Positions 1 through 64,000 of a stretch of DNA of 64,000 bases are shown here, one piece after another. Source of the DNA: Agromyces sp. Marseille-P2726. Its GTDB lineage: Bacteria; Actinomycetota; Actinomycetes; Actinomycetales; Microbacteriaceae. The notes beneath the pieces were generated by a model. That model worked only from the letters and a program-made list of their open reading frames with translations. It was not told the DNA's origin and did no database searches. The stretch is from positions 186,001-250,000 of the forward strand of contig NZ_CADDWM010000010.1 in assembly GCF_902809835.1 (NCBI RefSeq), in the 5' to 3' direction. Made by a program: the position numbers and the translations under genes. Position 1 is the first letter of the stretch; each line of letters starts with the position of its first letter.

Positions 1-219
1 ATGCTCGCCACGCCTGCGGGGCGTCGGCAGGCGAAGCAGTGGGCGGCCGCGCAGGTGCCGCCGCGCACGGCGTTGATGCGCAAGTTCATCAGGGATGCCA
101 CGCACCTGGCGTTCACCCGTCAACGCCTGCTGCACGAGGTCGATGTGCGACGTGCGGCCGCCGACGAGCGGGCGCTGCTCACCGCTGTCGCGGCCGACCG
201 CGCTGCACTCATGCGCTGA
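1..219 (+). CDS. C-terminal fragment of an unidentified protein (possibly PrsW-type membrane protease)
   Basis: The reading frame is open from the left edge to a TGA at 217-219, so this is probably the tail of a gene that begins outside the window; the ATG at base 1 is not trusted as a start. The 72 visible residues are basic and helical, with a segment KFIRDATHLAFTRQRLL followed by DVRRAAADERALL. I recall similar tails in PrsW-family intramembrane proteases of Microbacteriaceae, but no catalytic residue is visible and the assignment is a guess. It is followed by a 155-bp gap before the FKBP gene. Confidence 0.5.
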   Translation: MLATPAGRRQAKQWAAAQVPPRTALMRKFIRDATHLAFTRQRLLHEVDVRRAAADERALLTAVAADRAALMR

Positions 220-374
220 CTCCACAGAAAAACTCGCCGCCCTGTGGTGTGGCACTGCCGACATCTCTACCAGGCGACGAGTTCTCTGGATTCCAGAGTG
301 CAGAGTGTTCGCAGTCAGCGCAAGAGGGTGGTGGACGCTTGTCCGCCGGCACGGCTGCGTATTGGATGGAACGC

Positions 375-746
375 ATGACTGACACCAACAGCAAGCCCGA
401 GGTCGACGCTCCCGAGGGGCCGGCGCCCGCAGATCTCGTCATCGAGGATCTGGTCGTGGGCGACGGCGCCGAGGCGACTCCCGGGTCGACGGTCGACGTG
501 CACTACCTCGGCGTCGAGTACGACTCGGGCGAGGAGTTCGACTCGTCATGGGGTCGCGGCCAGTCCATCAACTTCCCGCTGCAGGCACTCATCGCCGGGT
601 GGCAGGAGGGGATCCCCGGCATGAAGGTCGGCGGGCGCCGGAAGCTCACCGTGCCGCCCGCGAAGGCCTACGGGCCGGCGGGTGGTGGCCACCAGCTGTC
701 GGGCAAGACGCTGATCTTCGTGATCGACTTGCTCGGCGTGAGCTGA
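375..746 (+). CDS. FKBP-type peptidyl-prolyl cis-trans isomerase
   Basis: A 123-residue cytoplasmic prolyl isomerase that would catalyse cis/trans isomerisation of X-Pro bonds. After a short acidic N-terminus, the FKBP core runs from about residue 20 to the end, with VDVHYLGVEYDSGEEFDSSW, the FPL...LIAGWQEGIPGMKVGG element and a closing LIFVIDLLGV strand. This is the usual size of single-domain actinobacterial FKBPs. Start: ATG at 375 follows GGATGGAA at suitable distance; an in-frame ATG at 366 is the alternative. No signal peptide is visible. It is followed by a strong terminator hairpin, so it is probably transcribed alone. Confidence 0.93.
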   Translation: MTDTNSKPEVDAPEGPAPADLVIEDLVVGDGAEATPGSTVDVHYLGVEYDSGEEFDSSWGRGQSINFPLQALIAGWQEGIPGMKVGGRRKLTVPPAKAYGPAGGGHQLSGKTLIFVIDLLGVS

Positions 747-765
747 GCGGCGCACCGCCGTTCCA

Positions 766-797
766 GGAGGTCGCCGGGTCCACCCGGCGGCCTCCTT
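766..797 (+). terminator. Rho-independent-type terminator after the FKBP gene
   Basis: A 14-bp stem (766-779 with 782-795, one G-T pair) closed by a 2-nt gap, followed by TT. It lies 20 bp after the FKBP stop codon and separates it from the lysoplasmalogenase gene. Confidence 0.8.
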
Positions 798-904
798 CGC
801 TTCCATACAAGACAGCCTGCCCTTCCGTACAATGGATGGGTCGGGGCCGAAGCGGTCACCGGTGGGGTTAGCATCGAAATACCTATCGCGAGAGGTACGA
901 CGAC

Positions 905-1588
905 GTGGCCCAGATGATTGCGCCGATGCGCAGCAGCCGCGAGCGCACGATGGTTCGGGCGTTCGCGCCGTACGTCGTCCTCTCCGTGGCGCACCTCGTC
1001 CTCCAGCAGACCGGACCCGTGTGGGCGGTCACGGCCACGAAGGCGCTGCTGATGCCGCTGCTCGCGCTCGCCGTCGTCATCGTGGCCCGCCCGCTCACCG
1101 CGACCGTCCGGGTCCTCCTTCTCGCCATCGCATTCTCCTGGGCGGGCGACGTCGCCCTGTCGCTGCCCGGCTCCGCGGCCTTCGTGGTGGGTCTCGGCTG
1201 CTTCCTGCTGGCGCATGTCGGCTACATCGCCGCGTTCCTCAGGATGTCGCGGACCCGGCGGCTCCCGCCGGCATGGACCCTCGTCTACGTCGCGTGGTAC
1301 GCGGTGTTCCTCGCGCTGCTGGGCCCCCACACCGGAGTGCTGCTCGCGCCCGTCGCCCTCTACGGACTCGTCCTCGCGGCGATGGCTGCGGCCTCGGCAT
1401 GGCACGGGCCGCTCGTGGCGGCCGGCGGTGCGCTGTTCGTCCTGTCCGACTCGGTGCTCGGCTCGGGCCGATTCCTGCCGGGCTACGACTTCCCCCTCCA
1501 CGACCTCGTCGTCATGGCGAGCTATCTCATGGCGCAGGCGTTCATCGCAGCCGGCGTGCTGCGAACACTTCGTACGGAACGGTGGTGA
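905..1588 (+). CDS. Lysoplasmalogenase (YhhN family) membrane protein
   Basis: A 227-residue integral membrane protein with about eight hydrophobic segments. It matches the YhhN/TMEM86 family, which hydrolyses the vinyl-ether bond of lysoplasmalogens. The family signature motifs are visible: FSWAGDVAL near residue 80 and GALFVLSDSVLG near residue 180, whose Asp residues are the expected catalytic positions. Start GTG at 905, preceded by GAGAGG at 889-894. The stop is 4 nt before the fdhD start, so the two are probably co-transcribed, although no functional link is obvious. Confidence 0.85.
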   Translation: MAQMIAPMRSSRERTMVRAFAPYVVLSVAHLVLQQTGPVWAVTATKALLMPLLALAVVIVARPLTATVRVLLLAIAFSWAGDVALSLPGSAAFVVGLGCFLLAHVGYIAAFLRMSRTRRLPPAWTLVYVAWYAVFLALLGPHTGVLLAPVALYGLVLAAMAAASAWHGPLVAAGGALFVLSDSVLGSGRFLPGYDFPLHDLVVMASYLMAQAFIAAGVLRTLRTERW

Positions 1589-1592
1589 TCCC

Positions 1593-2450
1593 ATGTCACG
1601 CATCACGGCACGGCGCCGTGTCGCCCGATACACCCTCGGTGAGCGCACGTCGCGTCGCGAGGATGAGCTCACGGTCGAGGAACCCCTCGAGGTCAGAGTC
1701 GCCGGCGATCCGCTCGCCGTCACGATGCGGACGCCCGGCCATGACGTCGAGCTCGCGCTGGGCCTCCTCGTCTCCGAGGGCGTGCTGCGCCGTCGCGACG
1801 ACGTGCTCGGTGCCCGCCACTGCGCCGGCGACCCGATCGACGGCTCGGCGGAGTACAACGTCGTCGACGTGACGCTCGCGGCCGGTGTCGCGCCGCCGGC
1901 GACCACCGCGCACCACGCCCTCACGATGACCAGCGCGTGCGGCATCTGCGGCAAGGATTCGATCGACGCCGTCCGGTCCAGGTCGGCGTACGACGTCGCC
2001 GATGACCCCGTGCGCCTGGATCCGGCGTGGCTCGCGGCCCTGCCCGACCGGATGCGCGAGGCGCAGGCGCTGTTCGCACGCACGGGCGGCCTGCACGCCG
2101 CCGCCCTCGTCGACGTCGAACGCGACGAGATCCTCGTGGTCCGTGAGGACATCGGTCGCCACAACGCGGTCGACAAGGTGGTCGGGTGGGCGCTCCGGGA
2201 GGACCGACTTCCGCTTCGCGGGACGGTGCTCGTCGTCTCGGGGCGCGCGGGCTTCGAGCTCGCGCAGAAGGCATCCATGGCGGGCATTCCAGCCTTGGCC
2301 GCGGTTTCCGCCGCGTCGTCGCTCGCGGTCGACCTGGCGAACGAGGTCGGACTCACGCTCGCGGGCTTCGTCCGCGGGGCGTCTTTCGTCGTCTACGCCG
2401 GGGATGAACGCATGAGTCCCGCTGACGCGAAACTGGAGGTAGGGGCATGA
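1593..2450 (+). CDS. fdhD: FdhD, sulfurtransferase for formate dehydrogenase-type molybdoenzymes
   Basis: A 285-residue FdhD homologue. The family transfers sulfur from a cysteine desulfurase to the bis-MGD cofactor of formate dehydrogenases before insertion. The CGIC motif (Cys116 and Cys119), the sulfur carrier site, is intact, and the surrounding SACGICGK and DIGRHNAVDK motifs are typical. Start ATG at 1593 fits the expected N-terminus (RITARRRVARYTLGE). The stop overlaps the start of the next gene as ATGA at 2447-2450. That tight coupling fits FdhD maturing the adjacent oxidoreductase. Confidence 0.93.
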   Translation: MSRITARRRVARYTLGERTSRREDELTVEEPLEVRVAGDPLAVTMRTPGHDVELALGLLVSEGVLRRRDDVLGARHCAGDPIDGSAEYNVVDVTLAAGVAPPATTAHHALTMTSACGICGKDSIDAVRSRSAYDVADDPVRLDPAWLAALPDRMREAQALFARTGGLHAAALVDVERDEILVVREDIGRHNAVDKVVGWALREDRLPLRGTVLVVSGRAGFELAQKASMAGIPALAAVSAASSLAVDLANEVGLTLAGFVRGASFVVYAGDERMSPADAKLEVGA

Positions 2451-4780
2451 GCCAGCAGATCCCACAGCACGCCGAGTACCCCGACCTCGAGGTCGGGACC
2501 CCGAAGCGCGAGGCGGTCGGAGCCGAAGCGATCGTCCGCACGCTCGACACCACGGTCCGGGCACTCGGGCCCGCGCGCGCCGCACGCCTCCTGCTCGACA
2601 TCAACCAGAAGGACGGCTTCGACTGCATGAGTTGCGCGTGGCCCGACCCGGGCGACCGCAACAAGCTGGAGTTCTGCGAGAACGGCGCGAAGGCCGTCAC
2701 CTGGGAGGCCACCCCCATGAAGGTGGAGCGCTCGTTCTGGGCCGAGCATCCGCTGTCGTCGTTGCAGGATGCCACGGAGTACTGGCTCGGCCAGCAGGGC
2801 CGGCTCATCGAGCCCGTGTACAAGTCCGCCGACAGCGACGTGTACGAGCCCATCGGCTGGGATGCCGCGTTCGACCTCATCGGCGAGCGCCTGCGTGCGC
2901 TGGAGTCGCCTGATGAGGCCGCGTTCTACACGAGCGGGCGCACGGCGAACGAGACGGCGTTCCTCTATCAGCTGTTCGTGCGTGCGTTCGGTACGAACAA
3001 CCTGCCCGACTGCTCCAACATGTGCCACGAGTCGACCGGAACCGCCATGGGCGAGGTGCTCGGCGTCGGCAAGTCGACCGTGACCTATGACGACTTCGGC
3101 AAGGCCGAGCTCGTGATCGTCATGGGGCAGAACCCGGGCACGAACCATCCGCGCATGCTGACGGCACTCGAGGAGACCAAGCGCAACGGGGGCTCGATCG
3201 TCGCGGTGAACCCGCTTCCCGAGGCCGGGCTCATCCGATACCGGAACCCCCAGAAGGTGCGCGGTGTCGTGGGCAAGGGCACGCCCATCGCCGATCGCCA
3301 CCTCCAGATCCGGTCCGGCGGCGACCTCGCGCTGCTGCAGGCGGTGTCCAAGCGCGTGCTCGACGCCGAGGCGGCCGCGCCCGGCACGGTGCTCGACCAT
3401 GCGTTCCTCGACGAGCACACCGCCGGGTACGAGGCGTTCGCTGCCGGGCTCGCCGACCTCGACGAGGCGGAGGTGCTCGCGGCGACCGGGCTGACATCCG
3501 AGGAGATCGACGACCTGGCGGCTCGCTACATCAAGGCCGACCGGGTGATCATCACGTGGGCCATGGGCCTCACGCAGCAGCGCCGGGCGGTCGACACGAT
3601 CAAGGAGATCGTGAACCTGCTGTTGCTGCGCGGCAACATCGGCAAGCCGGGCGCCGGTGCATCTCCCATCCGCGGGCACTCCAATGTGCAGGGTGACCGC
3701 ACGATGGGCATCTGGGAGAAGATGCCCGACGTCTTCATGAACGCCCTCGCGCGGGAGTTCTCGTTCGAACCGCCCCGCAAGCACGGATTCGATTCCGTCC
3801 AGACCCTGCAGGCGATGCGCGAAGGGCGGGTGAAGGTGTTCATCGCGCTCGGCGGCAACTTCGTGGGTGCCATCTCCGACACGATGGCCGCCGAGTCCGC
3901 CATGCGGGGCGCGGACTTCACGGTGCAGATCTCGACCAAGCTCAACCGGTCGCACGTGGTCACGGGCAAGGAGGCGCTCATCCTGCCGACCCTCGGCCGC
4001 ACCGAGGTCGACCTGCAGGAGACCGGTCCGCAGTTCGTCTCCGTCGAGGACACGGTGTGCGCGGTGCACGCGTCCCACGGCAGCATCCCGCCGATCTCCG
4101 ACGAGGTGCGCAGCGAGATCGCGATCGTGGCGGGCATGGCGCGCGCGACGCTCGGCGATTCGACCGCCATCGACTGGACGGGCATGGAGCGCGACTACGA
4201 CGTCATCCGCGACCACATCAGCCGCGTCATCCCCGGGTTCGAGCGGTACAACGAGGACGTGCGGCGCCGCGACGGCTTCGTGCTGCCGAACGGGCCGCGC
4301 GACTCGCGTACCTGGCGGACCGCCACGGGCAAGGCGCAGTTCAGCGTCAACGAGCTCGAGGCGATCGAGTGCCCGCCCGGACGACTCATCCTGCAGACGC
4401 TGCGCTCGCACGACCAGTTCAACACGACCGTGTACAGCCTGAACGACCGCTATCGCGGCATCAAGAAGGGCCGAGACGTGGTCTTCGTGAATCCCGATGA
4501 TCTCTCCGAACTCGGCCTCGCCGACGGCGACCGGGTCGACGTGGTCAGCGAGTGGACGGGTGAGCCCGATCGCGTGCTGCCGAACCAGCGCATCGTCGCG
4601 TACCCCACTGCGCGCGGGTGCGCCGCGGCGTACTTCCCCGAGGCGAACGTGCTCGTCTCGCTCTCGAGCACCGCGATCGGCAGCAACACGCCGGTCTCGA
4701 AGGCCGTGATCGTGCGGTTGGAGCCGGTGAGCGAGAAGTCGGCGACGGTCGAGACGGTGGGGACGCGCATGACGCGCTGA
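2447..4780 (+). CDS. FdhF/YdeP-family molybdopterin oxidoreductase (formate dehydrogenase alpha-like)
   Basis: A 777-residue bis-MGD oxidoreductase of the YdeP-type formate dehydrogenase alpha group. Cys60, Cys63 and Cys77 (GFDCMSCAWPDP, then FCENG) form the N-terminal cluster region of this branch, and NNLPDCSNMCHE around residues 186-195 is at the active-site position. VQGDRTMGIWE and the C-terminal molybdopterin-binding beta-barrel (VDVVSEWTGEPDR) are present. No selenocysteine codon is seen. The in vivo electron donor of this branch is uncertain, so formate is not asserted. It is translationally coupled to fdhD by the ATGA overlap; no other subunit gene is nearby. Confidence 0.9.
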   Translation: MSQQIPQHAEYPDLEVGTPKREAVGAEAIVRTLDTTVRALGPARAARLLLDINQKDGFDCMSCAWPDPGDRNKLEFCENGAKAVTWEATPMKVERSFWAEHPLSSLQDATEYWLGQQGRLIEPVYKSADSDVYEPIGWDAAFDLIGERLRALESPDEAAFYTSGRTANETAFLYQLFVRAFGTNNLPDCSNMCHESTGTAMGEVLGVGKSTVTYDDFGKAELVIVMGQNPGTNHPRMLTALEETKRNGGSIVAVNPLPEAGLIRYRNPQKVRGVVGKGTPIADRHLQIRSGGDLALLQAVSKRVLDAEAAAPGTVLDHAFLDEHTAGYEAFAAGLADLDEAEVLAATGLTSEEIDDLAARYIKADRVIITWAMGLTQQRRAVDTIKEIVNLLLLRGNIGKPGAGASPIRGHSNVQGDRTMGIWEKMPDVFMNALAREFSFEPPRKHGFDSVQTLQAMREGRVKVFIALGGNFVGAISDTMAAESAMRGADFTVQISTKLNRSHVVTGKEALILPTLGRTEVDLQETGPQFVSVEDTVCAVHASHGSIPPISDEVRSEIAIVAGMARATLGDSTAIDWTGMERDYDVIRDHISRVIPGFERYNEDVRRRDGFVLPNGPRDSRTWRTATGKAQFSVNELEAIECPPGRLILQTLRSHDQFNTTVYSLNDRYRGIKKGRDVVFVNPDDLSELGLADGDRVDVVSEWTGEPDRVLPNQRIVAYPTARGCAAAYFPEANVLVSLSSTAIGSNTPVSKAVIVRLEPVSEKSATVETVGTRMTR

Positions 4781-4878
4781 AAAAAATCCGGATGCGATGC
4801 ATCCGTTCGCATGGATTCTCCGGAATCAGATGGTGAAAGCAATTCACCGCCCCCTATGGGCCGGATCTGGAGGAAACC
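4781..4878. other. Intergenic region before the surface module
   Basis: 98 bp with an A-run, a short inverted repeat (ATGCGATGCATCC...) and a clear ribosome binding site (CTGGAGGAAACC) directly before the ATG at 4879. GGAATC at 4819-4824 resembles an ECF-type -35 element, which would fit control by the ECF sigma factor encoded at 6500, but the match is short and unproven. Confidence 0.35.
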
Positions 4879-5724
4879 ATGAAGAAGATCCTCGTCGCCG
4901 CGCTCGGAGCCGGCGCACTCGTGGCGTTCGCGGGCGCAGCGCCGGCGACCGCCGCATCCGCGGACACCGCGATGCTGTCGGTGCTGCACGGCGTTCCCGA
5001 CCTCACGGTCGACGTCTACGTGAACGACGAACTCACACTCGACGACTTCGCCCCCGGCGATCTCGCCGGCCCGCTCGAGCTTCCGGGGGGCACCTACACG
5101 GTCGCGATCACGGCTGCCGATGCGGCGGATGCCTCGTCGCCGGCGATCGGTCCGATCGACCTGCCGCTCGAGGCCGGCGTCGACTACACCGCCGTCGCGC
5201 ACCTGAGCGAGGCGGGTGATCCCACCGCCACACTCTTCACGAACGACACCGCCCAGGTGGCCGCCGGTGAGGGCCGGTTGACGGTGCGCCACGTCGCCGC
5301 GGCGCCAGCAGTCGACGTGCTCGCGGGCGGAACCGCCGTGATCACGGCGCTGGCGAACCCCCAGGAGGCGAAGCTCGACCTGGCCGCCGGAACCGTCTCG
5401 GCAGCGGTCGCCGCGACCGGCACGACCGACCCCGTGCTCGGTCCGGCGGATGTCGAGGTCGCCGAGGGCGCGAACACCATCGTGTACGCGTGGGGCAGCC
5501 TCGAGGGAGACAACCTCGACCTGGCCGTGCAGTCCGTCGCCGTGGCCGGTATGCACTCCGCGCCCGACAGCATCCCGGCGGGTTCGGCCGGGCTCGTCGC
5601 AACGAACGGCCCTGACTCCTCGGCCCCCGTGTGGGGTGCCGTGATCGGGGCCTCGCTCCTCGCGGCGGCGGCGCTCATCGTGGGTGCGGCTCGTCGACGG
5701 GCGGCGGCTCGGGCGGGGCGCTGA
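4879..5724 (+). CDS. DUF4397 secreted, membrane-anchored surface protein
   Basis: A 281-residue exported protein. Residues 1-25 are a classic signal peptide (MKKIL, hydrophobic core, APATAASA). Two DUF4397-type beta domains follow (VLHGVPDLTVDVYVN, then TVRHVAAAPAVDVLAGG). Residues 239-243 read LVATN, followed by a spacer, a hydrophobic helix (about 252-270) and an RRRAAARAGR tail. That is the layout of a cell-wall sorting signal, although the pentapeptide is not canonical LPXTG. The function of DUF4397 is not known. The sortase gene begins 5 nt downstream, which supports the idea that this is its substrate. The start is fixed by a strong GGAGG site. Confidence 0.85.
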   Translation: MKKILVAALGAGALVAFAGAAPATAASADTAMLSVLHGVPDLTVDVYVNDELTLDDFAPGDLAGPLELPGGTYTVAITAADAADASSPAIGPIDLPLEAGVDYTAVAHLSEAGDPTATLFTNDTAQVAAGEGRLTVRHVAAAPAVDVLAGGTAVITALANPQEAKLDLAAGTVSAAVAATGTTDPVLGPADVEVAEGANTIVYAWGSLEGDNLDLAVQSVAVAGMHSAPDSIPAGSAGLVATNGPDSSAPVWGAVIGASLLAAAALIVGAARRRAAARAGR

Positions 5725-5729
5725 TCGCA

Positions 5730-6389
5730 ATGCTGAGCGCCAGGGTCGCGAGCACGGCGAAGGACGCCCTGCTCGCGGCCCTCGCCGTGCTCCTGGTCTC
5801 GCTCACCGTCGGCTGCACCCCGTCGGCCTCGCCGGCCAGCAGCACGCCGACGCCCTCGGTGCCTCCGCCCGCCCCCGCGGCAGCCGTGCCCGACATCCCG
5901 CGCTTCTCGGCGTCCCTCTCGGAGCGGCCGGCGCTGTCGGCGCCTGCTCCGGTGCGGCTCCTGATCCCCGAGCTCGGTATCGATGTCCCGGTCGAGGCGG
6001 TGGGACTCGACGGGCAGGGTCGCATGGCCCTCCCGGCGGATCCTGCGATCGCCGCCTGGTACCGGTTCGGTTCTGCACCGGCCAGCGTCGCCGGATCGAC
6101 CGTGATCGCCGCGCACGTCGACTCGCTCGTCTACGACATCGGTCCGTTCGCGAAGCTGGCCGGCGCCGCGGCCGGCACGCGGATCGAGGTCACCACCGCC
6201 GACGGCGCAGTGTACGCGTTCGCGCTCGCGTCCACCGAGGTCGTTCCGAAGGAGTCGGTGGACTGGTCGGCCGTCTTCGCTCGTGACGGGAGCCCCAGGC
6301 TCACGCTCGTCACGTGCGGAGGCGAGTTCGACTACGACGCCCGGCGCTATCTCAGCAACGTGGTCGTGACCGCGTCACCGATCACCTGA
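5730..6389 (+). CDS. Class F/E-type sortase
   Basis: A 219-residue sortase. A hydrophobic N-terminal segment ends at TVGC (Cys at about residue 29), which could be a weak lipobox or a plain signal anchor. A Pro/Ser-rich linker follows, then the sortase beta-barrel. The catalytic set is visible: His in IAAHVDS, Cys in LTLVTCGGEF and Arg in YDARRYLSNV. The length and TCGG context fit class F more than housekeeping class A. It transpeptidates surface proteins on the outer membrane face. It starts 5 nt after the DUF4397 gene, the likely substrate. Confidence 0.88.
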   Translation: MLSARVASTAKDALLAALAVLLVSLTVGCTPSASPASSTPTPSVPPPAPAAAVPDIPRFSASLSERPALSAPAPVRLLIPELGIDVPVEAVGLDGQGRMALPADPAIAAWYRFGSAPASVAGSTVIAAHVDSLVYDIGPFAKLAGAAAGTRIEVTTADGAVYAFALASTEVVPKESVDWSAVFARDGSPRLTLVTCGGEFDYDARRYLSNVVVTASPIT

Positions 6390-6499
6390 CCGGGTGGATG
6401 GCTATGCTGATCGAAGCGGTGGAGCCGACCTGGCGGGAGCTCGCCGAGTCGGTTCCCCGAGCAAGGATCGACGGGCGACGAGGGGGTGGCTGGCGCGAC

Positions 6500-7069
6500 G
6501 TGACTGCTGCAGACCCCGAACAGGTCGACGACGATGCCCTCGTCGCCGGCTTCCGGGCGGGCGACGACCAGGCGCTGCGTGAGGCGTACGCCCGGTGGGG
6601 CGCGCTGGTCTTCCGGCTGGCGCTGCGGTCGCTCGGCGACCGTTCCGACGCCGAAGATGTCACCCAACAGGTCTTCATCTCGGCGTGGCGCGGACGAGCG
6701 GGGTTCGACCCGGCGAGGTCGGCGCTCGGCGCGTGGCTCGTGGGCATCACCCGTCACCGCATCGCGGACGCGCACGCGGCCCGCGCCCGACGGCACCGGC
6801 TCGGTGACACGTTGGCCGCTGAGGCCGTCGCGTCCCCGCCGGTGCATGACGACGACCTGGCGGAGCGGGCTATGGTCGCCGAGGAGCTCGGACGACTCGA
6901 TCCCGTTCCGAGGCGGGTCATGCGACTGGCGTTCTTCGATCAGCTGACTCACGCCGAGATCGCCGAGACGCTCGACCTGCCCGTCGGCACCGTGAAGAGC
7001 CATATCCGACGTAGCCTGATGCGCATGCGCACTCGATGGGAGGTGGACGATGAGGCACATCGAGCCTGA
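6500..7069 (+). CDS. ECF-type RNA polymerase sigma factor
   Basis: A 189-residue sigma-70 family protein with region 2 (residues 15-85; SDAEDVTQQVFISAWR) and region 4 (residues 125-180; LTHAEIAETLDLPVGTVKSHIRR). GTG at 6500 gives the usual length and follows a G-rich stretch; the frame is open further upstream, with an ATG at 6400 possible. The 3' end overlaps the anti-sigma gene by 20 bp, the standard arrangement. Promoters recognised by this factor probably include that of the upstream surface module or its own (inference). Confidence 0.9.
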   Translation: MTAADPEQVDDDALVAGFRAGDDQALREAYARWGALVFRLALRSLGDRSDAEDVTQQVFISAWRGRAGFDPARSALGAWLVGITRHRIADAHAARARRHRLGDTLAAEAVASPPVHDDDLAERAMVAEELGRLDPVPRRVMRLAFFDQLTHAEIAETLDLPVGTVKSHIRRSLMRMRTRWEVDDEAHRA

Positions 7070-7844
7070 AGATCTCGCCGTCCTCGCCCTCGACGGCAAC
7101 GAGCCCGACGCCGCGGCGAGGGGTCACCTCGACGAGTGCGCCGAGTGCCTCGCCGAGTACGAGGCGTTCGCCCGCACGGCCGCGCTGGGCCGTGGCGGCG
7201 TGGCCCGAGAGCACGATGCGTACCCTTCACCTTCGGTCTGGGCGGGCATCCATTCCGAGCTCGGGCTCGACCCCGCACTCGCGCCCGATCCGCTGGCAGC
7301 ACGCGACGACGCGCCCGCGATGCCCGTGCCCCCGCCTGCGCCGGCGCTCCTCTCCACCGCCGACGAGCCCGCGTCCGCCCCCTCCCGCGGGGGTGGCACG
7401 AGGTGGTGGGTCTTCGCGCTCGCGGCAGCGGGTGCCGGCATCCTCGCCGGAGTCGGCCTCGGCCTGGGCATCGCACAGACCCTCGCGCCGCCCGCCGAGA
7501 CGGTCCTCGCGCGGGCCGCCCTCGAGCCGTTCCCCGGATGGGAGGCCAGTGGCGAGGCGCTGGTCGAGGAGGATGACGACGGCGTCCGATCGATCGTGGT
7601 CGACCTGGACTCCACCGTTCCCTCGGGTTCCGTGCGGGAGGTGTGGCTGATCCGGTCGGATGCCTCGGGGCTCGTGAGCCTGGGACTGCTGGACGGCGCA
7701 TCCGGTCGCTTCACACTGCCGAGCGGAATCGATCTCGGCGAGTACCCCATCGTCGACGTGTCGGCCGAGCCGCTCGACGGCGAGCCGGCGCACTCGGGCG
7801 ACTCGATCGTGCGGGGCGAGCTGCAGGAGGAGCGCTCGAGCTAG
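7050..7844 (+). CDS. RskA-like anti-sigma factor, membrane-bound
   Basis: A 264-residue predicted anti-sigma factor. The N-terminal cytoplasmic zinc-finger-like segment has GHLDECAECLAEY (His-x3-Cys-x2-Cys, residues 26-33), a Pro-rich linker follows, then one transmembrane helix (about 118-142) and an extracellular RskA-type domain (EPFPGWEASGEALVEE to the C-terminus). It would hold the overlapping ECF sigma factor inactive until a surface signal triggers proteolysis. It overlaps the sigma gene by 20 bp, so the two are translationally coupled. Confidence 0.87.
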   Translation: MRHIEPEDLAVLALDGNEPDAAARGHLDECAECLAEYEAFARTAALGRGGVAREHDAYPSPSVWAGIHSELGLDPALAPDPLAARDDAPAMPVPPPAPALLSTADEPASAPSRGGGTRWWVFALAAAGAGILAGVGLGLGIAQTLAPPAETVLARAALEPFPGWEASGEALVEEDDDGVRSIVVDLDSTVPSGSVREVWLIRSDASGLVSLGLLDGASGRFTLPSGIDLGEYPIVDVSAEPLDGEPAHSGDSIVRGELQEERSS

Positions 7845-7861
7845 CGTGGCGGACTCGCCCG

Positions 7862-8200
7862 TCAGGCGTCCCGATCGCGCCGCGTGGTGCCGCGTGAAGA
7901 CCCGCGATCGTGCTCGCGCTCAGGACGCACTCGCTCGGGTTCGGTCGTCTCCTGCACCCGTTCGACGAGTTCGCGCCACGGGCCGACGAGCTGACGCTCG
8001 GCGAGCGTCGCTTCGCGCGGAGGACAGCGGATGCGGTAGACGAAGCGATCGGGTTCGGGCGGCGCGGGCGGCGGCTGATTCCATGGGATCTCGTCGATCA
8101 GCAGGTACCAGTCGTCGGGGTCAGGCTGTTCCTCGATGTGCACGTGCCACATCAGCCGGATTCCCGCCAGGCCGCCGCTCCGCGACACGATGACGTCCAT
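7862..8200 (-). CDS. Emfourin-type (protealysin inhibitor) protein
   Basis: A 112-residue protein whose core (MDVIVSRSGGLAGI at the start, then DRFVYRI and ATLAERQL) matches the emfourin family of slow, tight-binding inhibitors of M4 proteases. The C-terminal 25 residues are charged and low-complexity. It lies 46 bp downstream of the M4 protease gene on the same strand, the typical pairing. There is no Shine-Dalgarno sequence, but TACCAT (complement of 8207-8212) ends 6 nt before the ATG, so it may also be expressed as a leaderless transcript from its own promoter. Confidence 0.82.
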   Translation of the reverse strand: MDVIVSRSGGLAGIRLMWHVHIEEQPDPDDWYLLIDEIPWNQPPPAPPEPDRFVYRIRCPPREATLAERQLVGPWRELVERVQETTEPERVRPEREHDRGSSRGTTRRDRDA

Positions 8201-8246
8201 GCCGCGATGGTACTCCGGTGCATGGGACGCGCCGGAGGTCGCGCCG

Positions 8247-9371
8247 TCAGGCGGGCGGCGAGACCTCGATGCCGACGGCGGCCCACCCGGCCATGATGGC
8301 CCTCGTCTCGGCCGAGGTGCGGCCGAACCGCTCGACGGCTGCGCGCGCCGTCTCGGCCGCGAACTGCCGGAAACTCGCGGTCGGACGCAGCCGGCCCGAC
8401 GTGAGAACGTCGTACCACACACGCCCGGTGTGCTCCCACGCGAAACCGCCGATCTCGACCGCGGCGAGCGCGAATGCCCGATTCGGTATTCCCGAGTTCA
8501 GGTGCACGCCACCGTTGTCGTCGTCGGTCTCGATGTAGCGGTCGAAGTGGTCGGGCTGCGGGTCGCGGCCGAGGATGTCGTCGTCGTAGGCGGTGCCGGG
8601 CTCCTTCATGGAACGGATGGCTCGACCCTCGACCGCGTCGGTGAACACGCCCTCGCCGATCAGCCAGGTCGCCGACTCGGCGTCTTGGCTCATCGAGTAC
8701 GGCTCGACGAGCGCGCCGAACACGTCGGCGACGGGCTCGTTGAGCGCCCCCGACTGCCGCTGGTAACGGAGTCGTGCGGTGCGCTCGATGACCCCGTGGG
8801 TGAGCTCGTGCCCGATGACGCTGATCGAGTCGGTGAACCCGCGGAAGATCTCGCCGTCACCGTCGCCGAACACCATGCGCTCGCCGTCCCAGAAGGCGTT
8901 GTCGTACCGGTCGCCGAAGTGCACGGTCGCCTCGAGCGGCATGCCCGCGTCATCGATCGAGTCGCGGGCGTAGACCCGGGCGAACAGCTCGACCGTCTCG
9001 CCCAGCCCGTCGTAGGCGTCGTCGACCGCGGCATCGCCGGTCGGCGGCTGGCCCTCCCGCCGCACGAGCCGCCCGGGCAGCGTGTCGGCGCCCTCGGCGC
9101 CGGAGATGCGCCGATCGGGTTGCGGCGCGGGGCCGGGCCGCGCGGCGGGTCGTTCGTCGCGGGCGCGCAGCTCTGGCCCGACGAACGGCGGGAGATCGCC
9201 GGCGGCGCGCCACTCGAGCAGCGGCGCATCGCGGAGCAGCGACCTGCGTGCGGCTTCCGCAGCCTCATCGAACCGTGGCCCGGCGGTGAGCGCGATGCGT
9301 GCGAGCAGGTAGGGCGGCACGATCGCGTGGTGCGGCGTCGGATGGGAGTAGGGCCGTGGCATCCGCGTCAT
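8247..9371 (-). CDS. M4 family metallopeptidase (protealysin-like)
   Basis: A 374-residue thermolysin-family zinc protease. The zinc/catalytic motif HELTH is at residues 188-192, and the third ligand lies in GALNEPVADVFG. NSGIPNRAFALAA and EHTGRVWYDVL are the C-terminal M4 signatures. The N-terminus has a short protealysin-type propeptide (IVPPYLLARIA), and no signal peptide is visible, so the export route is unclear. Start ATG at 9371 is preferred because of the conserved IVPPYLL context. The gene is paired with its likely inhibitor downstream and lies only 14 bp from a divergent gene. Confidence 0.92.
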   Translation of the reverse strand: MTRMPRPYSHPTPHHAIVPPYLLARIALTAGPRFDEAAEAARRSLLRDAPLLEWRAAGDLPPFVGPELRARDERPAARPGPAPQPDRRISGAEGADTLPGRLVRREGQPPTGDAAVDDAYDGLGETVELFARVYARDSIDDAGMPLEATVHFGDRYDNAFWDGERMVFGDGDGEIFRGFTDSISVIGHELTHGVIERTARLRYQRQSGALNEPVADVFGALVEPYSMSQDAESATWLIGEGVFTDAVEGRAIRSMKEPGTAYDDDILGRDPQPDHFDRYIETDDDNGGVHLNSGIPNRAFALAAVEIGGFAWEHTGRVWYDVLTSGRLRPTASFRQFAAETARAAVERFGRTSAETRAIMAGWAAVGIEVSPPA

Positions 9372-9373
9372 GG

Positions 9374-9383
9374 AACGATCGTG
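9374..9383. promoter_or_regulatory. Overlapping divergent -10-like elements
   Basis: AACGAT (9374-9379, forward) and CACGAT (complement of 9378-9383) overlap on the palindromic core CGATCG. Each ends exactly 6 nt before a start codon, at 9386 forward and 9371 reverse. With only 14 bp between the two starts, leaderless divergent transcription is the simplest explanation; neither hexamer is a strong consensus match. Confidence 0.4.
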
Positions 9384-9385
9384 GC

Positions 9386-10264
9386 ATGTCCCGCCGACAG
9401 GCATGGGAAGCTGAGAGGGTGTCCGCCGCACTCGCAACCCAGCCGACGGTGCGAACCCACCCGATCGGGCTCATCCCGGCGGCGCTCGTGTGCGGGGCCG
9501 CGGTGCTGCTGTTCGGCTTCCTGCTGCCGATCGCGGGCTACGCCATGCTCGCGGCCGGTCTCGTCGCCGCGTGGCTCACCGACCGGTCGGGTCGCACCAG
9601 CCGGCTGCTGGCCGACCTCGCCCTCATCGCCGTGGGGCAGGTGATCATCTCGACGATCTCGCTCGAGGCCGACATCAGCTATCCGGCGATGGCGCGCTTC
9701 GCGGTCGTGCTCGGCGCAGCGGTGGTCGTGCCGTACGTGCTCTCGCGGTACTGGTACGGCGACCGCGTCATCCGCTTCCCCTGGCGGACCGGCCGCCGCT
9801 GGACCCGCACCCAGTGGATCTACCTCATCGCGGTGACCGTGGCCGGATGGCTCATCCTCCCCTTCTACTTCATCACCTCGGGCGTCTACCAGAACTGGCC
9901 GACCGTCACCGCACCCGACGAGATCGCCCGACTCTTCGTCGGCGTCAACGCCGTCGGCACCTGGGACGAGCTGTTCTTCATCTGCACGGTCTTCGCGCTG
10001 CTGCGCCGGCACTTCCCGACGTGGCAGGCCAACCTGCTGCAGGCGGTCGTGTTCGTGTCGTTCCTGTGGGAACTCGGCTACCAGTCGTGGGGTCCGCTGC
10101 TCACCATCCCGTTCGCGCTCATCCAGGGCTACACGTTCAAGCTCACGAAGTCGCTGACCTACGTGCTCGTGGTGCACCTCATCTTCGACGCGGTCGTCTT
10201 CTGCGTCATCGTGTACGCGCACAACGGCTGGCCGGCGATCTTCCCGCTGGTGCCGGGCGGGTAG
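9386..10264 (+). CDS. CPBP-family intramembrane metalloprotease-like protein
   Basis: A 292-residue protein with about eight transmembrane helices. The CPBP/Abi protease motifs are partly recognisable: WDELFFICTVFALLRR at motif 1 (Asp-Glu where Glu-Glu is usual) and HLIFD at motif 3. The substitution means activity is uncertain. Family members cleave membrane-embedded substrates such as prenylated peptides or anti-sigma factors. ATG at 9386 has no Shine-Dalgarno sequence; GTG at 9419-9421 preceded by GAGAGG is an alternative start that removes 11 residues. Confidence 0.75.
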   Translation: MSRRQAWEAERVSAALATQPTVRTHPIGLIPAALVCGAAVLLFGFLLPIAGYAMLAAGLVAAWLTDRSGRTSRLLADLALIAVGQVIISTISLEADISYPAMARFAVVLGAAVVVPYVLSRYWYGDRVIRFPWRTGRRWTRTQWIYLIAVTVAGWLILPFYFITSGVYQNWPTVTAPDEIARLFVGVNAVGTWDELFFICTVFALLRRHFPTWQANLLQAVVFVSFLWELGYQSWGPLLTIPFALIQGYTFKLTKSLTYVLVVHLIFDAVVFCVIVYAHNGWPAIFPLVPGG

Positions 10265-10306
10265 AGGTCGGGCGAACGGATGTCGCGGGAGGCAGCTGCG
10301 TCGACC

Positions 10307-10771
10307 TCAGGACGGTCGGCGCAGCCGCATCACCGATCGCACCGCGGCGACGGTGAGTACGCCGGCTGCAGCGACGATCGCGACGCAGAGGGCCCAGTCG
10401 AAGGGCCCCGGCTTCGGCGGCGGGGTCTCGAACACCGCACCTGATTCGCTGCCATAGACGGTCGCGGTGTCACCGACCACAAGATCGTCGCTGCGGAGGT
10501 CGGCACTGGCGCCATCGGGGAGTTCCACGGTCACGACGCGGAACGATTCGAGGCCGTTGCCGCGACGGTCGGCGACCATCGCTTGCTCGGTGTGCTCGGC
10601 GACGACGGTGGCTTCGACCGGCGGGTACGTTGCGGTGGCACGAGCGGAGGTCTGGATGATCGCGACGACCGCCAGCACGCCGAGCACGGCGGCCATGATC
10701 GCGAGCACGGTGGCGGTGACCGCGGGCGGCGGGTACCCAGCTGGTTCTCTGGTTCGATGGTCGGCGGTCAT
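10307..10771 (-). CDS. Two-helix membrane protein of unknown function
   Basis: A 154-residue protein with hydrophobic helices at about residues 20-42 and 125-143, enclosing a soluble beta-rich segment (YPPVEATVVAEHTEQ, then RVVTVELPDGAS) that resembles DUF3592-type domains. The predicted topology puts the middle domain outside. Start ATG at 10771 follows GAGAGG. The gene is not obviously linked to its neighbours, and no function can be assigned. Confidence 0.75.
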   Translation of the reverse strand: MTADHRTREPAGYPPPAVTATVLAIMAAVLGVLAVVAIIQTSARATATYPPVEATVVAEHTEQAMVADRRGNGLESFRVVTVELPDGASADLRSDDLVVGDTATVYGSESGAVFETPPPKPGPFDWALCVAIVAAAGVLTVAAVRSVMRLRRPS

Positions 10772-10811
10772 GGGTGCGACCTCTCAGGACTTCCTTCTCA
10801 CCATCGTGACA

Positions 10812-10931
10812 CGGACCCGATCACGCCGAAGCAGTCGGACCCGACCATGTCGAAGCAGTCGGACCCGACCACCCCGAAGCAGTCGGACCCGATCGCGCCG
10901 AAGCAGTCGGACCCGACGACGCCGAAGCAGT
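10812..10931. repeat. Five tandem copies of a 24-bp repeat
   Basis: Five consecutive 24-bp units, each beginning CGGACCCGA and ending CGAAGCAGT, with differences confined to about six central positions. The array fills the space between the DUF222/HNH gene (its stop codon at 10931-10933 overlaps the last base) and the start region of the minus-strand membrane protein. On the minus strand one frame would read SGPTAS-type octapeptides, but this is not the frame of the HNH protein. There are no spacers, so it is not a CRISPR. Confidence 0.9.
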
Positions 10932-12349
10932 CAGAACGGCACCGGATCGTGCTCCTCGATCAACCATTCCAACTCGAGATCGATCCAACCGGCGGCCGGA
11001 TCGGGTGGGATCGGCGGCGGAGCGGGCGGTGGATCCGGCACCGCGTCTCGCGATGGACCTTCGCCCGGAGACACCGGCGTGAACGGCCGCTCGGGCAGGG
11101 TGCGCAGCATGTGCCCAGCGGGGGAGGTCCATCGCATCACGCCGCCGGGCTCCTGCACCACGCGCCATCCGCTCTCGTGCTTGAGGCGGTGATGGTGTCG
11201 GCAGAGCGCCGCGAGATTCATGTCGCAGGTCTCGCCGCCGTGCGCACGGGCGACCGTGTGATCGAGGTCGGCGCGGTCGGCCCGTCGCGAGCAGCCGGGG
11301 AAGCGGCACTGCCCGTCGCGCAACCGCACGAACCCGTCGAGGTCGGCCGGCGCGCGATAGTGCTCGCGCCCGTAGCTGAGCACGGCGCCCGTCTCTGGGT
11401 GCACGAGGAGGCGGCGCAGCGACGGCGCGTGCCCCACGAGCCGCCGCGCGGTGTCGTCGTCGATCGGACCGTATCCCTCGAGCTCGGCGGGCCCACCGTC
11501 GAGCCCGATCAGCGTCAGCACGGGCACGGTCACGTTGATGCGCGGTTGCACGGCGCCGGTGAGGCTGCGGGTGCGCTCGTCGTCGGTGAGCACCCCGGCG
11601 AGGAGCAGGTCGGCGGCGAGGTCGGCCCGGCGTTGGGCCGTCGTGCGAGCGTCGCCCGCCGCATGGCGCGAAGCGAGCATGTCGAGCCGACTCTGGACGG
11701 CCACCGCACGCTCGGCCTCGATGCACAGGCTGAGCCACGCCATGCCGTCGGGCGCGGGCTCGACGCAGACTCGCCGCTCGGAGGCGGCCCGCGCCCGCCG
11801 GTCGGCGAGGGGCTCGGGATGCAACTGCTCGCGGACCCGACGCATGCGCCGCCGCACGTCGGAGTTCGTCGACACCACGCCGCGTTCGAGCGCGGCCGAC
11901 GCGGCGTCGAGCGCGACCCGTTCGACGGCGTCGGCGACGTCGACCGGCAGGTCTTGTGTGAGTTCGAGCACCGACCGGAGTTGGGTGAGCGCGATGTCGC
12001 CCCGGCGCAGCGCTCCGAGCGTGTCACTGCGCGCACCGGTGAGCCGCTCGGCCTCGGAGACCAGCCGCGACGCCCCGGCCTCGTGTTGCCCGAGCGTGGT
12101 CGCGAGCTCGGCGATGAAGGACCGGGTCGCCATGTCGCGCTCGGCGCTCGTGCTCGTCGCCGCGACGCCCTCGACCTCGTTCGCCAGTTCGCGGGCGCGC
12201 TGGATGCGAACGTACTGGCCGGCCTGGATCTGCCGGATGACGCGTTCGAACGTCTCGATCGCCGTCAATTCGAACTCGAGCTCCGCCTGGGGCGAGAGGT
12301 CGAGTTCGGCCAGCATGAGACCATCGAAGCAGCACCCACCGACACTCAT
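10931..12349 (-). CDS. DUF222 / 13E12-repeat family HNH endonuclease-like protein
   Basis: A 472-residue protein of the large actinobacterial 13E12/DUF222 family. The DUF222 helical region spans roughly residues 20-330, followed by an HNH module: DGQCRFPGCSRRADRADLDH (two Cys, Asp-His) and NLAALCRHHHRLKH, with all metal and catalytic positions present. A Pro-rich stretch (SPGEGPS to PPIPPDPAAG) precedes the C-terminus. The biological role of the family is unknown. Members are multicopy and often placed among accessory genes. ATG at 12349 is the first start; the Met at residue 12 is a possible alternative. Confidence 0.88.
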   Translation of the reverse strand: MSVGGCCFDGLMLAELDLSPQAELEFELTAIETFERVIRQIQAGQYVRIQRARELANEVEGVAATSTSAERDMATRSFIAELATTLGQHEAGASRLVSEAERLTGARSDTLGALRRGDIALTQLRSVLELTQDLPVDVADAVERVALDAASAALERGVVSTNSDVRRRMRRVREQLHPEPLADRRARAASERRVCVEPAPDGMAWLSLCIEAERAVAVQSRLDMLASRHAAGDARTTAQRRADLAADLLLAGVLTDDERTRSLTGAVQPRINVTVPVLTLIGLDGGPAELEGYGPIDDDTARRLVGHAPSLRRLLVHPETGAVLSYGREHYRAPADLDGFVRLRDGQCRFPGCSRRADRADLDHTVARAHGGETCDMNLAALCRHHHRLKHESGWRVVQEPGGVMRWTSPAGHMLRTLPERPFTPVSPGEGPSRDAVPDPPPAPPPIPPDPAAGWIDLELEWLIEEHDPVPF

Positions 12350-12444
12350 GCGGTGAATGGATGCAGCGGTCAGCCGACCATTCGGGCACGCCGCTGAGAG
12401 ATCGGGGCGGATGCCTCAAGGGGGCGGCTCGCGGCATCCGACGC

Positions 12445-12813
12445 CTACTTCTCGACGGATGCCCCGTGCCGGCCGAGCCACTCGAGGATCACCGCCACGT
12501 GGTTGACGGTCGGATCGTGCGATGAGTAGAGCAGCGTGACGCGGTCGTGCTCTCGTCCCAGCTCGAGCAGCGCGTCGGTCGCGTCGGAATTCGCGTCGAG
12601 CTCGGCGACGTATCGGCCCACGAACTCGTCATGTCGATCGGGGCTCCCGTGCCACTCCTTGCGAAGGTCGGCAGACGGCGAAACCTCCTTGAGCCACTGA
12701 TCGAGGGCGGCGCGGTCCTTCGAGACACCGCGGGGCCACAGCCGATCGACGAGCACCCGGTAGCCGTCGGATGCCGCGGGCTCGTCGTACACGCGCTTCA
12801 TCGTGAACCCCAT
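12445..12813 (-). CDS. DUF488 family protein
   Basis: A 122-residue DUF488 protein of the short YeaO-like type, with the signature VLVDRLWPRGVSKD near residue 20, LRKEWHG in the middle and VTLLYSSHD near residue 95. The biochemical role is not established. Start ATG at 12813 or 12801 (MKRVYDEPA); the second is the family-like N-terminus. It is divergent from the oxidoreductase at 12860 with 46 bp between starts. Confidence 0.85.
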   Translation of the reverse strand: MGFTMKRVYDEPAASDGYRVLVDRLWPRGVSKDRAALDQWLKEVSPSADLRKEWHGSPDRHDEFVGRYVAELDANSDATDALLELGREHDRVTLLYSSHDPTVNHVAVILEWLGRHGASVEK

Positions 12814-12859
12814 ACCCGCCAGTCTGCCCGCGTTCGCGCCGGCTCGCTACGCTCGCCTC

Positions 12860-13816
12860 ATGCGCGCGATCGTCCTCGACCGCTACGGCCCGCCCGAGCA
12901 GGTCATGCGCCTCGCCGACGTGCCGCGGACGACACCCGCGCCGGGTGAGGCGCTCGTCCGCGTGGCCGCCGTCTCGATCAACTCGTGGGATGTCGACGTC
13001 GTGACGGGCGCATTGTTCACGAGGGTCGTGGCGCCGTTTCGTCCGAAGCATCAGATCATCGGGTCGGATGTCGCGGGCGAGGTCATCGCCGTCGGCCACG
13101 GCGTGACCCGTCATCGCCCGGGCGACCGGGTGTTCGGCGAGCTGACCGCTGCAGGCTGGGGCGGATTCGCGGAGTTCGTCGCGGCGCGCGAGGACGCCCT
13201 CGTGCCGCTCCCCACCGCGGTCGACGACGTCACCGCCGCGGCGTTGCCGCAGGCGGGGAGCATGGCGTTGCAGGCGCTCGTCGACCGCGACGCGCTCGAG
13301 GGGCGTCGTGTGCTCATCGTCGGCGCCGGCGGGGGAGTGGGCACGTTCGCACTGCAGCTGGCGACGCAGGCCGGAGCGCGCGTCGCCGTCATCGATCGGG
13401 CGGCGAAGCTCGACCGCCTGCGCGAGCTCGGGGCATCCGACGCCTTCGTCGCCGGCGCGATCCCGGTCGACGCCGGCGGCTTCGACCGCATCCTCGACGT
13501 GGTCGGCGCGCTGTCGCCCGCCCAGCATCGCGGTCTGCTCGCACCGGGTGGCTCGGCGGTCGCGATCGGCGGTCGTCCCCGACGCATCCTGGGCTATGCA
13601 CTGGCGGGTGCGCGCAAGGCCGACCGAGACGACGGTCGCAGGGTGCGTCTGCTCGCGGCAGTGCCGAACCGCGACCTGGCCGAACTCGCGAGCCTCGCTG
13701 CCGAGGGCTCGGTGCGGGCGATCGTCGACGGCACGCATCCGCTCCAGGCGGTGCCGCACCAGATTCAGCGACTGCGCGCGGGCGCGGTGTTCGGCAAGGT
13801 GGTCATCGTGCCGTGA
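12860..13816 (+). CDS. NADP-dependent zinc-free alcohol dehydrogenase / quinone oxidoreductase-like protein
   Basis: A 318-residue MDR-superfamily oxidoreductase. The N-terminal GroES-like domain (residues 1-115; ALVRVAAVSINSWDVDV, HQIIGSDVAGEV) is followed by a Rossmann domain with VLIVGAGGGVGTFALQLA at about 150. The Cys ligands of zinc alcohol dehydrogenases are missing, so it belongs with NADPH:quinone oxidoreductases; the substrate is unknown. There is no Shine-Dalgarno sequence: TACGCT (12848-12853) ends 6 nt before the ATG, which suggests a leaderless message. The stop is 11 bp before the rpsO inverted repeat. Confidence 0.87.
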   Translation: MRAIVLDRYGPPEQVMRLADVPRTTPAPGEALVRVAAVSINSWDVDVVTGALFTRVVAPFRPKHQIIGSDVAGEVIAVGHGVTRHRPGDRVFGELTAAGWGGFAEFVAAREDALVPLPTAVDDVTAAALPQAGSMALQALVDRDALEGRRVLIVGAGGGVGTFALQLATQAGARVAVIDRAAKLDRLRELGASDAFVAGAIPVDAGGFDRILDVVGALSPAQHRGLLAPGGSAVAIGGRPRRILGYALAGARKADRDDGRRVRLLAAVPNRDLAELASLAAEGSVRAIVDGTHPLQAVPHQIQRLRAGAVFGKVVIVP

Positions 13817-13886
13817 CGGTGCCTGCCCCGGGGTGCGTCGCGTACTCTTCGATGATCGCCTTCTTGACATCTGCTTCAAGTGCCAT
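13803..13886 (-). pseudogene. Inverted, truncated copy of the rpsO start
   Basis: The minus strand carries an exact copy of the rpsO ribosome binding site, ATG and first 19 codons ([11 protein letters not shown]...THPG). It then runs into unrelated sequence and stops after 27 codons, overlapping the end of the oxidoreductase gene. It lacks the rRNA-binding part of S15 and cannot be a functional second copy. It is a by-product of the inverted duplication at 13828-14130. Confidence 0.8.
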
Positions 13887-14130
13887 AGATGGGATCCCCT
13901 TCCTCTCGTTGCGCGCTGCCCCCGATGCGCCTCGCGGCCCCGTTCGGGAGAGACCGCGACGCGGCATCCGCTCTGCTAGACTCTTGAGGTTGCCGTGAAA
14001 CGGCCGCGCATCAAGAGAGCCCAGGCAGAAGGCCCCGGGCAGCGCGCAACGAGAGGAAGGGGATCCCATCTATGGCACTTGAAGCAGATGTCAAGAAGGC
14101 GATCATCGAAGAGTACGCGACGCACCCCGG
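13828..14130. repeat. Perfect 94-bp inverted repeat around the rpsO start
   Basis: Bases 13828-13921 are the exact reverse complement of 14037-14130, separated by a 115-bp spacer that holds the rpsO promoter region. The right arm contains the rpsO leader end, its ribosome binding site and the first 59 bases of the coding sequence. Both breakpoints are sharp, with unrelated sequence outside, pointing to a recent inverted duplication or an assembly artefact. Confidence 0.95.
13977..14004 (+). promoter_or_regulatory. rpsO promoter -10 and leader hairpin
   Basis: TAGACT at 13977-13982 sits in the context CCGCTCTGCTAG, which is repeated almost exactly before pnp (CCGCTCTGCTAGCAT). The leader then contains a small hairpin, GCCGT-GAA-ACGGC (13992-14004). 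CTCTTGA (13981-13987) could pair with TCAAGAG (14011-14017) if transcription starts further upstream. Ribosomal protein S15 controls its own mRNA through leader structures in many bacteria; whether this is such a site is inference. Confidence 0.5.
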
Positions 14131-14341
14131 TGACACTGGATCCCCTGAGGTCCAGATCGCGCTGCTCACGAAGCGCATCAAAGACCTCACCGAGCACCTG
14201 AAGGCGCACAAGCACGACCACCACTCGCGTCGTGGCCTGCTCCTTCTCGTCGGTCAGCGTCGTCGTCTGCTCGGCTACCTCGCCGACGTCGACATCAACC
14301 GCTACCGCTCGCTCATCGAGCGTCTCGGGCTGCGCCGCTAG
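14072..14341 (+). CDS. rpsO: 30S ribosomal protein S15
   Basis: An 89-residue S15 of full family length, with the conserved [32 protein letters not shown] and [10 protein letters not shown] segments that contact 16S rRNA. It binds early to the central domain of 16S rRNA during 30S assembly. The start is preceded by GAGAGGAAGGGG. In related genomes rpsO is usually close to pnp; here 13 kb of accessory genes lie between them. The first 59 coding bases are duplicated in inverse orientation upstream. A strong terminator follows. Confidence 0.98.
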
Positions 14342-14385
14342 GCGACGTACTCCGCGCGGCTCTCGACGACACCGCGAACTTCTTG

Positions 14386-14428
14386 CGAAGGCCCCACTGC
14401 TGACGACCAGCAGGCGGGGCCTTCGTCA
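14386..14428 (+). terminator. rpsO terminator
   Basis: A 10-bp perfect outer stem (14386-14395 with 14416-14425: CGAAGGCCCC / GGGGCCTTCG) with a further inner CTGCTG/CAGCAG pairing, 45 bp after the rpsO stop. It has only a short T content after it (TCATC). Confidence 0.8.
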
Positions 14429-14448
14429 TCAGAGGTTACGGTGGAAGC

Positions 14449-14931
14449 ATGCCCCGTCTCGCCCTCGCCCTGCGTGTCATCCTGCCCGCCTTCTGGCTCG
14501 GCGCACTCATCGCACTCTCGTTCATCGAGTCGCCCCTGAAGTTCCAGGCGCCGGGCATCACCATCCCCCTCGGCCTCGGCATCGGGCGCCTCGTGTTCAC
14601 CGCCCTCAACTTCCTCGGCGTGGTGATCGCCGCGGTGCTCACGCTCGTCAGCATCCGCCCGGCCGCCGGCCGCCTGTCGTGGTGGCTGCTCGGCGGAGCG
14701 TGGGCGGTCCTGCTCCTCGAGATCCTCGTCATCCGACCGCCGCTGAACGCCCGCACCGATCTCGTGATCGCCGGCGCCGAACCAGGGCAGTCGCCGTTCC
14801 ACTACATCTACATCGCGGCCGACGTGGTGCTCGTGGCGATCCTGATCGCGCTCACCGTGGTCAATGCACGACGCGTCATCCCGGCGGTGTCGCTCGGCGC
14901 CGCACGAGTCGGGGCCGACTCGCGCTCGTAG
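14449..14931 (+). CDS. Four-helix membrane protein of unknown function
   Basis: A 160-residue protein with four predicted transmembrane helices and the motif ALSFIESPLKFQAPG near the first helix, which recalls the DUF4149/TMEM205-like group of small membrane proteins. No catalytic residues are evident. There is no Shine-Dalgarno sequence; TACGGT (14437-14442) ends exactly 6 nt before the ATG, so it is probably transcribed as a leaderless mRNA. It stands alone between the rpsO terminator and a convergent gene. Confidence 0.8.
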   Translation: MPRLALALRVILPAFWLGALIALSFIESPLKFQAPGITIPLGLGIGRLVFTALNFLGVVIAAVLTLVSIRPAAGRLSWWLLGGAWAVLLLEILVIRPPLNARTDLVIAGAEPGQSPFHYIYIAADVVLVAILIALTVVNARRVIPAVSLGAARVGADSRS

Positions 14932-14952
14932 CGAGAGCGGACGCATGCCGCG

Positions 14953-15408
14953 TCAGATCGCACCCCGGTCGACCGCGGCGGCAATGCGGTCGAGCATATC
15001 CTCCGCGCCTCGACGGGCGAGGTCGGGCTCTTCAGTCGCCGGTGCTGCGAGGGTGTAGCTGAGGTCGGTGCCGCCGTCGTCGCGCTCGTTGAGCGTCACC
15101 GTGACGACCTCCTGCTCCTCGTCGAACGCGAGCACGACGCGCCGCGGAGCTTCGAGCTCGGCATAACGGAATCCGAACGGGATCTCGGAGCCATCGGCGT
15201 CGGCGATCATGACCGCATCCACTCGCCCTCCGGGCCGGGCGGTCACCTTCATGCGATCGGCCGGCGTGCGATAGCCCTCGACCACGAACCAGTGCGCGAG
15301 CCGAGCCGGTTCGACGAACGCACGGAAGAGGCGTGCTGCGTCGGCGTCGAAGCGTCGGCGGATCGAGAAGACCGGCTCATCCTCGGGAACCACGGCCATC
15401 GTCATCAC
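14953..15408 (-). CDS. SRPBCC-fold (AHSA1-like) protein
   Basis: A 151-residue protein of the START/Bet v1 superfamily, Hsp90-activator-like branch. The pattern is typical: FSIRRRFDADAARLFRAFVE at the start, LAHWF, a beta-sheet with VTARPGGRVDAVM and a long C-terminal helix (RGAEDMLDRIAAAVDR). These proteins form a hydrophobic ligand cavity; the ligand here is unknown. It is often annotated as a SRPBCC domain protein. Confidence 0.85.
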   Translation of the reverse strand: MMTMAVVPEDEPVFSIRRRFDADAARLFRAFVEPARLAHWFVVEGYRTPADRMKVTARPGGRVDAVMIADADGSEIPFGFRYAELEAPRRVVLAFDEEQEVVTVTLNERDDGGTDLSYTLAAPATEEPDLARRGAEDMLDRIAAAVDRGAI

Positions 15409-15520
15409 CCCCGCTCCACGCTACGCCGGAGCGGGTCAGGCTTCCATGCGTGTCAACCCGGTTGTCGCGCTTTCGGGCGCCTGCCTACGGTGGCCGCTCA
15501 TTCGAGAACGGGAGCAGCAC

Positions 15521-16084
15521 ATGGCTGAGCAGCTGACGGGCCGAAAGGTCGCCTTCCTCATGACCGACGGATTCGAGCAGGTCGAGTTCACGAAGCCCTG
15601 GGATGCGCTGAAGGGCGCCGGCGCGAACGTGATCCTCGTCTCGCCCGCCGAGGGCAGGGTGTTCGGCATGAACGCCGCCGACAAGGCGGACACGTTCGAC
15701 GTCGACCTCCACGTGAGCGAAGCGGATGCATCGGAGTTCGACGCGCTCGTCCTGCCCGGCGGCGTCGTGAACGCCGACCATCTGCGAATGGACGAGGCAT
15801 CCGTCGACTTCGTCCGGGCCTTCTTCGAACAGCAGAAGCCGGTCGCCGCGATCTGCCATGCCCCGTGGGTCCTGATCGAGGCGGGCGTCGCGCGTGGACG
15901 GAACCTCACCTCGTATCCGAGCCTGATGACCGACCTCGTCAACGCCGGTGCCGATTGGAGTGATGAGGAGGTCGTCGTCGACCAGGGGCTCGTGACGAGC
16001 CGGAACCCCGACGACCTGCCCGCGTTCATCGACAAGGCGATCGAGGAGATCGCCGAGGGCGTGCACGCCGGCCAGCGCGCCTAG
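15521..16084 (+). CDS. DJ-1/PfpI-family protein (type 1 glutamine amidotransferase-like)
   Basis: A 187-residue DJ-1/PfpI superfamily protein. The nucleophile elbow AICHAPWVLIEAG (Cys at about 114) follows the characteristic ALVLPGGVVNADHLR and KVAFLMTDGFEQVEF segments, with the conserved Glu in the first helix. Relatives act as general stress proteins, proteases or glyoxalase/deglycase-like enzymes; the exact activity cannot be read from sequence. Start ATG at 15521 follows GGGAG. It is convergent with the CGNR gene. Confidence 0.9.
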   Translation: MAEQLTGRKVAFLMTDGFEQVEFTKPWDALKGAGANVILVSPAEGRVFGMNAADKADTFDVDLHVSEADASEFDALVLPGGVVNADHLRMDEASVDFVRAFFEQQKPVAAICHAPWVLIEAGVARGRNLTSYPSLMTDLVNAGADWSDEEVVVDQGLVTSRNPDDLPAFIDKAIEEIAEGVHAGQRA

Positions 16085-16126
16085 CGAGCCTCGGGCGGGC
16101 GCGGCGAGCGTGTCAGGCGCGCCGCA

Positions 16127-16672
16127 TCAGGCGATGCGGGCGCGATAGGCGCGCACGGCCATGCGGTTGCCGCACCGCGTGCTGCAGAAGCGACGTGACG
16201 CGTTCTTCGACAGGTCGACGTAGAGGCTCTCGCAGTCGTCGGCGCTGCACATCGCAAGCCGATCCATCTGGTCGGAGCGGATCACGTCGATGATCGCCAT
16301 CGCGGCCTCGACGAGGATTCGCCGGGCCAGCGGCGCATCGAGCTCGGTCGCGTGGATGTGCCAGTCGAGGTCGTCGTGGCGCACGAGTTGCGGGAGCGCC
16401 CGAGCCCCGACGAGGAGCTCGTTCACCGCTGCAGCGGCGTCGTCGCGATCGAGCAGCCAGATGTCGCGCAGGCGCGCGCGGGCTTCGCGAACCTCGGCGA
16501 GTTCTCGCGCGTCGCCGTCGCGGCGCCCGGAGTACTTCCACTCGTCGAGCAGGGCGTCGAGCTGCGTCGGTTCGGCGAGCTCGTCGGTGCCGGAGTCGGA
16601 TGCCTCGGGGGTCGTGTCGGCGAGTGCCGCGACGAACTTCAGCGCCGCCTCCGTGTCATGGGTGAAAAACAT
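16127..16672 (-). CDS. CGNR zinc-finger, stress-induced transcriptional regulator family
   Basis: A 181-residue protein with the N-terminal ABATE domain (FFTHDTEAALKFVAALADT) and a C-terminal CGNR zinc finger (MCSADDCESLYVDLS, then RRFCSTRCGNRMAVRAYR): four Cys and the Cys-Gly-Asn-Arg signature. The family is predicted to bind DNA. ATG at 16672 follows AGGAG with 4 nt spacing. It is divergent from the EamA exporter gene, which it may regulate (inference from position only). Confidence 0.9.
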   Translation of the reverse strand: MFFTHDTEAALKFVAALADTTPEASDSGTDELAEPTQLDALLDEWKYSGRRDGDARELAEVREARARLRDIWLLDRDDAAAAVNELLVGARALPQLVRHDDLDWHIHATELDAPLARRILVEAAMAIIDVIRSDQMDRLAMCSADDCESLYVDLSKNASRRFCSTRCGNRMAVRAYRARIA

Positions 16673-16702
16673 TTGACTCCTGACGCCAACCGCGAGTACT
16701 GT
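16673..16702 (+). promoter_or_regulatory. Promoter for the EamA transporter
   Basis: TTGACT (16673-16678), an 18-bp spacer and TACTGT (16697-16702), a good sigma-70-type promoter pointing to the EamA gene. The -35 hexamer abuts the start codon of the divergent CGNR gene. Confidence 0.55.
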
Positions 16703-16764
16703 CACTAGCATAACGAGTTTCGGGCATGACGGGCGGCCCGACTTGCGAGCGGCGGGGAGTACGG

Positions 16765-17754
16765 ATGCGCAGTTCACAGGGCGTCATCGGCATCCTCCTC
16801 GGTCTGGCCGCGGGCCTCGCGTTCGGCGCAGGCGGCGCCATCGTGAAGCCGCTCCTCGAGGCAGGCTGGTCGCCGGGAGCGGCAGTCTTCTTCCGCATCA
16901 CGGTCGCGGCGCTCCTGCTCGCGATCCCCGGGCTGTTCGCGTTGAAGTTCGACCTCCGCCCGCTCTGGCGAGCGAAATGGGTCGTCCTGGTCTATTCGGT
17001 CATCGCGGTCGCGGGCGTCCAGCTGGCGTTCTACACCTCGATCGCCCGCATTCCCGTGAGCACCGCCCTCCTCATCGAGTACCTCGCGCCCGTGGCACTG
17101 GTCGCCTTCGCCTGGGCTCGCACACGGCACGTCCCGCAGCTCGTCGTGCTCGCAGGTTCGGTCGTCGCGATCACCGGTCTCGTGCTGGTCATCGGCCCCA
17201 CTGGCGGGCCGCTCGATCCGTTCGGCGTGATCATGGCGGGTATCGCGATGCTCGGGGTCGCGGTCTACTACGTGCTCGGCGAGCGATCCGACCTCGGCGT
17301 GCCGCCGATCGCCCTCGCCGCGGTCGGTTGCCTCATCGGATGCCTCGTGCTCGGCCTCTCGGCGCTGACCGGCCTCGTCCCGTTCGAGGTCGCGTTCACG
17401 AACGTCGACTTCCTCGGCACCAGCGCCCCGTGGTGGGTGCCCATGCTCACGGTGGGCGCGTTCTCGACGGCGTTCGCCTATGTCGCCGGAATCCAGGCCA
17501 TCCGCATGCTCGGCACGCGCCTCTCGTCCTTCCTCGGACTCTCCGAGGTCATCTTCGCCGCGATCGTGGCGTGGGCGCTCCTCGGCGAGGCGATCGGGCC
17601 GGTGCAGGCGCTCGGCGGACTCCTGATCCTGGGCGGCATCGTGCTCGTCAAGCTCGAGCGCCGGCCAGGTCGAGCGAGCGCGTCCGAGCTCGTCGACGAG
17701 ACGCCCGAGTTCGTCGCAGAGCGAGCGGATGCCGCATCCGTTCGTCGTCCGTAG
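16765..17754 (+). CDS. EamA-family (DMT superfamily) exporter
   Basis: A 329-residue membrane protein with ten predicted helices in two EamA repeats (residues 5-135 and 150-292), and the typical FFRITVAALLLAIPG and STALLIEYLAPVAL segments. It probably exports a small metabolite such as an amino acid. A charged 35-residue cytoplasmic tail follows. ATG at 16765 is preceded by GGGGAG. An upstream in-frame ATG at 16726 is unlikely because it adds a charged extension. Confidence 0.88.
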   Translation: MRSSQGVIGILLGLAAGLAFGAGGAIVKPLLEAGWSPGAAVFFRITVAALLLAIPGLFALKFDLRPLWRAKWVVLVYSVIAVAGVQLAFYTSIARIPVSTALLIEYLAPVALVAFAWARTRHVPQLVVLAGSVVAITGLVLVIGPTGGPLDPFGVIMAGIAMLGVAVYYVLGERSDLGVPPIALAAVGCLIGCLVLGLSALTGLVPFEVAFTNVDFLGTSAPWWVPMLTVGAFSTAFAYVAGIQAIRMLGTRLSSFLGLSEVIFAAIVAWALLGEAIGPVQALGGLLILGGIVLVKLERRPGRASASELVDETPEFVAERADAASVRRP

Positions 17755-17850
17755 ACTCCGCCCACGCGCTGCGGCAGCTCGGAACGAGCGCATGCTCCGC
17801 GGGGTGTCCGCTGGGGCAGCGCGCCCGCTCCCCGCGATAGCCTGAGGCGC

Positions 17851-18453
17851 ATGCCCGCACCCCGCTCGAAGCCCCTGCTCAGCTGGGAGCCGCTCCCGTT
17901 CCTCGTGCTGCTCGTGCTGCTGCTGCTCACGGGCGTCGTGCGACCCGAGAGCCCTCCCGTGTACGTCTGGGGGTTGGCCGCGGGCATCCTCGCCGCGCTC
18001 GTGTGGCTGGTCGTATCGCTCGTCCGGGCGAGCAGGCGGATGAATCCCGACCCGTGGGGCGACCTCTCCACGCTCGACGGCCTCGTGATCACCGATGCGC
18101 CGCGGGCTGCGCGTGACGTTCGCACGGTCGTGCCGGTCGACGAGGTGCAGCGCCATCAGCCCGCGATCGAACTCGCCCGCATCCACGGCGGTGCCGAGCA
18201 GTCCGCGCTGCTGGTGCCGCGGGCCAGTCGATGGCTCAAGCGGCGGTACCGCATCGGCGTACAGCTCGTGGGGGGAGATCGACCACGTCACGCCGGATTC
18301 CTCGCGCGGGCGGCCGAGGAGCGATGGGTGGAACTGCTCGATGACCGGGGACAACGCGGCGAGTACGTGCGAGTGCCCGCGACGATCACCGGATCATCGC
18401 GGCCCTACGGCGTCGAACTCGACCTCAGCGGCCTCGGTGCGATGGGGGAATGA
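17851..18453 (+). CDS. Two-helix membrane protein of unknown function
   Basis: A 200-residue protein with hydrophobic helices at residues 14-31 and 38-62, then a soluble C-terminal domain (QPAIELARIHGG, then RRYRIGVQLVGG) without recognised motifs. The N-terminus is probably cytoplasmic and short. There is no Shine-Dalgarno sequence; TAGCCT (17838-17843) ends 7 nt before the ATG, consistent with leaderless transcription. I do not recognise the family. Confidence 0.7.
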   Translation: MPAPRSKPLLSWEPLPFLVLLVLLLLTGVVRPESPPVYVWGLAAGILAALVWLVVSLVRASRRMNPDPWGDLSTLDGLVITDAPRAARDVRTVVPVDEVQRHQPAIELARIHGGAEQSALLVPRASRWLKRRYRIGVQLVGGDRPRHAGFLARAAEERWVELLDDRGQRGEYVRVPATITGSSRPYGVELDLSGLGAMGE

Positions 18454-18499
18454 CGCCGCGGCGTGACATCCCGTCGCTTCGGCAGCTCACCGATCGGAT

Positions 18500-18877
18500 T
18501 CAGCCCTGCGCCTCGGCCCCCTGGCGGCTGGCCAGCTCGGCTCGGACCTTGTCCATGTCGAGCGCCCGCACCTGCGAGATGAGGTCGTCGAGCATCGGGC
18601 GGGGGAGTGCGCCGGCCTGCGCGAAGACGCCGATGCCGTCTTTGAAAGCCATGATGGTGGGGATGGACGTGATGTTCATCGCGGCCGCCAGCTGCTGCTG
18701 GTCTTCGGTGTCGACCTTCGCGAACACGAGGTCGGGGTTGGCCTCGGACGCCGCCTCGTAGTTCGGGGCGAACTGGCGGCACGGGCCGCACCATTCCGCC
18801 CAGAAGTCGACGAAGACAGTGCCGCCCTCGAGGATGGTCTTCTCGAAGTCGTCAAGGGTGAGCGCCACGGTAGCCAT
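18500..18877 (-). CDS. Thioredoxin
   Basis: A 125-residue thioredoxin with the active site WCGPC at residues 29-33, FVDFWAEW before it and the cis-Pro in TSIPTIMAF. It is a cytoplasmic disulfide reductase that would be kept reduced by thioredoxin reductase. The C-terminus is extended by a short charged helix. There is no ribosome binding site: TAGGGT on the minus strand (18884-18889) ends 6 nt before the ATG, suggesting a leaderless transcript. It may not be the main TrxA because it is not next to trxB. Confidence 0.92.
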   Translation of the reverse strand: MATVALTLDDFEKTILEGGTVFVDFWAEWCGPCRQFAPNYEAASEANPDLVFAKVDTEDQQQLAAAMNITSIPTIMAFKDGIGVFAQAGALPRPMLDDLISQVRALDMDKVRAELASRQGAEAQG

Positions 18878-18984
18878 GGGTCCACCCTATGCGGCCTGGC
18901 TGGTCGTGCATGCGGTGTTCGCTGTGGGCGCGGTGTGAGCCCGGTCGCCGCCCGGGCGTGTCGCCAGGGCGGTATGGTGTGGTC

Positions 18985-19965
18985 GTGGTCGCATTCGACG
19001 GAGTGCAGGGATCGTTCCGTCGCCGTGGCGAGTCGCCCGATGCAGTCGTTCCGCAGGCGCCTCCGGCCGACGACGAATCGAGAGTGCTGGATGCCGCCAT
19101 CGGCGACGTGGTCGATTGGCGGGCATTCCCGCGCGGCACCGAGCGCACGATGTTCCGGGCGCCCAGTGGTGATCTCGCGCGCATCGCGTACGGACCGACA
19201 TCGGGTCGACGGGTAGTACTCGTGCCCGGGGCGACGGGGTCCAAGGAGGACTTCGTGCTCATGCTGCCGTTGCTCGCCGCCGCGGGGTATCGCGTGGAGT
19301 CGTTCGACCTCGCGGGCCAGTACGAGTCCGCACACGCCGGGCCGTGGAACCTCGACCCGCCGCGAGCCCGCTACGACCAGCGTCTCTTCCTCGACGACCT
19401 GCTCGCCGTGCTCGACGACGGCCCCGGCGGTGCCCACGTGCTCGGGTACAGCTTCGCCGGCACGCTGGCCGAGCTCGCGCTGCTCGAACGTCCCGACCGC
19501 TTCGCGACCCTCACGCTCCTGAGCGCGCCGCCCGTACCCGGTCAGGTGTTCCGCTTCATCAAGCGCATCGGTGCGCTCAGCTCCTTCACGACCGCTCGTG
19601 TCAGCGCAGGGCTGATGCTCTGGGGCATCCGGAACAACCTGAACAAGGTGTCGCCGGGGCGCATCGCCTTCGTGCGCGAGCGGTTCGCGCTCACCCGCCG
19701 CGAGAGCGTCGACGACATCATCGACCTCATGATGCGCACGCCCGACCTGCGCGCCGACCTCGCCGCCTCACCGGTGCCGAAGCTCGTCGCGGTCGGCGAG
19801 CACGATCTGTGGTCGAGCGAATTGCATCAGCGCTTCGCGCAAGAGATCGGAGCCGGCTTCGCGGTGTACCTCACGGGGCACAGCCCCTGCGAGACGGCGC
19901 CGCACCAGCTCGTGCGCGACATGCTGACGCTGTTCGCCGAGGTCGACGCCGACCCCCACAACTGA
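18985..19965 (+). CDS. Alpha/beta hydrolase
   Basis: A 326-residue alpha/beta-hydrolase. The nucleophile elbow GYSFAGTLAELAL is near residue 155, the oxyanion-region VLVPGATGSKEDF near residue 77, and the catalytic His is probably in TGHSPCETAPHQL near the end. The acid residue is likely the Asp in VGEHDLW. The substrate is unknown. GTG at 18985 is chosen because TATGGT (18973-18978) lies 6 nt before it; GTG at 18979 is the alternative. Confidence 0.85.
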   Translation: MVAFDGVQGSFRRRGESPDAVVPQAPPADDESRVLDAAIGDVVDWRAFPRGTERTMFRAPSGDLARIAYGPTSGRRVVLVPGATGSKEDFVLMLPLLAAAGYRVESFDLAGQYESAHAGPWNLDPPRARYDQRLFLDDLLAVLDDGPGGAHVLGYSFAGTLAELALLERPDRFATLTLLSAPPVPGQVFRFIKRIGALSSFTTARVSAGLMLWGIRNNLNKVSPGRIAFVRERFALTRRESVDDIIDLMMRTPDLRADLAASPVPKLVAVGEHDLWSSELHQRFAQEIGAGFAVYLTGHSPCETAPHQLVRDMLTLFAEVDADPHN

Positions 19966-19986
19966 GGCACGGATGCCGCGGGCCGG

Positions 19987-20787
19987 TCAGGCCGGCAGCG
20001 GCTCGTCGCCCTCGGTCGCCTCGACCTCCGTCCCGAGCTCGTCGACGACGGTCGAGCGCTTGCGGGCGCGCCAGTACTCGGCGCGTCGCTCGAGCGGCCC
20101 CCAGCCGCGGAAGTCCAGGGCCATCGTGTGGAAGGCCACGCGGACGCGGCGCCACAGCCCCTCGACGCTGTCGAACGGGCGCGCCGAGACGCCGACGAGC
20201 ATGCGGTCGTCGCGGACCACCGTCATGCCCGGTCGGATCCACCACGAGAGGTCGAGGTCGTCGTGCACGTCGCCGCGATCACGATGCACGACCTCGCGGA
20301 GCTCGAGCCAGGCCTCCCGGCGCATGGCGTAGTTCGATCCGAACACGGGCGAGTGGCCGAGCAGCGCGCCGATCGCGAAGAAGTAGCCGCCGATGTAGAC
20401 GTTGCGCGCGATCCAGCGGATCACCCGGTTCGCGCCGTAGAAGACGCCCGAACCCGTGACGAACGTCGGGCGGTCGGAACGCGACATCCGGTACTCGACC
20501 TCGGCGAGCCACCCGGGCGCGGGCACCGAGTCGGCGTCGAGGCGGGCGAGCAGGTCGCCGGATGCCGCGTCGAACCCGGCTGCGGTCGCCGGCCAGATGC
20601 CGCGCAGCGGCTCGGTGACCACGGTGGCACCTCCGGCGCGAGCGACGTCGGCCGTGGCATCCGTCGAACCGTTGTCGACGACGATGATCTCGTCTGCCGG
20701 CCGGGTCTGCACGGCGAGGGCGTCGAGGCAGGCGGCGACATAGCCCGCGTCGTTGTAGCTCGGGATGACGACCGAAATGGTGCCCAT
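19987..20787 (-). CDS. Family 2 glycosyltransferase
   Basis: A 266-residue GT-A fold glycosyltransferase. ISVVIPSYNDAGYVAACLD opens the protein, DEIIVVDNGSTD follows, and LLARLDADSVP carries the DxD nucleotide-sugar and metal site. DVHDDLDLSWW contains the likely catalytic Asp. There is no transmembrane segment beyond one amphipathic stretch (YIGGYFFAIGALLG). It would add sugar to a lipid or wall polymer; the acceptor is unknown. TAGACT on the minus strand ends 7 nt before the ATG (leaderless type). Confidence 0.87.
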   Translation of the reverse strand: MGTISVVIPSYNDAGYVAACLDALAVQTRPADEIIVVDNGSTDATADVARAGGATVVTEPLRGIWPATAAGFDAASGDLLARLDADSVPAPGWLAEVEYRMSRSDRPTFVTGSGVFYGANRVIRWIARNVYIGGYFFAIGALLGHSPVFGSNYAMRREAWLELREVVHRDRGDVHDDLDLSWWIRPGMTVVRDDRMLVGVSARPFDSVEGLWRRVRVAFHTMALDFRGWGPLERRAEYWRARKRSTVVDELGTEVEATEGDEPLPA

Positions 20788-20941
20788 CGTCGGGAGTCTA
20801 TCCACTACGGCACCGCGTCACGCGAGATCGTTGCGCGTCGCCCGAGTTCGACGCAAGGGCTGTTCAACTGCGCTCGCTGCACCTATGCTCTCCCTCAATG
20901 TGTGTCACCCGAAGGAGGGTGCCACGAGTGAAAGGAAGACG

Positions 20942-22537
20942 ATGAAGTCATCTGCCACACTTTCCCGACGCGCCAAGGCGGTGGGAGTCGCTACCGCGAC
21001 GATCGCAGCCCTGGCGCTCGTGCCGACAGGGGCGGCCTTCGCGGCACCGGGGGCACAGAGCTGTGACAACCGCAACAACAACACGATCGCGAAGCTGCTC
21101 GAGTGCGTCGACGCCGACGGAGCCCGGGAGCACTTGGAGGCGTTCCAGCAGATCGCCGACGAGAACGGCGGCAACCGTGCCGCAGGCCTCCCCGGCTACG
21201 AGGCGAGCGTCGACTACGTCGTCGACACGCTCGAAGCGGCCGGATGGAACGTCTCGATCGATACGTTCGACTTCGAGTTCACCGGCCCCTCGGAGCTCGA
21301 GCAGCTGACGCCCGTTCAGGCCATCTACGAGACCGGCTCCTTCACGGGAAGCGGCTCCGGCGAGGTCACGGGCAATGTGATCCCCGTCGACATCAACCTC
21401 GAAGGTGATCGGGCCAGCGACAGCGGCTGCGAGGCGGCCGACTTCACGGGCCTCGACTGGTCCGGTGACAACGACATCGCGCTCGTCCAGCGCGGCACGT
21501 GCAACTTCGGGGACAAGGCGTTCTTCGCCGAGCAGGCCGGCGCCGAGGCGGTCATCATCTTCAACCAGGGCAACACCCCCGACCGTGAGGGCCTGATCGT
21601 CGCCGACGCCTCATCGCGCACCGACGGCACGACGGTCAAGCACACCATCCCGGTGGTGGGGGCGAGCTTCCAGCAGGGCGTCGCGCTCGCGGCGGAGGGC
21701 TCGACGGCTCGCATCTTCGTGCCCGCGCCCGAGCAGCGTCCGCAGAAGAACGTGATCGCGGAACTCCCGGGCAAGAACGACGACAACGTCGTGATGGCCG
21801 GTGCGCACCTCGACTCCGTGCAGGCGGGCCCCGGCATCAACGACAACGGCAGCGGCTCCGCTGCGCTGCTCGAGATCGCTGAGAACCTGTCGAAACTGAA
21901 GCCGCAGAACACCATCCGCCTCGCGTGGTGGGGTGCTGAAGAGGAAGGCCTCCTCGGCTCGGCTGCCTATGTGAATGAGCTCTCGCAGGCCGAGAAGGAC
22001 CGCATCGCGCTGTACCTCAACTTCGACATGGTCGCGTCGCCGAACTACATCTTCATGATCTACGACGGTGACGAGTCGGGCTTCGAGGCGCCGGTGGTGG
22101 TGCCCGAGGGTTCGGTGCAGATCGAGGACCTCTTCGAGAGCTACTTCACGAGCGTGGGCGAGCCGTACGACGACGCCGAGTTCAGCGGTCGCAGCGACTA
22201 CGAGGCGTTCATCCTGAACGGCATCCCGGCCGGTGGTCTGTTCACCGGCGCCGAGGTCGTGAAGACCGCGGAGCAGGAGGCGATCTGGGGCGGCGAAGCG
22301 GGCCAGCAGTACGACCCGTGCTACCACCTGGTCTGCGACACGATCGACAACATCAGCATGGAGGCGCTCGACGTCAACATCGATGCGATCGCGCTCGCCA
22401 TCCTCGCCTACTCCTACTCCACGGAGTCGGTGAACGGCGTGCCCGGCAAGAACATCCCCGGCGGACTCTCGCTCCCTGCCCCGGCAGGGCCTGAGGGCAC
22501 CGTCGGCAGTGACGGCGGCCACACGCACGACAACTGA
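20942..22537 (+). CDS. Secreted M28 family aminopeptidase with PA domain
   Basis: A 531-residue exported zinc aminopeptidase. A signal peptide (KSSATLSRRAKAV, hydrophobic core, GAAFAAPGA) is followed by an N-terminal segment, a PA domain (about residues 135-245; QRGTCNFGDKAFFAEQAGAE) and the M28 catalytic domain (about 260-490). Zinc ligands and catalytic residues are visible: His in AGAHLDSV, Asp in GINDNGSGSAA, Glu-Glu in WWGAEEEGL, Asp in YLNFDM and His in DPCYHLVCD. It releases N-terminal residues from peptides outside the cell. Start ATG at 20942 follows AAAGGAAG. A strong terminator follows. Confidence 0.93.
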   Translation: MKSSATLSRRAKAVGVATATIAALALVPTGAAFAAPGAQSCDNRNNNTIAKLLECVDADGAREHLEAFQQIADENGGNRAAGLPGYEASVDYVVDTLEAAGWNVSIDTFDFEFTGPSELEQLTPVQAIYETGSFTGSGSGEVTGNVIPVDINLEGDRASDSGCEAADFTGLDWSGDNDIALVQRGTCNFGDKAFFAEQAGAEAVIIFNQGNTPDREGLIVADASSRTDGTTVKHTIPVVGASFQQGVALAAEGSTARIFVPAPEQRPQKNVIAELPGKNDDNVVMAGAHLDSVQAGPGINDNGSGSAALLEIAENLSKLKPQNTIRLAWWGAEEEGLLGSAAYVNELSQAEKDRIALYLNFDMVASPNYIFMIYDGDESGFEAPVVVPEGSVQIEDLFESYFTSVGEPYDDAEFSGRSDYEAFILNGIPAGGLFTGAEVVKTAEQEAIWGGEAGQQYDPCYHLVCDTIDNISMEALDVNIDAIALAILAYSYSTESVNGVPGKNIPGGLSLPAPAGPEGTVGSDGGHTHDN

Positions 22538-22558
22538 GTCGACTGATCCGAACGCGAG

Positions 22559-22590
22559 AGCGGGGGTGCCGGATGGCACCCCCGCTTTCC
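22559..22590 (+). terminator. Terminator after the M28 peptidase gene
   Basis: A perfect 12-bp stem (22559-22570 with 22575-22586) with a GGAT loop, followed by TTCCCG. It lies 22 bp after the stop codon. Confidence 0.85.
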
Positions 22591-22633
22591 CGTTTCCCGG
22601 TGCGTACCTTGCCACGTCGGGCACACTGAGCTG

Positions 22634-23422
22634 GTGGAGACCATCGTCAAGCGACGGGCGGATGCCCCCGAGGGCTTCTTCGAGGCAGAGGCGGCCGGTC
22701 TGGCATGGCTGGCCGCGGCCGGTGGAGCGAAGACCGTCGCCGTCGCATCCGTGGCACCAGGTCGCATCGAGCTCGAGCGGGTGGTCGAGACGCGACCGGA
22801 TGTCGCCGCAGCGCGATCGTTCGGCGCCGCCCTCGCCCGGACGCACGCGGCGGGCGCACGTGCGTTCGGCGCCCGACCCGACGGTTGGCACGGTCCGATG
22901 TACATCGGACGGCGCGTCCTGCCTGCGGCCGAGGACGCCACGTGGGGCGCGTTCTACGCGCGCGACCGGGTGCTGCCCTACCTGGAGGTCGCCGAGCAGG
23001 TGGGGAACACCACCGCAGCCGAGGCGGATCTGGTCCGACGCGCCTGCGACGCGATCGCTGCCGGTGCCTTCGACGACGAGGAACCGCCTGCCCGGGTCCA
23101 CGGCGACCTCTGGAACGGCAACTTGCTGTGGTCGGCCGGGGGCGTGGTCCTCATCGATCCCGCCGCACACGGTGGGCATCGCGAGACGGATCTCGCGATG
23201 CTCGCGCTCTTCGGATGCCCCTTCCTCGACGAGGTGATCGAGGCGTACGATCTGTCGGCGCCGTTACGTGCGGGATGGCGCGAACGCATCCCGCTCCACC
23301 AGCTGCATCCGCTCGCCGTGCACGCCGCGGGGCACGGTCGAAGCTACGGTGTCGCGCTGGCGGAGGCCGCGGCGGCGGTCCTCGAATCGGGAGGAAACGA
23401 GGGTCGAACATCGCTGGAGTAG
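22634..23422 (+). CDS. Fructosamine kinase family protein
   Basis: A 262-residue protein-kinase-like fold enzyme of the fructosamine-3-kinase family, which phosphorylates glycated amines so that they break down. Visible kinase elements are RVHGDLWNGNLLW (catalytic Asp, Asn) near residue 155 and VVLIDPAAHGGHRETDLAML (metal-binding Asp) near residue 172. GTG at 22634 is the first plausible start and fits the compact family length. The true substrate in bacteria is not known. Confidence 0.85.
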   Translation: METIVKRRADAPEGFFEAEAAGLAWLAAAGGAKTVAVASVAPGRIELERVVETRPDVAAARSFGAALARTHAAGARAFGARPDGWHGPMYIGRRVLPAAEDATWGAFYARDRVLPYLEVAEQVGNTTAAEADLVRRACDAIAAGAFDDEEPPARVHGDLWNGNLLWSAGGVVLIDPAAHGGHRETDLAMLALFGCPFLDEVIEAYDLSAPLRAGWRERIPLHQLHPLAVHAAGHGRSYGVALAEAAAAVLESGGNEGRTSLE

Positions 23423-23461
23423 ACGGGAATAGATCGGGCCAGACATCCGTTCTGGTATTTA

Positions 23462-23475
23462 CATGCAAACGCATG
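23462..23475. promoter_or_regulatory. Palindrome upstream of the monooxygenase gene
   Basis: CATGCAAACGCATG is a 5-bp inverted repeat with a 4-bp centre, placed 30 bp before the monooxygenase start; an outer ACATG...CATGT pair extends it. It may be an operator for the monooxygenase/FMN reductase pair. No regulator gene lies beside it. Confidence 0.35.
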
Positions 23476-23504
23476 GACATGTTCTCACAGCCCAGGAGGG
23501 CGAA

Positions 23505-24728
23505 ATGCAGTTCGGTATCTTCACCGTCACCGACATCACCCAGGACCCAACCACCGGTCGCACGCCGAGTGAGCACGAGCGCATCAAGGCCACGCTCACC
23601 ATGGCGAAGCACGCCGAGGAGGTCGGGCTCGATGTCTTCGCCCTCGGCGAGCATCACAACCCGCCGTTCTGGTCGTCGTCGCCCACCACCACGCTCGCGC
23701 ATGTCGCCGGGCAGACTTCCACGCTGCAGTTGTCGACGGCGACCACGCTCATCACCACGAACGACCCGGTGAAGATCGCCGAAGACTACTCGATGCTCCA
23801 GCACGTGTCCGACGGTCGCGTCGACCTGATGCTCGGCCGCGGCAACACCGGTCCGGTCTACCCCTGGTTCGGCCAGGACATCCGCCAGGGCCTGCCGCTC
23901 GCCCTCGAGAACTACGAGCTCCTCCACCGACTGTGGCGCGAGGACGTCGTCGACTGGTCGGGCCAGTTCCGCACGCCGCTGCAGGGCTTCACGGCCACGC
24001 CGCGTCCGCTCGACGACGTGCCGCCGTTCGTCTGGCACGGCTCCATCCGAACCCCCGAGATCGCCGACCAGGCCGCGTTCTACGGCGACGGCTTCTTCGC
24101 CAACCACATCTTCTGGCCCGCATCGCACACCCAGCGCATGATCGCGCTGTACCGCCAGCGCTTCGAGCACCACGGTCATGGCACCGCGGCCCAGGCCATC
24201 GTCGGACTCGGCGGGCAGGTCTTCATGCGCAAGAACTCGCAGGACGCGGTCAACGAGTTCCGCCCCTACTTCGACAACGCTCCCGTGTACGGCCACGGCC
24301 CGAGCCTCGAGGACTTCACCCAGCAGACGCCGCTCACCGTCGGCAGCCCACAGGAGGTCATCGACCGCACGCTCGGCTTCCGCGACTACGTCGGCGACTA
24401 CCAGCGCCAGCTCTGGCTCATGGACCACGCCGGCCTGCCGCTGAAGACCGTGCTCGAGCAGCTCGACCTGCTCGGCGAGGAGGTCGTGCCGGTGCTTCGC
24501 AAGGAGTTCGCCAAGAACCGCCCCGCCGACGTGCCCGACGCCCCCACCCACGCCTCGCTCGTGAAGGCGAAGTACGGCGACGAGACCCCGCGCCAGGCCA
24601 CGCCGAACGCGAACCGCGGCGACAACCTGACGCTGGGTTCTCCCTACCAGGACACGGCGGTCGTCGAAGCCGCCAAGCCCGGCTCGGCCTTCGGCCCTGC
24701 CGCGACCCGCAAGGAGTTCGTGCGATGA
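23505..24728 (+). CDS. LLM-class, CE1758-type FMN-dependent luciferase-like monooxygenase
   Basis: A 407-residue bacterial-luciferase-like protein. It has the N-terminal beta-strand QFGIFTVTDI, DVFALGEHHNPPF near residue 45, and DLMLGRGNTGPVYPWFGQD near residue 110, all typical of the CE1758 subfamily first noted in Corynebacterium. It would use reduced FMN and O2 on an unknown substrate. ATG at 23505 follows CCAGGAGGG. The stop overlaps the FMN reductase start (ATGA), so flavin supply and use are coupled. Confidence 0.9.
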   Translation: MQFGIFTVTDITQDPTTGRTPSEHERIKATLTMAKHAEEVGLDVFALGEHHNPPFWSSSPTTTLAHVAGQTSTLQLSTATTLITTNDPVKIAEDYSMLQHVSDGRVDLMLGRGNTGPVYPWFGQDIRQGLPLALENYELLHRLWREDVVDWSGQFRTPLQGFTATPRPLDDVPPFVWHGSIRTPEIADQAAFYGDGFFANHIFWPASHTQRMIALYRQRFEHHGHGTAAQAIVGLGGQVFMRKNSQDAVNEFRPYFDNAPVYGHGPSLEDFTQQTPLTVGSPQEVIDRTLGFRDYVGDYQRQLWLMDHAGLPLKTVLEQLDLLGEEVVPVLRKEFAKNRPADVPDAPTHASLVKAKYGDETPRQATPNANRGDNLTLGSPYQDTAVVEAAKPGSAFGPAATRKEFVR

Positions 24729-25354
24729 CCACCAAGCGCATCGTCGTCATCTCGGCCGGCCTCAGCACGCCGAGCTCGACCCGCCAGCTCGCCGACCGCC
24801 TGGGAGGCGACGCCGTGTCGCTGCTGCAGGAGCGCGGCTTCGAGGTCGAGACGCAGGTGTTCGAGCTTCGCGACCTCGCCCACGACATCACGAATCACCT
24901 GCTCATGGGCTTCGCCCCGCCGAAGCTGCAGGCCGCGCTCGACGCCGTGTCGTCGGCAGACGGTCTGATCGCGGTCACGCCGATCTTCACGACGAGCTAC
25001 GCGGGGCTGTTCAAGTCGTTCATCGACGTGATCGACCCGCAGGCGCTCACCGATCTCCCGGTGCTCATCGGCGCGACGGGCGGCACGCCGCGCCACTCGC
25101 TCGCCATCGACTACGCGATCCGCCCGCTGTTCACCTACCTGCACGCCATCCCCGTCACGACGGGCGTGTTCGCGGCGACCAGCGACTGGGGAACCGAGGG
25201 CGACGGTGTGCGCTCGCTGCCCGACCGCATCTTCCGGGGCGCGAAGGAGTTCGCCGACCTCGTCGAGCGCACCGACCGCTCCGAGCTCGTGCGCGACCCG
25301 TTCGCGCTCGACCGCCCGGTCGGCCACCTCGTGGGCGGATTCACGGGGGAGTAG
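24725..25354 (+). CDS. CE1759-type FMN reductase
   Basis: A 209-residue flavodoxin-fold NAD(P)H:FMN reductase. IVVISAGLSTPSSTRQLADR is the phosphate-binding loop, and TPIFTTSYAGLFKSFIDVID and IGATGGTPRHS complete the FMN site. It is the expected partner that supplies reduced FMN to the upstream monooxygenase, with which it overlaps by 4 bp. A long hairpin follows the stop. Confidence 0.92.
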   Translation: MTTKRIVVISAGLSTPSSTRQLADRLGGDAVSLLQERGFEVETQVFELRDLAHDITNHLLMGFAPPKLQAALDAVSSADGLIAVTPIFTTSYAGLFKSFIDVIDPQALTDLPVLIGATGGTPRHSLAIDYAIRPLFTYLHAIPVTTGVFAATSDWGTEGDGVRSLPDRIFRGAKEFADLVERTDRSELVRDPFALDRPVGHLVGGFTGE

Positions 25355-25379
25355 CCCGAAGCGGATGCCGCGGTGACAC

Positions 25380-25418
25380 CTCAGGGGCTCGACGCCCATC
25401 CGGCGTCGAGCCCCTGAG
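25380..25418. terminator. Bidirectional terminator hairpin
   Basis: A perfect 17-bp stem (25380-25396 with 25402-25418) with a 5-nt loop between the convergent FMN reductase and dodecin genes. There is no T-tract on the plus side, so efficiency is uncertain, but the position and perfect symmetry suit a shared terminator. Confidence 0.75.
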
Positions 25419-25428
25419 ACGACCCGCG

Positions 25429-25632
25429 TCAGTCGAGCACGAAGCTGACCTCGAGCACCACGGACCACGCCGTGATCTTGCCCTCGGTGGCCTCGACCTT
25501 CTGCTCCTTGACCCACGCGCCGCTCACGTGCCGCAGCGTCTGCGCAGCACGTTCGATGCCCATCGCAACGGCGTCCTCGAAGCTCTTGTCGGAGCGGACC
25601 GTGATGGTGGTGACCCTGGCGACGGATGACAT
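25429..25632 (-). CDS. Dodecin
   Basis: A 67-residue dodecin, a small dodecameric flavin-binding storage and buffering protein. The [22 protein letters not shown] helix region is followed by the characteristic beta-strands ([26 protein letters not shown]) with the flavin-stacking Trp. Start ATG at 25632 follows AGGAGGAACACC. It is placed beside a flavin-dependent monooxygenase/reductase pair, which is suggestive but may be chance. Confidence 0.93.
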
Positions 25633-25835
25633 GGTGTTCCTCCTCGAACAGTCAGGTGTGCTTCACGCCCCATCGTCCTCCCCTCGTGCCCGAAGCGCGA
25701 GGGGTTGACGGCCGGATGCCGGGAGCCGACGCCTCGGGGACCGTTCGGCGAACGGCATCCGACGACTCGGTGAATCCTCGGCGCAACGGAGGCCTTCGCG
25801 GCCGACGGGAGCGCGCGAACGTCCACGCTGGACTC
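25633..25835. other. Intergenic region, dodecin to broken glycosyltransferase
   Basis: 203 bp. It contains a hairpin (CCCCTCG...CGAGGGG, about 25680-25704) immediately followed by TTGACG, which could serve as a -35 element for the downstream gene. No open frame looks coding. Confidence 0.5.
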
Positions 25836-26916
25836 GTGAAGGTCGCACTCCTCGCGGAATCGTTCCTCCCGCACATGAACGGCGTGACTCATTCGCTGCT
25901 GCAGGTGCTCCGGCACCTCGAGCGACGCGGTCACGAGGCCCTCGTCGTGGCCCCTCGCTTGGCGCGGCGTGCTCGCCGCCGAAGCCGTCGGCATCCCGTC
26001 CGTCGCCGTGTACCAGACGGAAATCCCCTCGTACGCCGAGCGCTACGGCGTCCGCGGCGCCGCCCCGGCCCTCACCCGTCACCTGGGGCGGCTGCATCGC
26101 CGTGCCGACCTCACGCTCGCGCCGTCGACCTCTGCGGTCGACCGCCTCGAATCGCTCGGCGTCGATCGGCTCGCGCTCTGGCGGCGCGGGGTCGACACCG
26201 AGCGGTTCGCGCCCGGTCGGCGCAGCGCGGAGTGGCGACGCGACGTCGCGCCGAACGGCGAGATCGTGGTCGGCTACGTCGGCCGGCTCGCTCCAGAGAA
26301 GCAGGTGGAGGACCTGCGCGCGATCGCGGACCTCCCCGGCGTGCGCCTCGCCATCGTCGGCGACGGGCCCGATCGGGCCGCGCTCGAACGGCAGCTGCCC
26401 CATGCGCACTTCACCGGGTTCCTCGGCGGCGACGACCTCGCCCGGGCGATGGCGAGCTTCGACGTGTTCGTGCATCCCGGCGAGAGCGAGACCTTCTGTC
26501 AGACCGTTCAGGAGGCGATGGCGAGCGGGGTGCCCGTGGTCGCGACCGGCGCCGGCGGACCGCTCGACCTCGTGCGCTCGAGCGTCGACGGTTGGCTCTA
26601 CCGGCCCGGCGACCTCGACGAGTTGCGCAGCCGAGTGCTCGACCTCACGGGCGACGACGCGAAGCGGCGGGCGTTCGCCGTGCGCGCCAGGGAGGGCGTG
26701 GCCGGCCGCGGGTGGGATCGCCTCGTCGACGAGCTCATCGAGCACTACGAGGCGGTCGCCGAGGTTCGCACCGCGATACGCACCGAGCGGGTCGGGCGCC
26801 GGCTCCAGGGACGCACCGCCGGCGACGGGCGCGGGCCGAAGCGGCCCGAACCGCTGCCGGTCGTCGTGTCGGCCGAACCGGGTTCGCGGCCTACCGGCAT
26901 GCAGTCGGGTTCGTGA
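25836..26916 (+). pseudogene. Family 4 glycosyltransferase (PimB/MgtA-like) with internal deletion and frameshift
   Basis: The start is intact: GTG at 25836 opens [20 protein letters not shown], the donor-side N-terminus of this family, and reads to ALVVAP near 25950. The family then continues for roughly 55-60 residues before the VLAAEALGIPTVAVYQTE-type segment. Here that segment ([19 protein letters not shown], from about 25966) follows at once and in a different frame. The C-terminal domain is intact to 26916, including [28 protein letters not shown] and the [11 protein letters not shown] motif. It looks like a deletion of about 170 bp. A C-terminal product from GTG 25969 is possible but would lack the acceptor domain. 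An assembly collapse must be excluded. Confidence 0.8.
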
Positions 26917-26936
26917 CCTCGGCGGGCGTTGTCGGT

Positions 26937-27128
26937 TCAGCCACTCTTGCGGCGGAACTCCCGCTTGTGGTCGACCGGTCCGTGCGTGCCCTGGGCCGAG
27001 GACCCGCCGTCGAGGTGCGACTCGCCCTCCCGTTGCTTCGCGGCGGTGTTCTTGCGCTCGAGCGCCTCGCGGAACTTGCGCTTGGTCTCCTCGGAAGGGC
27101 CGGTCGCCTTCTGCTCGTCGGAAGTCAT
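26937..27128 (-). CDS. DUF5302 family small protein
   Basis: A 63-residue, highly charged protein ([20 protein letters not shown], then [16 protein letters not shown] and KREFRRKSG) matching the short actinobacterial DUF5302 family. Its function is unknown. Start ATG at 27128 gives the usual length. It is divergent from pnp. Confidence 0.82.
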
Positions 27129-27190
27129 GCTCCAGAGTCTGTCACGGATGCCGCAACCGGGCGCCCTGGGGGCGGAATCGGCCGCTCTGC

Positions 27191-27196
27191 TAGCAT
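27191..27196 (+). promoter_or_regulatory. pnp promoter -10 element
   Basis: TAGCAT in the context CCGCTCTGCTAGCATTGG, nearly the same as the rpsO promoter context at 13968-13982. No good -35 hexamer is seen. It implies a pnp leader of about 200 nt. Confidence 0.5.
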
Positions 27197-27202
27197 TGGA
27201 GC

Positions 27203-27395
27203 GGTTGCCCCATGGGCAGCCGCATGATGGAGCAGGCCGGCAGGAAGCTGGTCCCCTGTGGTGGATCACCAACTCGGTTTGGTGGACTTCTACTGGTGGC
27301 CAGCGTGAGCGTATCGGCTGATGCGTTTCGTAATGCCTGTTCCTGCTCCCGACGTTGGTCGTGCCCAGACGGGGTGCGACGGAAAACAAAGGAGA
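27203..27395 (+). ncRNA. Long structured pnp leader (actino-pnp RNA candidate)
   Basis: About 200 nt without a coding frame separate the pnp promoter from its ribosome binding site. The stretch holds several complementary segments, e.g. GGTTGCCC/GGGCAGCC (about 27204-27224) and GGTGGATCACC (27261-27271). A conserved RNA element named actino-pnp is known in the 5' leaders of actinobacterial pnp genes and is thought to mediate autoregulation by PNPase. Position and size fit, but I could not align it to the consensus. Confidence 0.55.
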
Positions 27396-27402
27396 CGACC
27401 TC

Positions 27403-29697
27403 TTGGAAGGTCCTGAAATCACGTTCGCCGAGACCGTCATCGACAATGGCAGGTTCGGCACCCGCACCATCCGCTTCGAAACCGGCCGCCTCGCCCAGCA
27501 GGCGCAGGGCTCCGCTGTCGCATACGTCGACGAGGAGACCATGCTGCTGTCGGCCACCTCGGTCTCGAAGCAGCCGAAGGAGCACTTCGACTTCTTCCCG
27601 CTCACCATCGACGTTGAGGAGCGCATGTACGCCGCGGGCCGCATCCCCGGCTCGTTCTTCCGCCGCGAGGGCCGTCCGTCGACCGAGGCGATCCTCACCT
27701 GCCGGCTCATCGACCGCCCATTGCGCCCCTCCTTCGTCGAGGGCCTTCGCAACGAGGTGCAGGTCGTCGTCACGGTGCTCGCCATCGAGCCCGACGAGTA
27801 TTACGACGTGCTCGCGATCAACGCCGCGTCGCTCTCGACGCAGCTGAGCGGCCTGCCGTTCTCGGGCCCGGTCGGCGGCGTGCGAGTCGCGCTCATCGAC
27901 GGCCAGTGGGTCGCGTTCCCCAAGTACTCACAGATCGAAGAGGCCGTGTTCAGCATGGTCGTCGCCGGTCGCGTGGTCACCGAGGCCGACGGCTCTCAGG
28001 ATGTCGCGATCATGATGATCGAGGCCGAGGCCACCGACAACGCGTGGGGGCTCATCCAGGCCGGGGCGGTCAAGCCCGACGAGACCGTCATCGCGCAGGG
28101 CATCGAGGCGTCGAAGCCGTTCATCAAGCAGCTCGTCGAGGCGCAGCAGCAGGTGGCCGCCACGGCCGCGAAGCCCACGGCCGACTACCCGACGTTCCCG
28201 CCCTACCAAGACGAGACGAAGCGCGTCGTCGAGGCGTTCGCGCTCGACGAGCTGAAGGGCATCTACCAGATCGCCGGCAAGACCGAGCGTCAGGATGCCG
28301 ACGACGCCCTCAAGGCGCGCGTCAAGGAGCACGTCGCCGCGAAGGTCGACGCGGGCGAGCTGCCGGAGTCGGCCAACGCCGAGGTGTCCGCGGCATACAA
28401 ATCGGTGACGAAGCAGGTCGTCCGTTCACGCGTCCTCTCCGAGGGCGTGCGCATCGACGGTCGCGGGCTCGCCGACATCCGTCCGCTCGACGCCGAGGTG
28501 CAGGTCGTGCCTCGCGTGCACGGGTCCGCGATCTTCCAGCGCGGCGAGACCCAGATCCTCGGCGTCACGACGCTGAACATGCTGAAGCTCGAGCAGCAGA
28601 TCGACTCGCTGAGCCCGGTCACCAAGAAGCGCTACATGCACAACTACAACTTCCCGCCCTATTCGACCGGTGAGACCGGTCGCGTCGGGTCGCCGAAGCG
28701 TCGCGAGATCGGGCACGGCGCCCTCGCCGAGCGCGCGCTCGTGCCGGTGCTTCCGTCGCGCGAGGAGTTCCCGTACGCCATCCGCCAGGTGTCCGAGGCG
28801 CTCGGCTCCAACGGCTCGACGTCCATGGGCTCGGTGTGCGCCTCGACGCTGTCCCTGCTGAACGCCGGCGTGCCGCTTCGCGCCCCCGTCGCGGGCATCG
28901 CGATGGGCCTCATCTCCGACACCGTCGACGGTGAGACCCGCTACGCGGCGCTCACCGACATCCTCGGCGCCGAAGACGCCCTCGGCGACATGGACTTCAA
29001 GGTGGCCGGGACGAGCGACTTCGTCACCGCGATCCAGCTCGACACCAAGCTCGACGGCATCCCGGCCTCGGTGCTCGCGGGCGCGCTGACGCAGGCGAAG
29101 GACGCCCGCACGACGATCCTCGCCGTGCTGAACGCCGCCATCGACGGACCCGACGAGATGGCTCCCACGGCGCCGCGCGTGATCTCGGTGCAGATCCCGG
29201 TCGACAAGATCGGCGAGCTCATCGGCCCGAAGGGCAAGACGATCAACGCCATCCAGGACGAGACCGGCGCCGAGATCTCCATCGAGGAGGACGGCACCGT
29301 CTACATCGGCGCGACCGACGGCCCCTCGGCCGAGGCCGCCCGCGCCCAGGTGAATGCAATCGCGAACCCGCAGAACCCCGAGGTGGGCGAGCAGTTCCTC
29401 GGCACGGTCGTGAAGATCGCCGCCTTCGGTGCGTTCATCTCCCTGCTGCCCGGGAAAGACGGTCTGCTGCACATCTCGGAGGTGCGCAAGCTCGCCGGCG
29501 GCAAGCGGGTCGAGAACGTCGACGACGTGCTCGGCGTCGGCCAGAAGATCCTCGTCGTGATCACGAAGGTCGACGACCGAGGCAAGCTCTCGCTCGCCCC
29601 GGTACTGGCCGAGTCGGCAGACACCAACGGCCGTGACGCGTCGGGCGCGCACACCGAGGAGCCGGCGGAAGGCGCCGAGGTCGCCGAGGTCCAGTAG
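27403..29697 (+). CDS. pnp: Polyribonucleotide nucleotidyltransferase (PNPase)
   Basis: A 764-residue PNPase: two RNase PH domains (about residues 10-240 and 330-560) flanking a helical linker, a KH domain ([16 protein letters not shown] from residue 607) and an S1 domain (from about 661; [20 protein letters not shown]). It degrades RNA phosphorolytically from the 3' end. The start is TTG at 27403: it gives the family N-terminus [10 protein letters not shown] and is preceded by AAAGGAGACGACC, whereas the ATG/GTG codons upstream have no conservation. It is followed by a long terminator hairpin. Confidence 0.96.
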
Positions 29698-29708
29698 CCA
29701 CGAGCAGC

Positions 29709-29770
29709 GGATGCCCCGCACCGCCCCGTTCCTCGAACATGTCGAGGGAGCGGGGTCGGGCGGGGCATCC
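29709..29770 (+). terminator. pnp terminator hairpin
   Basis: A long imperfect hairpin: GGATGCCCCGC (29709-) pairs with GCGGGGCATCC (-29770), with an inner CCCCG...CGGGG and CCTCGA/TCGAGG stem around an ACATG loop. It begins 12 bp after the pnp stop and ends 30 bp before the convergent small gene. Confidence 0.75.
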
Positions 29771-29799
29771 GTCGTCTCATCCAGCGCCGGTCGAGGCGC

Positions 29800-30018
29800 C
29801 TACATCAGTCCGAACGTCGTCGACCGGTAGGCCGCGTCGCGCTCGGAAAGGGCCGCCTCGGCCGCGCCCCGAGCTTCGATGCGACGCAGGAGGCGGTCGC
29901 GGTCGGTGCGCCGGTTCGCGCGCTGCAGGCCCCAGGTGGCGAGCCCGAGGCCGCTGCGGACGGCCCATCCGGCGAGCATGCCGGAGTTGGGGTTCAGGAG
30001 TGCGGTGTTCATCGTCAT
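29800..30018 (-). CDS. Small protein of unknown function coupled to an ArsR-type regulator
   Basis: A 72-residue protein with a mildly hydrophobic N-terminal half (NSGMLAGWAVRSGLGLATW) and a strongly basic, helical second half (RANRRTDRDRLLRRIEARG). The start ATG at 30018 overlaps the stop of the regulator gene as ATGA, so it is translated with it. It might be a membrane-peripheral partner; I do not recognise a family. Confidence 0.7.
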   Translation of the reverse strand: MTMNTALLNPNSGMLAGWAVRSGLGLATWGLQRANRRTDRDRLLRRIEARGAAEAALSERDAAYRSTTFGLM

Positions 30019-30662
30019 CCCTTCGGCGTGTCTTCGGTCGGCTCCCCGCGAACGAGCGGGAAGGCGTTGATCTGGATCTGCACCGGGCGAGAGCCCGGGG
30101 TGGGGGTCCGCTTGTAGGCGTCGATGTACTTCTTGAGCACGACATCGATGTCGGTGACGAGCCCGTGCAGTTGATCGGGCGTGAGGCGCAGGTTGATGGT
30201 GTCGCTCGCGGCGACGTCGAGCCATTCGTCACCGAAGACCCGCTCGCCCTCGGAGGCGAACTCGTGGAAGTTCTGATCGCGTGACCGGTACCACTCGTCT
30301 TCGACGAGCTTGACTGCGAGGCGCTCGGCACTGCCGGCCGGGAGGGAGCGGGCGTCAGGAATCGCGATGGAGCCGGGAGTGCGCTCCCACCACCGCTCCC
30401 GACCCTTGCCCCTCGTCGTGTCTTCACGCACGAGACCGGCGCGTTCCAGCTGGCGCAGGTGGTAGCTGGTCGACCCGCTCGATTCACCGAGCCGCTCGGC
30501 CAGGCCGCTCGCCGTGAGCGGGCCGTAGGCCGACAGCTCGTCGTAGATGCGCACGCGGAGCGGGTGCGCCAAGGACTTCAGGCTGTCGATCGGGAGCACG
30601 TGATCGACGAACGGGTGCTGGGTGCTGCTCGGCTGCGACTGGATGTCGTTCGTGGCGTCCAT
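30015..30662 (-). CDS. ArsR-family winged-helix transcriptional regulator
   Basis: A 215-residue regulator. The winged helix occupies residues 25-105 (DSLKSLAHPLRVRIYDELSA, then SSGSTSYHLRQLERAGLV), a typical ArsR-like fold. A C-terminal domain (TINLRLTPDQLHGLVTDIDV and IQINAFPLV) resembles the ligand or dimer domain of related Microbacteriaceae proteins. The start ATG at 30662 has no ribosome binding site but TACCTT lies 6 nt upstream, inside a striking array of TGCAAAGG half-sites at 30665-30737, which is probably its own operator. Confidence 0.88.
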   Translation of the reverse strand: MDATNDIQSQPSSTQHPFVDHVLPIDSLKSLAHPLRVRIYDELSAYGPLTASGLAERLGESSGSTSYHLRQLERAGLVREDTTRGKGRERWWERTPGSIAIPDARSLPAGSAERLAVKLVEDEWYRSRDQNFHEFASEGERVFGDEWLDVAASDTINLRLTPDQLHGLVTDIDVVLKKYIDAYKRTPTPGSRPVQIQINAFPLVRGEPTEDTPKG

Positions 30663-30664
30663 AG

Positions 30665-30737
30665 TGCAAAGGTACTGCTGCAAAGGACCTTTGCAATAGG
30701 TTCTTTGCAATTGTTCCTTTGCAATCATTCCTTTGCA
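30665..30737. promoter_or_regulatory. Six-copy TGCAAAG/CTTTGCA operator-like array
   Basis: Two TGCAAAG copies (starting at 30665 and 30679) face four CTTTGCA copies (starting at 30689, 30703, 30717 and 30731). Successive copies within each orientation are exactly 14 bp apart. The junction 30679-30695, TGCAAAGGACCTTTGCA, is a perfect 17-bp palindrome. The array fills the gap between the ATP-grasp stop codon and the ArsR start, overlaps the presumed promoter of the ArsR gene, and is therefore a good candidate for cooperative autoregulation. Confidence 0.75.
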
Positions 30738-31618
30738 GCGAGCCGGGCCACAGTCGCCTCCGCGAGGCGTGCGGCGCTGCCCTGCGCAAGGTCGAGATAG
30801 AGCATCGGCTCGATGAGTTCCAGTTCGAGCACCGCGAGTCGTCCGCCATGTCGGACGACGTCGAAGCGGGCGTAGAGCAGATCGAAGGGGAGTCGCTCGA
30901 ACATCGCGTCGACCGCCCGCGCATCGCCGCCGTCGGCCTCGGTGGGCTCCACCGTTCCGCCGTAGATGCCGTGGGCGCGGAAGTCGCCCGTGGCCGGGCG
31001 CTTGCGCAACACGTGACTGAGCGCTCCGCCCAGGACGACGAACGAGAGCTCGCCCTCGTCGACGATCGCCTCGGCGAACGGCTGCACCATCACCTCGGCC
31101 CCGGTGGGGAACGCGCCGAGCGCGTCGCCCAGTCGCCTGGCCGTCGTGCGGACCACGCCCGACCCGCCCACGCCGACAGCGGGCTTCACCACGAGTTCGT
31201 CCCAGCCCGACTCGGCGATCGTCGCCTGGATCCGCGGCGCGTCGGCGCGGGTTCCGCGCACGACCGGCACAATGGGCACGCCCAGGCGCTCGAGGTCGTC
31301 GAGGTAGTGCTTGTCGGCGTTCCATCGCACCGCGCCCACCGGGTTGAGCAGCGTGCAACCTGAACGCTCGATCCGCTCCATCGTGTCGAGGAAGCGCGGC
31401 ATGTGGTCGACGTAGTCCCACGTGCTGCGCAGCACCGCGGCATCGAACGCGTCCCAGTCGACGTGCGGATCCGTCCATGCCACGGGCTCGGCATCGACCC
31501 CTCGCTCCGCGAAGGCATCGAGCAGCGTGCGGTCGTCGGAGAACAGCGCCTCGACGTCGGGTATCTCCCAAGTCACGAAGCTCGGGAGCTGTTCGCACCG
31601 CAGCACCGCGACGCGCAT
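30725..31618 (-). CDS. ATP-grasp domain protein (RimK-like ligase family)
   Basis: A 297-residue ATP-grasp enzyme. Visible elements are the pre-grasp N-domain (RVAVLRCEQLPSF), the ATP-binding loop ELVVKPAVGVGGSGVVR near residue 145 and the metal-binding AVLELELIEPMLYLD (Glu-x-Glu...Glu) near the C-terminus. Such enzymes ligate a carboxylate to an amine; the substrate is unknown. It lies 4 bp downstream of the Lrp-type regulator on the same strand. Its last codons and stop fall inside the CTTTGCA array. Confidence 0.85.
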   Translation of the reverse strand: MRVAVLRCEQLPSFVTWEIPDVEALFSDDRTLLDAFAERGVDAEPVAWTDPHVDWDAFDAAVLRSTWDYVDHMPRFLDTMERIERSGCTLLNPVGAVRWNADKHYLDDLERLGVPIVPVVRGTRADAPRIQATIAESGWDELVVKPAVGVGGSGVVRTTARRLGDALGAFPTGAEVMVQPFAEAIVDEGELSFVVLGGALSHVLRKRPATGDFRAHGIYGGTVEPTEADGGDARAVDAMFERLPFDLLYARFDVVRHGGRLAVLELELIEPMLYLDLAQGSAARLAEATVARLAAKE

Positions 31619-31622
31619 CGAC

Positions 31623-32087
31623 CTACGCCTTCCGTTGCAGGAGCGGCTGCAGTCGGTAGGGGATGAGCTCGCCCATCGCGAGGGAGGTCTCGGTGCGCTC
31701 GACCGCGTCGATCGCGAGGATCTCGCCGTCGATCCGGAACAGGTCGGGCGCGTCACGGCACACCACCCGCACCAGCAGGTCGACGCTGCCCGACAGTCCG
31801 TGGGCCTGGATGACCTCGGGGATGCGGGCGATCTCGGCCACGGCTTCGGCCAGCTCCTTCTGGCGCACGTGCACGGAGATGAACGCCTCGAGCGGGTATC
31901 CGAGCGGAGCCGGATCGATGCTGCGCTCGAATGAGAGGAAGGCGCCTGAGGACTCCAGTCGCGACATCCGCGCCTGCACCGTGTTGCGCGAGAGACCGAG
32001 GCGGTCGGCGAGTGCCACGACCGTCGCTCGCCGGTCGCCCGCGAGCTCGGCCAGAAGCGCACGGTCCACGGCGTCATAGCTGGTCAT
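31623..32087 (-). CDS. Lrp/AsnC-family transcriptional regulator
   Basis: A 154-residue regulator with the N-terminal HTH (YDAVDRALLAELAGDRRATV, then LADRLGLSRNTVQARMSRLE) and the C-terminal RAM ligand domain (FISVHVRQKELAEAVAEIA, then VDLLVRVVCRD). The family senses amino acids. It is divergent from the 2-oxoacid dehydrogenase operon, and an inverted repeat lies between them, so it is the probable regulator of that operon (compare BkdR). The ATP-grasp gene follows after 4 bp. Confidence 0.92.
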   Translation of the reverse strand: MTSYDAVDRALLAELAGDRRATVVALADRLGLSRNTVQARMSRLESSGAFLSFERSIDPAPLGYPLEAFISVHVRQKELAEAVAEIARIPEVIQAHGLSGSVDLLVRVVCRDAPDLFRIDGEILAIDAVERTETSLAMGELIPYRLQPLLQRKA

Positions 32088-32134
32088 AACGCCACACGAT
32101 AGCAGTGGATGACCGAGGTCGGCTGGGCAACATG

Positions 32135-32183
32135 CTCAATGCGTCGGGCCACGCTTGAGCTGTGTGACAGATCGAAGTAGCCT
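32135..32183 (+). promoter_or_regulatory. Promoter and Lrp-type operator of the 2-oxoacid dehydrogenase operon
   Basis: TTGAGC (32155-32160), a 17-bp spacer and TAGCCT (32178-32183) form a sigma-70-like promoter. An inverted repeat CTCAATGCGT-N6-ACGCTTGAG (32135-32159) overlaps the -35 element, a position suited to repression. The adjacent divergent Lrp/AsnC gene is the natural candidate regulator. Confidence 0.55.
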
Positions 32184-32254
32184 CGCAGTATCCGGCAGAG
32201 TCGCCGGGCGTGGGCTGCTCACGAGGCTTGGCCCGCCGAAAGCGAGGATCGACG

Positions 32255-33382
32255 ATGAACCCATCCGACCGAGACGCCACCGGGCTCCTGACCCGACCCG
32301 ACCACTTCGTGCAGCTCGTCACGCCGACGGGCGAGCGCCGCAGCGACGCCGAGTTCGACCGCTGGGTCGCCGACGTCGACACCGCCGCCCTCGGCCGGCT
32401 GTATCGCGACATGGCGATCGTGCGCCGACTCGATGCCGAGGCCACCGCGTTGCAGCGCCAGGGCGAGCTCGGCCTCTGGCCGCCGCTCGCCGGCCAGGAG
32501 GCCGCCCAGATCGGCTCCGCGCGAGCGCTTCGCGACGACGACTTCGTGTTCTCGAGCTATCGCGAACACGCCGTGGCCTGGTGCCGCGGTGTCGGCCCCG
32601 CCGAGATGCTGACCGTCTGGCGCGGCTCCGCGGCATCCGGTTGGAACCCGTTCGAGCACCGCATGGCCGTGCCGCAGATCATCATCGGCGCCCAGGCCCT
32701 GCACGCGACCGGCTACGCCATGGGCTCGGCGTGGCAGGGGTCGGATGCCGCGACCATCACCTATTTCGGCGACGGCGCGACCAGCGAGGGCGACGTGAAC
32801 GAGGCGTTCGTGTTCGCCTCGAGCTTCGACGCCCCGGTGGTCTTCTTCTGCCAGAACAACCAGTGGGCGATCTCGGAGCCGGTGGGGTTGCAATCCAAGC
32901 AGCCGCTCGCGCGCCGCGCCGACGGGTTCGGAATGCCCGGCATCCGTGTGGACGGCAACGACGTGCTCGCCGTGCTGGCCGCGACCCGCAGCGCGCTCGA
33001 TCGAGCGCGCCGCGGTGACGGGCCCACCCTCATCGAGGCCGTGACCTACCGTCTCGGTCCGCACACCACGGCCGACGACCCGAAGCGCTACCGCACCGAC
33101 GACGAGATCGCCGAGTGGCGTGAGCGCGACCCGCTCACACGCGTGCTGTCGCTGCTCGCGGCCTCGGGTGTCGACGCCGACGGGTTCGAGCGCGAGGTCG
33201 CCGAGGAGGCGACGCGCGCGGCCGCCGAGCTCCGCACCGCGGTCACGTCGATCCCCGACCCCGAGCCGATGTCCGTCTTCGACCACGTGTATGCGGAGCC
33301 GAACAGCCACCTGGCCCGGCAGCGCGACCATTACGCGCGCTACCTCGCGATGTTCGACGAGGCCGAGGAGGGCGTCCGATGA
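32255..33382 (+). CDS. 2-oxoacid dehydrogenase E1 alpha subunit (branched-chain type)
   Basis: A 375-residue thiamine-diphosphate-dependent E1 alpha subunit. The ThDP motif begins at Gly172 (GDGATSEGDVNEAF) and ends with QNNQWAIS; FSSYREHAVAWCRGV and LGPHTTADDPKRYR are the active-site and phosphorylation-loop regions seen in branched-chain E1 proteins. It decarboxylates branched 2-oxoacids from leucine, isoleucine and valine. ATG at 32255 follows GCGAGGATC. It overlaps the beta subunit gene by 4 bp. Pyruvate as the substrate cannot be excluded from sequence alone. Confidence 0.9.
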   Translation: MNPSDRDATGLLTRPDHFVQLVTPTGERRSDAEFDRWVADVDTAALGRLYRDMAIVRRLDAEATALQRQGELGLWPPLAGQEAAQIGSARALRDDDFVFSSYREHAVAWCRGVGPAEMLTVWRGSAASGWNPFEHRMAVPQIIIGAQALHATGYAMGSAWQGSDAATITYFGDGATSEGDVNEAFVFASSFDAPVVFFCQNNQWAISEPVGLQSKQPLARRADGFGMPGIRVDGNDVLAVLAATRSALDRARRGDGPTLIEAVTYRLGPHTTADDPKRYRTDDEIAEWRERDPLTRVLSLLAASGVDADGFEREVAEEATRAAAELRTAVTSIPDPEPMSVFDHVYAEPNSHLARQRDHYARYLAMFDEAEEGVR

Positions 33383-34389
33383 CGACCATGACGTTCGGGA
33401 AGGCACTGAACGCCGGGCTGCGCCGCGCCCTCGCCGGCGACGACAAGGTCGTCCTGATGGGCGAGGACATCGGCACCCTCGGCGGCGTGTTCCGCATCAC
33501 CGACGGGCTGAAGGCCGAGTTCGGCGAGCATCGCGTGGTGGACACTCCGCTCTCGGAGGCGGGCATCCTCGGCACCGCCGTGGGCCTCGCATATCGCGGG
33601 TTCCGCCCGGTGGTCGAGATCCAGTTCGACGGATTCATCTATCCCGCGTTCGACCAGATCGTCGCCCAGGTCGCGAAGCTGCACTACCGCTCGCGCGGCA
33701 GCGTGCGGATGCCGATCACGATCCGCGTGCCGTTCGGCGGGGGCATCGGGGCCGCCGAGCACCACTCGGAGTCACCCGAGGCGTACTTCGCCCACACCGC
33801 TGGTCTTCGCGTCGTGGCGTGCTCCAACCCGGCGGACGCGTACGTGATGATCCAGCAGGCCATCGCGAGCGACGACCCGGTGCTCTTCTTCGAGCCGAAG
33901 CGCCGCTATCACGTGAAGGGCGAGGTCGATGAGACGGCGAGCCTCGCCGACGCCAAGCCCATCGGGGTCGCGTCGGTCGTGGCATCCGGAACCGACGTCA
34001 CCCTCGTGACCTACGGCGGTCTCGTGCAGACCGCACGCGATGCCGCCGTCGCCGCGGCGGAGGACGGCATCTCGATCGAGGTCATCGACCTGCGCTCGCT
34101 CGCGCCCATCGATTACGCGACGGTCGAGGCGTCGGTGCGCCGTACCGGGCGACTCGTGATCACCCACGAGGCGGGTCAGCAGGGCGGTGTCGGCGCCGAG
34201 CTCGCGGCGAGTGTCACCGAGCGGTGCTTCGAGTTCCTGGAGGCGGCCCCCGTCCGCGTCACCGGTCACGACATCCCGTACCCGCCCGCGAAGCTCGAGC
34301 GACACCACCTGCCCGACCTCGACCGCATCCTCGACGGCGTGGATCGTGTGATGGGCCGCCCGAACTCGCTGAGCGGAGTGGAGGCGTGA
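33379..34389 (+). CDS. 2-oxoacid dehydrogenase E1 beta subunit
   Basis: A 336-residue E1 beta subunit forming the heterotetramer with the upstream alpha chain. Conserved blocks are VVLMGEDIGTLGGVFRITDG, RVVDTPLSEAGILG, VVEIQFDGFIYPAFDQ and the C-terminal transketolase domain (LVTYGGLVQTARDA, IEVIDLRSLAPID). The strong GAGGAGG site lies inside the end of the alpha gene, and the start overlaps by ATGA. Confidence 0.93.
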   Translation: MTTMTFGKALNAGLRRALAGDDKVVLMGEDIGTLGGVFRITDGLKAEFGEHRVVDTPLSEAGILGTAVGLAYRGFRPVVEIQFDGFIYPAFDQIVAQVAKLHYRSRGSVRMPITIRVPFGGGIGAAEHHSESPEAYFAHTAGLRVVACSNPADAYVMIQQAIASDDPVLFFEPKRRYHVKGEVDETASLADAKPIGVASVVASGTDVTLVTYGGLVQTARDAAVAAAEDGISIEVIDLRSLAPIDYATVEASVRRTGRLVITHEAGQQGGVGAELAASVTERCFEFLEAAPVRVTGHDIPYPPAKLERHHLPDLDRILDGVDRVMGRPNSLSGVEA

Positions 34390-34391
34390 GC

Positions 34392-35825
34392 ATGATCAAG
34401 GAGTTTCCGCTTCCCGACCTCGGCGAGGGTCTCACCGAATCCGAGATCGTCGCGTGGCGTGTGGCGGTCGGTGATCGCGTCGAGCTGAACCAGATCATCG
34501 CCGACGTCGAGACGGCGAAGGCCGTGGTCGAGCTGCCGTCGCCGTACACGGGCGTCATCACCGCACTGCACGCCGCCGAGGGCGAGACCGTGAACGTCGG
34601 CGAGCCGTTGTTCTCGTGCGACACGAGCGACGGGGCCGAGGCCGGCGCGACGGCGGCGGATGCCGCGCCTGCCGATGCGCCTGATGCCGCCGCGGCCGCG
34701 CCGCAGTCGTCGCCCCGGTCTGCCGACGCATCCGAGGCCGCCGCCGGCCCGAACCTCGTCGGCTACGGCGCACGCGACGAGGGCGGCCCGAAGCGGCGTG
34801 CGCGGCGTTCCGCGCTCGCCGCCGACCTCGTGCCGGCGACGCCCGAGACCGAGATCGACGCCGACGCGGCGCCACCAGCCGCCAGCGGGTTCGACCCCAC
34901 GCGTCCCGACGGTCGGCTCACGACCGGTGCGCCCGAGCGACCGCGCTCGACGCCGCCGGTGCGCAAGCTCGCCCGCGATCTCGGCATCGACCTCACGACC
35001 ATCGCCGGAACCGGCGAGCGCGGGCTCATCACGCGAGCGGATGTCGAGGCTGCGGCATCCGGTGAATCCGTCCGTGAGCGGATCGACCGACCGACCGCGA
35101 CGCCCTCGGCGACCGACGCCGGCCCGAGCGAGACGCGCATCCCGATCAAGGGCGTCCGCAAGCACACCGCGGCGGCGATGGTGCAGAGCGCATTCACGGC
35201 GCCGCACGTCACGGAGTTTCTGACGATCGACGTCACGGCGACGATGGAGCTCCTGCGCGGCATCCGCGACGACCGCGCGTTCGCGGGTCACAAGGTGACG
35301 CCGCTGACCGTGGTCGCGAAGGCGGTCTGCCTGGCCGCCCGTCGCACGCCCGAGGTCAACTCCCGCTGGGACGAGGAGGCTCAGGAGATCGTGCAGTTCG
35401 GCGGCGTGAACCTCGGCATCGCCGCGGCGACCGGCCGGGGTCTCGTCGTGCCGAACGTGAAGGGCGCTGAGCGGCTGACGCTCATCGAGCTCGCCGACGC
35501 GATCTCGTCGCTCGCCGAGACGGCGCGTGCCGGCAAGACCCCACCGTCCGACCTGGCCGGCGGTACGATCTCGATCACCAACATCGGCGTCTTCGGCATC
35601 GACGCCGGGACCCCGATCCTGAATCCCGGCGAGGCGGCCATCCTCGCGATGGGTGCGGTGCGTCGTCAGCCGTGGGAGCACCGTGGTGAGATCGCCCTGC
35701 GCGAGGTGATGACGCTGAGCCTCTCGTTCGACCACCGACTGGTGGACGGCGAGCAGGGATCGCGCTTCCTCGCGGATGTCGCGACCATCCTCCGCGAACC
35801 CGGGCTCGCGCTGACCATGGCGTGA
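34392..35825 (+). CDS. Dihydrolipoamide acyltransferase (E2) of a 2-oxoacid dehydrogenase complex
   Basis: A 477-residue E2. The lipoyl domain (residues 1-78) has the lipoylated Lys43 in DVETAKAVVEL. An Ala/Pro-rich linker is followed by the E3-binding domain (VRKLARDLGIDLTTIAGTGE, about 195-230) and the catalytic acyltransferase domain ending with SFDHRLVDGEQGSRF (catalytic His). ATG at 34392 is 2 nt after the E1 beta stop; GTG at 34386 overlapping that stop is an alternative. No E3 (dihydrolipoamide dehydrogenase) is encoded here, so it is shared from elsewhere. Confidence 0.93.
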   Translation: MIKEFPLPDLGEGLTESEIVAWRVAVGDRVELNQIIADVETAKAVVELPSPYTGVITALHAAEGETVNVGEPLFSCDTSDGAEAGATAADAAPADAPDAAAAAPQSSPRSADASEAAAGPNLVGYGARDEGGPKRRARRSALAADLVPATPETEIDADAAPPAASGFDPTRPDGRLTTGAPERPRSTPPVRKLARDLGIDLTTIAGTGERGLITRADVEAAASGESVRERIDRPTATPSATDAGPSETRIPIKGVRKHTAAAMVQSAFTAPHVTEFLTIDVTATMELLRGIRDDRAFAGHKVTPLTVVAKAVCLAARRTPEVNSRWDEEAQEIVQFGGVNLGIAAATGRGLVVPNVKGAERLTLIELADAISSLAETARAGKTPPSDLAGGTISITNIGVFGIDAGTPILNPGEAAILAMGAVRRQPWEHRGEIALREVMTLSLSFDHRLVDGEQGSRFLADVATILREPGLALTMA

Positions 35826-35852
35826 GGTCGGCTCAGGCGGGAGGATGGGAGC

Positions 35853-36164
35853 ATGGACGGACGCAGCATCCTCTCGCCCGCCGACACCGCCGACGAGCTC
35901 GCCGGAACCGGCTTCAGGCATGTGCAGGAGCACCTCGAGGCGACCTTCACGACCGCCGACTTCAGCAGCGCGGTTCGGCTGCTCGACTCAGTGGCCGTGG
36001 TCGCCGATGAACTCAACCATCACCCCGACGTGCGGCTCGCCTGGGGGCGCGTCGAGTTCGCGCTCAGCTCGCATGACGTCGACGGGGTGACCGTTCGCGA
36101 TCTCGAACTGGCGCGCCGTATTCGGGCCATCGCCGACGAAGCCGGCGCTCAGCCTGCGGTGTAA
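35853..36164 (+). CDS. Pterin-4a-carbinolamine dehydratase family protein
   Basis: A 103-residue PCD/DCoH-like protein. The motif ELNHHPDVRLAWGRVEF (near residue 50-67) carries the two catalytic His residues of the family. The classical role is to recycle the tetrahydrobiopterin cofactor of aromatic amino acid hydroxylases, but no such hydroxylase is nearby and many bacterial members have unknown roles. It lies 27 bp after the E2 gene and is probably in its transcript. Confidence 0.88.
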   Translation: MDGRSILSPADTADELAGTGFRHVQEHLEATFTTADFSSAVRLLDSVAVVADELNHHPDVRLAWGRVEFALSSHDVDGVTVRDLELARRIRAIADEAGAQPAV

Positions 36165-36173
36165 CGCCTGAAC

Positions 36174-36656
36174 TCAGTCGAGCCTGAACGTCAGCTCTTC
36201 GATCTCGGCCTCCCGGGCGTTCGCGAAGCTCAGCTCGGCGCCGACCCGGCGGAAGCCGAGCTTCTCGAGCACCGCGATGGAGCCGGCGTTGTCGGCGGCC
36301 ACGCGTGCGCGCACCGGGCGCTCGTGCAGCACGTCGAGGAACAGCCGCATCGCACGGGTCGCGATGCCCTGGCCCCAGCGCGCGCGGTCGATCCAGTAGG
36401 TGATCTCGGCGGCATCGTCTTCGAACCATCGGCCGACGCTGCCCACGACGGTGCCGTCGGCGCGGATGGTTCGGGTGTCGACCCGGGGATCGAGCATGAG
36501 CCGTCGCCAGTGCGCGTCGAACGCAGCTCGATCCGTGGGATCGGATGCCGTGAATGCGGCCATGTGCACGGCCACCGGATCTTGCTCGATCGAGAACAGT
36601 GCATCGAGATCCCCGTCGCGGGTCGCGCGCAGGGTCACGACATGAGGCTCGCCCAT
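36174..36656 (-). CDS. GNAT-family N-acetyltransferase
   Basis: A 160-residue acetyltransferase of the RimJ/RimL-like branch. The acetyl-CoA-binding motif A is RARWGQGIATRAMRLFLD near residue 90, followed by VAADNAGSIAVLEKLGFRRV. The substrate is unknown. It overlaps the upstream TetR gene by 22 bp and has GGAGG within that gene, so the two are translated together. Confidence 0.88.
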   Translation of the reverse strand: MGEPHVVTLRATRDGDLDALFSIEQDPVAVHMAAFTASDPTDRAAFDAHWRRLMLDPRVDTRTIRADGTVVGSVGRWFEDDAAEITYWIDRARWGQGIATRAMRLFLDVLHERPVRARVAADNAGSIAVLEKLGFRRVGAELSFANAREAEIEELTFRLD

Positions 36657-37243
36657 GCCATTTCCTCCAGGATGCCGCGGATGGTGCCGTCGGCGGGTCG
36701 GCGCCCAGGGATGCGGGCGCTGTGCGGAGTGGAGTTCAGGAGACCGAAGGCGGCGTGTGCCCGGAACCTGAGCTCCGTCTCGGCCTGATCGGGCCGGAGT
36801 CGGGAGAGGGTGTCGACCCAGTGCTCGACGTATCGCCGCTGCAAGGAGCGCACCTCGTGTCGTGCGCCGGCATCGAGTTGCTCGAGCTCCCGGTCCTGCA
36901 CGACGATGACGTCGGCCTCGCGGAGGGCGAAGTCGACGTGGAAGCGGATGAGCGAGCGCAGGGCGGATGCCGCGTCGGGCGCCTCGTCGAGCACGCGCTC
37001 GGCGCCGTTCAGCAGGGTGCGGCTCGTGCCCTCGAGGATGGCCGCGAGCACGGCGGCCTTGCCGGGGAAGTGACGGTAGACCGCCGGTCCGCTGACGCCG
37101 ACGGCCGCGCCCAGGTCTTCGATGGTCACGCCCGCGTAGCCGCGCTCGGCGAACAGGGTGGCCGCCGCGCCGAGGATGGAGGCGCGCCGATCGGCCTTCT
37201 GTCGTCCGCGCTCGGTGCGCGGGGTGTCGAGGGTGTTTGCCAT
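36635..37243 (-). CDS. TetR-family regulator, probable controller of the acyl-CoA carboxylase genes
   Basis: A 202-residue TetR protein. The HTH lies at residues 20-65 (ILGAAATLFAERGYAGVTIE, then VSGPAVYRHFPGKAAVL); the C-terminal helical domain includes ALRSLIRFHVDFALREADVI and MAWASL, typical of actinobacterial TetR proteins next to acyl-CoA carboxylase genes. It is divergent from the carboxyltransferase gene, with the palindrome GTTAATGAACACTAAC in between. Two further copies precede the biotin carboxylase gene, so it likely controls both units, releasing DNA on binding an acyl-CoA. Confidence 0.88.
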   Translation of the reverse strand: MANTLDTPRTERGRQKADRRASILGAAATLFAERGYAGVTIEDLGAAVGVSGPAVYRHFPGKAAVLAAILEGTSRTLLNGAERVLDEAPDAASALRSLIRFHVDFALREADVIVVQDRELEQLDAGARHEVRSLQRRYVEHWVDTLSRLRPDQAETELRFRAHAAFGLLNSTPHSARIPGRRPADGTIRGILEEMAWASLMS

Positions 37244-37275
37244 CGGGAGGGGTGCTCGCTAACATCGGAAATCGA

Positions 37276-37291
37276 GTTAATGAACACTAAC
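37276..37291. promoter_or_regulatory. TetR operator O1 (GTTAATGAACACTAAC)
   Basis: A 16-bp inverted repeat GTTA-N8-TAAC in the divergent region between the TetR and carboxyltransferase genes. It shares the consensus GTTARTGNNCRCTAAC with O2 and O3 upstream of the biotin carboxylase gene. Confidence 0.7.
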
Positions 37292-37347
37292 CGAAATGGC
37301 GTGTCCGGCACAAGCGGCGCGCCGTCGACGCAGACGGGCGGAGCCGC

Positions 37348-38955
37348 ATGACGACCCTCACGACGAGCATCGACCTCGCCGGCGATTCGGCGCGACGCAA
37401 CGCCGCCGAGCACGCCGAGCTCGTGCACGAGTTGCGCGGTCGGCTGGCCGCCGCAGCCCGCGGCGGGCCCGAGAGCTCGCGTGAACGCCACGTCGCTCGG
37501 GGCAAGCTCCTTCCTCGCGACCGGGTCGACCGCCTGCTCGACGAAGGCAGTCCGTTCCTCGAGCTCTCGCCGCTCGCGGCCGATGGCCTCTACGGAGGAG
37601 ACTCGCCCGGTGCCGGCATCATCACCGGCGTCGGGCTCGTGCACGGCCGCCCCGTGATGGTCGTCTGCAACGACGCCACCGTGAAGGGCGGCACCTACTA
37701 TCCGATGACCGTGAAGAAGCACCTGCGCGCCCAGGAGGTCGCGAAGGAGCATCGGCTCCCGTGCGTGTATCTCGTGGATTCGGGCGGCGCCTTCCTGCCC
37801 CTGCAGGACGAGGTGTTCCCCGACCGCGACCACTTCGGCCGGATCTTCTTCAATCAGGCGCAGCTGTCGTCGATGCGTATTCCGCAGCTGGCCGCCGTGC
37901 TGGGCTCGTGCACCGCGGGCGGGGCGTACGTGCCCGCGATGAGCGACGAGACGGTGATCGTGCGCAACCAGGGCACGATCTTCCTCGGCGGACCCCCGCT
38001 CGTGAAGGCCGCGATCGGCGAGGTCGTAACACCCGAGGAGCTGGGCGGCGGCGACCTGCACTCGCGGATCTCGGGCGTGACCGACCACCTCGCCGACGAC
38101 GACGAGCACGCCCTCGAGCTCGTGCGCGACATGGTCGCGACCCTGCCCGAGCAGGCGCCGAGGGCGTGGGCCGTGCGGGAGTCGCGGCCGCCGGCCGTCG
38201 ATCCGGCGGGGCTCACGGCCGCCGTCCCGGTGGACGTGCAGCAGCCCTACGATGTGCGCGAGGTCATCGGCCGCCTCGTCGACGGCAGCGAGTTCAGCGA
38301 GTTCAAGCCCGAGTACGGCGACACCCTCGTGACGGGCTTCGCCCACATCGACGGACACCCGGTCGGCATCGTCGCGAACAACGGCGTGCTCTTCAGCGAG
38401 TCGGCCATGAAGGGCGCCCACTTCATCGAGCTCGGCGACCAGCGCGGCATCCCGCTGGTCTTCCTGCAGAACATCTCGGGTTTCATGGTCGGCCGCGACG
38501 CCGAGGCGGGCGGCATCGCGAAGCACGGAGCGAAGATGGTGACCGCCGTGGCCACCACTCGCGTTCCGAAGCTCACCGTCGTCATCGGCGGCTCATTCGG
38601 TGCCGGCAACTACTCGATGTGCGGCCGCGCGTACTCGCCGCGGTTCCTCTGGATGTGGCCGAACGCGCGGATCTCGGTGATGGGCGGTGAGCAGGCGGCA
38701 TCCGTGCTCTCGACCGTGAAGCAGGATCAGCTCGCGGTGCGCGGCGAGGAGTGGACGGCCGAGCAGGCCGAGGAGTTCAAGGCGCCGATCCGGGCGCAGT
38801 ACGAGGATCAGGGCAGCCCGTATCATTCGACCGCGCGGCTGTGGGACGACGGCATCATCGACCCCGCAGACACCCGCACCGTGCTCGCCCTCGCGCTCGA
38901 GCTCGCGAGCCGCACTCCGCTGCCCGAACCGGCCTTCGGCCTGTTCCGCATGTAG
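37348..38955 (+). CDS. Acyl-CoA carboxylase carboxyltransferase (beta) subunit, methylcrotonyl-CoA type
   Basis: A 535-residue biotin-dependent carboxyltransferase. The crotonase-fold N-half carries [19 protein letters not shown] and [16 protein letters not shown] (biotin and CoA oxyanion site); the C-half has [20 protein letters not shown] and [16 protein letters not shown]. These motif variants are those of 3-methylcrotonyl-CoA carboxylases rather than acetyl- or propionyl-CoA forms. It transfers CO2 from biotin to the substrate in leucine degradation. The biotinylated partner is encoded at 40553, separated by an inserted gene pair. Confidence 0.9.
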
Positions 38956-39030
38956 CGCGTCGTCGAGAGTGCACTCCCCGCCACTCACGGGCCGGCGACT
39001 GCACGGTCGGCGAGTGCTCACCCAGATGTG
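38956..39030. other. Gap between convergent genes
   Basis: 75 bp containing the palindrome GAGTGCACTC (38967-38976) and a related GAGTGCTC further on. They could fold into a weak terminator, but no T-tract is present. Confidence 0.35.
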
Positions 39031-39756
39031 TCAGGCGGCGGATGTCGCGGCTGCGCGCTCCACCTCACGCACGGCCTCGGCGACCCCGCCCTTCCACGGA
39101 GTGCCGTGACCGGGCAGCACCCACGTGACCTCGAGCCCCTCGAGCCGCCGCAGCGAGACGAGGGCCTGGGCGGGATCGTCGGTGAACGGCGCGGGCTGCG
39201 GCCCGGCCGCGCCCGTGAGCACGTGGCGGGTCGTGAGGGCGTCGCCGACGAACACCGCGTCGACAGCGGGCACGTGCAGCGCGATGCTCCCCGGGGAGTG
39301 CCCCGGCATGCCGATGACGCGCGGTGAACCCGGAAGATCGAGCACGTCACCGTCGCGTACGGTGACCACCTCGTCGAGCCACGTCGTTCGCAGACCGCCC
39401 TTCCGCATGGCGAACCAGAGGAACCGCGCCGTCGGGCCCACCTTCACGTGACCCCAGTCTGGCTTCGTCGACTCCTCGCCGCGGGCGCGAGCCGCGTCGG
39501 CCTCATGGACGAACACGGGGACGCCGTGGTCGCGGCGAAGGCGCTCGGCGAAACCGAGGTGATCGGTGTCCCCGTGCGTGAGCACGACGCCGCGCACGTC
39601 GTCGATCGTGCGGTCCATGGCGGTGAGCTTGGCGACGAAGTCGCGCCACTGACCGGCGAGGCCGGCGTCGATCACGGTCACTCCCTCGGGCGTGTCGACG
39701 AGGTGGACCGCGACGAGGTCGTTGCCGATGCGGTGGAGGTTCGGGCCGAGCCTCAT
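39031..39756 (-). CDS. MBL-fold metallohydrolase
   Basis: A 241-residue metallo-beta-lactamase-fold protein. The metal motif is VVLTHGDTDHLGF (HxDxDH, with Asp replacing the usual second His), followed by GMPGHSPGSIAL, AVFVGDALT and VLPGHGTPW, which hold the remaining ligands. The Asp variant is common in this branch. The substrate is unknown. Start ATG at 39756 is chosen because GAGGAG precedes it at ideal spacing; a longer frame begins at 39795 without such a site. It is divergent from a TetR regulator that probably controls it. Confidence 0.87.
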   Translation of the reverse strand: MRLGPNLHRIGNDLVAVHLVDTPEGVTVIDAGLAGQWRDFVAKLTAMDRTIDDVRGVVLTHGDTDHLGFAERLRRDHGVPVFVHEADAARARGEESTKPDWGHVKVGPTARFLWFAMRKGGLRTTWLDEVVTVRDGDVLDLPGSPRVIGMPGHSPGSIALHVPAVDAVFVGDALTTRHVLTGAAGPQPAPFTDDPAQALVSLRRLEGLEVTWVLPGHGTPWKGGVAEAVREVERAAATSAA

Positions 39757-39796
39757 GGTGAGCTCCTCGATGGTCGGGTGTGCGAGCTGATTCATG

Positions 39797-39840
39797 GCTA
39801 TGGTACCTAGCTATCATGGCTACGGTCAATAGCCTAGACT
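39797..39840. promoter_or_regulatory. Operator/promoter region between MBL hydrolase and TetR
   Basis: The imperfect palindrome GGCTATGGTACCTAGCTATC (39797-39816) is centred on GGTACC, with further CTA-rich half-sites after it. TAGACT (39835-39840) is a plausible forward -10 for the TetR gene. It is a candidate autoregulatory operator of the TetR protein. Confidence 0.45.
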
Positions 39841-39872
39841 GCCGACGAGCCATCGAGGAGGGGAGCCACTTC

Positions 39873-40442
39873 ATGCCAACGCCACGCCGCACGTCACTCG
39901 AGGCCATCGTCGCGGCGGGCCGCGACCTGCTCGAGGTCGGCGGACTCGACGGCCTGACGATGCAGTCGGTGGCCGACCGGGTCGGGGTGCGGGCTCCATC
40001 GCTGTACAAGCGGGTCCGCAATCGCAGCGACCTCGTCGCGCTCGTCGCCGATGCCAGCATCCGCGATCTCGGCGAGCGCCTCGACGCGGCGGCGGCAGCA
40101 GCGGGCGGCGACGCGCGCGAAGCACTTCGTCGACTCGCCGCCGTGGCCAGGGCGTTCGCCCACGAGCGGCCGGCAGCGTTCGCGCTGGTGTTCGCTCCCG
40201 GTGCAGACCTGCGGCTCGAAGACGACTCCCTCGCCGCTGCGAGCGCGAGCGTGTTGCGCGTCGCGAGCGAGCTCGCCGGACCAGAGCACGCGCTCGATGC
40301 GGCACGCACCTTCACGGCCTGGGCGAACGGATTCATCAGCATGGAGCTCGCGGGCGCGTTCCGTCTCGCGGGCGAGGTCGACCGCGCGTTCGACTTCGGG
40401 ATCGACCGGCTTTCCAGGGCGATGTCGCTGCCGTCGACCTGA
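39873..40442 (+). CDS. TetR-family regulator with WHG-type C-terminal domain
   Basis: A 189-residue regulator. The HTH spans residues 8-55 (LEAIVAAGRDLLEVGGLDGL, then GVRAPSLYKRVRNRSDLVAL), and the C-terminal part (ALRRLAAVARAFAHERPAAFALVF...FTAWANGFISMELAG) is the WHG-like ligand domain. Start ATG at 39873 follows GAGGAGGGG. It is divergent from the MBL hydrolase gene, the likely target. This pair is inserted between the two carboxylase subunit genes and does not obviously belong to that pathway. Confidence 0.88.
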   Translation: MPTPRRTSLEAIVAAGRDLLEVGGLDGLTMQSVADRVGVRAPSLYKRVRNRSDLVALVADASIRDLGERLDAAAAAAGGDAREALRRLAAVARAFAHERPAAFALVFAPGADLRLEDDSLAAASASVLRVASELAGPEHALDAARTFTAWANGFISMELAGAFRLAGEVDRAFDFGIDRLSRAMSLPST

Positions 40443-40457
40443 CGCACCGCTGGCCAC

Positions 40458-40486
40458 TTGTGATTTCAGTTAGTGGCCACTAACAT
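40458..40486 (+). promoter_or_regulatory. Promoter of the biotin carboxylase operon, overlapped by TetR operator O2
   Basis: TTGTGA (40458-40463), a 17-bp spacer and TAACAT (40481-40486) form the likely promoter. Operator O2, the perfect palindrome GTTAGTGGCCACTAAC (40469-40484), covers the spacer and the first half of the -10 element, so bound repressor would block RNA polymerase. Confidence 0.65.
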
Positions 40487-40494
40487 CACTCCCA

Positions 40495-40510
40495 GTTAAT
40501 GCACGCTAAC
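40495..40510. promoter_or_regulatory. TetR operator O3 (GTTAATGCACGCTAAC)
   Basis: The second palindrome upstream of the biotin carboxylase gene, 26 bp centre-to-centre from O2, with the same GTTA-N8-TAAC ends. Two-site occupancy just downstream of the promoter would strengthen repression. Confidence 0.65.
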
Positions 40511-40552
40511 TGACGTGGTGCACGTTCGCAGAGTCGCAGCAGAGAGGCGCCG

Positions 40553-42628
40553 ATGGTCACGCACACGAGCACACCCGACTCGGACCGTGCTTCCGCCGGT
40601 GGCGACCGCCGCCGGCCGCCGTTCGATCGCGTGCTCGTGGCGAACCGCGGCGAGATCGCCGTCCGCGTGATCCGCACCCTGAAGCGGCTGGGCATCACGG
40701 CGATCGCCGTCTACTCCGACGCCGATGCCGACGCGCCGCACGTCCTCCTCGCCGACGAGTCCGTGCGGATCGGCCCGTCGCCCGCCGCCGAGAGCTACCT
40801 CGATCCCGCTCGCATCGTCCAGGCGGCCATCGCCACGGGTGCCCAGGCGGTGCACCCGGGCTACGGATTCCTGTCCGAGCACGCGGGCTTCGCTCGCGCC
40901 TGCCGCGAGGCGGAGATCGTCTTCATCGGGCCCGGCGAGAAGGCGCTCGAGGTGATGGGCGACAAGATCCGGGCCAAGACGCACGTCGCGGCATCCGGTG
41001 TTCCCATCGTGCCCGGCATCGCCGACCCGACACTCGACGACGATGCGCTGCTCGTCGCTGCCGACTCGGTCGGATTCCCGCTGCTCGTGAAGCCGTCGGC
41101 CGGTGGCGGGGGCAAGGGCATGCAGGTCGCCCGCGACGCCGACGAGCTGGCTGCAGCGCTCGCCACGGCCCGCCGCGTGGCCAGTGCAGCGTTCGGCGAC
41201 GACACCCTGCTGCTCGAGCGCCTGATCGAGAGACCCCGCCACATCGAGGTGCAGGTGCTCGCGGATTCCCACGGCACGATCGTGCACCTCGGCGAACGCG
41301 AGTGCTCGCTCCAGCGACGACACCAGAAGGTCATCGAGGAGGCGCCGTCACCGCTCCTCGACGAGCAGACGCGGGCACGCATCGGTGCGGCCGCGTGCGA
41401 TGCGGCCCGCAGCGTGGGGTACCTCGGCGCCGGCACCGTCGAGTTCCTGGTCTCGGATGCCGCACCCGACGAGTTCTTCTTCATCGAGATGAACACCCGC
41501 CTCCAGGTCGAACATCCCGTCACCGAGCTCGTGACGGGCGTCGACCTCGTCGAGCAGCAGCTCAGGATCGCCGCGGGCGAGCCGCTCGCCATCGGGCAGG
41601 ACGACGTGCGACTGACCGGGCACGCCATCGAGGCGCGCGTCTACGCCGAGACGCCGCATCGCGGGTTCCTGCCCTCGACCGGGCGCGTCCTCGCCTGGCG
41701 AGCTCCAGGCGGCGAGGGCGTGCGGGTCGACGCCGGCATCACCGAGGGGTTCGAGATCACGGCCCATTACGACCCGATGATCGCCAAGGTGATCACGTTC
41801 GGCGACGACCGCCAGCAGGCCATCGCGCGGCTCGACGCCGCCCTGGCCGACACGGTCGTGCTCGGCGTCGACACCAACCTCGGCTTCCTGCGTCGGCTGC
41901 TCGCCGAGCCCGACGTGCAGGCCGGACACCTCGACACCGGACTCATCGACCGGATGCCCGAGACCGACGCCGGCGGTCCGTCACCCGCGCTCGTCGAGAT
42001 CGCGGCGCGCCGGTTCGCGCGAGACGAGGTCGACCGCGAACCCGGGCGGCGTGCGACGGGTCCGACGGCGTGGCGGTCTGCCACGGGGTGGCGCCCCGGC
42101 TCCCCGCGCGCATACGAGGTCCTGCTCGCTCCCCGCGACCATCCGCACGACGTGCGCGTCGTCGCCGCGGGCGGGGTCGACGGCGAACGCCTCGATGACG
42201 GCGACGTGACGGTCAGGCGTGGCGATGACGGCTCCGTCTGGGCGCACCACGACGGCGAGGCCGCGGCCTTCATCCGCATCGACCGCCGCGCGCACGTCGA
42301 GCGCCGACGCGCGGCAGCCGAACGCGGAGGGCTGTCGGCCGACCCCGAACTGCGCGCACCCATGCCGGGCACGGTCACCGCGGTCTTCGCCGCGGACGGC
42401 GATTCGGTGGAGGCGGGCGACGCCGTCGTCGCCATCGAGGCCATGAAGATGGAGCACCGCATCGTCGCCGCCCTCGACGGCACCGCGCGGCTCGCCGTCG
42501 GCCTGGGCGACCTCGTCTCCCGGGATCAGGCGGTCGCCCGCATCGAGCCGCCCGCCGCGGCATCCGACCCCCAGCTGTCGAACGGCTCCCACGACGCAGC
42601 CGTCACGAACGCACCCCACCAGGAATGA
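40553..42628 (+). CDS. Acyl-CoA carboxylase biotin carboxylase / carrier (alpha) subunit
   Basis: A 691-residue fusion of biotin carboxylase (about residues 24-470; RVLVANRGEIAVRVIRTLKR, KPSAGGGGKGMQVA, FFIEMNTRLQVEHPVTE) and a C-terminal biotin carrier domain with the biotinylated Lys632 in EAMKMEH. It carboxylates biotin with ATP and bicarbonate and delivers CO2 to the carboxyltransferase at 37348. The middle linker (about 480-600) is typical of methylcrotonyl-type alpha subunits. ATG at 40553 follows GAGAGG. It is the first gene of a tight operon with the dehydrogenase, MaoC and CitE genes. Confidence 0.93.
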   Translation: MVTHTSTPDSDRASAGGDRRRPPFDRVLVANRGEIAVRVIRTLKRLGITAIAVYSDADADAPHVLLADESVRIGPSPAAESYLDPARIVQAAIATGAQAVHPGYGFLSEHAGFARACREAEIVFIGPGEKALEVMGDKIRAKTHVAASGVPIVPGIADPTLDDDALLVAADSVGFPLLVKPSAGGGGKGMQVARDADELAAALATARRVASAAFGDDTLLLERLIERPRHIEVQVLADSHGTIVHLGERECSLQRRHQKVIEEAPSPLLDEQTRARIGAAACDAARSVGYLGAGTVEFLVSDAAPDEFFFIEMNTRLQVEHPVTELVTGVDLVEQQLRIAAGEPLAIGQDDVRLTGHAIEARVYAETPHRGFLPSTGRVLAWRAPGGEGVRVDAGITEGFEITAHYDPMIAKVITFGDDRQQAIARLDAALADTVVLGVDTNLGFLRRLLAEPDVQAGHLDTGLIDRMPETDAGGPSPALVEIAARRFARDEVDREPGRRATGPTAWRSATGWRPGSPRAYEVLLAPRDHPHDVRVVAAGGVDGERLDDGDVTVRRGDDGSVWAHHDGEAAAFIRIDRRAHVERRRAAAERGGLSADPELRAPMPGTVTAVFAADGDSVEAGDAVVAIEAMKMEHRIVAALDGTARLAVGLGDLVSRDQAVARIEPPAAASDPQLSNGSHDAAVTNAPHQE

Positions 42629-43797
42629 GGAACGTCATGCACGACCTGAGCGCCGAAGAACAGCAGCTGTACGACATGGTCTGCGAGTTCGCCGACACCG
42701 TCGTGGCTCCCCAGTCGTACGAGGCAGACCGCACCCACACCCTCTCGATGGACGTGGTCGGGCAGATGGGGGAGCTCGGACTCTTCGGACTGCCGTTCCC
42801 CGAGGAGTACGGCGGCCAGGGCGGCGACTACGTGGCCCTGTGCCTCGCGATCGAGGCCCTGGCCCGTGTCGACCAGTCGATCGCGATCACGCTCGAAGCC
42901 GCTGTCGGACTGGGTGCCATGCCGATCTTCCGTCACGGCACCGAGGAGCAGAAGTCCGAGTATCTTCCCGACCTCGTCGCCGGGCGCGCGCTCGCCGGCT
43001 TCGGCCTCACCGAGTCCGAGGCGGGCTCCGACGCGGGCGCCACTCGTACGACCGCGGTGCTCGATGGCGACGAATGGGTCGTCAACGGCTCGAAGCAGTT
43101 CATCACGAACTCGGGTACGCCGATCACCAGGTTCGTCACGGTCACCGCCGTGACCGGCGACGAGCCACGCCCCGACGGTTCGACGTCCAAGGAACTGTCG
43201 ACGATCATCGTGCCGAACGGCACGCCCGGCTACACCATCGGACCGGGCTACGACAAGTCGGGCTGGCGCGCCTCCGACACGCACCCGCTGACGTTCGAGA
43301 ACGTCCGCGTGCCGGCTGCCAACCTGCTCGGGCAGCGCGGCCGAGGCTTCGCCAACTTCCTGCGCACCCTCGACGAGGGCCGCGTCGCGATCGCCGCGCT
43401 CGCGACCGGCGTCGCCCAGGGCTGCCTCGACGAAGCCCTGAACTACGCGAGGAGCCGAAACGTCTTCGGCGTTCCGATCGCCTCGCACCAGTACATCGCG
43501 TTCACCATCGCCCAGATGCAGGCGCGGGTCCACACCGCACGCCTCGCCTGGCGGGACGCGGCCCGACGGCTCGACGCGGGCCTCCCGTTCAAGAAGGAGG
43601 CGGCGATGGCGAAGCTCGTCTCGAGCGACGCGGCGATGGCGAACTCGCGCGACGCCACGCAGATCTTCGGCGGCATGGGCTTCATGAACGAGAGCCTCGT
43701 GGCCAGGCACTACCGTGATTCGAAGATCCTCGAGATCGGCGAGGGCACGAACGAGGTGCAGCTCATGGTCATCGCGCGTGAGCTGGGCATCGGCTAG
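42625..43797 (+). CDS. Acyl-CoA dehydrogenase (short/branched-chain type)
   Basis: A 390-residue FAD-dependent acyl-CoA dehydrogenase. [17 protein letters not shown] binds FAD/substrate, [12 protein letters not shown] and [20 protein letters not shown] are family signatures, and the catalytic base is Glu373 in IGEGTNEVQ. Isovaleryl-CoA dehydrogenases usually have GAGT here and the base elsewhere, so the enzyme is closer to the MCAD/SCAD arrangement, although the context points to a branched substrate. ATG at 42625 overlaps the carboxylase stop; ATG at 42637, with GAGG before it, is a strong alternative. Confidence 0.92.
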
Positions 43798-43810
43798 CGA
43801 GGAGATCGGC

Positions 43811-44332
43811 ATGACGGACGTTCCGATGCGCGAGATCGTGGAGCGGGGGCTCTGGTACGAGGAGTTCGAGGAGGGGGTGCGCTACCTGCACCGTCCCGGC
43901 CGCACGGTGAGCGAAGCCGACAACGTGCTGTTCACCACGCTGACCATGAACCCCCAGCCGCTGCACCTCGACGCCGCATGGTCGGCCGGCCAGCCGTTCG
44001 GTCGGCCGCTCGTGAACTCGCTCTTCACACTGTCGACGCTCGTCGGGCAGTCGGTGAGCCAGCTCACCCGCGGAACCCTCGTCGCCAACCTCGGGTTCGG
44101 CGAGGTCGCGTTCCCGCATCCGGTGTTCGTCGGCGACACGCTGTACGGCGAGAGCGTGGTGGAGTCGAAGCGGGAGTCCGCCTCGCGGCCCGGGCAGGGC
44201 ATCGTCGTCCTGGGCCACACGGCCCGCAACCAGGACGGCGCCATCGTTGCCACGGCGTCGCGCACCATGCTCGTCTGGATGCGCGAGGCGGGGGAGCGGC
44301 AGTCCCGCACCGGCGGTGAGGCGAGCGGATGA
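43811..44332 (+). CDS. MaoC-family dehydratase
   Basis: A 173-residue hot-dog fold protein of the MaoC family: [20 protein letters not shown] at the start, then [13 protein letters not shown], which carries the catalytic Asp/His hydratase dyad region. The homologue in the corresponding mycobacterial cluster lies beside the CitE-type lyase. The likely role is hydration of an unsaturated acyl-CoA such as methylglutaconyl-CoA (inference). The start is preceded by GAGGAGATC; the stop overlaps the next gene by 4 bp. Confidence 0.9.
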
Positions 44333-45144
44333 CGCATCCGCCGTTCCGATTCGGCCCCGCGCTGCTCTTCTGCCCGGCCGACCGGCCCGACCGCTTCGAG
44401 AAGGCGGCGGAGCGCGCCGACGCCGTCATCCTCGACCTCGAGGACGCCGTCGCTGCCGACGGGAAGCACGATGCCCGTCTCGCGCTGGTGGGGGCGTCGC
44501 TCGACCCCGAACGAGTGATCGTTCGGCTGAATCCCGCCTCGTCGGACGACTTCGCCCACGACCTCGGGGCGGTCGCCGCCACCGACTACCGGACCGTGAT
44601 GCTCGCCAAGTGCGAGGGCACCGCCGACCTCGTCGGGCTCGAGGACTACGAGGTCATCGCCCTCTGCGAGACGGCGCGCGGCGTGCTCGCCGCACCCGAG
44701 ATCGCCGCCCTCCCGAACGTGTCGGCGCTCATGTGGGGCGCCGAGGACCTGGTGGTCTCGTTGGGCGGCTCGTCGAGCCGCCATCCCGACGGGCGGTATC
44801 GGGATGTCGCGGTCCATGCGCGCTCCCGAGTGCTGCTCGCAGCGGGGGCGCACCGCATCGCCGCCATCGACACGGTGCACCTCGACATCGCCGACCTGCC
44901 GGGCCTGCAGGATGCGGCCGAGGATGCCGCGGCGATGGGATTCGCGGCGACCGCATGCATCCACCCGTCGCAGGTGCCCGTCGTCCGCGACGCATTCCGG
45001 CCGAGCGCCGAACGACTGGAGTGGGCGCGCGCCGTGCTCGCGGAGGCCTCGACCCGACCGGGTGTCTTCGCGTTTCGCGGAGCGATGGTGGACGCGCCGC
45101 TGCTTCGTCAAGCGGAAGCGGTCGTGCGGCGCGCGGGCGGATGA
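44329..45144 (+). CDS. CitE-like CoA ester lyase
   Basis: A 271-residue TIM-barrel protein of the HpcH/citrate-lyase-beta-like family. [40 protein letters not shown] (metal-binding Glu) and [14 protein letters not shown] (metal-binding Asp region) are the active-site blocks. Free-standing CitE-like proteins cleave malyl-, citramalyl- or HMG-type CoA esters. In this operon, cleavage of the hydrated leucine intermediate to acetyl-CoA and acetoacetate is the natural proposal. It overlaps the MaoC gene by ATGA and ends the operon. Confidence 0.9.
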
Positions 45145-45156
45145 TGAGGCTCGCGT

Positions 45157-45178
45157 GACCCCTGCTCGGGGGTCTTCT
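45157..45178 (+). terminator. Terminator of the carboxylase-CitE operon
   Basis: A GACCCC/GGGGTC stem with a 6-nt loop followed by TTCT, 12 bp after the CitE stop codon. It is short but well placed. Confidence 0.6.
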
Positions 45179-45205
45179 ACCGCATGACCTCGGCCCCATG
45201 GGGGA

Positions 45206-45222
45206 CAACACCCCGGGTGTTG
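45206..45222. promoter_or_regulatory. Palindrome upstream of the aldo/keto reductase gene
   Basis: CAACACCCCGGGTGTTG is a perfect 7-bp inverted repeat around CCG, about 90 bp before the reductase start. It is a candidate operator; no adjacent regulator is encoded. Confidence 0.4.
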
Positions 45223-45312
45223 CAAACGATTCGGTAACGGTTCACCGTGGCGTTGGGGTACAGGTACCCCGAAGACGTATCGTCGAGTTCCAATCCTGGG
45301 GAGGGGGAGCGC

Positions 45313-46431
45313 GTGGCACGACGGCACAGCTACGGGGCGCATCCGGTGAGCGTCGCGGGGGCGATCGCTGCCGAGACGACCGCGGACGCGAGGGAAACGG
45401 CCGCGGCATCCCCCACCGTCATCGCGACCACGCCCCGCCCGCTCGCGGTCGACGTGCCGACGCTCCGCGTCGAGACCGTCGAGACGAACACGCTCTCGGG
45501 GCCCATCACGGTGCCCGTGCGGCGTCCCCTCGGCGAGACCGGACTGGCGGTGCATCCACTGGCCCTCGGCGGCAGCACCTTCGGCTGGACGCTCGGCTCC
45601 GACGACGCGTTCGCCGTGCTCGACCGCTTCGCGGGCACGGGCGGCGACCTGATCGACACAGCCGACAGCTACGCCGCCGGCCGCAGCGAGTCCATCATCG
45701 GGTCCTGGATGGCGTCACGTCGTTGCCAGGACCGCATGCGCATCATGACGAAGCTCGGACGGCACCCCGACCACCCCGGACTTGCGCCGACCGACATCCG
45801 CGGTGCCGTCGACGACTCGCTCATGCGGCTCCGCACCGACCGGATCGATGTACTCTTCTTCCACGGCGACGACCCGCGCACGCCGCTCGAGGAGAGCCTC
45901 GGAGCGGTGGACGCGCTGATCACCGCCGGCAAGGTGCGGAGCATCGGAGCGGCCGATTTCACCCCCGAGCGACTCATCGAGGCACGGGTGCTCGCCGCGA
46001 ACGGCCTGCCGCGCTTCGAGCTCCTCACGACCCGGTACAACCTGATGGAACGACGCCCGTTCGAGGGAGCGACCGAGCTCGTGGCCCACGCCCAGGGCCT
46101 GGGGGTGCTGCCGTACTTCGCGCTCGCCAACGGATTCCTCGGTGGTCGGGTGCGCCGCCGGTCGGAGGTGCGTCGCGACACCCGTGGCCTGCGAGTGGCA
46201 CGTCACCTCGGGCGCCGTGGTCACCGCGTGCTCACAGCGATCGACGAGATCGCCTTCGCGCGTGGCGTGCAGCCGGCGACCATCGCGCTCGCGTGGCTCC
46301 TCGCCAAGCCCACCGTGGTCGCGCCAGTGGCGAGCGCGACGCGCCCCGATCAGGTCGAGGCCCTCATCGCCGCAGCGTGCGTCGATCTCAACCGGTCCGA
46401 GCTCGTCGAGCTCGATCGCGTGTCGGCCTGA
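45313..46431 (+). CDS. Aldo/keto reductase
   Basis: A 372-residue AKR-superfamily protein with a non-conserved N-terminal extension of about 70 residues. The (beta/alpha)8 barrel starts at RRPLGETGLAVHPLALGGST, DLIDTADSYAAGRSESIIG includes the catalytic Asp and Tyr, and MTKLGRHPD supplies the Lys. FFHGDD occupies the His position, and the NADP-binding end is VAPVASATRPDQVE. The substrate is unknown. GTG at 45313 is favoured by GGGGAGGGGGAG directly upstream; the frame is open to GTG 45247. Confidence 0.87.
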   Translation: MARRHSYGAHPVSVAGAIAAETTADARETAAASPTVIATTPRPLAVDVPTLRVETVETNTLSGPITVPVRRPLGETGLAVHPLALGGSTFGWTLGSDDAFAVLDRFAGTGGDLIDTADSYAAGRSESIIGSWMASRRCQDRMRIMTKLGRHPDHPGLAPTDIRGAVDDSLMRLRTDRIDVLFFHGDDPRTPLEESLGAVDALITAGKVRSIGAADFTPERLIEARVLAANGLPRFELLTTRYNLMERRPFEGATELVAHAQGLGVLPYFALANGFLGGRVRRRSEVRRDTRGLRVARHLGRRGHRVLTAIDEIAFARGVQPATIALAWLLAKPTVVAPVASATRPDQVEALIAAACVDLNRSELVELDRVSA

Positions 46432-46494
46432 CCGGCCGCGGCGGGGCGTCGTGAGCGGCCTCCGTTGGTGCCGCAGTGACGTATGGTGGACGGG

Positions 46495-47880
46495 ATGAAC
46501 GGCGCTGTCGACCTCCCACTCGGCCAGGCCGAACTCTCCTTCAGCGCGGCAGGCGATGCGCGGGTTCGGCGCAGCGTGCTCCCATCCGGCGTTCGGGTCC
46601 TCAGCGAACAGGTCCCGGGCAGTCGCAGCGTCACGGTGGGATTCTGGGTCGCCGTCGGATCGCGTGACGAGCAGCATGCCGAGGCCACGCACCCGGCCAC
46701 CTACGGGTCGACCCACTTCCTCGAGCACCTGCTCTTCAAGGGCACCGAACAGCGCTCGGCGCTCGACATCGCCATCTCGTTCGACGCCGTCGGCGGCGAA
46801 CACAACGCCCTCACCGCGAAGGAGTACACCTGCTACTACGCCAAGGTGCAGGATCGTGACCTGCAGATGGCGGTCGATGTGCTCGCCGACATGTTCACGT
46901 CCTCGGTGCTCGACCCGACGGAGTTCGACAACGAGCGCGGGGTCATCCTCGAGGAGCTCTCGATGGCCAGCGACGATCCGGCGGATGTCGCGAACGAACG
47001 CTTCTTCCAGGCCGTCCTCGGCGAGCACGACCTGGGCAGGCCCATCGGCGGCGACCCCGAGACCATCCGTGCGGCGACCCGCGAGGCGGTCTGGGCGCAC
47101 TACCGCGCGAACTATCGCCCCCAGGACCTGGTGGTCACCGTGGCGGGGGCGGTCGACCACGACGAGCTCGTCGGCGAGCTCGAGCGCTCGCTGACGCGAT
47201 ACGGCTGGGATCTGTCGGCCGAGGCGGCACCCGTCGAGCGTCGCCCCACCACGGCGGCACAGCTTGCGCCGGGGTCGGCACTCACGATCGTGCCGCGCCC
47301 CAACGAGCAGGTCAACCTACTGCTCGGGGTGCCCGGGCTGGTCGCCACCGACGAACGCCGTCCGGCGATGAGCGTGCTCAACGCCATCTTCGGCTCGGGC
47401 ATGTCCTCACGCCTGTTCCAGCAGGTGCGAGAGCGCCGGGGTCTCGCGTACGCGGTCTACTCGTTCGCTCCCGGATACTCCGACGCCGGCCTCTTCGCCA
47501 TGTACGCCGGATGCGCGCCCTCGAAGGCGGGCACCGTCGCCGCGCTGATGCGGACCGAACTGGAGCGTCTCGCCGAGCACGGCGTCACTGCGGACGAACT
47601 CCGTCGTGCAGCCGGCCAGCTCGGTGGCGCGTCGGCGCTCGCGCTCGAGGATTCGGACACGCGGATGACGCGGCTGGGCCGCGCCGAGCTGACGCTCGGC
47701 GAGTTCGCAGATCTCGACGAGGTCCTCCGGCGCATCGCGCTCGTCACGGTCGACGACGTGCAATCGCTCGCGGCCGACCTCGTCTCCCGGCCGTTCTCGC
47801 TGGTCGCGGTGGGCGCGACCGACGAAGCGGCGTTCCGTGGCGCGGTCGAGGATGCCGCGCCTGCCATCGACGTCGCCTGA
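46495..47880 (+). CDS. M16 family zinc peptidase (processing peptidase-like)
   Basis: A 461-residue M16 peptidase. The inverted zinc motif HFLEH is at residues 74-78 and the distal ligand Glu154 lies in VILEELSM, 76 residues on, as expected. The C-terminal inactive half contains SRLFQQVRERRGLAYAVYSF. These enzymes degrade or process peptides; this gene usually follows pnp in related genomes. ATG at 46495 is chosen because TATGGT (46482-46487) ends 7 nt before it and there is no ribosome binding site, which suggests a leaderless message. Confidence 0.93.
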   Translation: MNGAVDLPLGQAELSFSAAGDARVRRSVLPSGVRVLSEQVPGSRSVTVGFWVAVGSRDEQHAEATHPATYGSTHFLEHLLFKGTEQRSALDIAISFDAVGGEHNALTAKEYTCYYAKVQDRDLQMAVDVLADMFTSSVLDPTEFDNERGVILEELSMASDDPADVANERFFQAVLGEHDLGRPIGGDPETIRAATREAVWAHYRANYRPQDLVVTVAGAVDHDELVGELERSLTRYGWDLSAEAAPVERRPTTAAQLAPGSALTIVPRPNEQVNLLLGVPGLVATDERRPAMSVLNAIFGSGMSSRLFQQVRERRGLAYAVYSFAPGYSDAGLFAMYAGCAPSKAGTVAALMRTELERLAEHGVTADELRRAAGQLGGASALALEDSDTRMTRLGRAELTLGEFADLDEVLRRIALVTVDDVQSLAADLVSRPFSLVAVGATDEAAFRGAVEDAAPAIDVA

Positions 47881-47916
47881 CGCGGCGACCCCCAACACAT
47901 CCAGGAGAGCGGAAGC

Positions 47917-48519
47917 GTGCCCCACCACCTGTACCTCGTCCGACACGGCGAGCAGCTCGACGCCGAGCACGGCATGCCCGACGGACCGCTGTCTCCCCGC
48001 GGTCGGCGCCAGGCCGAGCTCCTCGCCGAGCGGCTGGGCGGCATCCCGTTCGACAATGCGTGGCACTCCCCGCTGCAGCGAGCCACCGAGACGGCGGAGA
48101 TCATCGCGGCGAAGATGCCGGCCCTGAACCCCGAGCCGTCGGCCCTGCTCTTCGACTGCATCCCATCAGGCCCCGCTCCCGAGACGCCGAAGGTCTACGA
48201 CGCCTTCTTCGGATCGGTCACGCAGGCCGAGATCGAGGCGGGCAGCGCCCAGATGGCCGATGCCCGCGCCGAGTTCCTCCGCTCCCATCGCGAGGACACG
48301 CACGACCTGCTCATCACCCACAACTTCGTGATCGGATGGTTCGTCCGCGAGGTGCTCGGCGCGCCCGAATGGCGCTGGATGTCGATCAACCAGGCGAACT
48401 GCGGCCTCACCGTGCTCACGCAGAAGACGGGCCGCCCGTGGAGCCTGCTCGCGCACAACGACCTCGCGCACCTGCCGTTCGAGCTGCGCACGGGATTGCC
48501 GGAACCGTACTCGGTCTGA
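47917..48519 (+). CDS. Histidine phosphatase family protein
   Basis: A 200-residue phosphoglycerate-mutase-like phosphatase. The phospho-accepting His is in LYLVRHGEQ near residue 10, Arg/Glu in SPLQRATETAEII, and the second catalytic His in LLITHNFVIGWF. The substrate is unknown. Start GTG at 47917 follows CCAGGAGAGCGGAAGC. It lies 36 bp after the M16 peptidase gene and is probably co-transcribed with it. Confidence 0.9.
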   Translation: MPHHLYLVRHGEQLDAEHGMPDGPLSPRGRRQAELLAERLGGIPFDNAWHSPLQRATETAEIIAAKMPALNPEPSALLFDCIPSGPAPETPKVYDAFFGSVTQAEIEAGSAQMADARAEFLRSHREDTHDLLITHNFVIGWFVREVLGAPEWRWMSINQANCGLTVLTQKTGRPWSLLAHNDLAHLPFELRTGLPEPYSV

Positions 48520-48534
48520 CGTGTCGTCGGCCGA

Positions 48535-49017
48535 TCAACGCGCGACTCGCTTGCCGAACCAGTGCGTGGCGTTCGGATTCGCGTTGTAGGGCTGGATCTC
48601 GACGTACCCGCTCGAACGGTACAGACCGCCCGCGGCTTCGAGGCTCGCGTTCGTGTCGAGCACGAGCTCGTCGGCTCCGAACCCGATCGCACGTCGCTCC
48701 AGCTCGGTCAGCAATGCCCGGCCAGCACCGCGGCCGCGCGATGACGGCGCCAACCAGAGATGCTTCACCTCGAACCTGACGTCGTCGCTGCCGCGCCCCG
48801 ACTCGACACGGCGTACTCCGCCGCAGCCGATCACGGTGCCGTGGTCGTCCTCGACGACGAGGAAGACGCCCGCCGGGGGAGTGAACTGCTCGCTCGTCGG
48901 ATAGGTCGGACGGTAGGTACCCTGCTCGGCGGGGAACCCCGCCGACCGCTCGGCGAAGTACGCGTCGAGCAGCGCCAGCGCCTCGGGGTCCGCCACGTCG
49001 ACCTGTCGGAATCGCAT
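48535..49017 (-). CDS. GNAT-family N-acetyltransferase
   Basis: A 160-residue acetyltransferase with motif A WLAPSSRGRGAGRALLTELE near residue 92 and DTNASLEAAGGLYRSSGYVEI near the end. The substrate is unknown. TAGTGT on the minus strand (49024-49029) ends 6 nt before the ATG, so it is probably leaderless. It is divergent from dapB, with 58 bp between start codons. Confidence 0.87.
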   Translation of the reverse strand: MRFRQVDVADPEALALLDAYFAERSAGFPAEQGTYRPTYPTSEQFTPPAGVFLVVEDDHGTVIGCGGVRRVESGRGSDDVRFEVKHLWLAPSSRGRGAGRALLTELERRAIGFGADELVLDTNASLEAAGGLYRSSGYVEIQPYNANPNATHWFGKRVAR

Positions 49018-49075
49018 GCGTCCACACTAGGGCCGCCGCGACCAGGGTCTCCGCGCGCATTGCTAGGGTGAAGCC

Positions 49076-49828
49076 GTGACGATTCGGGTCGCCGTGGCCG
49101 GGGCCACGGGCAGGATGGGGCGATTGGCGATCGGGCTCATCGAGGCATCCGACGACCTCGAACTGCATGCGGCGCTGGATTCGAGCTCGAGCCTCGACGA
49201 GATGCTCGGGGCCGACGTGGCGTTCGACGTCACCCACCCCGGTGCGAGTCCCGCGATCGTCGAGTTCGCCACGGGCGCGGGCATCCCGATCGTCGTCGGC
49301 ACGTCGGGGTGGTCGAACGATCGCATCGCCGAGATCGCGCAGTTCATGCGCGGCCACGACGACGCCGGTGCCGTGCTGTTCATTCCGAACTTCTCCGTCG
49401 GCAGCGTGCTCGGCACGGCCTTCTCGGTGCTCGCGGCCCGGTTCTTCGACTCCATCGAGGTCATCGAGGCCCATCACGCCGGCAAGGTGGATTCGCCATC
49501 GGGCACGGCCGTGCGCACCGCCGAGCTCATCGGCGAGGCTCGCGGCGACGTGGGCCCCGTCGCCGCCCCGCACGCCGACCAGCGGGCGAGGGGCCAGCTC
49601 GTGTCGGGGGTTCCCGTCCACAGCATGCGGCTCGCCGGTGTGCTCGCCGAGCAGCGGGTCGTGCTCGGCGGCGACGGCGAGACCCTCACGATCGCGCACT
49701 CGACACTCTCGCCGAAGTCGTACGAGCAAGGGATCCTCCTCGCCCTGCGTCGCGCTCCTCACGAGTCGGGTGTCGTCGTCGGGCTCGACGCCCTCCTCGA
49801 CCTCGGCATCCCGGGCACCGGCCGATGA
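49076..49828 (+). CDS. dapB: 4-hydroxy-tetrahydrodipicolinate reductase
   Basis: A 250-residue DapB, second enzyme of the diaminopimelate/lysine branch, reducing the DapA product with NAD(P)H. The nucleotide loop is VAVAGATGRMGRLA at the N-terminus; IEAHHAGKVDSPSGTA carries the catalytic His and Lys; GTSGW and FIPNFSVG line the site. Start GTG at 49076 lies 6 nt after TAGGGT (49064-49069) without a Shine-Dalgarno sequence, consistent with leaderless transcription. The following small gene overlaps by ATGA. dapA is 3.4 kb downstream. Confidence 0.95.
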   Translation: MTIRVAVAGATGRMGRLAIGLIEASDDLELHAALDSSSSLDEMLGADVAFDVTHPGASPAIVEFATGAGIPIVVGTSGWSNDRIAEIAQFMRGHDDAGAVLFIPNFSVGSVLGTAFSVLAARFFDSIEVIEAHHAGKVDSPSGTAVRTAELIGEARGDVGPVAAPHADQRARGQLVSGVPVHSMRLAGVLAEQRVVLGGDGETLTIAHSTLSPKSYEQGILLALRRAPHESGVVVGLDALLDLGIPGTGR

Positions 49829-50277
49829 CGACGAAGACCGGCGCAGCGCTCATGGCCGTGCTGCTCGCGATCTACCTGGTGCTCGTCGGCTGGCGTGCCG
49901 TGCAGTTCATCGGCACAGGCGAACCGGTCGCCGTGGGCATCGGCGTCGCGCTCCTGGTGCTCCCGGTGATCGCCGCCTGGGCGCTCTGGCGCGAGATCGC
50001 CTTCGGCGTGCGCTCGCAGGCGCTCGTACGACGACTCGAGGCCGAAGGGGCGCTCGACCTCGGCATTCCGCAGCTGCCGAGCGGTCGGCCCGAACGTGCC
50101 GGCGCGGATGCCGCGTTCCCGGCCTTCCAGGCGGCAGCGGAGGCCGACCCCGAGTCGTGGCGGGCCCGGCTGCGCCCCGGGCTCGCCTACGACGCGGCCG
50201 GAGACCGCCGTCGCGCACCGCGCGCGGGGCGCCACGCGATCACGCCCCAGCGCGCGGAGCAGCGCGCGGGGCGCTGA
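49825..50277 (+). CDS. Small membrane protein of unknown function, coupled to dapB
   Basis: A 150-residue protein with two N-terminal transmembrane helices (about residues 7-27 and 36-56) and a soluble tail with LRPGLAYDAAGDRRRA, which resembles a single TPR-like hairpin seen in homologues after dapB. The last 25 residues are low-complexity and encoded by repeated CGCGCGGGGCGC. The C-terminus overlaps the convergent epimerase gene by 38 bp, so the natural end may have been altered. The start overlaps dapB by ATGA. Confidence 0.75.
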   Translation: MTTKTGAALMAVLLAIYLVLVGWRAVQFIGTGEPVAVGIGVALLVLPVIAAWALWREIAFGVRSQALVRRLEAEGALDLGIPQLPSGRPERAGADAAFPAFQAAAEADPESWRARLRPGLAYDAAGDRRRAPRAGRHAITPQRAEQRAGR

Positions 50278-51154
50278 GCGGTGCATCGATCGCCGATTCG
50301 ACCGTCGCGTGACGGAACCGGAACCCGTCGTCGAGGAGCCGTTGCGGCCGAACCTTCTGGCTCGACAGCAGCAGATCGTCAGCGGCCCGGCCGAGTGCCA
50401 TCTCGAGCATGCGCTCGGGGACGGCGAACGTGTAGGGCCGGTGCAGCCGCTCGGCGATCGCCGTCATCACCCGGTCGGCCGTCGCGGGGGTCGGGCCGGC
50501 GAGGTTCACGGGACCCGAGTGATGGGAGGTCAGCAGGTGCCTGATGGCCGAGACCTCGTCGTCGAGCGCGATCCAGGCCCAGTACTGACCGCCCGTGCCC
50601 AGTCGGCCGGAGAGGCCGGTCTTCGTGAGGGTGAAGATGCGCTGCAGGGCACCGCCGTGTCCGACGACGATGCCCGTGCGGAACAGCACGGTCCGAGTCT
50701 CCTCGGGTGCCAGCGCGGCGGCGGCCTCCCATCGTTGTACGGCATCGGTGAGGAATCCGGAACCGGCGCTGGAGAACTCGGTGAGCAGCTCGCCGGGCCG
50801 GTCGCCGTAGTAGGCGACCGCCGAGGCGTTGAGGAACACCGCGGGCGGGCGTTTCGCCTTGGCCATGGCGTCGGTGAGCGTGCGTGTGGCCGCGATGCGC
50901 GAGTGGGCGATCTCGCCGCGGTAGTGCTTCGTCCACGGCAGCCTCGCCAGCGAGGCGCCGGAGAGGTTCACGACCGCATCCACCCGGTCGATCACGGTGA
51001 AGTCGATGATGCCGGCCGCCGGCGACCACGAGCTCTCGTGGTGGTCGTGCGCTCGACGGCGCACGAGGCGCACCACCTCGTGGCCGTCGGCCGTCAACCG
51101 GTCGACGAGCGCTGTTCCGATGAAGCCGGAAGCGCCGGCGACCAGCACCCGCAC
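50240..51154 (-). CDS. TIGR01777-family NAD-dependent epimerase/dehydratase-like protein
   Basis: A 304-residue extended short-chain-dehydrogenase-like protein. VLVAGASGFIGTALVDRL is the nucleotide-binding loop, VNLSGASLA and ASAVAYYGDRPGE (with the YYG motif of this family) follow, and a C-terminal DUF1731-like segment begins near VPERMLEMALG. The family includes SulA-like cell-division inhibitors and unknowns. GTG at 51154 is 1 nt after the OsmC stop, so the two form an operon. The 3' end overlaps the convergent gene after dapB. Confidence 0.88.
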   Translation of the reverse strand: MRVLVAGASGFIGTALVDRLTADGHEVVRLVRRRAHDHHESSWSPAAGIIDFTVIDRVDAVVNLSGASLARLPWTKHYRGEIAHSRIAATRTLTDAMAKAKRPPAVFLNASAVAYYGDRPGELLTEFSSAGSGFLTDAVQRWEAAAALAPEETRTVLFRTGIVVGHGGALQRIFTLTKTGLSGRLGTGGQYWAWIALDDEVSAIRHLLTSHHSGPVNLAGPTPATADRVMTAIAERLHRPYTFAVPERMLEMALGRAADDLLLSSQKVRPQRLLDDGFRFRHATVESAIDAPLSAPRAAPRAGA

Positions 51155-51155
51155 G

Positions 51156-51578
51156 TCAGGCCAGTTCGGCTTCGATCGTGATGGGGATCGACAGGGCCTG
51201 CGAGATCGGGCAGTTCGCCCTCGCGTCCTCGGCGAAGCGCTCGAACTCCTCCTCGGTGACGCCGGGGACCCGTGCGCTCACGAGCAGGTGACTGCCGAGC
51301 ACGCCCTTGCCTGCCTCGAAGGTCACGGCGGCGGTCGTCTGGATGCTCTCTGCGGGGTTGCCGGCCTTCGCGAGGGCCAGCGACAGCGCCATCGAGAAGC
51401 AGGACGAGTGCGCCGCCGCCAGCAGCTCCTCGGGATTCGTCATGTCGGCCACGCCCTCGGCGCGGGCCTGCCAGTTCACCGGGAACTTCGCGAGCCCCGA
51501 CGAGTCGAGGGCGACGTCGCCCGAGCCTTCGAACAGGGTGCCCTTCCAGATGGTGGTCGCTTCACTCGTCAGTGCCAT
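51156..51578 (-). CDS. OsmC-family peroxiredoxin-like protein
   Basis: A 140-residue OsmC/Ohr fold protein. The two redox-active Cys residues are in AAHSSCFSMALS (near 60) and ARANCPISQALS (near 125), the standard pair that reduces organic hydroperoxides. The start is firmly set by AGGAGGAACAC before the ATG at 51578. It is the first gene of a two-gene unit with the epimerase-like gene. Confidence 0.92.
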   Translation of the reverse strand: MALTSEATTIWKGTLFEGSGDVALDSSGLAKFPVNWQARAEGVADMTNPEELLAAAHSSCFSMALSLALAKAGNPAESIQTTAAVTFEAGKGVLGSHLLVSARVPGVTEEEFERFAEDARANCPISQALSIPITIEAELA

Positions 51579-51697
51579 GTGTTCCTCCTCGTCGAGCCGG
51601 GCTCCCAGCCTAGTCGGGCGGATGCCGCGACGGTCGGGTTCCCGCGGGACGCGCGCCGCGGCATCCTCACCATCGCTTCCGGCGGTAGCATCGAGCG

Positions 51698-52507
51698 ATG
51701 GCCGAGACGATTCCGACGCCGTACGAGGACCTGCTTCGAGAAGTGCTCGAGCACGGGGCGCAGAAGACCGATCGCACCGGCACCGGAACGCGCAGTGTGT
51801 TCGGCCGGCAGCTGCGATTCGACCTGTCGCAGGGGTTCCCGCTCGTCACGACGAAGCGGGTGCACTTCAAGTCGATCGCCTACGAGCTGCTGTGGTTCCT
51901 GCAGGGCTCGTCGAACGTCGGCTGGCTGCAGGAGCACGGCGTCACCATCTGGGACGAGTGGGCGGATGCCGCGGGCGAGCTCGGCCCCGTCTACGGCGTG
52001 CAGTGGCGCTCGTGGCCGACGCCGTCGGGGGAGCAGATCGACCAGATCGCCTGGGTCGTCGACGAGATCCGTCGCAATCCCGACTCGCGTCGCCTGATCG
52101 TCTCGGCGTGGAATCCCGCCGACATCCCGGCGATGGCGCTGGCACCCTGCCACGCGCTCTTCCAGTTCTACGTGGCCGACGGCCGGCTCTCATGCCAGCT
52201 CTACCAGCGCAGTGCCGACCTGTTCCTCGGCGTGCCGTTCAACATCGCGTCGTACGCGCTGCTCACCCACATGGTGGCCCAGCAGACCGGGCTCGAGGTC
52301 GGCGACTTCGTCTGGACCGGCGGCGACTGCCACATCTACGACAACCACGTCGAGCAGGTGACCGAGCAGCTCTCGCGCGAGCCGTTCCCGCCGCCGACGC
52401 TGCGCATCACCCGGCGGCCGCCGTCGGTCTTCGAGTACGAGTACGAGGACTTCGAGGTCGAGGGGTACCAGCATCATCCGGCGATCCGCGCCGCCGTCGC
52501 GGTATGA
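51698..52507 (+). CDS. thyA: Thymidylate synthase
   Basis: A 269-residue ThyA converting dUMP to dTMP with methylene-tetrahydrofolate. The nucleophile is Cys151 in [33 protein letters not shown] binds dUMP phosphate, and [20 protein letters not shown] is the family signature. It is leaderless by appearance: TAGCAT (51686-51691) ends 6 nt before the ATG and no Shine-Dalgarno sequence exists. It overlaps folA by ATGA, coupling dTMP synthesis with recycling of dihydrofolate. Confidence 0.97.
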
Positions 52508-53055
52508 CGACGGATGCAGCGGAGCCCGCGCCTTCGGCTGCGCCGCTCCCGCCCGTCGGCCTGGTCTGGGCTGAGGCGCACGGCGGCGTGATCGGACGCG
52601 ACGGTCGCCTGCCGTGGCATGTGCCCGAGGACCTGGCGCACTTCAAGGCGGTGACGCTCGGCACCCCCGTGATCATGGGTCGCCGCACATGGGAGTCGCT
52701 TCCCGAGCAGTTCCGGCCGTTGCCGGGGAGGGACAACATCGTGGTGACCCGCGACCCCGCATGGGCGGCGGACGGTGCGGTGCGGGCGGGGTCGATCGAT
52801 GAGGCGCTCGCCGCAGCCGCGGCCTCGGGCCCCGATCGGGTGTCGGTCATCGGCGGGGGCGAGCTCTTCGCCGCGCTCATCGACGACGCCGACGTCGTGG
52901 AACTCACCGAGATCGATCTCACGGTCGACGGCGACACGTTCGCCCCACGCCTCGACCCCGCCGCCTGGCGTGAGGCGGCGGCCGATCCGCCCTCGGGCTG
53001 GCACACCTCGACGACGGGCGTGCGCTACCGCTTCCGCCGCCTCGAGCGTGCCTGA
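52504..53055 (+). CDS. folA: Dihydrofolate reductase
   Basis: A 183-residue DHFR with an N-terminal extension of about 17 residues (Ala/Pro-rich). Core motifs are [32 protein letters not shown] (catalytic Glu-equivalent at WHVPEDL), [12 protein letters not shown] and [11 protein letters not shown]. It regenerates tetrahydrofolate after ThyA action. The start overlaps the thyA stop. Confidence 0.95.
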
Positions 53056-53090
53056 CGCTGCATCCCGGCCTGCTCGACTCCGCCGCTTCG

Positions 53091-53150
53091 TCTGGTGGAG
53101 TCCTGAAAGGGTCTGGTGGGCGCCAAAGGGTTCGGTGGACTCCTGAAAGG
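53091..53150. repeat. Three imperfect ~20-bp tandem repeats between folA and dapA
   Basis: Units TCTGGTGGAGTCCTGAAAGG, TCTGGTGGGCGCCAAAGGG and TTCGGTGGACTCCTGAAAGG follow each other at 53091-53150. The first and third are nearly identical. They lie 60-130 bp before dapA and may be an operator or a structured element; no clear function. Confidence 0.7.
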
Positions 53151-53222
53151 AAGGACGTCTCTCGCGAGGCTTCGTGCCGGCATGGGAGCGGTGCGGGCGG
53201 GCAGAACGATAGCCTTGAGCAC

Positions 53223-54197
53223 GTGACTCAGGAGAACCCGTTCGGACAGGTGCTCGTCGCGCTCGTCACGCCGATGACGGCTGACGGCGAGGTCGACTGG
53301 CCGGCGGTCGAGCAGCACATCGACGAGGTCATCACGGCGGGTGCCGACGGCATCGTCGTCACCGGTACCACCGGCGAGACCTCCACGCTCACCGACCCCG
53401 AGAAGATCCGGCTGGTCGAAGTCGGAAAGGATGTCGCGGCGGGCCGCGCCAAGATCATCACCGGCGGCGGTTCGAACGAGACCGCGCACGCCATCGAGCT
53501 CTACAAGCACAGCGAGCAGGCAGGCGCCGACGGCATCATGATCGTCACGCCCTACTACAACAAGCCGACCCAGGCCGGCATCCTCACCCACTTCCGGCTC
53601 GTCGCCGATGCGACCGACCTCCCCGTCATCCTCTACGACATCCCGGGGCGCACGGGCGTGCCGATCAGGTACGAGACCATCCTGCGTCTCGCGAAGCATC
53701 CGAACATCCTCGCCGTGAAAGATGCGAAGGGCGACTTCTCCGAGGTCAGCCGAGTGCTGAACCAGACCGACCTCATGTACTTCTCGGGCGACGACGCGAA
53801 CGTGCTGCCGCATCTCTCCATCGGCGCCACCGGCCTCATCGGCGTGACCGCGAACATCGCGCCCGCGCCGTACCGCACGATCGTCGACGCGGTGAACCGC
53901 GGCGACCTCACGGCGGCGACCGCCGAGCACCGGCGACTGGAACCGCTCGTCCGCGCCGTGATGACGCACGTGCCCGGCACCGTCGCGACCAAGTACATCC
54001 TGCACGGACTGGGCCGCATCGGCAGCCCGCGCGTGCGCCTGCCGCTCGTCGGCCCCGAGGAATGGGAGGCCGCGCTGATCGAGGACGAGATCGGTCTCGT
54101 CAGCGGCATCCCGGGCGCCGACTTCCAGAACTTCCGCCCCGATCGCAATGCCGCCGCCGGCGGCGCGCTGCCGAAGGTCGCGGGCACGACGCGCTGA
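53223..54197 (+). CDS. dapA: 4-hydroxy-tetrahydrodipicolinate synthase
   Basis: A 324-residue DapA, condensing pyruvate with aspartate semialdehyde. The Schiff-base Lys166 is in LAVKDAKGD; VVTGTTGETSTLT and VTPYYNKPTQAG (with the catalytic Tyr) are in place. A C-terminal tail of about 20 residues (Ala/Gly-rich) extends beyond the usual end. GTG at 53223 lies 7 nt after TAGCCT (53210-53215), a leaderless arrangement. rnj follows after 73 bp. Confidence 0.95.
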   Translation: MTQENPFGQVLVALVTPMTADGEVDWPAVEQHIDEVITAGADGIVVTGTTGETSTLTDPEKIRLVEVGKDVAAGRAKIITGGGSNETAHAIELYKHSEQAGADGIMIVTPYYNKPTQAGILTHFRLVADATDLPVILYDIPGRTGVPIRYETILRLAKHPNILAVKDAKGDFSEVSRVLNQTDLMYFSGDDANVLPHLSIGATGLIGVTANIAPAPYRTIVDAVNRGDLTAATAEHRRLEPLVRAVMTHVPGTVATKYILHGLGRIGSPRVRLPLVGPEEWEAALIEDEIGLVSGIPGADFQNFRPDRNAAAGGALPKVAGTTR

Positions 54198-54270
54198 CGC
54201 GCTCACCAGGCATCCGCCGGGCCGATGAAGGCCCCGCACGAACCGAATACCGCACACGTGAGGAGGGCAC

Positions 54271-55947
54271 ATGCCCGACGTCGTCATCGAACCCGCCCCG
54301 CTCGAAGCGGGAACGCTCCGCATCATCCCCATCGGGGGCCTCGGCGAGGTCGGCCGCAACATGACGAGCTACGAGATCGACGGCAAGATCCTCATCGTCG
54401 ACTGCGGCGTGCTCTTCCCAGAGGAGCACCAGCCGGGCGTCGACCTGATCCTGCCCGACTTCGGGTTCCTCCGCGAGCGTCTCGACGACATCGTCGGCGT
54501 CGTGCTCACCCACGGCCACGAAGACCACATCGGGGCGGTGCCGTACCTGCTTCGCCAGCGGACCGACATCCCCCTCATCGGGTCGACGCTGACGCTCGCG
54601 CTCGTCGAGGCGAAGCTCAAGGAGCATCGCATCCAGCCCTACACGCTCACGGTGGCCGAGGGCCAGCGCGAGCGGATCGGCCCGTTCGACCTCGAGTTCA
54701 TCGCGGTCAACCACTCGATCCCCGACGCGCTCGCCGTCGCGATCAAGACCCGCGCGGGCAGCGTGCTGGCCACCGGCGACTTCAAGATGGACCAGCTGCC
54801 CCTCGACGGTCGCCTCACCGACCTCCGCGAGTTCGCCCGCCTCGGCGCAGAGGGCGTCGACCTCTTCATGGTCGATTCCACCAACGCCGACATCCCGGGC
54901 TTCACGCCGCTCGAGCGGTCCATCGGTCCCGTGCTCGACGAGGTCATCGCGCGGTCGCCACGCCGCGTCATCGTCGCCAGCTTCTCGAGCCACGTGCACC
55001 GGGTGCAGCAGGTGCTCGATGCGGCGCACTTCAACGGCCGCCGGGTGGCCCTGCTGGGGCGCAGCATGGTGCGCAACATGACCATCGCGGCCGAACTCGG
55101 CTACCTCAAGGTTCCCGAGGGTGTGCTCGTCGACTACAAGCGGGCCGGCGACATCCCCGACGATCGCATCGTCTACATGTCGACCGGTTCGCAGGGCGAG
55201 CCGATGGCGGTGCTGTCCCGCATGGCGAACCGAGACCACCAGATCGAGATCGGCGAGGGTGACACGGTCATCCTGGCTTCGAGCCTGATCCCCGGAAACG
55301 AGAACGCCGTCTACCGGGTCATCGACGGCCTCACCAAGCTCGGCGCGAACGTGGTGCACAAGGGCAACGCGAAGGTGCACGTCTCGGGTCACGCCGCCGC
55401 CGGTGAGCTGCTCTACTGCTACAACATCCTCAAGCCGAAGAACGTGCTGCCGATCCACGGCGAGTATCGGCACCTGTTCGCCAACGCGAAGCTCGCGCAC
55501 GACACCGGGATCCGCGAGCAGAACACGTTCATCGGCGAGAACGGCGCCGTCTACGACCTGCGTGACGGCGAGGTGCGGGTTGCCGGGCAACTCGATCTCG
55601 GCTTCGTCTACGTCGACGGCTCGACCGTGGGCGAGATCACCGACGCCGACCTGAAGGATCGCCGCATCCTCGGCGAGGAGGGCTTCATCTCGGTCATCAT
55701 CGTCGTGGATGCCACGACCGGGCGAATCATCGTCGGGCCCGAGATCCACGCGCGCGGGTTCGCCGAGGACGACGCCGTGTTCGAGGAGGTCAAGCCGAAG
55801 ATCTCCTCGGCGCTGCGCGAGGCCGCCCAGAACGGGGTGCGCGACCAGCACGCGCTGCAGCAGACGGTGCGGCGCACGGTCGGCACCTGGGTGAACCGCC
55901 GCCTGCGCCGACGCCCGATGCTCGTGCCGCTGGTCATCGAGGCGTAG
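54271..55947 (+). CDS. rnj: Ribonuclease J
   Basis: A 558-residue RNase J with the metallo-beta-lactamase core (VVLTHGHEDHIGAVPYLL, HxHxDH), the inserted beta-CASP domain (SFSSHVHRVQQVLDAA and STGSQGEPMAVLSRMAN) and the C-terminal domain (about 450-558). KVHVSGHAAAGEL carries the late His motif. It is a 5'-3' exo- and endoribonuclease central to RNA turnover in actinobacteria. GTGAGGAGGGCAC precedes the ATG at 54271. The order dapA-rnj-ftsK is typical of actinobacteria; here a lipoprotein gene intervenes. Confidence 0.95.
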   Translation: MPDVVIEPAPLEAGTLRIIPIGGLGEVGRNMTSYEIDGKILIVDCGVLFPEEHQPGVDLILPDFGFLRERLDDIVGVVLTHGHEDHIGAVPYLLRQRTDIPLIGSTLTLALVEAKLKEHRIQPYTLTVAEGQRERIGPFDLEFIAVNHSIPDALAVAIKTRAGSVLATGDFKMDQLPLDGRLTDLREFARLGAEGVDLFMVDSTNADIPGFTPLERSIGPVLDEVIARSPRRVIVASFSSHVHRVQQVLDAAHFNGRRVALLGRSMVRNMTIAAELGYLKVPEGVLVDYKRAGDIPDDRIVYMSTGSQGEPMAVLSRMANRDHQIEIGEGDTVILASSLIPGNENAVYRVIDGLTKLGANVVHKGNAKVHVSGHAAAGELLYCYNILKPKNVLPIHGEYRHLFANAKLAHDTGIREQNTFIGENGAVYDLRDGEVRVAGQLDLGFVYVDGSTVGEITDADLKDRRILGEEGFISVIIVVDATTGRIIVGPEIHARGFAEDDAVFEEVKPKISSALREAAQNGVRDQHALQQTVRRTVGTWVNRRLRRRPMLVPLVIEA

Positions 55948-55984
55948 TCGCGGCGGGTCCTTCGTGCCGCGTCGCCCGGGCCAG

Positions 55985-56013
55985 TTGACGATGGGCGTTC
56001 ACCCGCGGAGAAT
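55985..56013 (+). promoter_or_regulatory. Promoter of the hydrolase lipoprotein gene
   Basis: TTGACG (55985-55990), a 17-bp spacer and GAGAAT (56008-56013), 40 bp upstream of the ATG at 56053, which also has GGAGG at 56043-56047. Confidence 0.55.
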
Positions 56014-56052
56014 CTGGGGCGAGGCAGTCATCTCCGAGCCTCGGAGGTTGCC

Positions 56053-57075
56053 ATGTCCCGTTCCGCCGACCACCTCGCCGTGTCGGGTTCCGCACGCCGC
56101 GACGCGATTCCACGTGTCACGAAGCCGAGCGTCGCCGTACTCGTCGTCGGCGTCGTGCTGCTCGGCGGTGCGTGCGCGTCGACGCCGACGAGCACCGCGC
56201 CATCGATGGACAGTGCCACTGCCCCTGCTACGGCCGACCGAGCCGACCTCGCCCGAACGTTCGACATCGGCGGCCGCGAGATGTACCTCGAGTGCACGGG
56301 CCATGGGTCGCCCACGGTGATCCTGATCTCCGGAGGTGGAATCGCGGCCGATCTCTGGGACAGCCCGCTCGGCGAGCAGCCGACGGTGCATCCGACGATC
56401 GCCGAAGAGACGCGGGTGTGCGCGTACGACAGGCCGGGAACGACTCGGGCCAGGGCCGAGGGTGGGCCCAGCCGCAGTGATCCCGTTCCGCAGCCGGTCA
56501 CCCCGTCGCGTTCGGCGGCGGACCTCCACGCACTGATGGAGGCGGCCGGCGAGTCGGGGCCGTTCGTGCTCGCCGCCCACTCCTACGGGGGACTGGTCGC
56601 TCGCTACTACGCCCACGAGTACCCCGACGATGTCGCGGGCATGGTGCTGGTGGACAGCTTCTCACCCGAGCTGCGCGACGCCATGGCCGACCTGTGGCCA
56701 TCGTGGATCGCGTGGAACACGACGCCGGCCGAGATCATCGTGGAGTACCCCGACTACGAACGGGTCGATTTCGACGCCGCGCTCGACGAGATCGAGGCGA
56801 ACCGATCCATCCATCCGATGCCGCTCGTCGTGCTCACCGCCGACCAGCCCTATCCTGCGCCGACGCAACCCGGCCTGCCTGCCGACATCCATGTGGTGAC
56901 GCGCGACGCGCAGGATGTCTCCCAGCGCCAGGTCGCCCAGCTCGTGCCGGGGGCCGAGCACATCACCGAGACCGACAGCGGTCACGACATCATGCTCGAG
57001 AATCCGGTTCTCGTGTCGGATTCCATCCTCGAGGTCGTCGCAGCGGTTCGGCAGGGCCGGAACACGATGCGCTGA
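56053..57075 (+). CDS. Alpha/beta hydrolase lipoprotein
   Basis: A 340-residue exported hydrolase. The N-terminus carries a signal ending in the lipobox LLGGAC (Cys at about 41), so the protein is probably lipid-anchored outside. The hydrolase core has VILISGGGIAADLW (oxyanion region), AAHSYGGLVARYYA (nucleophile Ser), MVLVDSFSPEL, and the His in ETDSGHDIML; all triad positions seem present. The substrate is unknown. It stands between rnj and ftsK and looks like a later insertion into a conserved block. Confidence 0.88.
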   Translation: MSRSADHLAVSGSARRDAIPRVTKPSVAVLVVGVVLLGGACASTPTSTAPSMDSATAPATADRADLARTFDIGGREMYLECTGHGSPTVILISGGGIAADLWDSPLGEQPTVHPTIAEETRVCAYDRPGTTRARAEGGPSRSDPVPQPVTPSRSAADLHALMEAAGESGPFVLAAHSYGGLVARYYAHEYPDDVAGMVLVDSFSPELRDAMADLWPSWIAWNTTPAEIIVEYPDYERVDFDAALDEIEANRSIHPMPLVVLTADQPYPAPTQPGLPADIHVVTRDAQDVSQRQVAQLVPGAEHITETDSGHDIMLENPVLVSDSILEVVAAVRQGRNTMR

Positions 57076-57186
57076 CCGCCGACGAGAGCCGGCGGGTCGT
57101 CGACGCGGTTGCGAGGCCACGGCTGATCGCGAACACTCGCTGCGTCCTGTCGGGATCGGTCGGCGGTCGGCCGTAACGTGGTGGGC

Positions 57187-60072
57187 ATGGCTACGCGCAC
57201 CAGGTCGAACGGGCGTGCCTCGGGCACGTCCGGGCGCGGCGGGAGCTCACGGGGCGGCGGCGCCAAGACCGCACCGACCAAGAAGCTTCCCGCGACGACG
57301 GCCCGCGGTTCCGCAGGCACCAAGGCGACGAAGTCCGCCGGCGCCGACCGACGGGGCGTCCTCGTGCGCGCGTGGATGGGACTCGCGCACCTCGTGGGCG
57401 GTGCCGCACGTGCCCTCGGTCCCGAGACGCTCCAGAAGGAGGAGCGCCGCGACGGCCTGCCGTTCTTCATCGTCCTGCTCGCTGTCGTGGGGGCCGTGGT
57501 CGAGTGGTTCCTCATCAACGATCCCATCGCCCAGGCCCTCGACTCCTGGACGTTCGGAGGCCTGTTCGGCCGCGTCGCATTCGCCCTGCCCGTCGTGATG
57601 CTGCTGTTCGCCGTGTGGCTGTTCCGTCACCCGAGCTCGGTGCACGACAACACGCGCATCGGCATCGGCGTCGGGCTGCTGTTGCTCACCGTCTCAGGGC
57701 TGTGCCACCTGTTCGGCGGCCAGCCCGAGCCGAGCGCCGGCATGGCGGTGCTGGCACGGGCCGGCGGCATCCTCGGCTGGATGCTGGCGCAGCCGTTGAT
57801 CCTGCTCATCACCGAGGTCGGCGCGGCGATCGTCATCGTGCTCGTCCTCGCTCTGTCGGTGCTCATCATCACGAAGACGCCGCCGAACCGCATCCCCGCA
57901 CGGTCCCGCGAGCTCTACGCGTGGCTGTTCGGCGCGCCCGAACCCGACGACCCGTCGACGGATGCCGCACCCAAGCCCTCGAGGCGTGAGCGCCGCAAGG
58001 CCGCCCAGGTCGAGCTCGACGGCATCGACGGGACCGACGACGAGCCCGAGCGCACCGGGCTCCTGCCGTGGTGGCGGCGCAACGACTCCAATCGTGAAGA
58101 GGACCCCGCGTTCCAGTCGAGTGGTGTCGACGGCATCACCGAGGTGTTCGGGCCCGGGTCCGCGGCCGGCAGCTTCGAGTCCCCGATCGAGGGAGCGGGG
58201 GGTGGGGCCACCTCGTACGGTACCGAGGTGCTCGGCGAGCTCGAGCGCGCCGAATCGGCGCTCCAGCGCTACACGGGCGACGTGCCGCGCGGCGGCACCG
58301 GCCTCCGTGGCGACGATGGCGGGGCGACCGGCGTGCTCTCCGTGTTCGACCCGTCGGGCGACGGCGATGCAGGCACGTCCGACGCGGCAGGCGACGCCGC
58401 CGCGGTCGACGAGGCCGCGGCATCCGCGCCCGAGCGCCCCTACCACCTGCCGGCAGCATCGACGCTCGCCGCCGGCGCTCCCGCGAAATCCCGGTCCGCC
58501 GTCAACGACGACGTCGTCCGGCAGATCACCGCGGTGCTCGACCAGTTCCAGGTCGATGCGAAGGTGACCGGGTTCTCGCGCGGCCCCACCGTCACGCAGT
58601 ACGAGATCGAGCTCGGTCCCGGCGTGAAGGTCGAACGCGTCACGGCCCTCTCGAAGAACCTGGCCTACGCCGTCGCCTCGAACGAGGTGCGCATCCTCTC
58701 GCCGATCCCGGGCAAGAGCGCGATCGGCGTCGAGATCCCGAACGCCGACCGCGAAACGGTGACGCTCGGCGACGTGCTCCGGTCGGGCGCAGCCGTCAAC
58801 GCCCGCCACCCGATGACGATCGGCGTCGGAAAAGACGTCGGTGGCGGCTACGTCGTCGCCAATCTCGCGAAGATGCCGCACCTGCTCGTCGCCGGATCCA
58901 CCGGGTCGGGCAAGTCGAGCTTCGTGAACTCCATGATCACTTCGCTGCTCATGCGGGCGAAGCCGTCCGACGTGCGCATGGTGCTCATCGACCCGAAGCG
59001 CGTGGAACTCGCCCCGTACGCCGGCGTACCGCACCTCATCACGCCCATCATCACGAATCCGAAGAAGGCAGCCGAGGCGCTGCAGTGGGTCGTGAAGGAG
59101 ATGGACATGCGCTACGACGACCTCGCGTCGTTCGGGTTCCGTCACATCGACGACTTCAACAAGGCCGTGGTCAACGACGAGATCGTGCTGCCGGCGGGTT
59201 CGGAGCGCAGGCTCAAGCCCTACCCCTACCTGCTCGTCGTCGTCGACGAGCTCGCCGACCTCATGATGGTCGCCCCGCGCGACGTCGAGGATTCGATCGT
59301 GCGCATCACCCAGCTCGCCCGCGCCTCCGGCATCCACCTCGTGCTGGCCACGCAGCGCCCGTCGGTCGACGTGGTGACCGGCCTCATCAAGGCGAACGTG
59401 CCGTCGCGGCTCGCCTTCGCCGTGACGAGCGTCACCGACTCGCGCGTCATCCTCGACCAGCCGGGCGCCGACAAGCTCATCGGGCAGGGCGACGCGCTGT
59501 TCCTCCCCATGGGGGCGTCCAAGCCGATTCGGGTCCAGGGCGCATGGGTGACCGAGGCCGAGATCGTGCGCGTCGTGAAGCACGTCACGCAGCAGGCGCG
59601 TCCCGAGTATCGGCAGGATGTCGCGGCCGCCGTCGAGCGCAAAGAGATCGATGCCGACATCGGCGACGACCTCGAGCTGCTGCTCGCCGCCGCAGAGCTC
59701 GTCGTCTCCACCCAGTTCGGCTCGACGTCGATGCTCCAGCGCAAGCTCCGGGTCGGGTTCGCGAAGGCGGGGCGGCTGATGGACCTCCTCGAATCGCGCG
59801 AGATCGTCGGTCCGTCCGAAGGTTCGAAGGCTCGCGACGTGCTCGTGACCGCCGAGCAGCTGCCCGGCGTGCTCGCCCGACTCCGGGGCGACGAGCCCAG
59901 CGGTTCGGTCCCGACGTCGACGTCTGCATCTCCCGCATCGGCCGCCGAAGAGGTGTACGGCGCACCTGACGATCGCTACGACGACGATGCCGTCGGGCGG
60001 GCGACGAACGGCCGCGCCGAGTTCGAAGCCGATTCCGACGAAGACGCCTGGGGCCTCACCGGCCGGGAATGA
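57187..60072 (+). CDS. ftsK: FtsK/SpoIIIE-family DNA translocase
   Basis: A 961-residue DNA translocase. A basic N-terminal segment (about 60 residues) is followed by four or five transmembrane helices (about 90-230), an acidic Gly/Ala-rich linker (about 260-425), the FtsK alpha/beta domain, and the RecA-like motor with Walker [10 protein letters not shown] at residues 571-579 and Walker B VVVDELAD at 684-691. The C-terminal gamma domain contains [20 protein letters not shown]. It moves chromosomes through the division septum. TAACGT (57174-57179) ends 7 nt before the ATG at 57187, so it may be leaderless. Confidence 0.96.
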
Positions 60073-60124
60073 CGTGCACGACCTCCGTCGCTCGGCTCTC
60101 CCCGCTCGCGGATAGGCTGAGGCC

Positions 60125-60727
60125 ATGACTGCTCCCGTGAGCCGGGCAGGCGCCGCGAACTGGAACCTGCCGAACACGATCACGGTCGTGCGGATCCTCA
60201 TGGCGCCGCTGTTCTTCTGGCTTCTGCTGGCCGACGCCGGGCAGAACGGGCCCATGCGCTGGTGGGCGGCGGTGATCTTCATCGTGGCGATCTCCACCGA
60301 CTGGGTGGATGGATGGCTCGCCCGCTCGCGCGGACTCATCACCGATCTCGGCAAGATCCTCGACCCGATCGCTGACAAGCTGCTCACGAGCGGCGCGCTG
60401 GTCTGCCTCTCGATCCTCGGCGACCTTCCGTGGTGGATCACGATCGTGATCGTCGTGCGGGAGGTCGGCATCACGGTGTGGCGCCTGGTGGAACTCGGTC
60501 GCGGCACGGTCGTGCCGGCGTCCTCGGGCGGCAAGCTGAAGACGCTCACGCAGGCGATCGCGATCGCGCTGTTCCTCGCGCCCCTCTGGACGGTCGTGGG
60601 CGACTGGATCATCTGGGTGAACTGGGCGTTCATGATCGCGGCCCTCGTGCTCACGGTCTGGTCGGGTCTGCTGTACGTGCGTGAGGCGTTCCGTCTGGCC
60701 CGCGAGCACCGAGGACAGGCGCGGTGA
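60125..60727 (+). CDS. pgsA: CDP-diacylglycerol-glycerol-3-phosphate 3-phosphatidyltransferase
   Basis: A 200-residue membrane enzyme of phosphatidylglycerol synthesis. The CDP-alcohol phosphotransferase motif is exact: Asp59, Asp62-Gly63, Ala66-Arg67, Gly76, Asp80, Asp84. About five transmembrane helices follow the standard layout. TAGGCT (60113-60118) lies 6 nt before the ATG; no ribosome binding site is seen. It overlaps cinA by GTGA. Confidence 0.94.
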   Translation: MTAPVSRAGAANWNLPNTITVVRILMAPLFFWLLLADAGQNGPMRWWAAVIFIVAISTDWVDGWLARSRGLITDLGKILDPIADKLLTSGALVCLSILGDLPWWITIVIVVREVGITVWRLVELGRGTVVPASSGGKLKTLTQAIAIALFLAPLWTVVGDWIIWVNWAFMIAALVLTVWSGLLYVREAFRLAREHRGQAR

Positions 60728-61248
60728 GCGAGGAGCGGATGTCGCCCTCCGAGGACGCGGTCGCCCTCATCGGGGAACTGACCGAGCGCCGGCTGACGAT
60801 CGCCGTCGCCGAGTCGCTCACCGGCGGGATGCTCACGGCAGCACTCGTCGACGTGCCGGGCGCGTCGCTCGTCGTGAACGGGGGCGTGGTGGCGTATGCG
60901 ACCCCGCTGAAGCACTCCCTGCTGGGTGTCGACGCGGAGCTCCTCGCCGAGCGGGGTGCGGTCGATCCCGACGTCGCGTGCCAGATGGCCGACGGGGTGC
61001 GGAGTGCGTGCGCCGTCGATGGCCGCGCGGCCGACCTCGGCCTGGCCACCACGGGGGCAGCGGGCCCCGACCCGCAGGACGGTCGTGAGCCGGGCACCGT
61101 GTACCTCGGGGTCGCGAGTGGACGCGGCATCCGATCGGTGGCACTCCAGCTGTCGGGCGACCGGCCGGCCGTGCGCCGGGCCGCCGTCGCCGAGGCGATC
61201 TCCGCGGCGCGCGACGAGCTCGCGCAGTTGTCCGGCAGGGCGGAATAA
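60724..61248 (+). CDS. CinA C-terminal domain protein (NMN amidohydrolase-like)
   Basis: A 174-residue protein made only of the CinA C-terminal domain: TIAVAESLTGGMLTAALVDV at the start, NGGVVAYATPLKHSLLGV, and LATTGAAGPDPQDGREPGTV. In other bacteria this domain is a nicotinamide mononucleotide deamidase (PncC). In actinobacteria it commonly lies between pgsA and clgR. Start GTG overlaps the pgsA stop. Confidence 0.93.
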   Translation: MSEERMSPSEDAVALIGELTERRLTIAVAESLTGGMLTAALVDVPGASLVVNGGVVAYATPLKHSLLGVDAELLAERGAVDPDVACQMADGVRSACAVDGRAADLGLATTGAAGPDPQDGREPGTVYLGVASGRGIRSVALQLSGDRPAVRRAAVAEAISAARDELAQLSGRAE

Positions 61249-61250
61249 CC

Positions 61251-61338
61251 TTCGTGAACAACCTGTTACAGGTGTCGAGTTCACACGAAAGGCCCAGTGT
61301 GCAACGCTAGATTGGAAGCCACGAGAGTCGGCTAGACT
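61251..61338 (+). promoter_or_regulatory. Nested inverted repeats and tandem promoters upstream of clgR
   Basis: TTCGTGAAC (61251-61259) pairs with GTTCACACGAA (61279-61289) around the perfect palindrome ACCTGTTACAGGT (61261-61273). Downstream are two -10-like hexamers, TAGATT (61308-61313) and TAGACT (61333-61338). The repeat could be the cinA terminator or an operator; ClgR is known to autoregulate in other actinobacteria, but this does not match a motif I can state with certainty. Confidence 0.5.
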
Positions 61339-61393
61339 GGCTCTCCCGTTTCCGGCTCCGGCGGAGCCGCAGGCAGATTGAAGGAGGTTCCCG

Positions 61394-61702
61394 ATGGTTC
61401 TGGTTCGACAGGAAATCGGCGACGTGCTGAGGGACTTCCGTCTGCAGAAGGGGCGCACCCTTCGACAGGTGGCGTCCAAGGCCAGCGTCGCGCTCGGGTA
61501 CCTCAGCGAGGTCGAGCGTGGCCAGAAAGAGGCCTCGTCCGAGATCCTCGCGTCGGTGGCCGAGGCCCTCGACACCCCCATCTCCGTCATCATGCACGAG
61601 GTCGGCGACCGTATCGCCGTACTCGAAGGCATGGCCGTCGTTCCCGACAGCCTGCCCGACGAGCTCGTGGCGGAGTTCGATGCGGACATGATGGTTCGCT
61701 GA
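61394..61702 (+). CDS. clgR: ClgR-type HTH regulator
   Basis: A 102-residue XRE-type regulator. The HTH is GRTLRQVASKASVALGYLSE, followed by VERGQKEASSEILASVAEAL, and the C-terminal SLPDELVAEFDADMMVR tail is the degradation-sensitive end typical of ClgR. In other actinobacteria it activates clp protease and stress genes and is itself a Clp substrate. The start at 61394 follows GAAGGAGG. It ends with a UUCG hairpin terminator. Confidence 0.93.
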   Translation: MVLVRQEIGDVLRDFRLQKGRTLRQVASKASVALGYLSEVERGQKEASSEILASVAEALDTPISVIMHEVGDRIAVLEGMAVVPDSLPDELVAEFDADMMVR

Positions 61703-61717
61703 TCCAGGCATTCGTGC

Positions 61718-61743
61718 GTCGGCCGGTCTTCGGACCGGCCGAC
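61718..61743 (+). terminator. clgR terminator with TTCG tetraloop
   Basis: A perfect 11-bp stem (61718-61728 with 61733-61743) around TTCG, 16 bp after the clgR stop. No T-tract follows, so it could act as a processing or stability element instead. Confidence 0.75.
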
Positions 61744-61763
61744 GTCGTCTCCGGAGACATCTC

Positions 61764-62009
61764 ATGAAGCTGAGCGAGTTCCAGATCGCGGTCGACCACG
61801 AGTTCGGTCCCGCGTACGGGGGAGTGGTCGTCAACGACCTCGTGCTCGAGCGTGTCGGCGGCCGAACCGCGCGCGAAGCCCTCGCCGCCGGAGTCCCTCC
61901 CCGCGACGTCTGGCTCGCACTGTGCGAGGCGACCGATGTTCCGCCCGAGCGTCGACACGGCGTCGGCCGCCGTGAGCCGGGCGCGCGCCGACCCGGGGGT
62001 GCTCGCTGA
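61764..62009 (+). CDS. DUF3046 family protein
   Basis: An 81-residue DUF3046 protein (KLSEFQIAVDHEFGPAYGG, then LVLERVGGRTAREAL and VPPRDVWLALCEATDVP). It is short, soluble, of unknown function, and found just upstream of recA throughout actinobacteria. The Arg/Gly-rich end (RREPGARRPGGAR) is poorly conserved. Confidence 0.9.
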   Translation: MKLSEFQIAVDHEFGPAYGGVVVNDLVLERVGGRTAREALAAGVPPRDVWLALCEATDVPPERRHGVGRREPGARRPGGAR

Positions 62010-62041
62010 CCGAAGACGCGTTCGACACGCGGGCGTGTCTT

Positions 62042-62071
62042 CGAACATCCGTTCGGGTGTGCTACTAGGCT
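62042..62071 (+). promoter_or_regulatory. LexA (SOS) box and recA promoter
   Basis: CGAACATCCGTTCG (62042-62055) is a perfect match to the Gram-positive/actinobacterial SOS box (CGAAC-N4-GTTCG). TAGGCT (62066-62071) is the likely -10. LexA bound here would overlap the promoter and repress recA until DNA damage. Confidence 0.88.
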
Positions 62072-62276
62072 CTCCTCAACAGCAGGAGGGATGACGCGAC
62101 TGCTCACATCTCCGCTCAGCCGGGCGATGGATGTCGGTGGTCGGCCATACGGTCGATGCGTCGGAACACACCGCAACCGCCTTGTCGGAAGACGCGCGGG
62201 CAGCGCTTACGAGTCGGGCCCGTACGTGGAACGACAGCCTAGAGGCAGCAGCATCGAGCATCGAAGGAGCCCAGCA
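62072..62276 (+). other. Long recA leader
   Basis: About 200 nt between the promoter and the RecA start. The RecA frame is open back to an ATG at 62091 that has AGGAGGG right before it, but spacing is too short and the 62 codons show no RecA-like conservation. It may be an untranslated leader. The true ribosome binding site is GAAGGAG at 62263-62269. Confidence 0.6.
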
Positions 62277-63347
62277 ATGCCATCACCTGCAGACCGCGAG
62301 AAAGCCCTCGAGACGGCACTCGCGCAGATCGACCGCCAGTTCGGCAAGGGCTCGGTCATGCGCCTCGGCAGTGAGGAGCGTGCTCCAGTCGAGGTCATCC
62401 CCACCGGATCGATCGCGCTCGATGTGGCACTCGGCGTCGGCGGGCTTCCCCGCGGCCGCATCATCGAGATCTACGGTCCCGAGTCATCGGGCAAGACCAC
62501 GCTCACGCTCCACGCCATCGCCAACGTCCAGCGAGCCGGCGGCATCGCGGCGTTCATCGACGCCGAGCATGCGCTCGACCCCGACTACGCGAAGAAGCTC
62601 GGCGTCGACATCGATTCCCTGCTCGTCTCGCAGCCCGACACCGGTGAGCAGGCGCTCGAGATCGCCGACATGCTCATCCGCTCGGGCTCGATCGACCTCG
62701 TCGTCATCGACTCGGTGGCGGCGCTCGTTCCCCGGGCCGAGATCGAAGGCGAGATGGGCGATTCGCACGTCGGCCTTCAGGCGCGTCTCATGTCGCAGGC
62801 CCTCCGCAAGCTCACGGGCGGGCTCAACCAGACGAAGACCACCGCGATCTTCATCAACCAGCTCCGCGAGAAGATCGGTGTGTTCTTCGGCAGTCCCGAG
62901 ACCACCGCGGGCGGCAAGGCGCTCAAGTTCTACGCGTCGGTGCGGCTCGACATCCGCCGCATCGAGACCCTGAAAGACGGCGCCGATGCGGTCGGCAACC
63001 GCACGCGCGTCAAGGTCGTGAAGAACAAGATGGCACCCCCCTTCAAGCAGGCTGAGTTCGACATCCTCTACGGGGTGGGCATCTCGCGCGAGGGCAGTCT
63101 CATCGACTACGGCGTCGACCAGGGCATCGTGAAGAAGTCCGGTGCCTGGTACACCTACGACGGCGATCAGCTCGGGCAGGGCAAAGAGAACGCCCGCAAT
63201 TTCCTGCTGCAGAACCCCGACATCGCAGCAGACATTGAGAAGAAGATCCTCGCCAAGCTCGGCATCGGCGCGACCGCCGGTCAGGCACCCGCGACGGCGT
63301 CGAACGTCGAGTCCATCGAGACGAAGCTCGGGCGCAAGGGCGCCTGA
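62277..63347 (+). CDS. recA: Recombinase RecA
   Basis: A 356-residue RecA: N-terminal helix ([20 protein letters not shown]), Walker [10 protein letters not shown] from residue 67, Walker [13 protein letters not shown] near 145, the L1/L2 DNA loops (including [20 protein letters not shown]), and a C-terminal acidic/variable tail. It drives homologous recombination and LexA cleavage. ATG at 62277 matches the conserved N-terminus and follows GAAGGAG. recX follows after 41 bp. Confidence 0.98.
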
Positions 63348-63388
63348 GCAGGCGGGAGGGCACGAACGAGATCGGGGAGGGGAGTGGC

Positions 63389-64000
63389 ATGAGCGACGCA
63401 TCCGAGCACCTCGCCCCGGTCTCGTACCTGCCGTGGGCGACGCCGGGCGACCGAGGCAGCGAGTCACCGGCTCGGCGTCGCGATCGTGATCGTGATCGCG
63501 ACCGATTCGGCGCCGCCCGCTCCGGCGGCAGTCCACGACCGGTGCCACTGTCGACCGTGCGGGCTGACGAAGCGGTCGAGGGCCACGATGAGACCGGCGC
63601 CGAGCGTGATGCCCGCATCGACCGACTCGTCGTATCCCGGCTGCGGCGGTCCGCCCTGTCGGTGGCCGAGGTGCGGGCCGTGCTCACCGAGCACGGACTC
63701 GATGAGGCCGAGATCGAGGAGTGGATCGAGCGCTACGAGCGGCTCGGGTACCTCGACGATGCCCGGCTGGCTGAGCAGCTCGTGTACGTGAACGGGGCGC
63801 GGCGTGGTCGGGGCAGTGTTGCGATCCTGCACGAGCTCACTCGTCGTGGAGTCGACGCTGCCGCTGCGCGCGCCGCAGTCGATGAGCTCGATCCCGACAT
63901 CGAACGGCGAAACGCCCTCGCCGCGGCCGAACGTCGCGTGCGGCAGCTCGCCGGGCTCGACCGCCAGACGGCCGAGCGGCGTCTCTCGGCGTTCCTCCAG
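63389..64000 (+). CDS. recX: RecX regulatory protein, partial at the right edge
   Basis: The frame is open from ATG 63389 (preceded by GGGGAGGGGAG) to the window end, 204 codons without a stop. After a divergent Arg/Asp-rich N-terminus of about 70 residues (including an RDRDRDRDR run), the RecX helical repeats appear: LVVSRLRRSALSVAEVRAVL, IERYERLGYLDDARLAEQLV and GSVAILHELTRRGVD. RecX modulates RecA filaments. The C-terminal repeat lies outside the window. Confidence 0.92.
   Translation, partial: MSDASEHLAPVSYLPWATPGDRGSESPARRRDRDRDRDRFGAARSGGSPRPVPLSTVRADEAVEGHDETGAERDARIDRLVVSRLRRSALSVAEVRAVLTEHGLDEAEIEEWIERYERLGYLDDARLAEQLVYVNGARRGRGSVAILHELTRRGVDAAAARAAVDELDPDIERRNALAAAERRVRQLAGLDRQTAERRLSAFLQ

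Follow-up and report, generated by a model that had tools for sequence, protein, structure and literature searches.

A perfect inverted copy of the rpsO start region in an Agromyces draft genome, probably a fold-back artefact

The analysed window is the 64,000-nt stretch G000:C10:186001-250000 in the 15-contig, 3.56-Mb assembly of Agromyces sp. Marseille-P2726; positions given without a contig (C) or locus (L) prefix are those of the window, and relatives carry G numbers. The gene for ribosomal protein S15 (rpsO) lies here downstream of an oxidoreductase gene, and between them stands a second copy, in inverse orientation, of the rpsO translation start. In the named collection, most of the proteins that match this S15 best are from Agromyces. 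The features are as follows.

12803-13816, plus strand: zinc-type alcohol dehydrogenase/oxidoreductase, the upstream gene (Pfam ADH_N, E 1.5e-16)
13828-13921, minus strand: left arm, comprising the inverted 3' half of the rpsO leader, ribosome binding site (RBS), start codon and 19 codons (from exact complementarity)
13922-14036, plus strand: spacer, comprising intergenic DNA, the extended -10-like TGCTAGACT (13974-13982, picked by eye and by conservation) and the 5' half of the rpsO leader
13989-14071, plus strand: conserved rpsO leader with a GGCCGCG element (alignment of 10 leaders)
14037-14130, plus strand: right arm, comprising the native 3' half of the rpsO leader, RBS, ATG and first 19 codons (82-99% identity in 109 relative loci)
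14072-14341, plus strand: rpsO, ribosomal protein S15, 89 aa (Pfam Ribosomal_S15, E 1.7e-38)

When the arms were compared within the window, all 94 of 94 positions proved complementary across a spacer of 115 nt, so the perfect inverted duplication described in an earlier, sequence-only reading of this DNA is exact. Its account of the contents also holds: the right arm comprises 35 nt of leader including the RBS and then, beginning with the ATG at 14072, 59 coding nucleotides (19 codons and 2 nt of the next), and the left arm does lie shortly after the preceding gene, 11 nt past the oxidoreductase stop codon. A minus-strand open reading frame (13803-14069) spans the left arm and would encode S15 residues 1-20 followed by AGTVTAR. 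No comparable inverted repeat with arms within 1 kb was found elsewhere in the 64-kb window, where the runner-up has arms of 28 nt at 82%; judged against this, the 94-nt arms are far above chance expectation. The contig that carries rpsO is 267 kb long and is unbroken at the inverted repeat.

The block common to relatives begins at about 13958, just ahead of the extended -10-like TGCTAGACT, and continues across the leader into rpsO. As a consensus scan of both strands of 12600-14600 gave no sigma-70-type site, we infer the position of the rpsO promoter from this conservation. It would lie between the arms, and ordinary rpsO mRNA would therefore be free of the left arm (as the sequence-only reading had supposed), with both arms present only in RNA reading through from the upstream gene. 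A terminator scan of the same region, again on both strands, found no terminator-like site. The leader is strongly conserved across 10 aligned sequences and contains GGCCGCG, which is also named in the mycobacterial S15 pseudoknot; in Mycobacterium smegmatis, repression by S15 was abolished when this element was exchanged (PMC8470358). A kissing-loop pseudoknot had been described earlier for an actinobacterial S15 leader (PMC4137082). The native Agromyces leader, which shares with the leaders described in these sources both GGCCGCG and a GC-rich downstream partner, is thus putatively of the S15-autoregulated kind, a likeness at the level of sequence, whereas the left arm plays no part in S15 regulation. 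An Rfam search of 13000-16000 returned no S15 leader, and its sole match, to mir-8515 (on the palindrome), reached 31.4 bits where the gathering score is 100 and was dismissed as chance.

How widely is the left arm found? Sixty Agromyces genomes (the present one and 59 others) were searched, and 57 of the others matched rpsO; G027 and G469, without rpsO among the matches listed down to about 1e-11, are outside the 57. Each of the 57 had, among the matches listed, exactly one arm-length match, rpsO itself, and the left arm was found in none (a left arm decayed to under roughly 70% could escape these searches). A broader search, of the present genome and 59 others (36 of the same genus), matched 58 of the 60 and placed a left arm in the present genome only. 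Across the family (398 genomes, 321 with matches), two arm matches were returned only for the present genome, G317 and G448, and in neither of the last two do the matches form an inverted pair: those of G317 are pieces at two contig ends, and those of G448 are two weak matches on one strand, separated by about 640 kb. Direct BLAST of the arm against 109 relative loci gave one match in each, compared with two in the present locus, and a perfect inverted repeat of at least 20 nt at the rpsO start was seen in none of the 109.

The oxidoreductase gene lies on the same strand as the rpsO block, at most 60 nt from it, in seven of the 57 genomes (G012, G018, G034, G452, G456, G459 and G464), none of which has the left arm; many further relatives have different DNA upstream of rpsO. 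In G012, whose upstream gene is 81% identical, 32 nt separate its stop codon from the promoter block, as against 53 nt here when the arm is subtracted. The spacer has the same orientation here as in relatives. The comparison with close relatives that the sequence-only reading had called for therefore came out negative for the left arm, even where the upstream gene is shared.

The rpsO case has company in the same assembly. Our scan covered 1,112,486 bases (31%) of it, with contig 10 complete and contig ends over-represented, and could detect pairs down to about 80% identity provided that an exact seed of 12-13 nt survived. It found four inverted pairs of at least 32 nt, with a pooled identity of 252/253 (singly 94/94, 59/60, 47/47 and 52/52), and no clearly decayed inverted copies in the 1.11 Mb. 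Besides rpsO, these are a 60-nt copy with one mismatch and a spacer of 58 nt at livF/livH-like genes for an ABC-transporter ATPase and a branched-chain permease (C10:135756-135815/135874-135933, equivalent to L119:15756-15933); a perfect 47-nt copy with a spacer of 55 nt in a glycosyl-hydrolase-16 (GH16) gene (C14:280790-280836/280892-280938, equivalent to L221:790-938); and a perfect 52-nt copy with a spacer of 106 nt that starts at the first base of contig C11 (1-52/159-210; L179:1-210). All three are within genes that are continuous in relatives. In G454 and G457 the livF tail ends in EELR, overlapping the start of livH; here the middle of the livF-like C-terminal tail is replaced by the inverted livH-like start, giving a stop inside the copy, and the EELR-stop end persists downstream. 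The GH16 copy lies in a Pro-Thr linker and puts the two halves of the gene in different frames, where G335 reads through; part of the arm also recurs at the site in direct orientation, indicating a complex event. At the start of C11, the inverted copy stands where relatives run on into a proline/glycine-rich coding stretch.

Left out of this count were a 57-nt, 86% pair, which is actually two tRNA-Val genes, and four pairs belonging to a dispersed GGTGGTCGAGTAGCG...GTATCGAGAC repeat. Inverted pairs of the dispersed repeat occur at C1:7726-8784, C1:49265-49542 and C14:18931-19036.

No inverted copy of at least 32 nt was found in 1.2 Mb of four relatives (400 kb each of G020 and G012, 200 kb each of G002 and G034). 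With the rpsO case set aside, the excess in the present genome is three in 1.11 Mb against none in 1.2 Mb, which is not significant (0.11, binomial). A copy of at least 28 nt is present at one of the 26 readable contig ends, that of C11.

Two other features of contig ends may be mentioned. C3 has from its first base a 17-nt, 94% inverted pair (1-17 and 87-103), which is shorter than that of C11 and may be chance, and the outermost 25 nt at the two ends of C15 are mutually reverse-complementary, with the ends of C14 and C8 alike, perhaps reflecting breaks at a multi-copy element.

The two rpsO junctions show matches of 6 nt (CTGCCC; inner) and about 3 nt (outer); both joints fall at a single CTGCCCC, and no loss of native DNA is visible. 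The inner junction of the livH copy has a match of 6 nt (CGCCGA) when G457 is taken as the model of the native DNA, or of 3 nt when G454 is, and no match was seen at its outer joint. A 7-nt microhomology considered for C11 was rejected, as relatives agree with at most five of the seven junction bases. Base composition at rpsO is ordinary, 17% of genome 40-mers having at least the GC content of the first 40 spacer bases, and so is folding, in which 31% of genome stretches equal or surpass the joined flanks; dropout of GC-rich DNA as the cause there finds no support. The corresponding GC standings of livH (84%) and C11 (29%) are likewise not extreme, and only GH16 is extreme (0.4%).

What, then, is the left arm? 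The sequence-only reading had suggested that it might tune rpsO by read-through, the left arm in RNA from the upstream gene hiding the rpsO start. The long duplex it foresaw is right on paper (the read-through RNA with both arms has a predicted fold of -289.7 kcal/mol, where shuffled sequences average -146.9); it would form once transcribed, and no terminator-like site was found in 12600-14600. Nevertheless, a conserved cis-regulatory RNA should be conserved or covary in relatives, and the left arm was found in none of the 57; rpsO, moreover, has a conserved leader putatively of the S15-autoregulated type. Since the spacer holds the putative promoter and half of that leader, and since only seven of 57 relatives have the upstream gene beside rpsO, none of them with the arm, a regulatory device of this kind seems very improbable, and the suggested tuning finds no support. 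We give still less credence to an invertible promoter, in which recombination between the 94-bp arms would flip the spacer and the rpsO promoter with it. Invertible promoters (compare PMC8748976) likewise lie between inverted repeats, as the putative promoter does here between perfect ones, but in the present case no recombinase site is known, the arrangement is conserved in none of the 57 relatives and the spacer is oriented as in relatives; moreover, the arms are pieces of rpsO, and a flip would sever an important gene.

The sequence-only reading had also concluded that an arm pair with no mismatch must be recent or artefactual, and both of these alternatives draw support, the artefact more of it. 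The first would be a very recent, functionless insertion into the chromosome by template switching: a nascent strand stalled at CTGCCC would jump about 200 nt forward onto the complementary strand, copy back through the rpsO start and return to the same point. This would account for the nearness and inversion of the copy, the matches of about 3 and 6 nt at the joints, the lack of native loss (53 nt here, 32 nt in G012) and the absence of the reverse-complement copy from sister lineages. Its youth is bounded by the lack of any mismatch in 94 nt, which caps divergence of the left arm at about 3% (95%), and the nearest adjacent empty site, that of G012, is about 19% off in the upstream gene. Template-switch mutations (TSMs) similarly yield a perfect nearby reverse-complement copy in one event (Monttinen & Loytynoja, 2022; PMC8794818), but the largest TSM-like pattern in the account consulted is 59 bp, compared with an arm of 94 nt here, as read from the assembly. 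Inverted repeats might persist in this genus if the hairpin nuclease SbcCD were lacking. SbcD scored above cut-off in one of 21 Agromyces genomes (G005, not the present one) and in eight of 14 controls, and SbcC in none of the 21 and one of the 14, the only strong SbcC-like match being in G005; because six (SbcD) and 13 (SbcC) of the 14 controls also miss the cut-offs, absence of SbcCD is a possibility at most. It can hardly be the sole cause, as G002, G012 and G020, likewise without SbcCD above cut-off, show no such copies in the samples scanned. Template switching would further require all four events to be of zero age, including three in genes that run on unbroken in relatives, one of which is at a contig end. 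Even so, the rpsO copy is cleaner than the other three and the one that could most plausibly be a true template switch, and its clean joints, its ordinary GC and folding, a rate excess that is merely suggestive and the possible lack of SbcCD lead us to keep a real insertion as a serious possibility, albeit a doubtful one. That all four copies are real, forming a burst of in-vivo snap-back insertions that copied, in reverse, DNA 55-115 nt away, perhaps tolerated because SbcCD is largely lost from the genus, and leaving the rpsO promoter flippable between the 94-bp repeats, we regard as improbable.

It seems most likely, from the overall pattern, that the rpsO left arm arose by fold-back during library preparation or assembly, and it is probably not part of the real chromosome. 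At the library or PCR stage, a strand with its 3' end in the stretch between the upstream gene and the promoter would fold onto itself, prime through a 6-nt match (CTGCCC pairing with GGGCAG of the rpsO leader) and copy its own rpsO start region; an assembler or gap closer would then join the end of the chimeric piece to the upstream gene, and in the true sequence 13827 would be joined directly to 13922. Here the library step and the gap closure are what we infer, while four near-perfect copies, one at a contig end and three inside genes, are what the assembly contains. We prefer an artefact to mutation because the four events stand at 252/253 with no clearly older ones, and because three are inside genes, one of these at a contig end; each is a near-identical inverted copy of adjacent DNA, as fold-back would give, with that of C11 at the very end of its contig. 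Illumina library preparation is documented to yield strands whose 3' end, through a hairpin, was extended with their own 5' part as template (Star et al., 2014; PMC3946424), and inverted-repeat chimeras are the commonest false chimeras in the nanopore ligation libraries treated in PMC13141652, with arms of more than 500 bp. The interrupted palindromes described by Star et al. resemble the present case in that a 3' end extends on its own 5' part after pairing by a short match, but they were in reads of degraded DNA, averaged 11 bp and were AT-rich, whereas here arms of 47-94 nt stand in the assembly of a GC-rich genome. Also against an artefact, rpsO joints at one native point without native loss are more simply explained by template-switch insertion than by gap closure, the contig is continuous over 267 kb, GC and folding at rpsO are ordinary, only one of 26 contig ends carries a copy, and the rate excess is only suggestive.

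Overall, the inverted repeat is present in the assembly as claimed, and is most likely a fold-back artefact or, failing that, a recent functionless insertion. If it is an artefact, then perfect inverted repeats with short spacers in draft genomes may mimic regulators and, through fold-back error, break genes; a cheap check would be to count such repeats assembly-wide and to inspect contig ends. If it is real, it would offer a good natural example of template switching having inserted a large piece of DNA next to an important gene.
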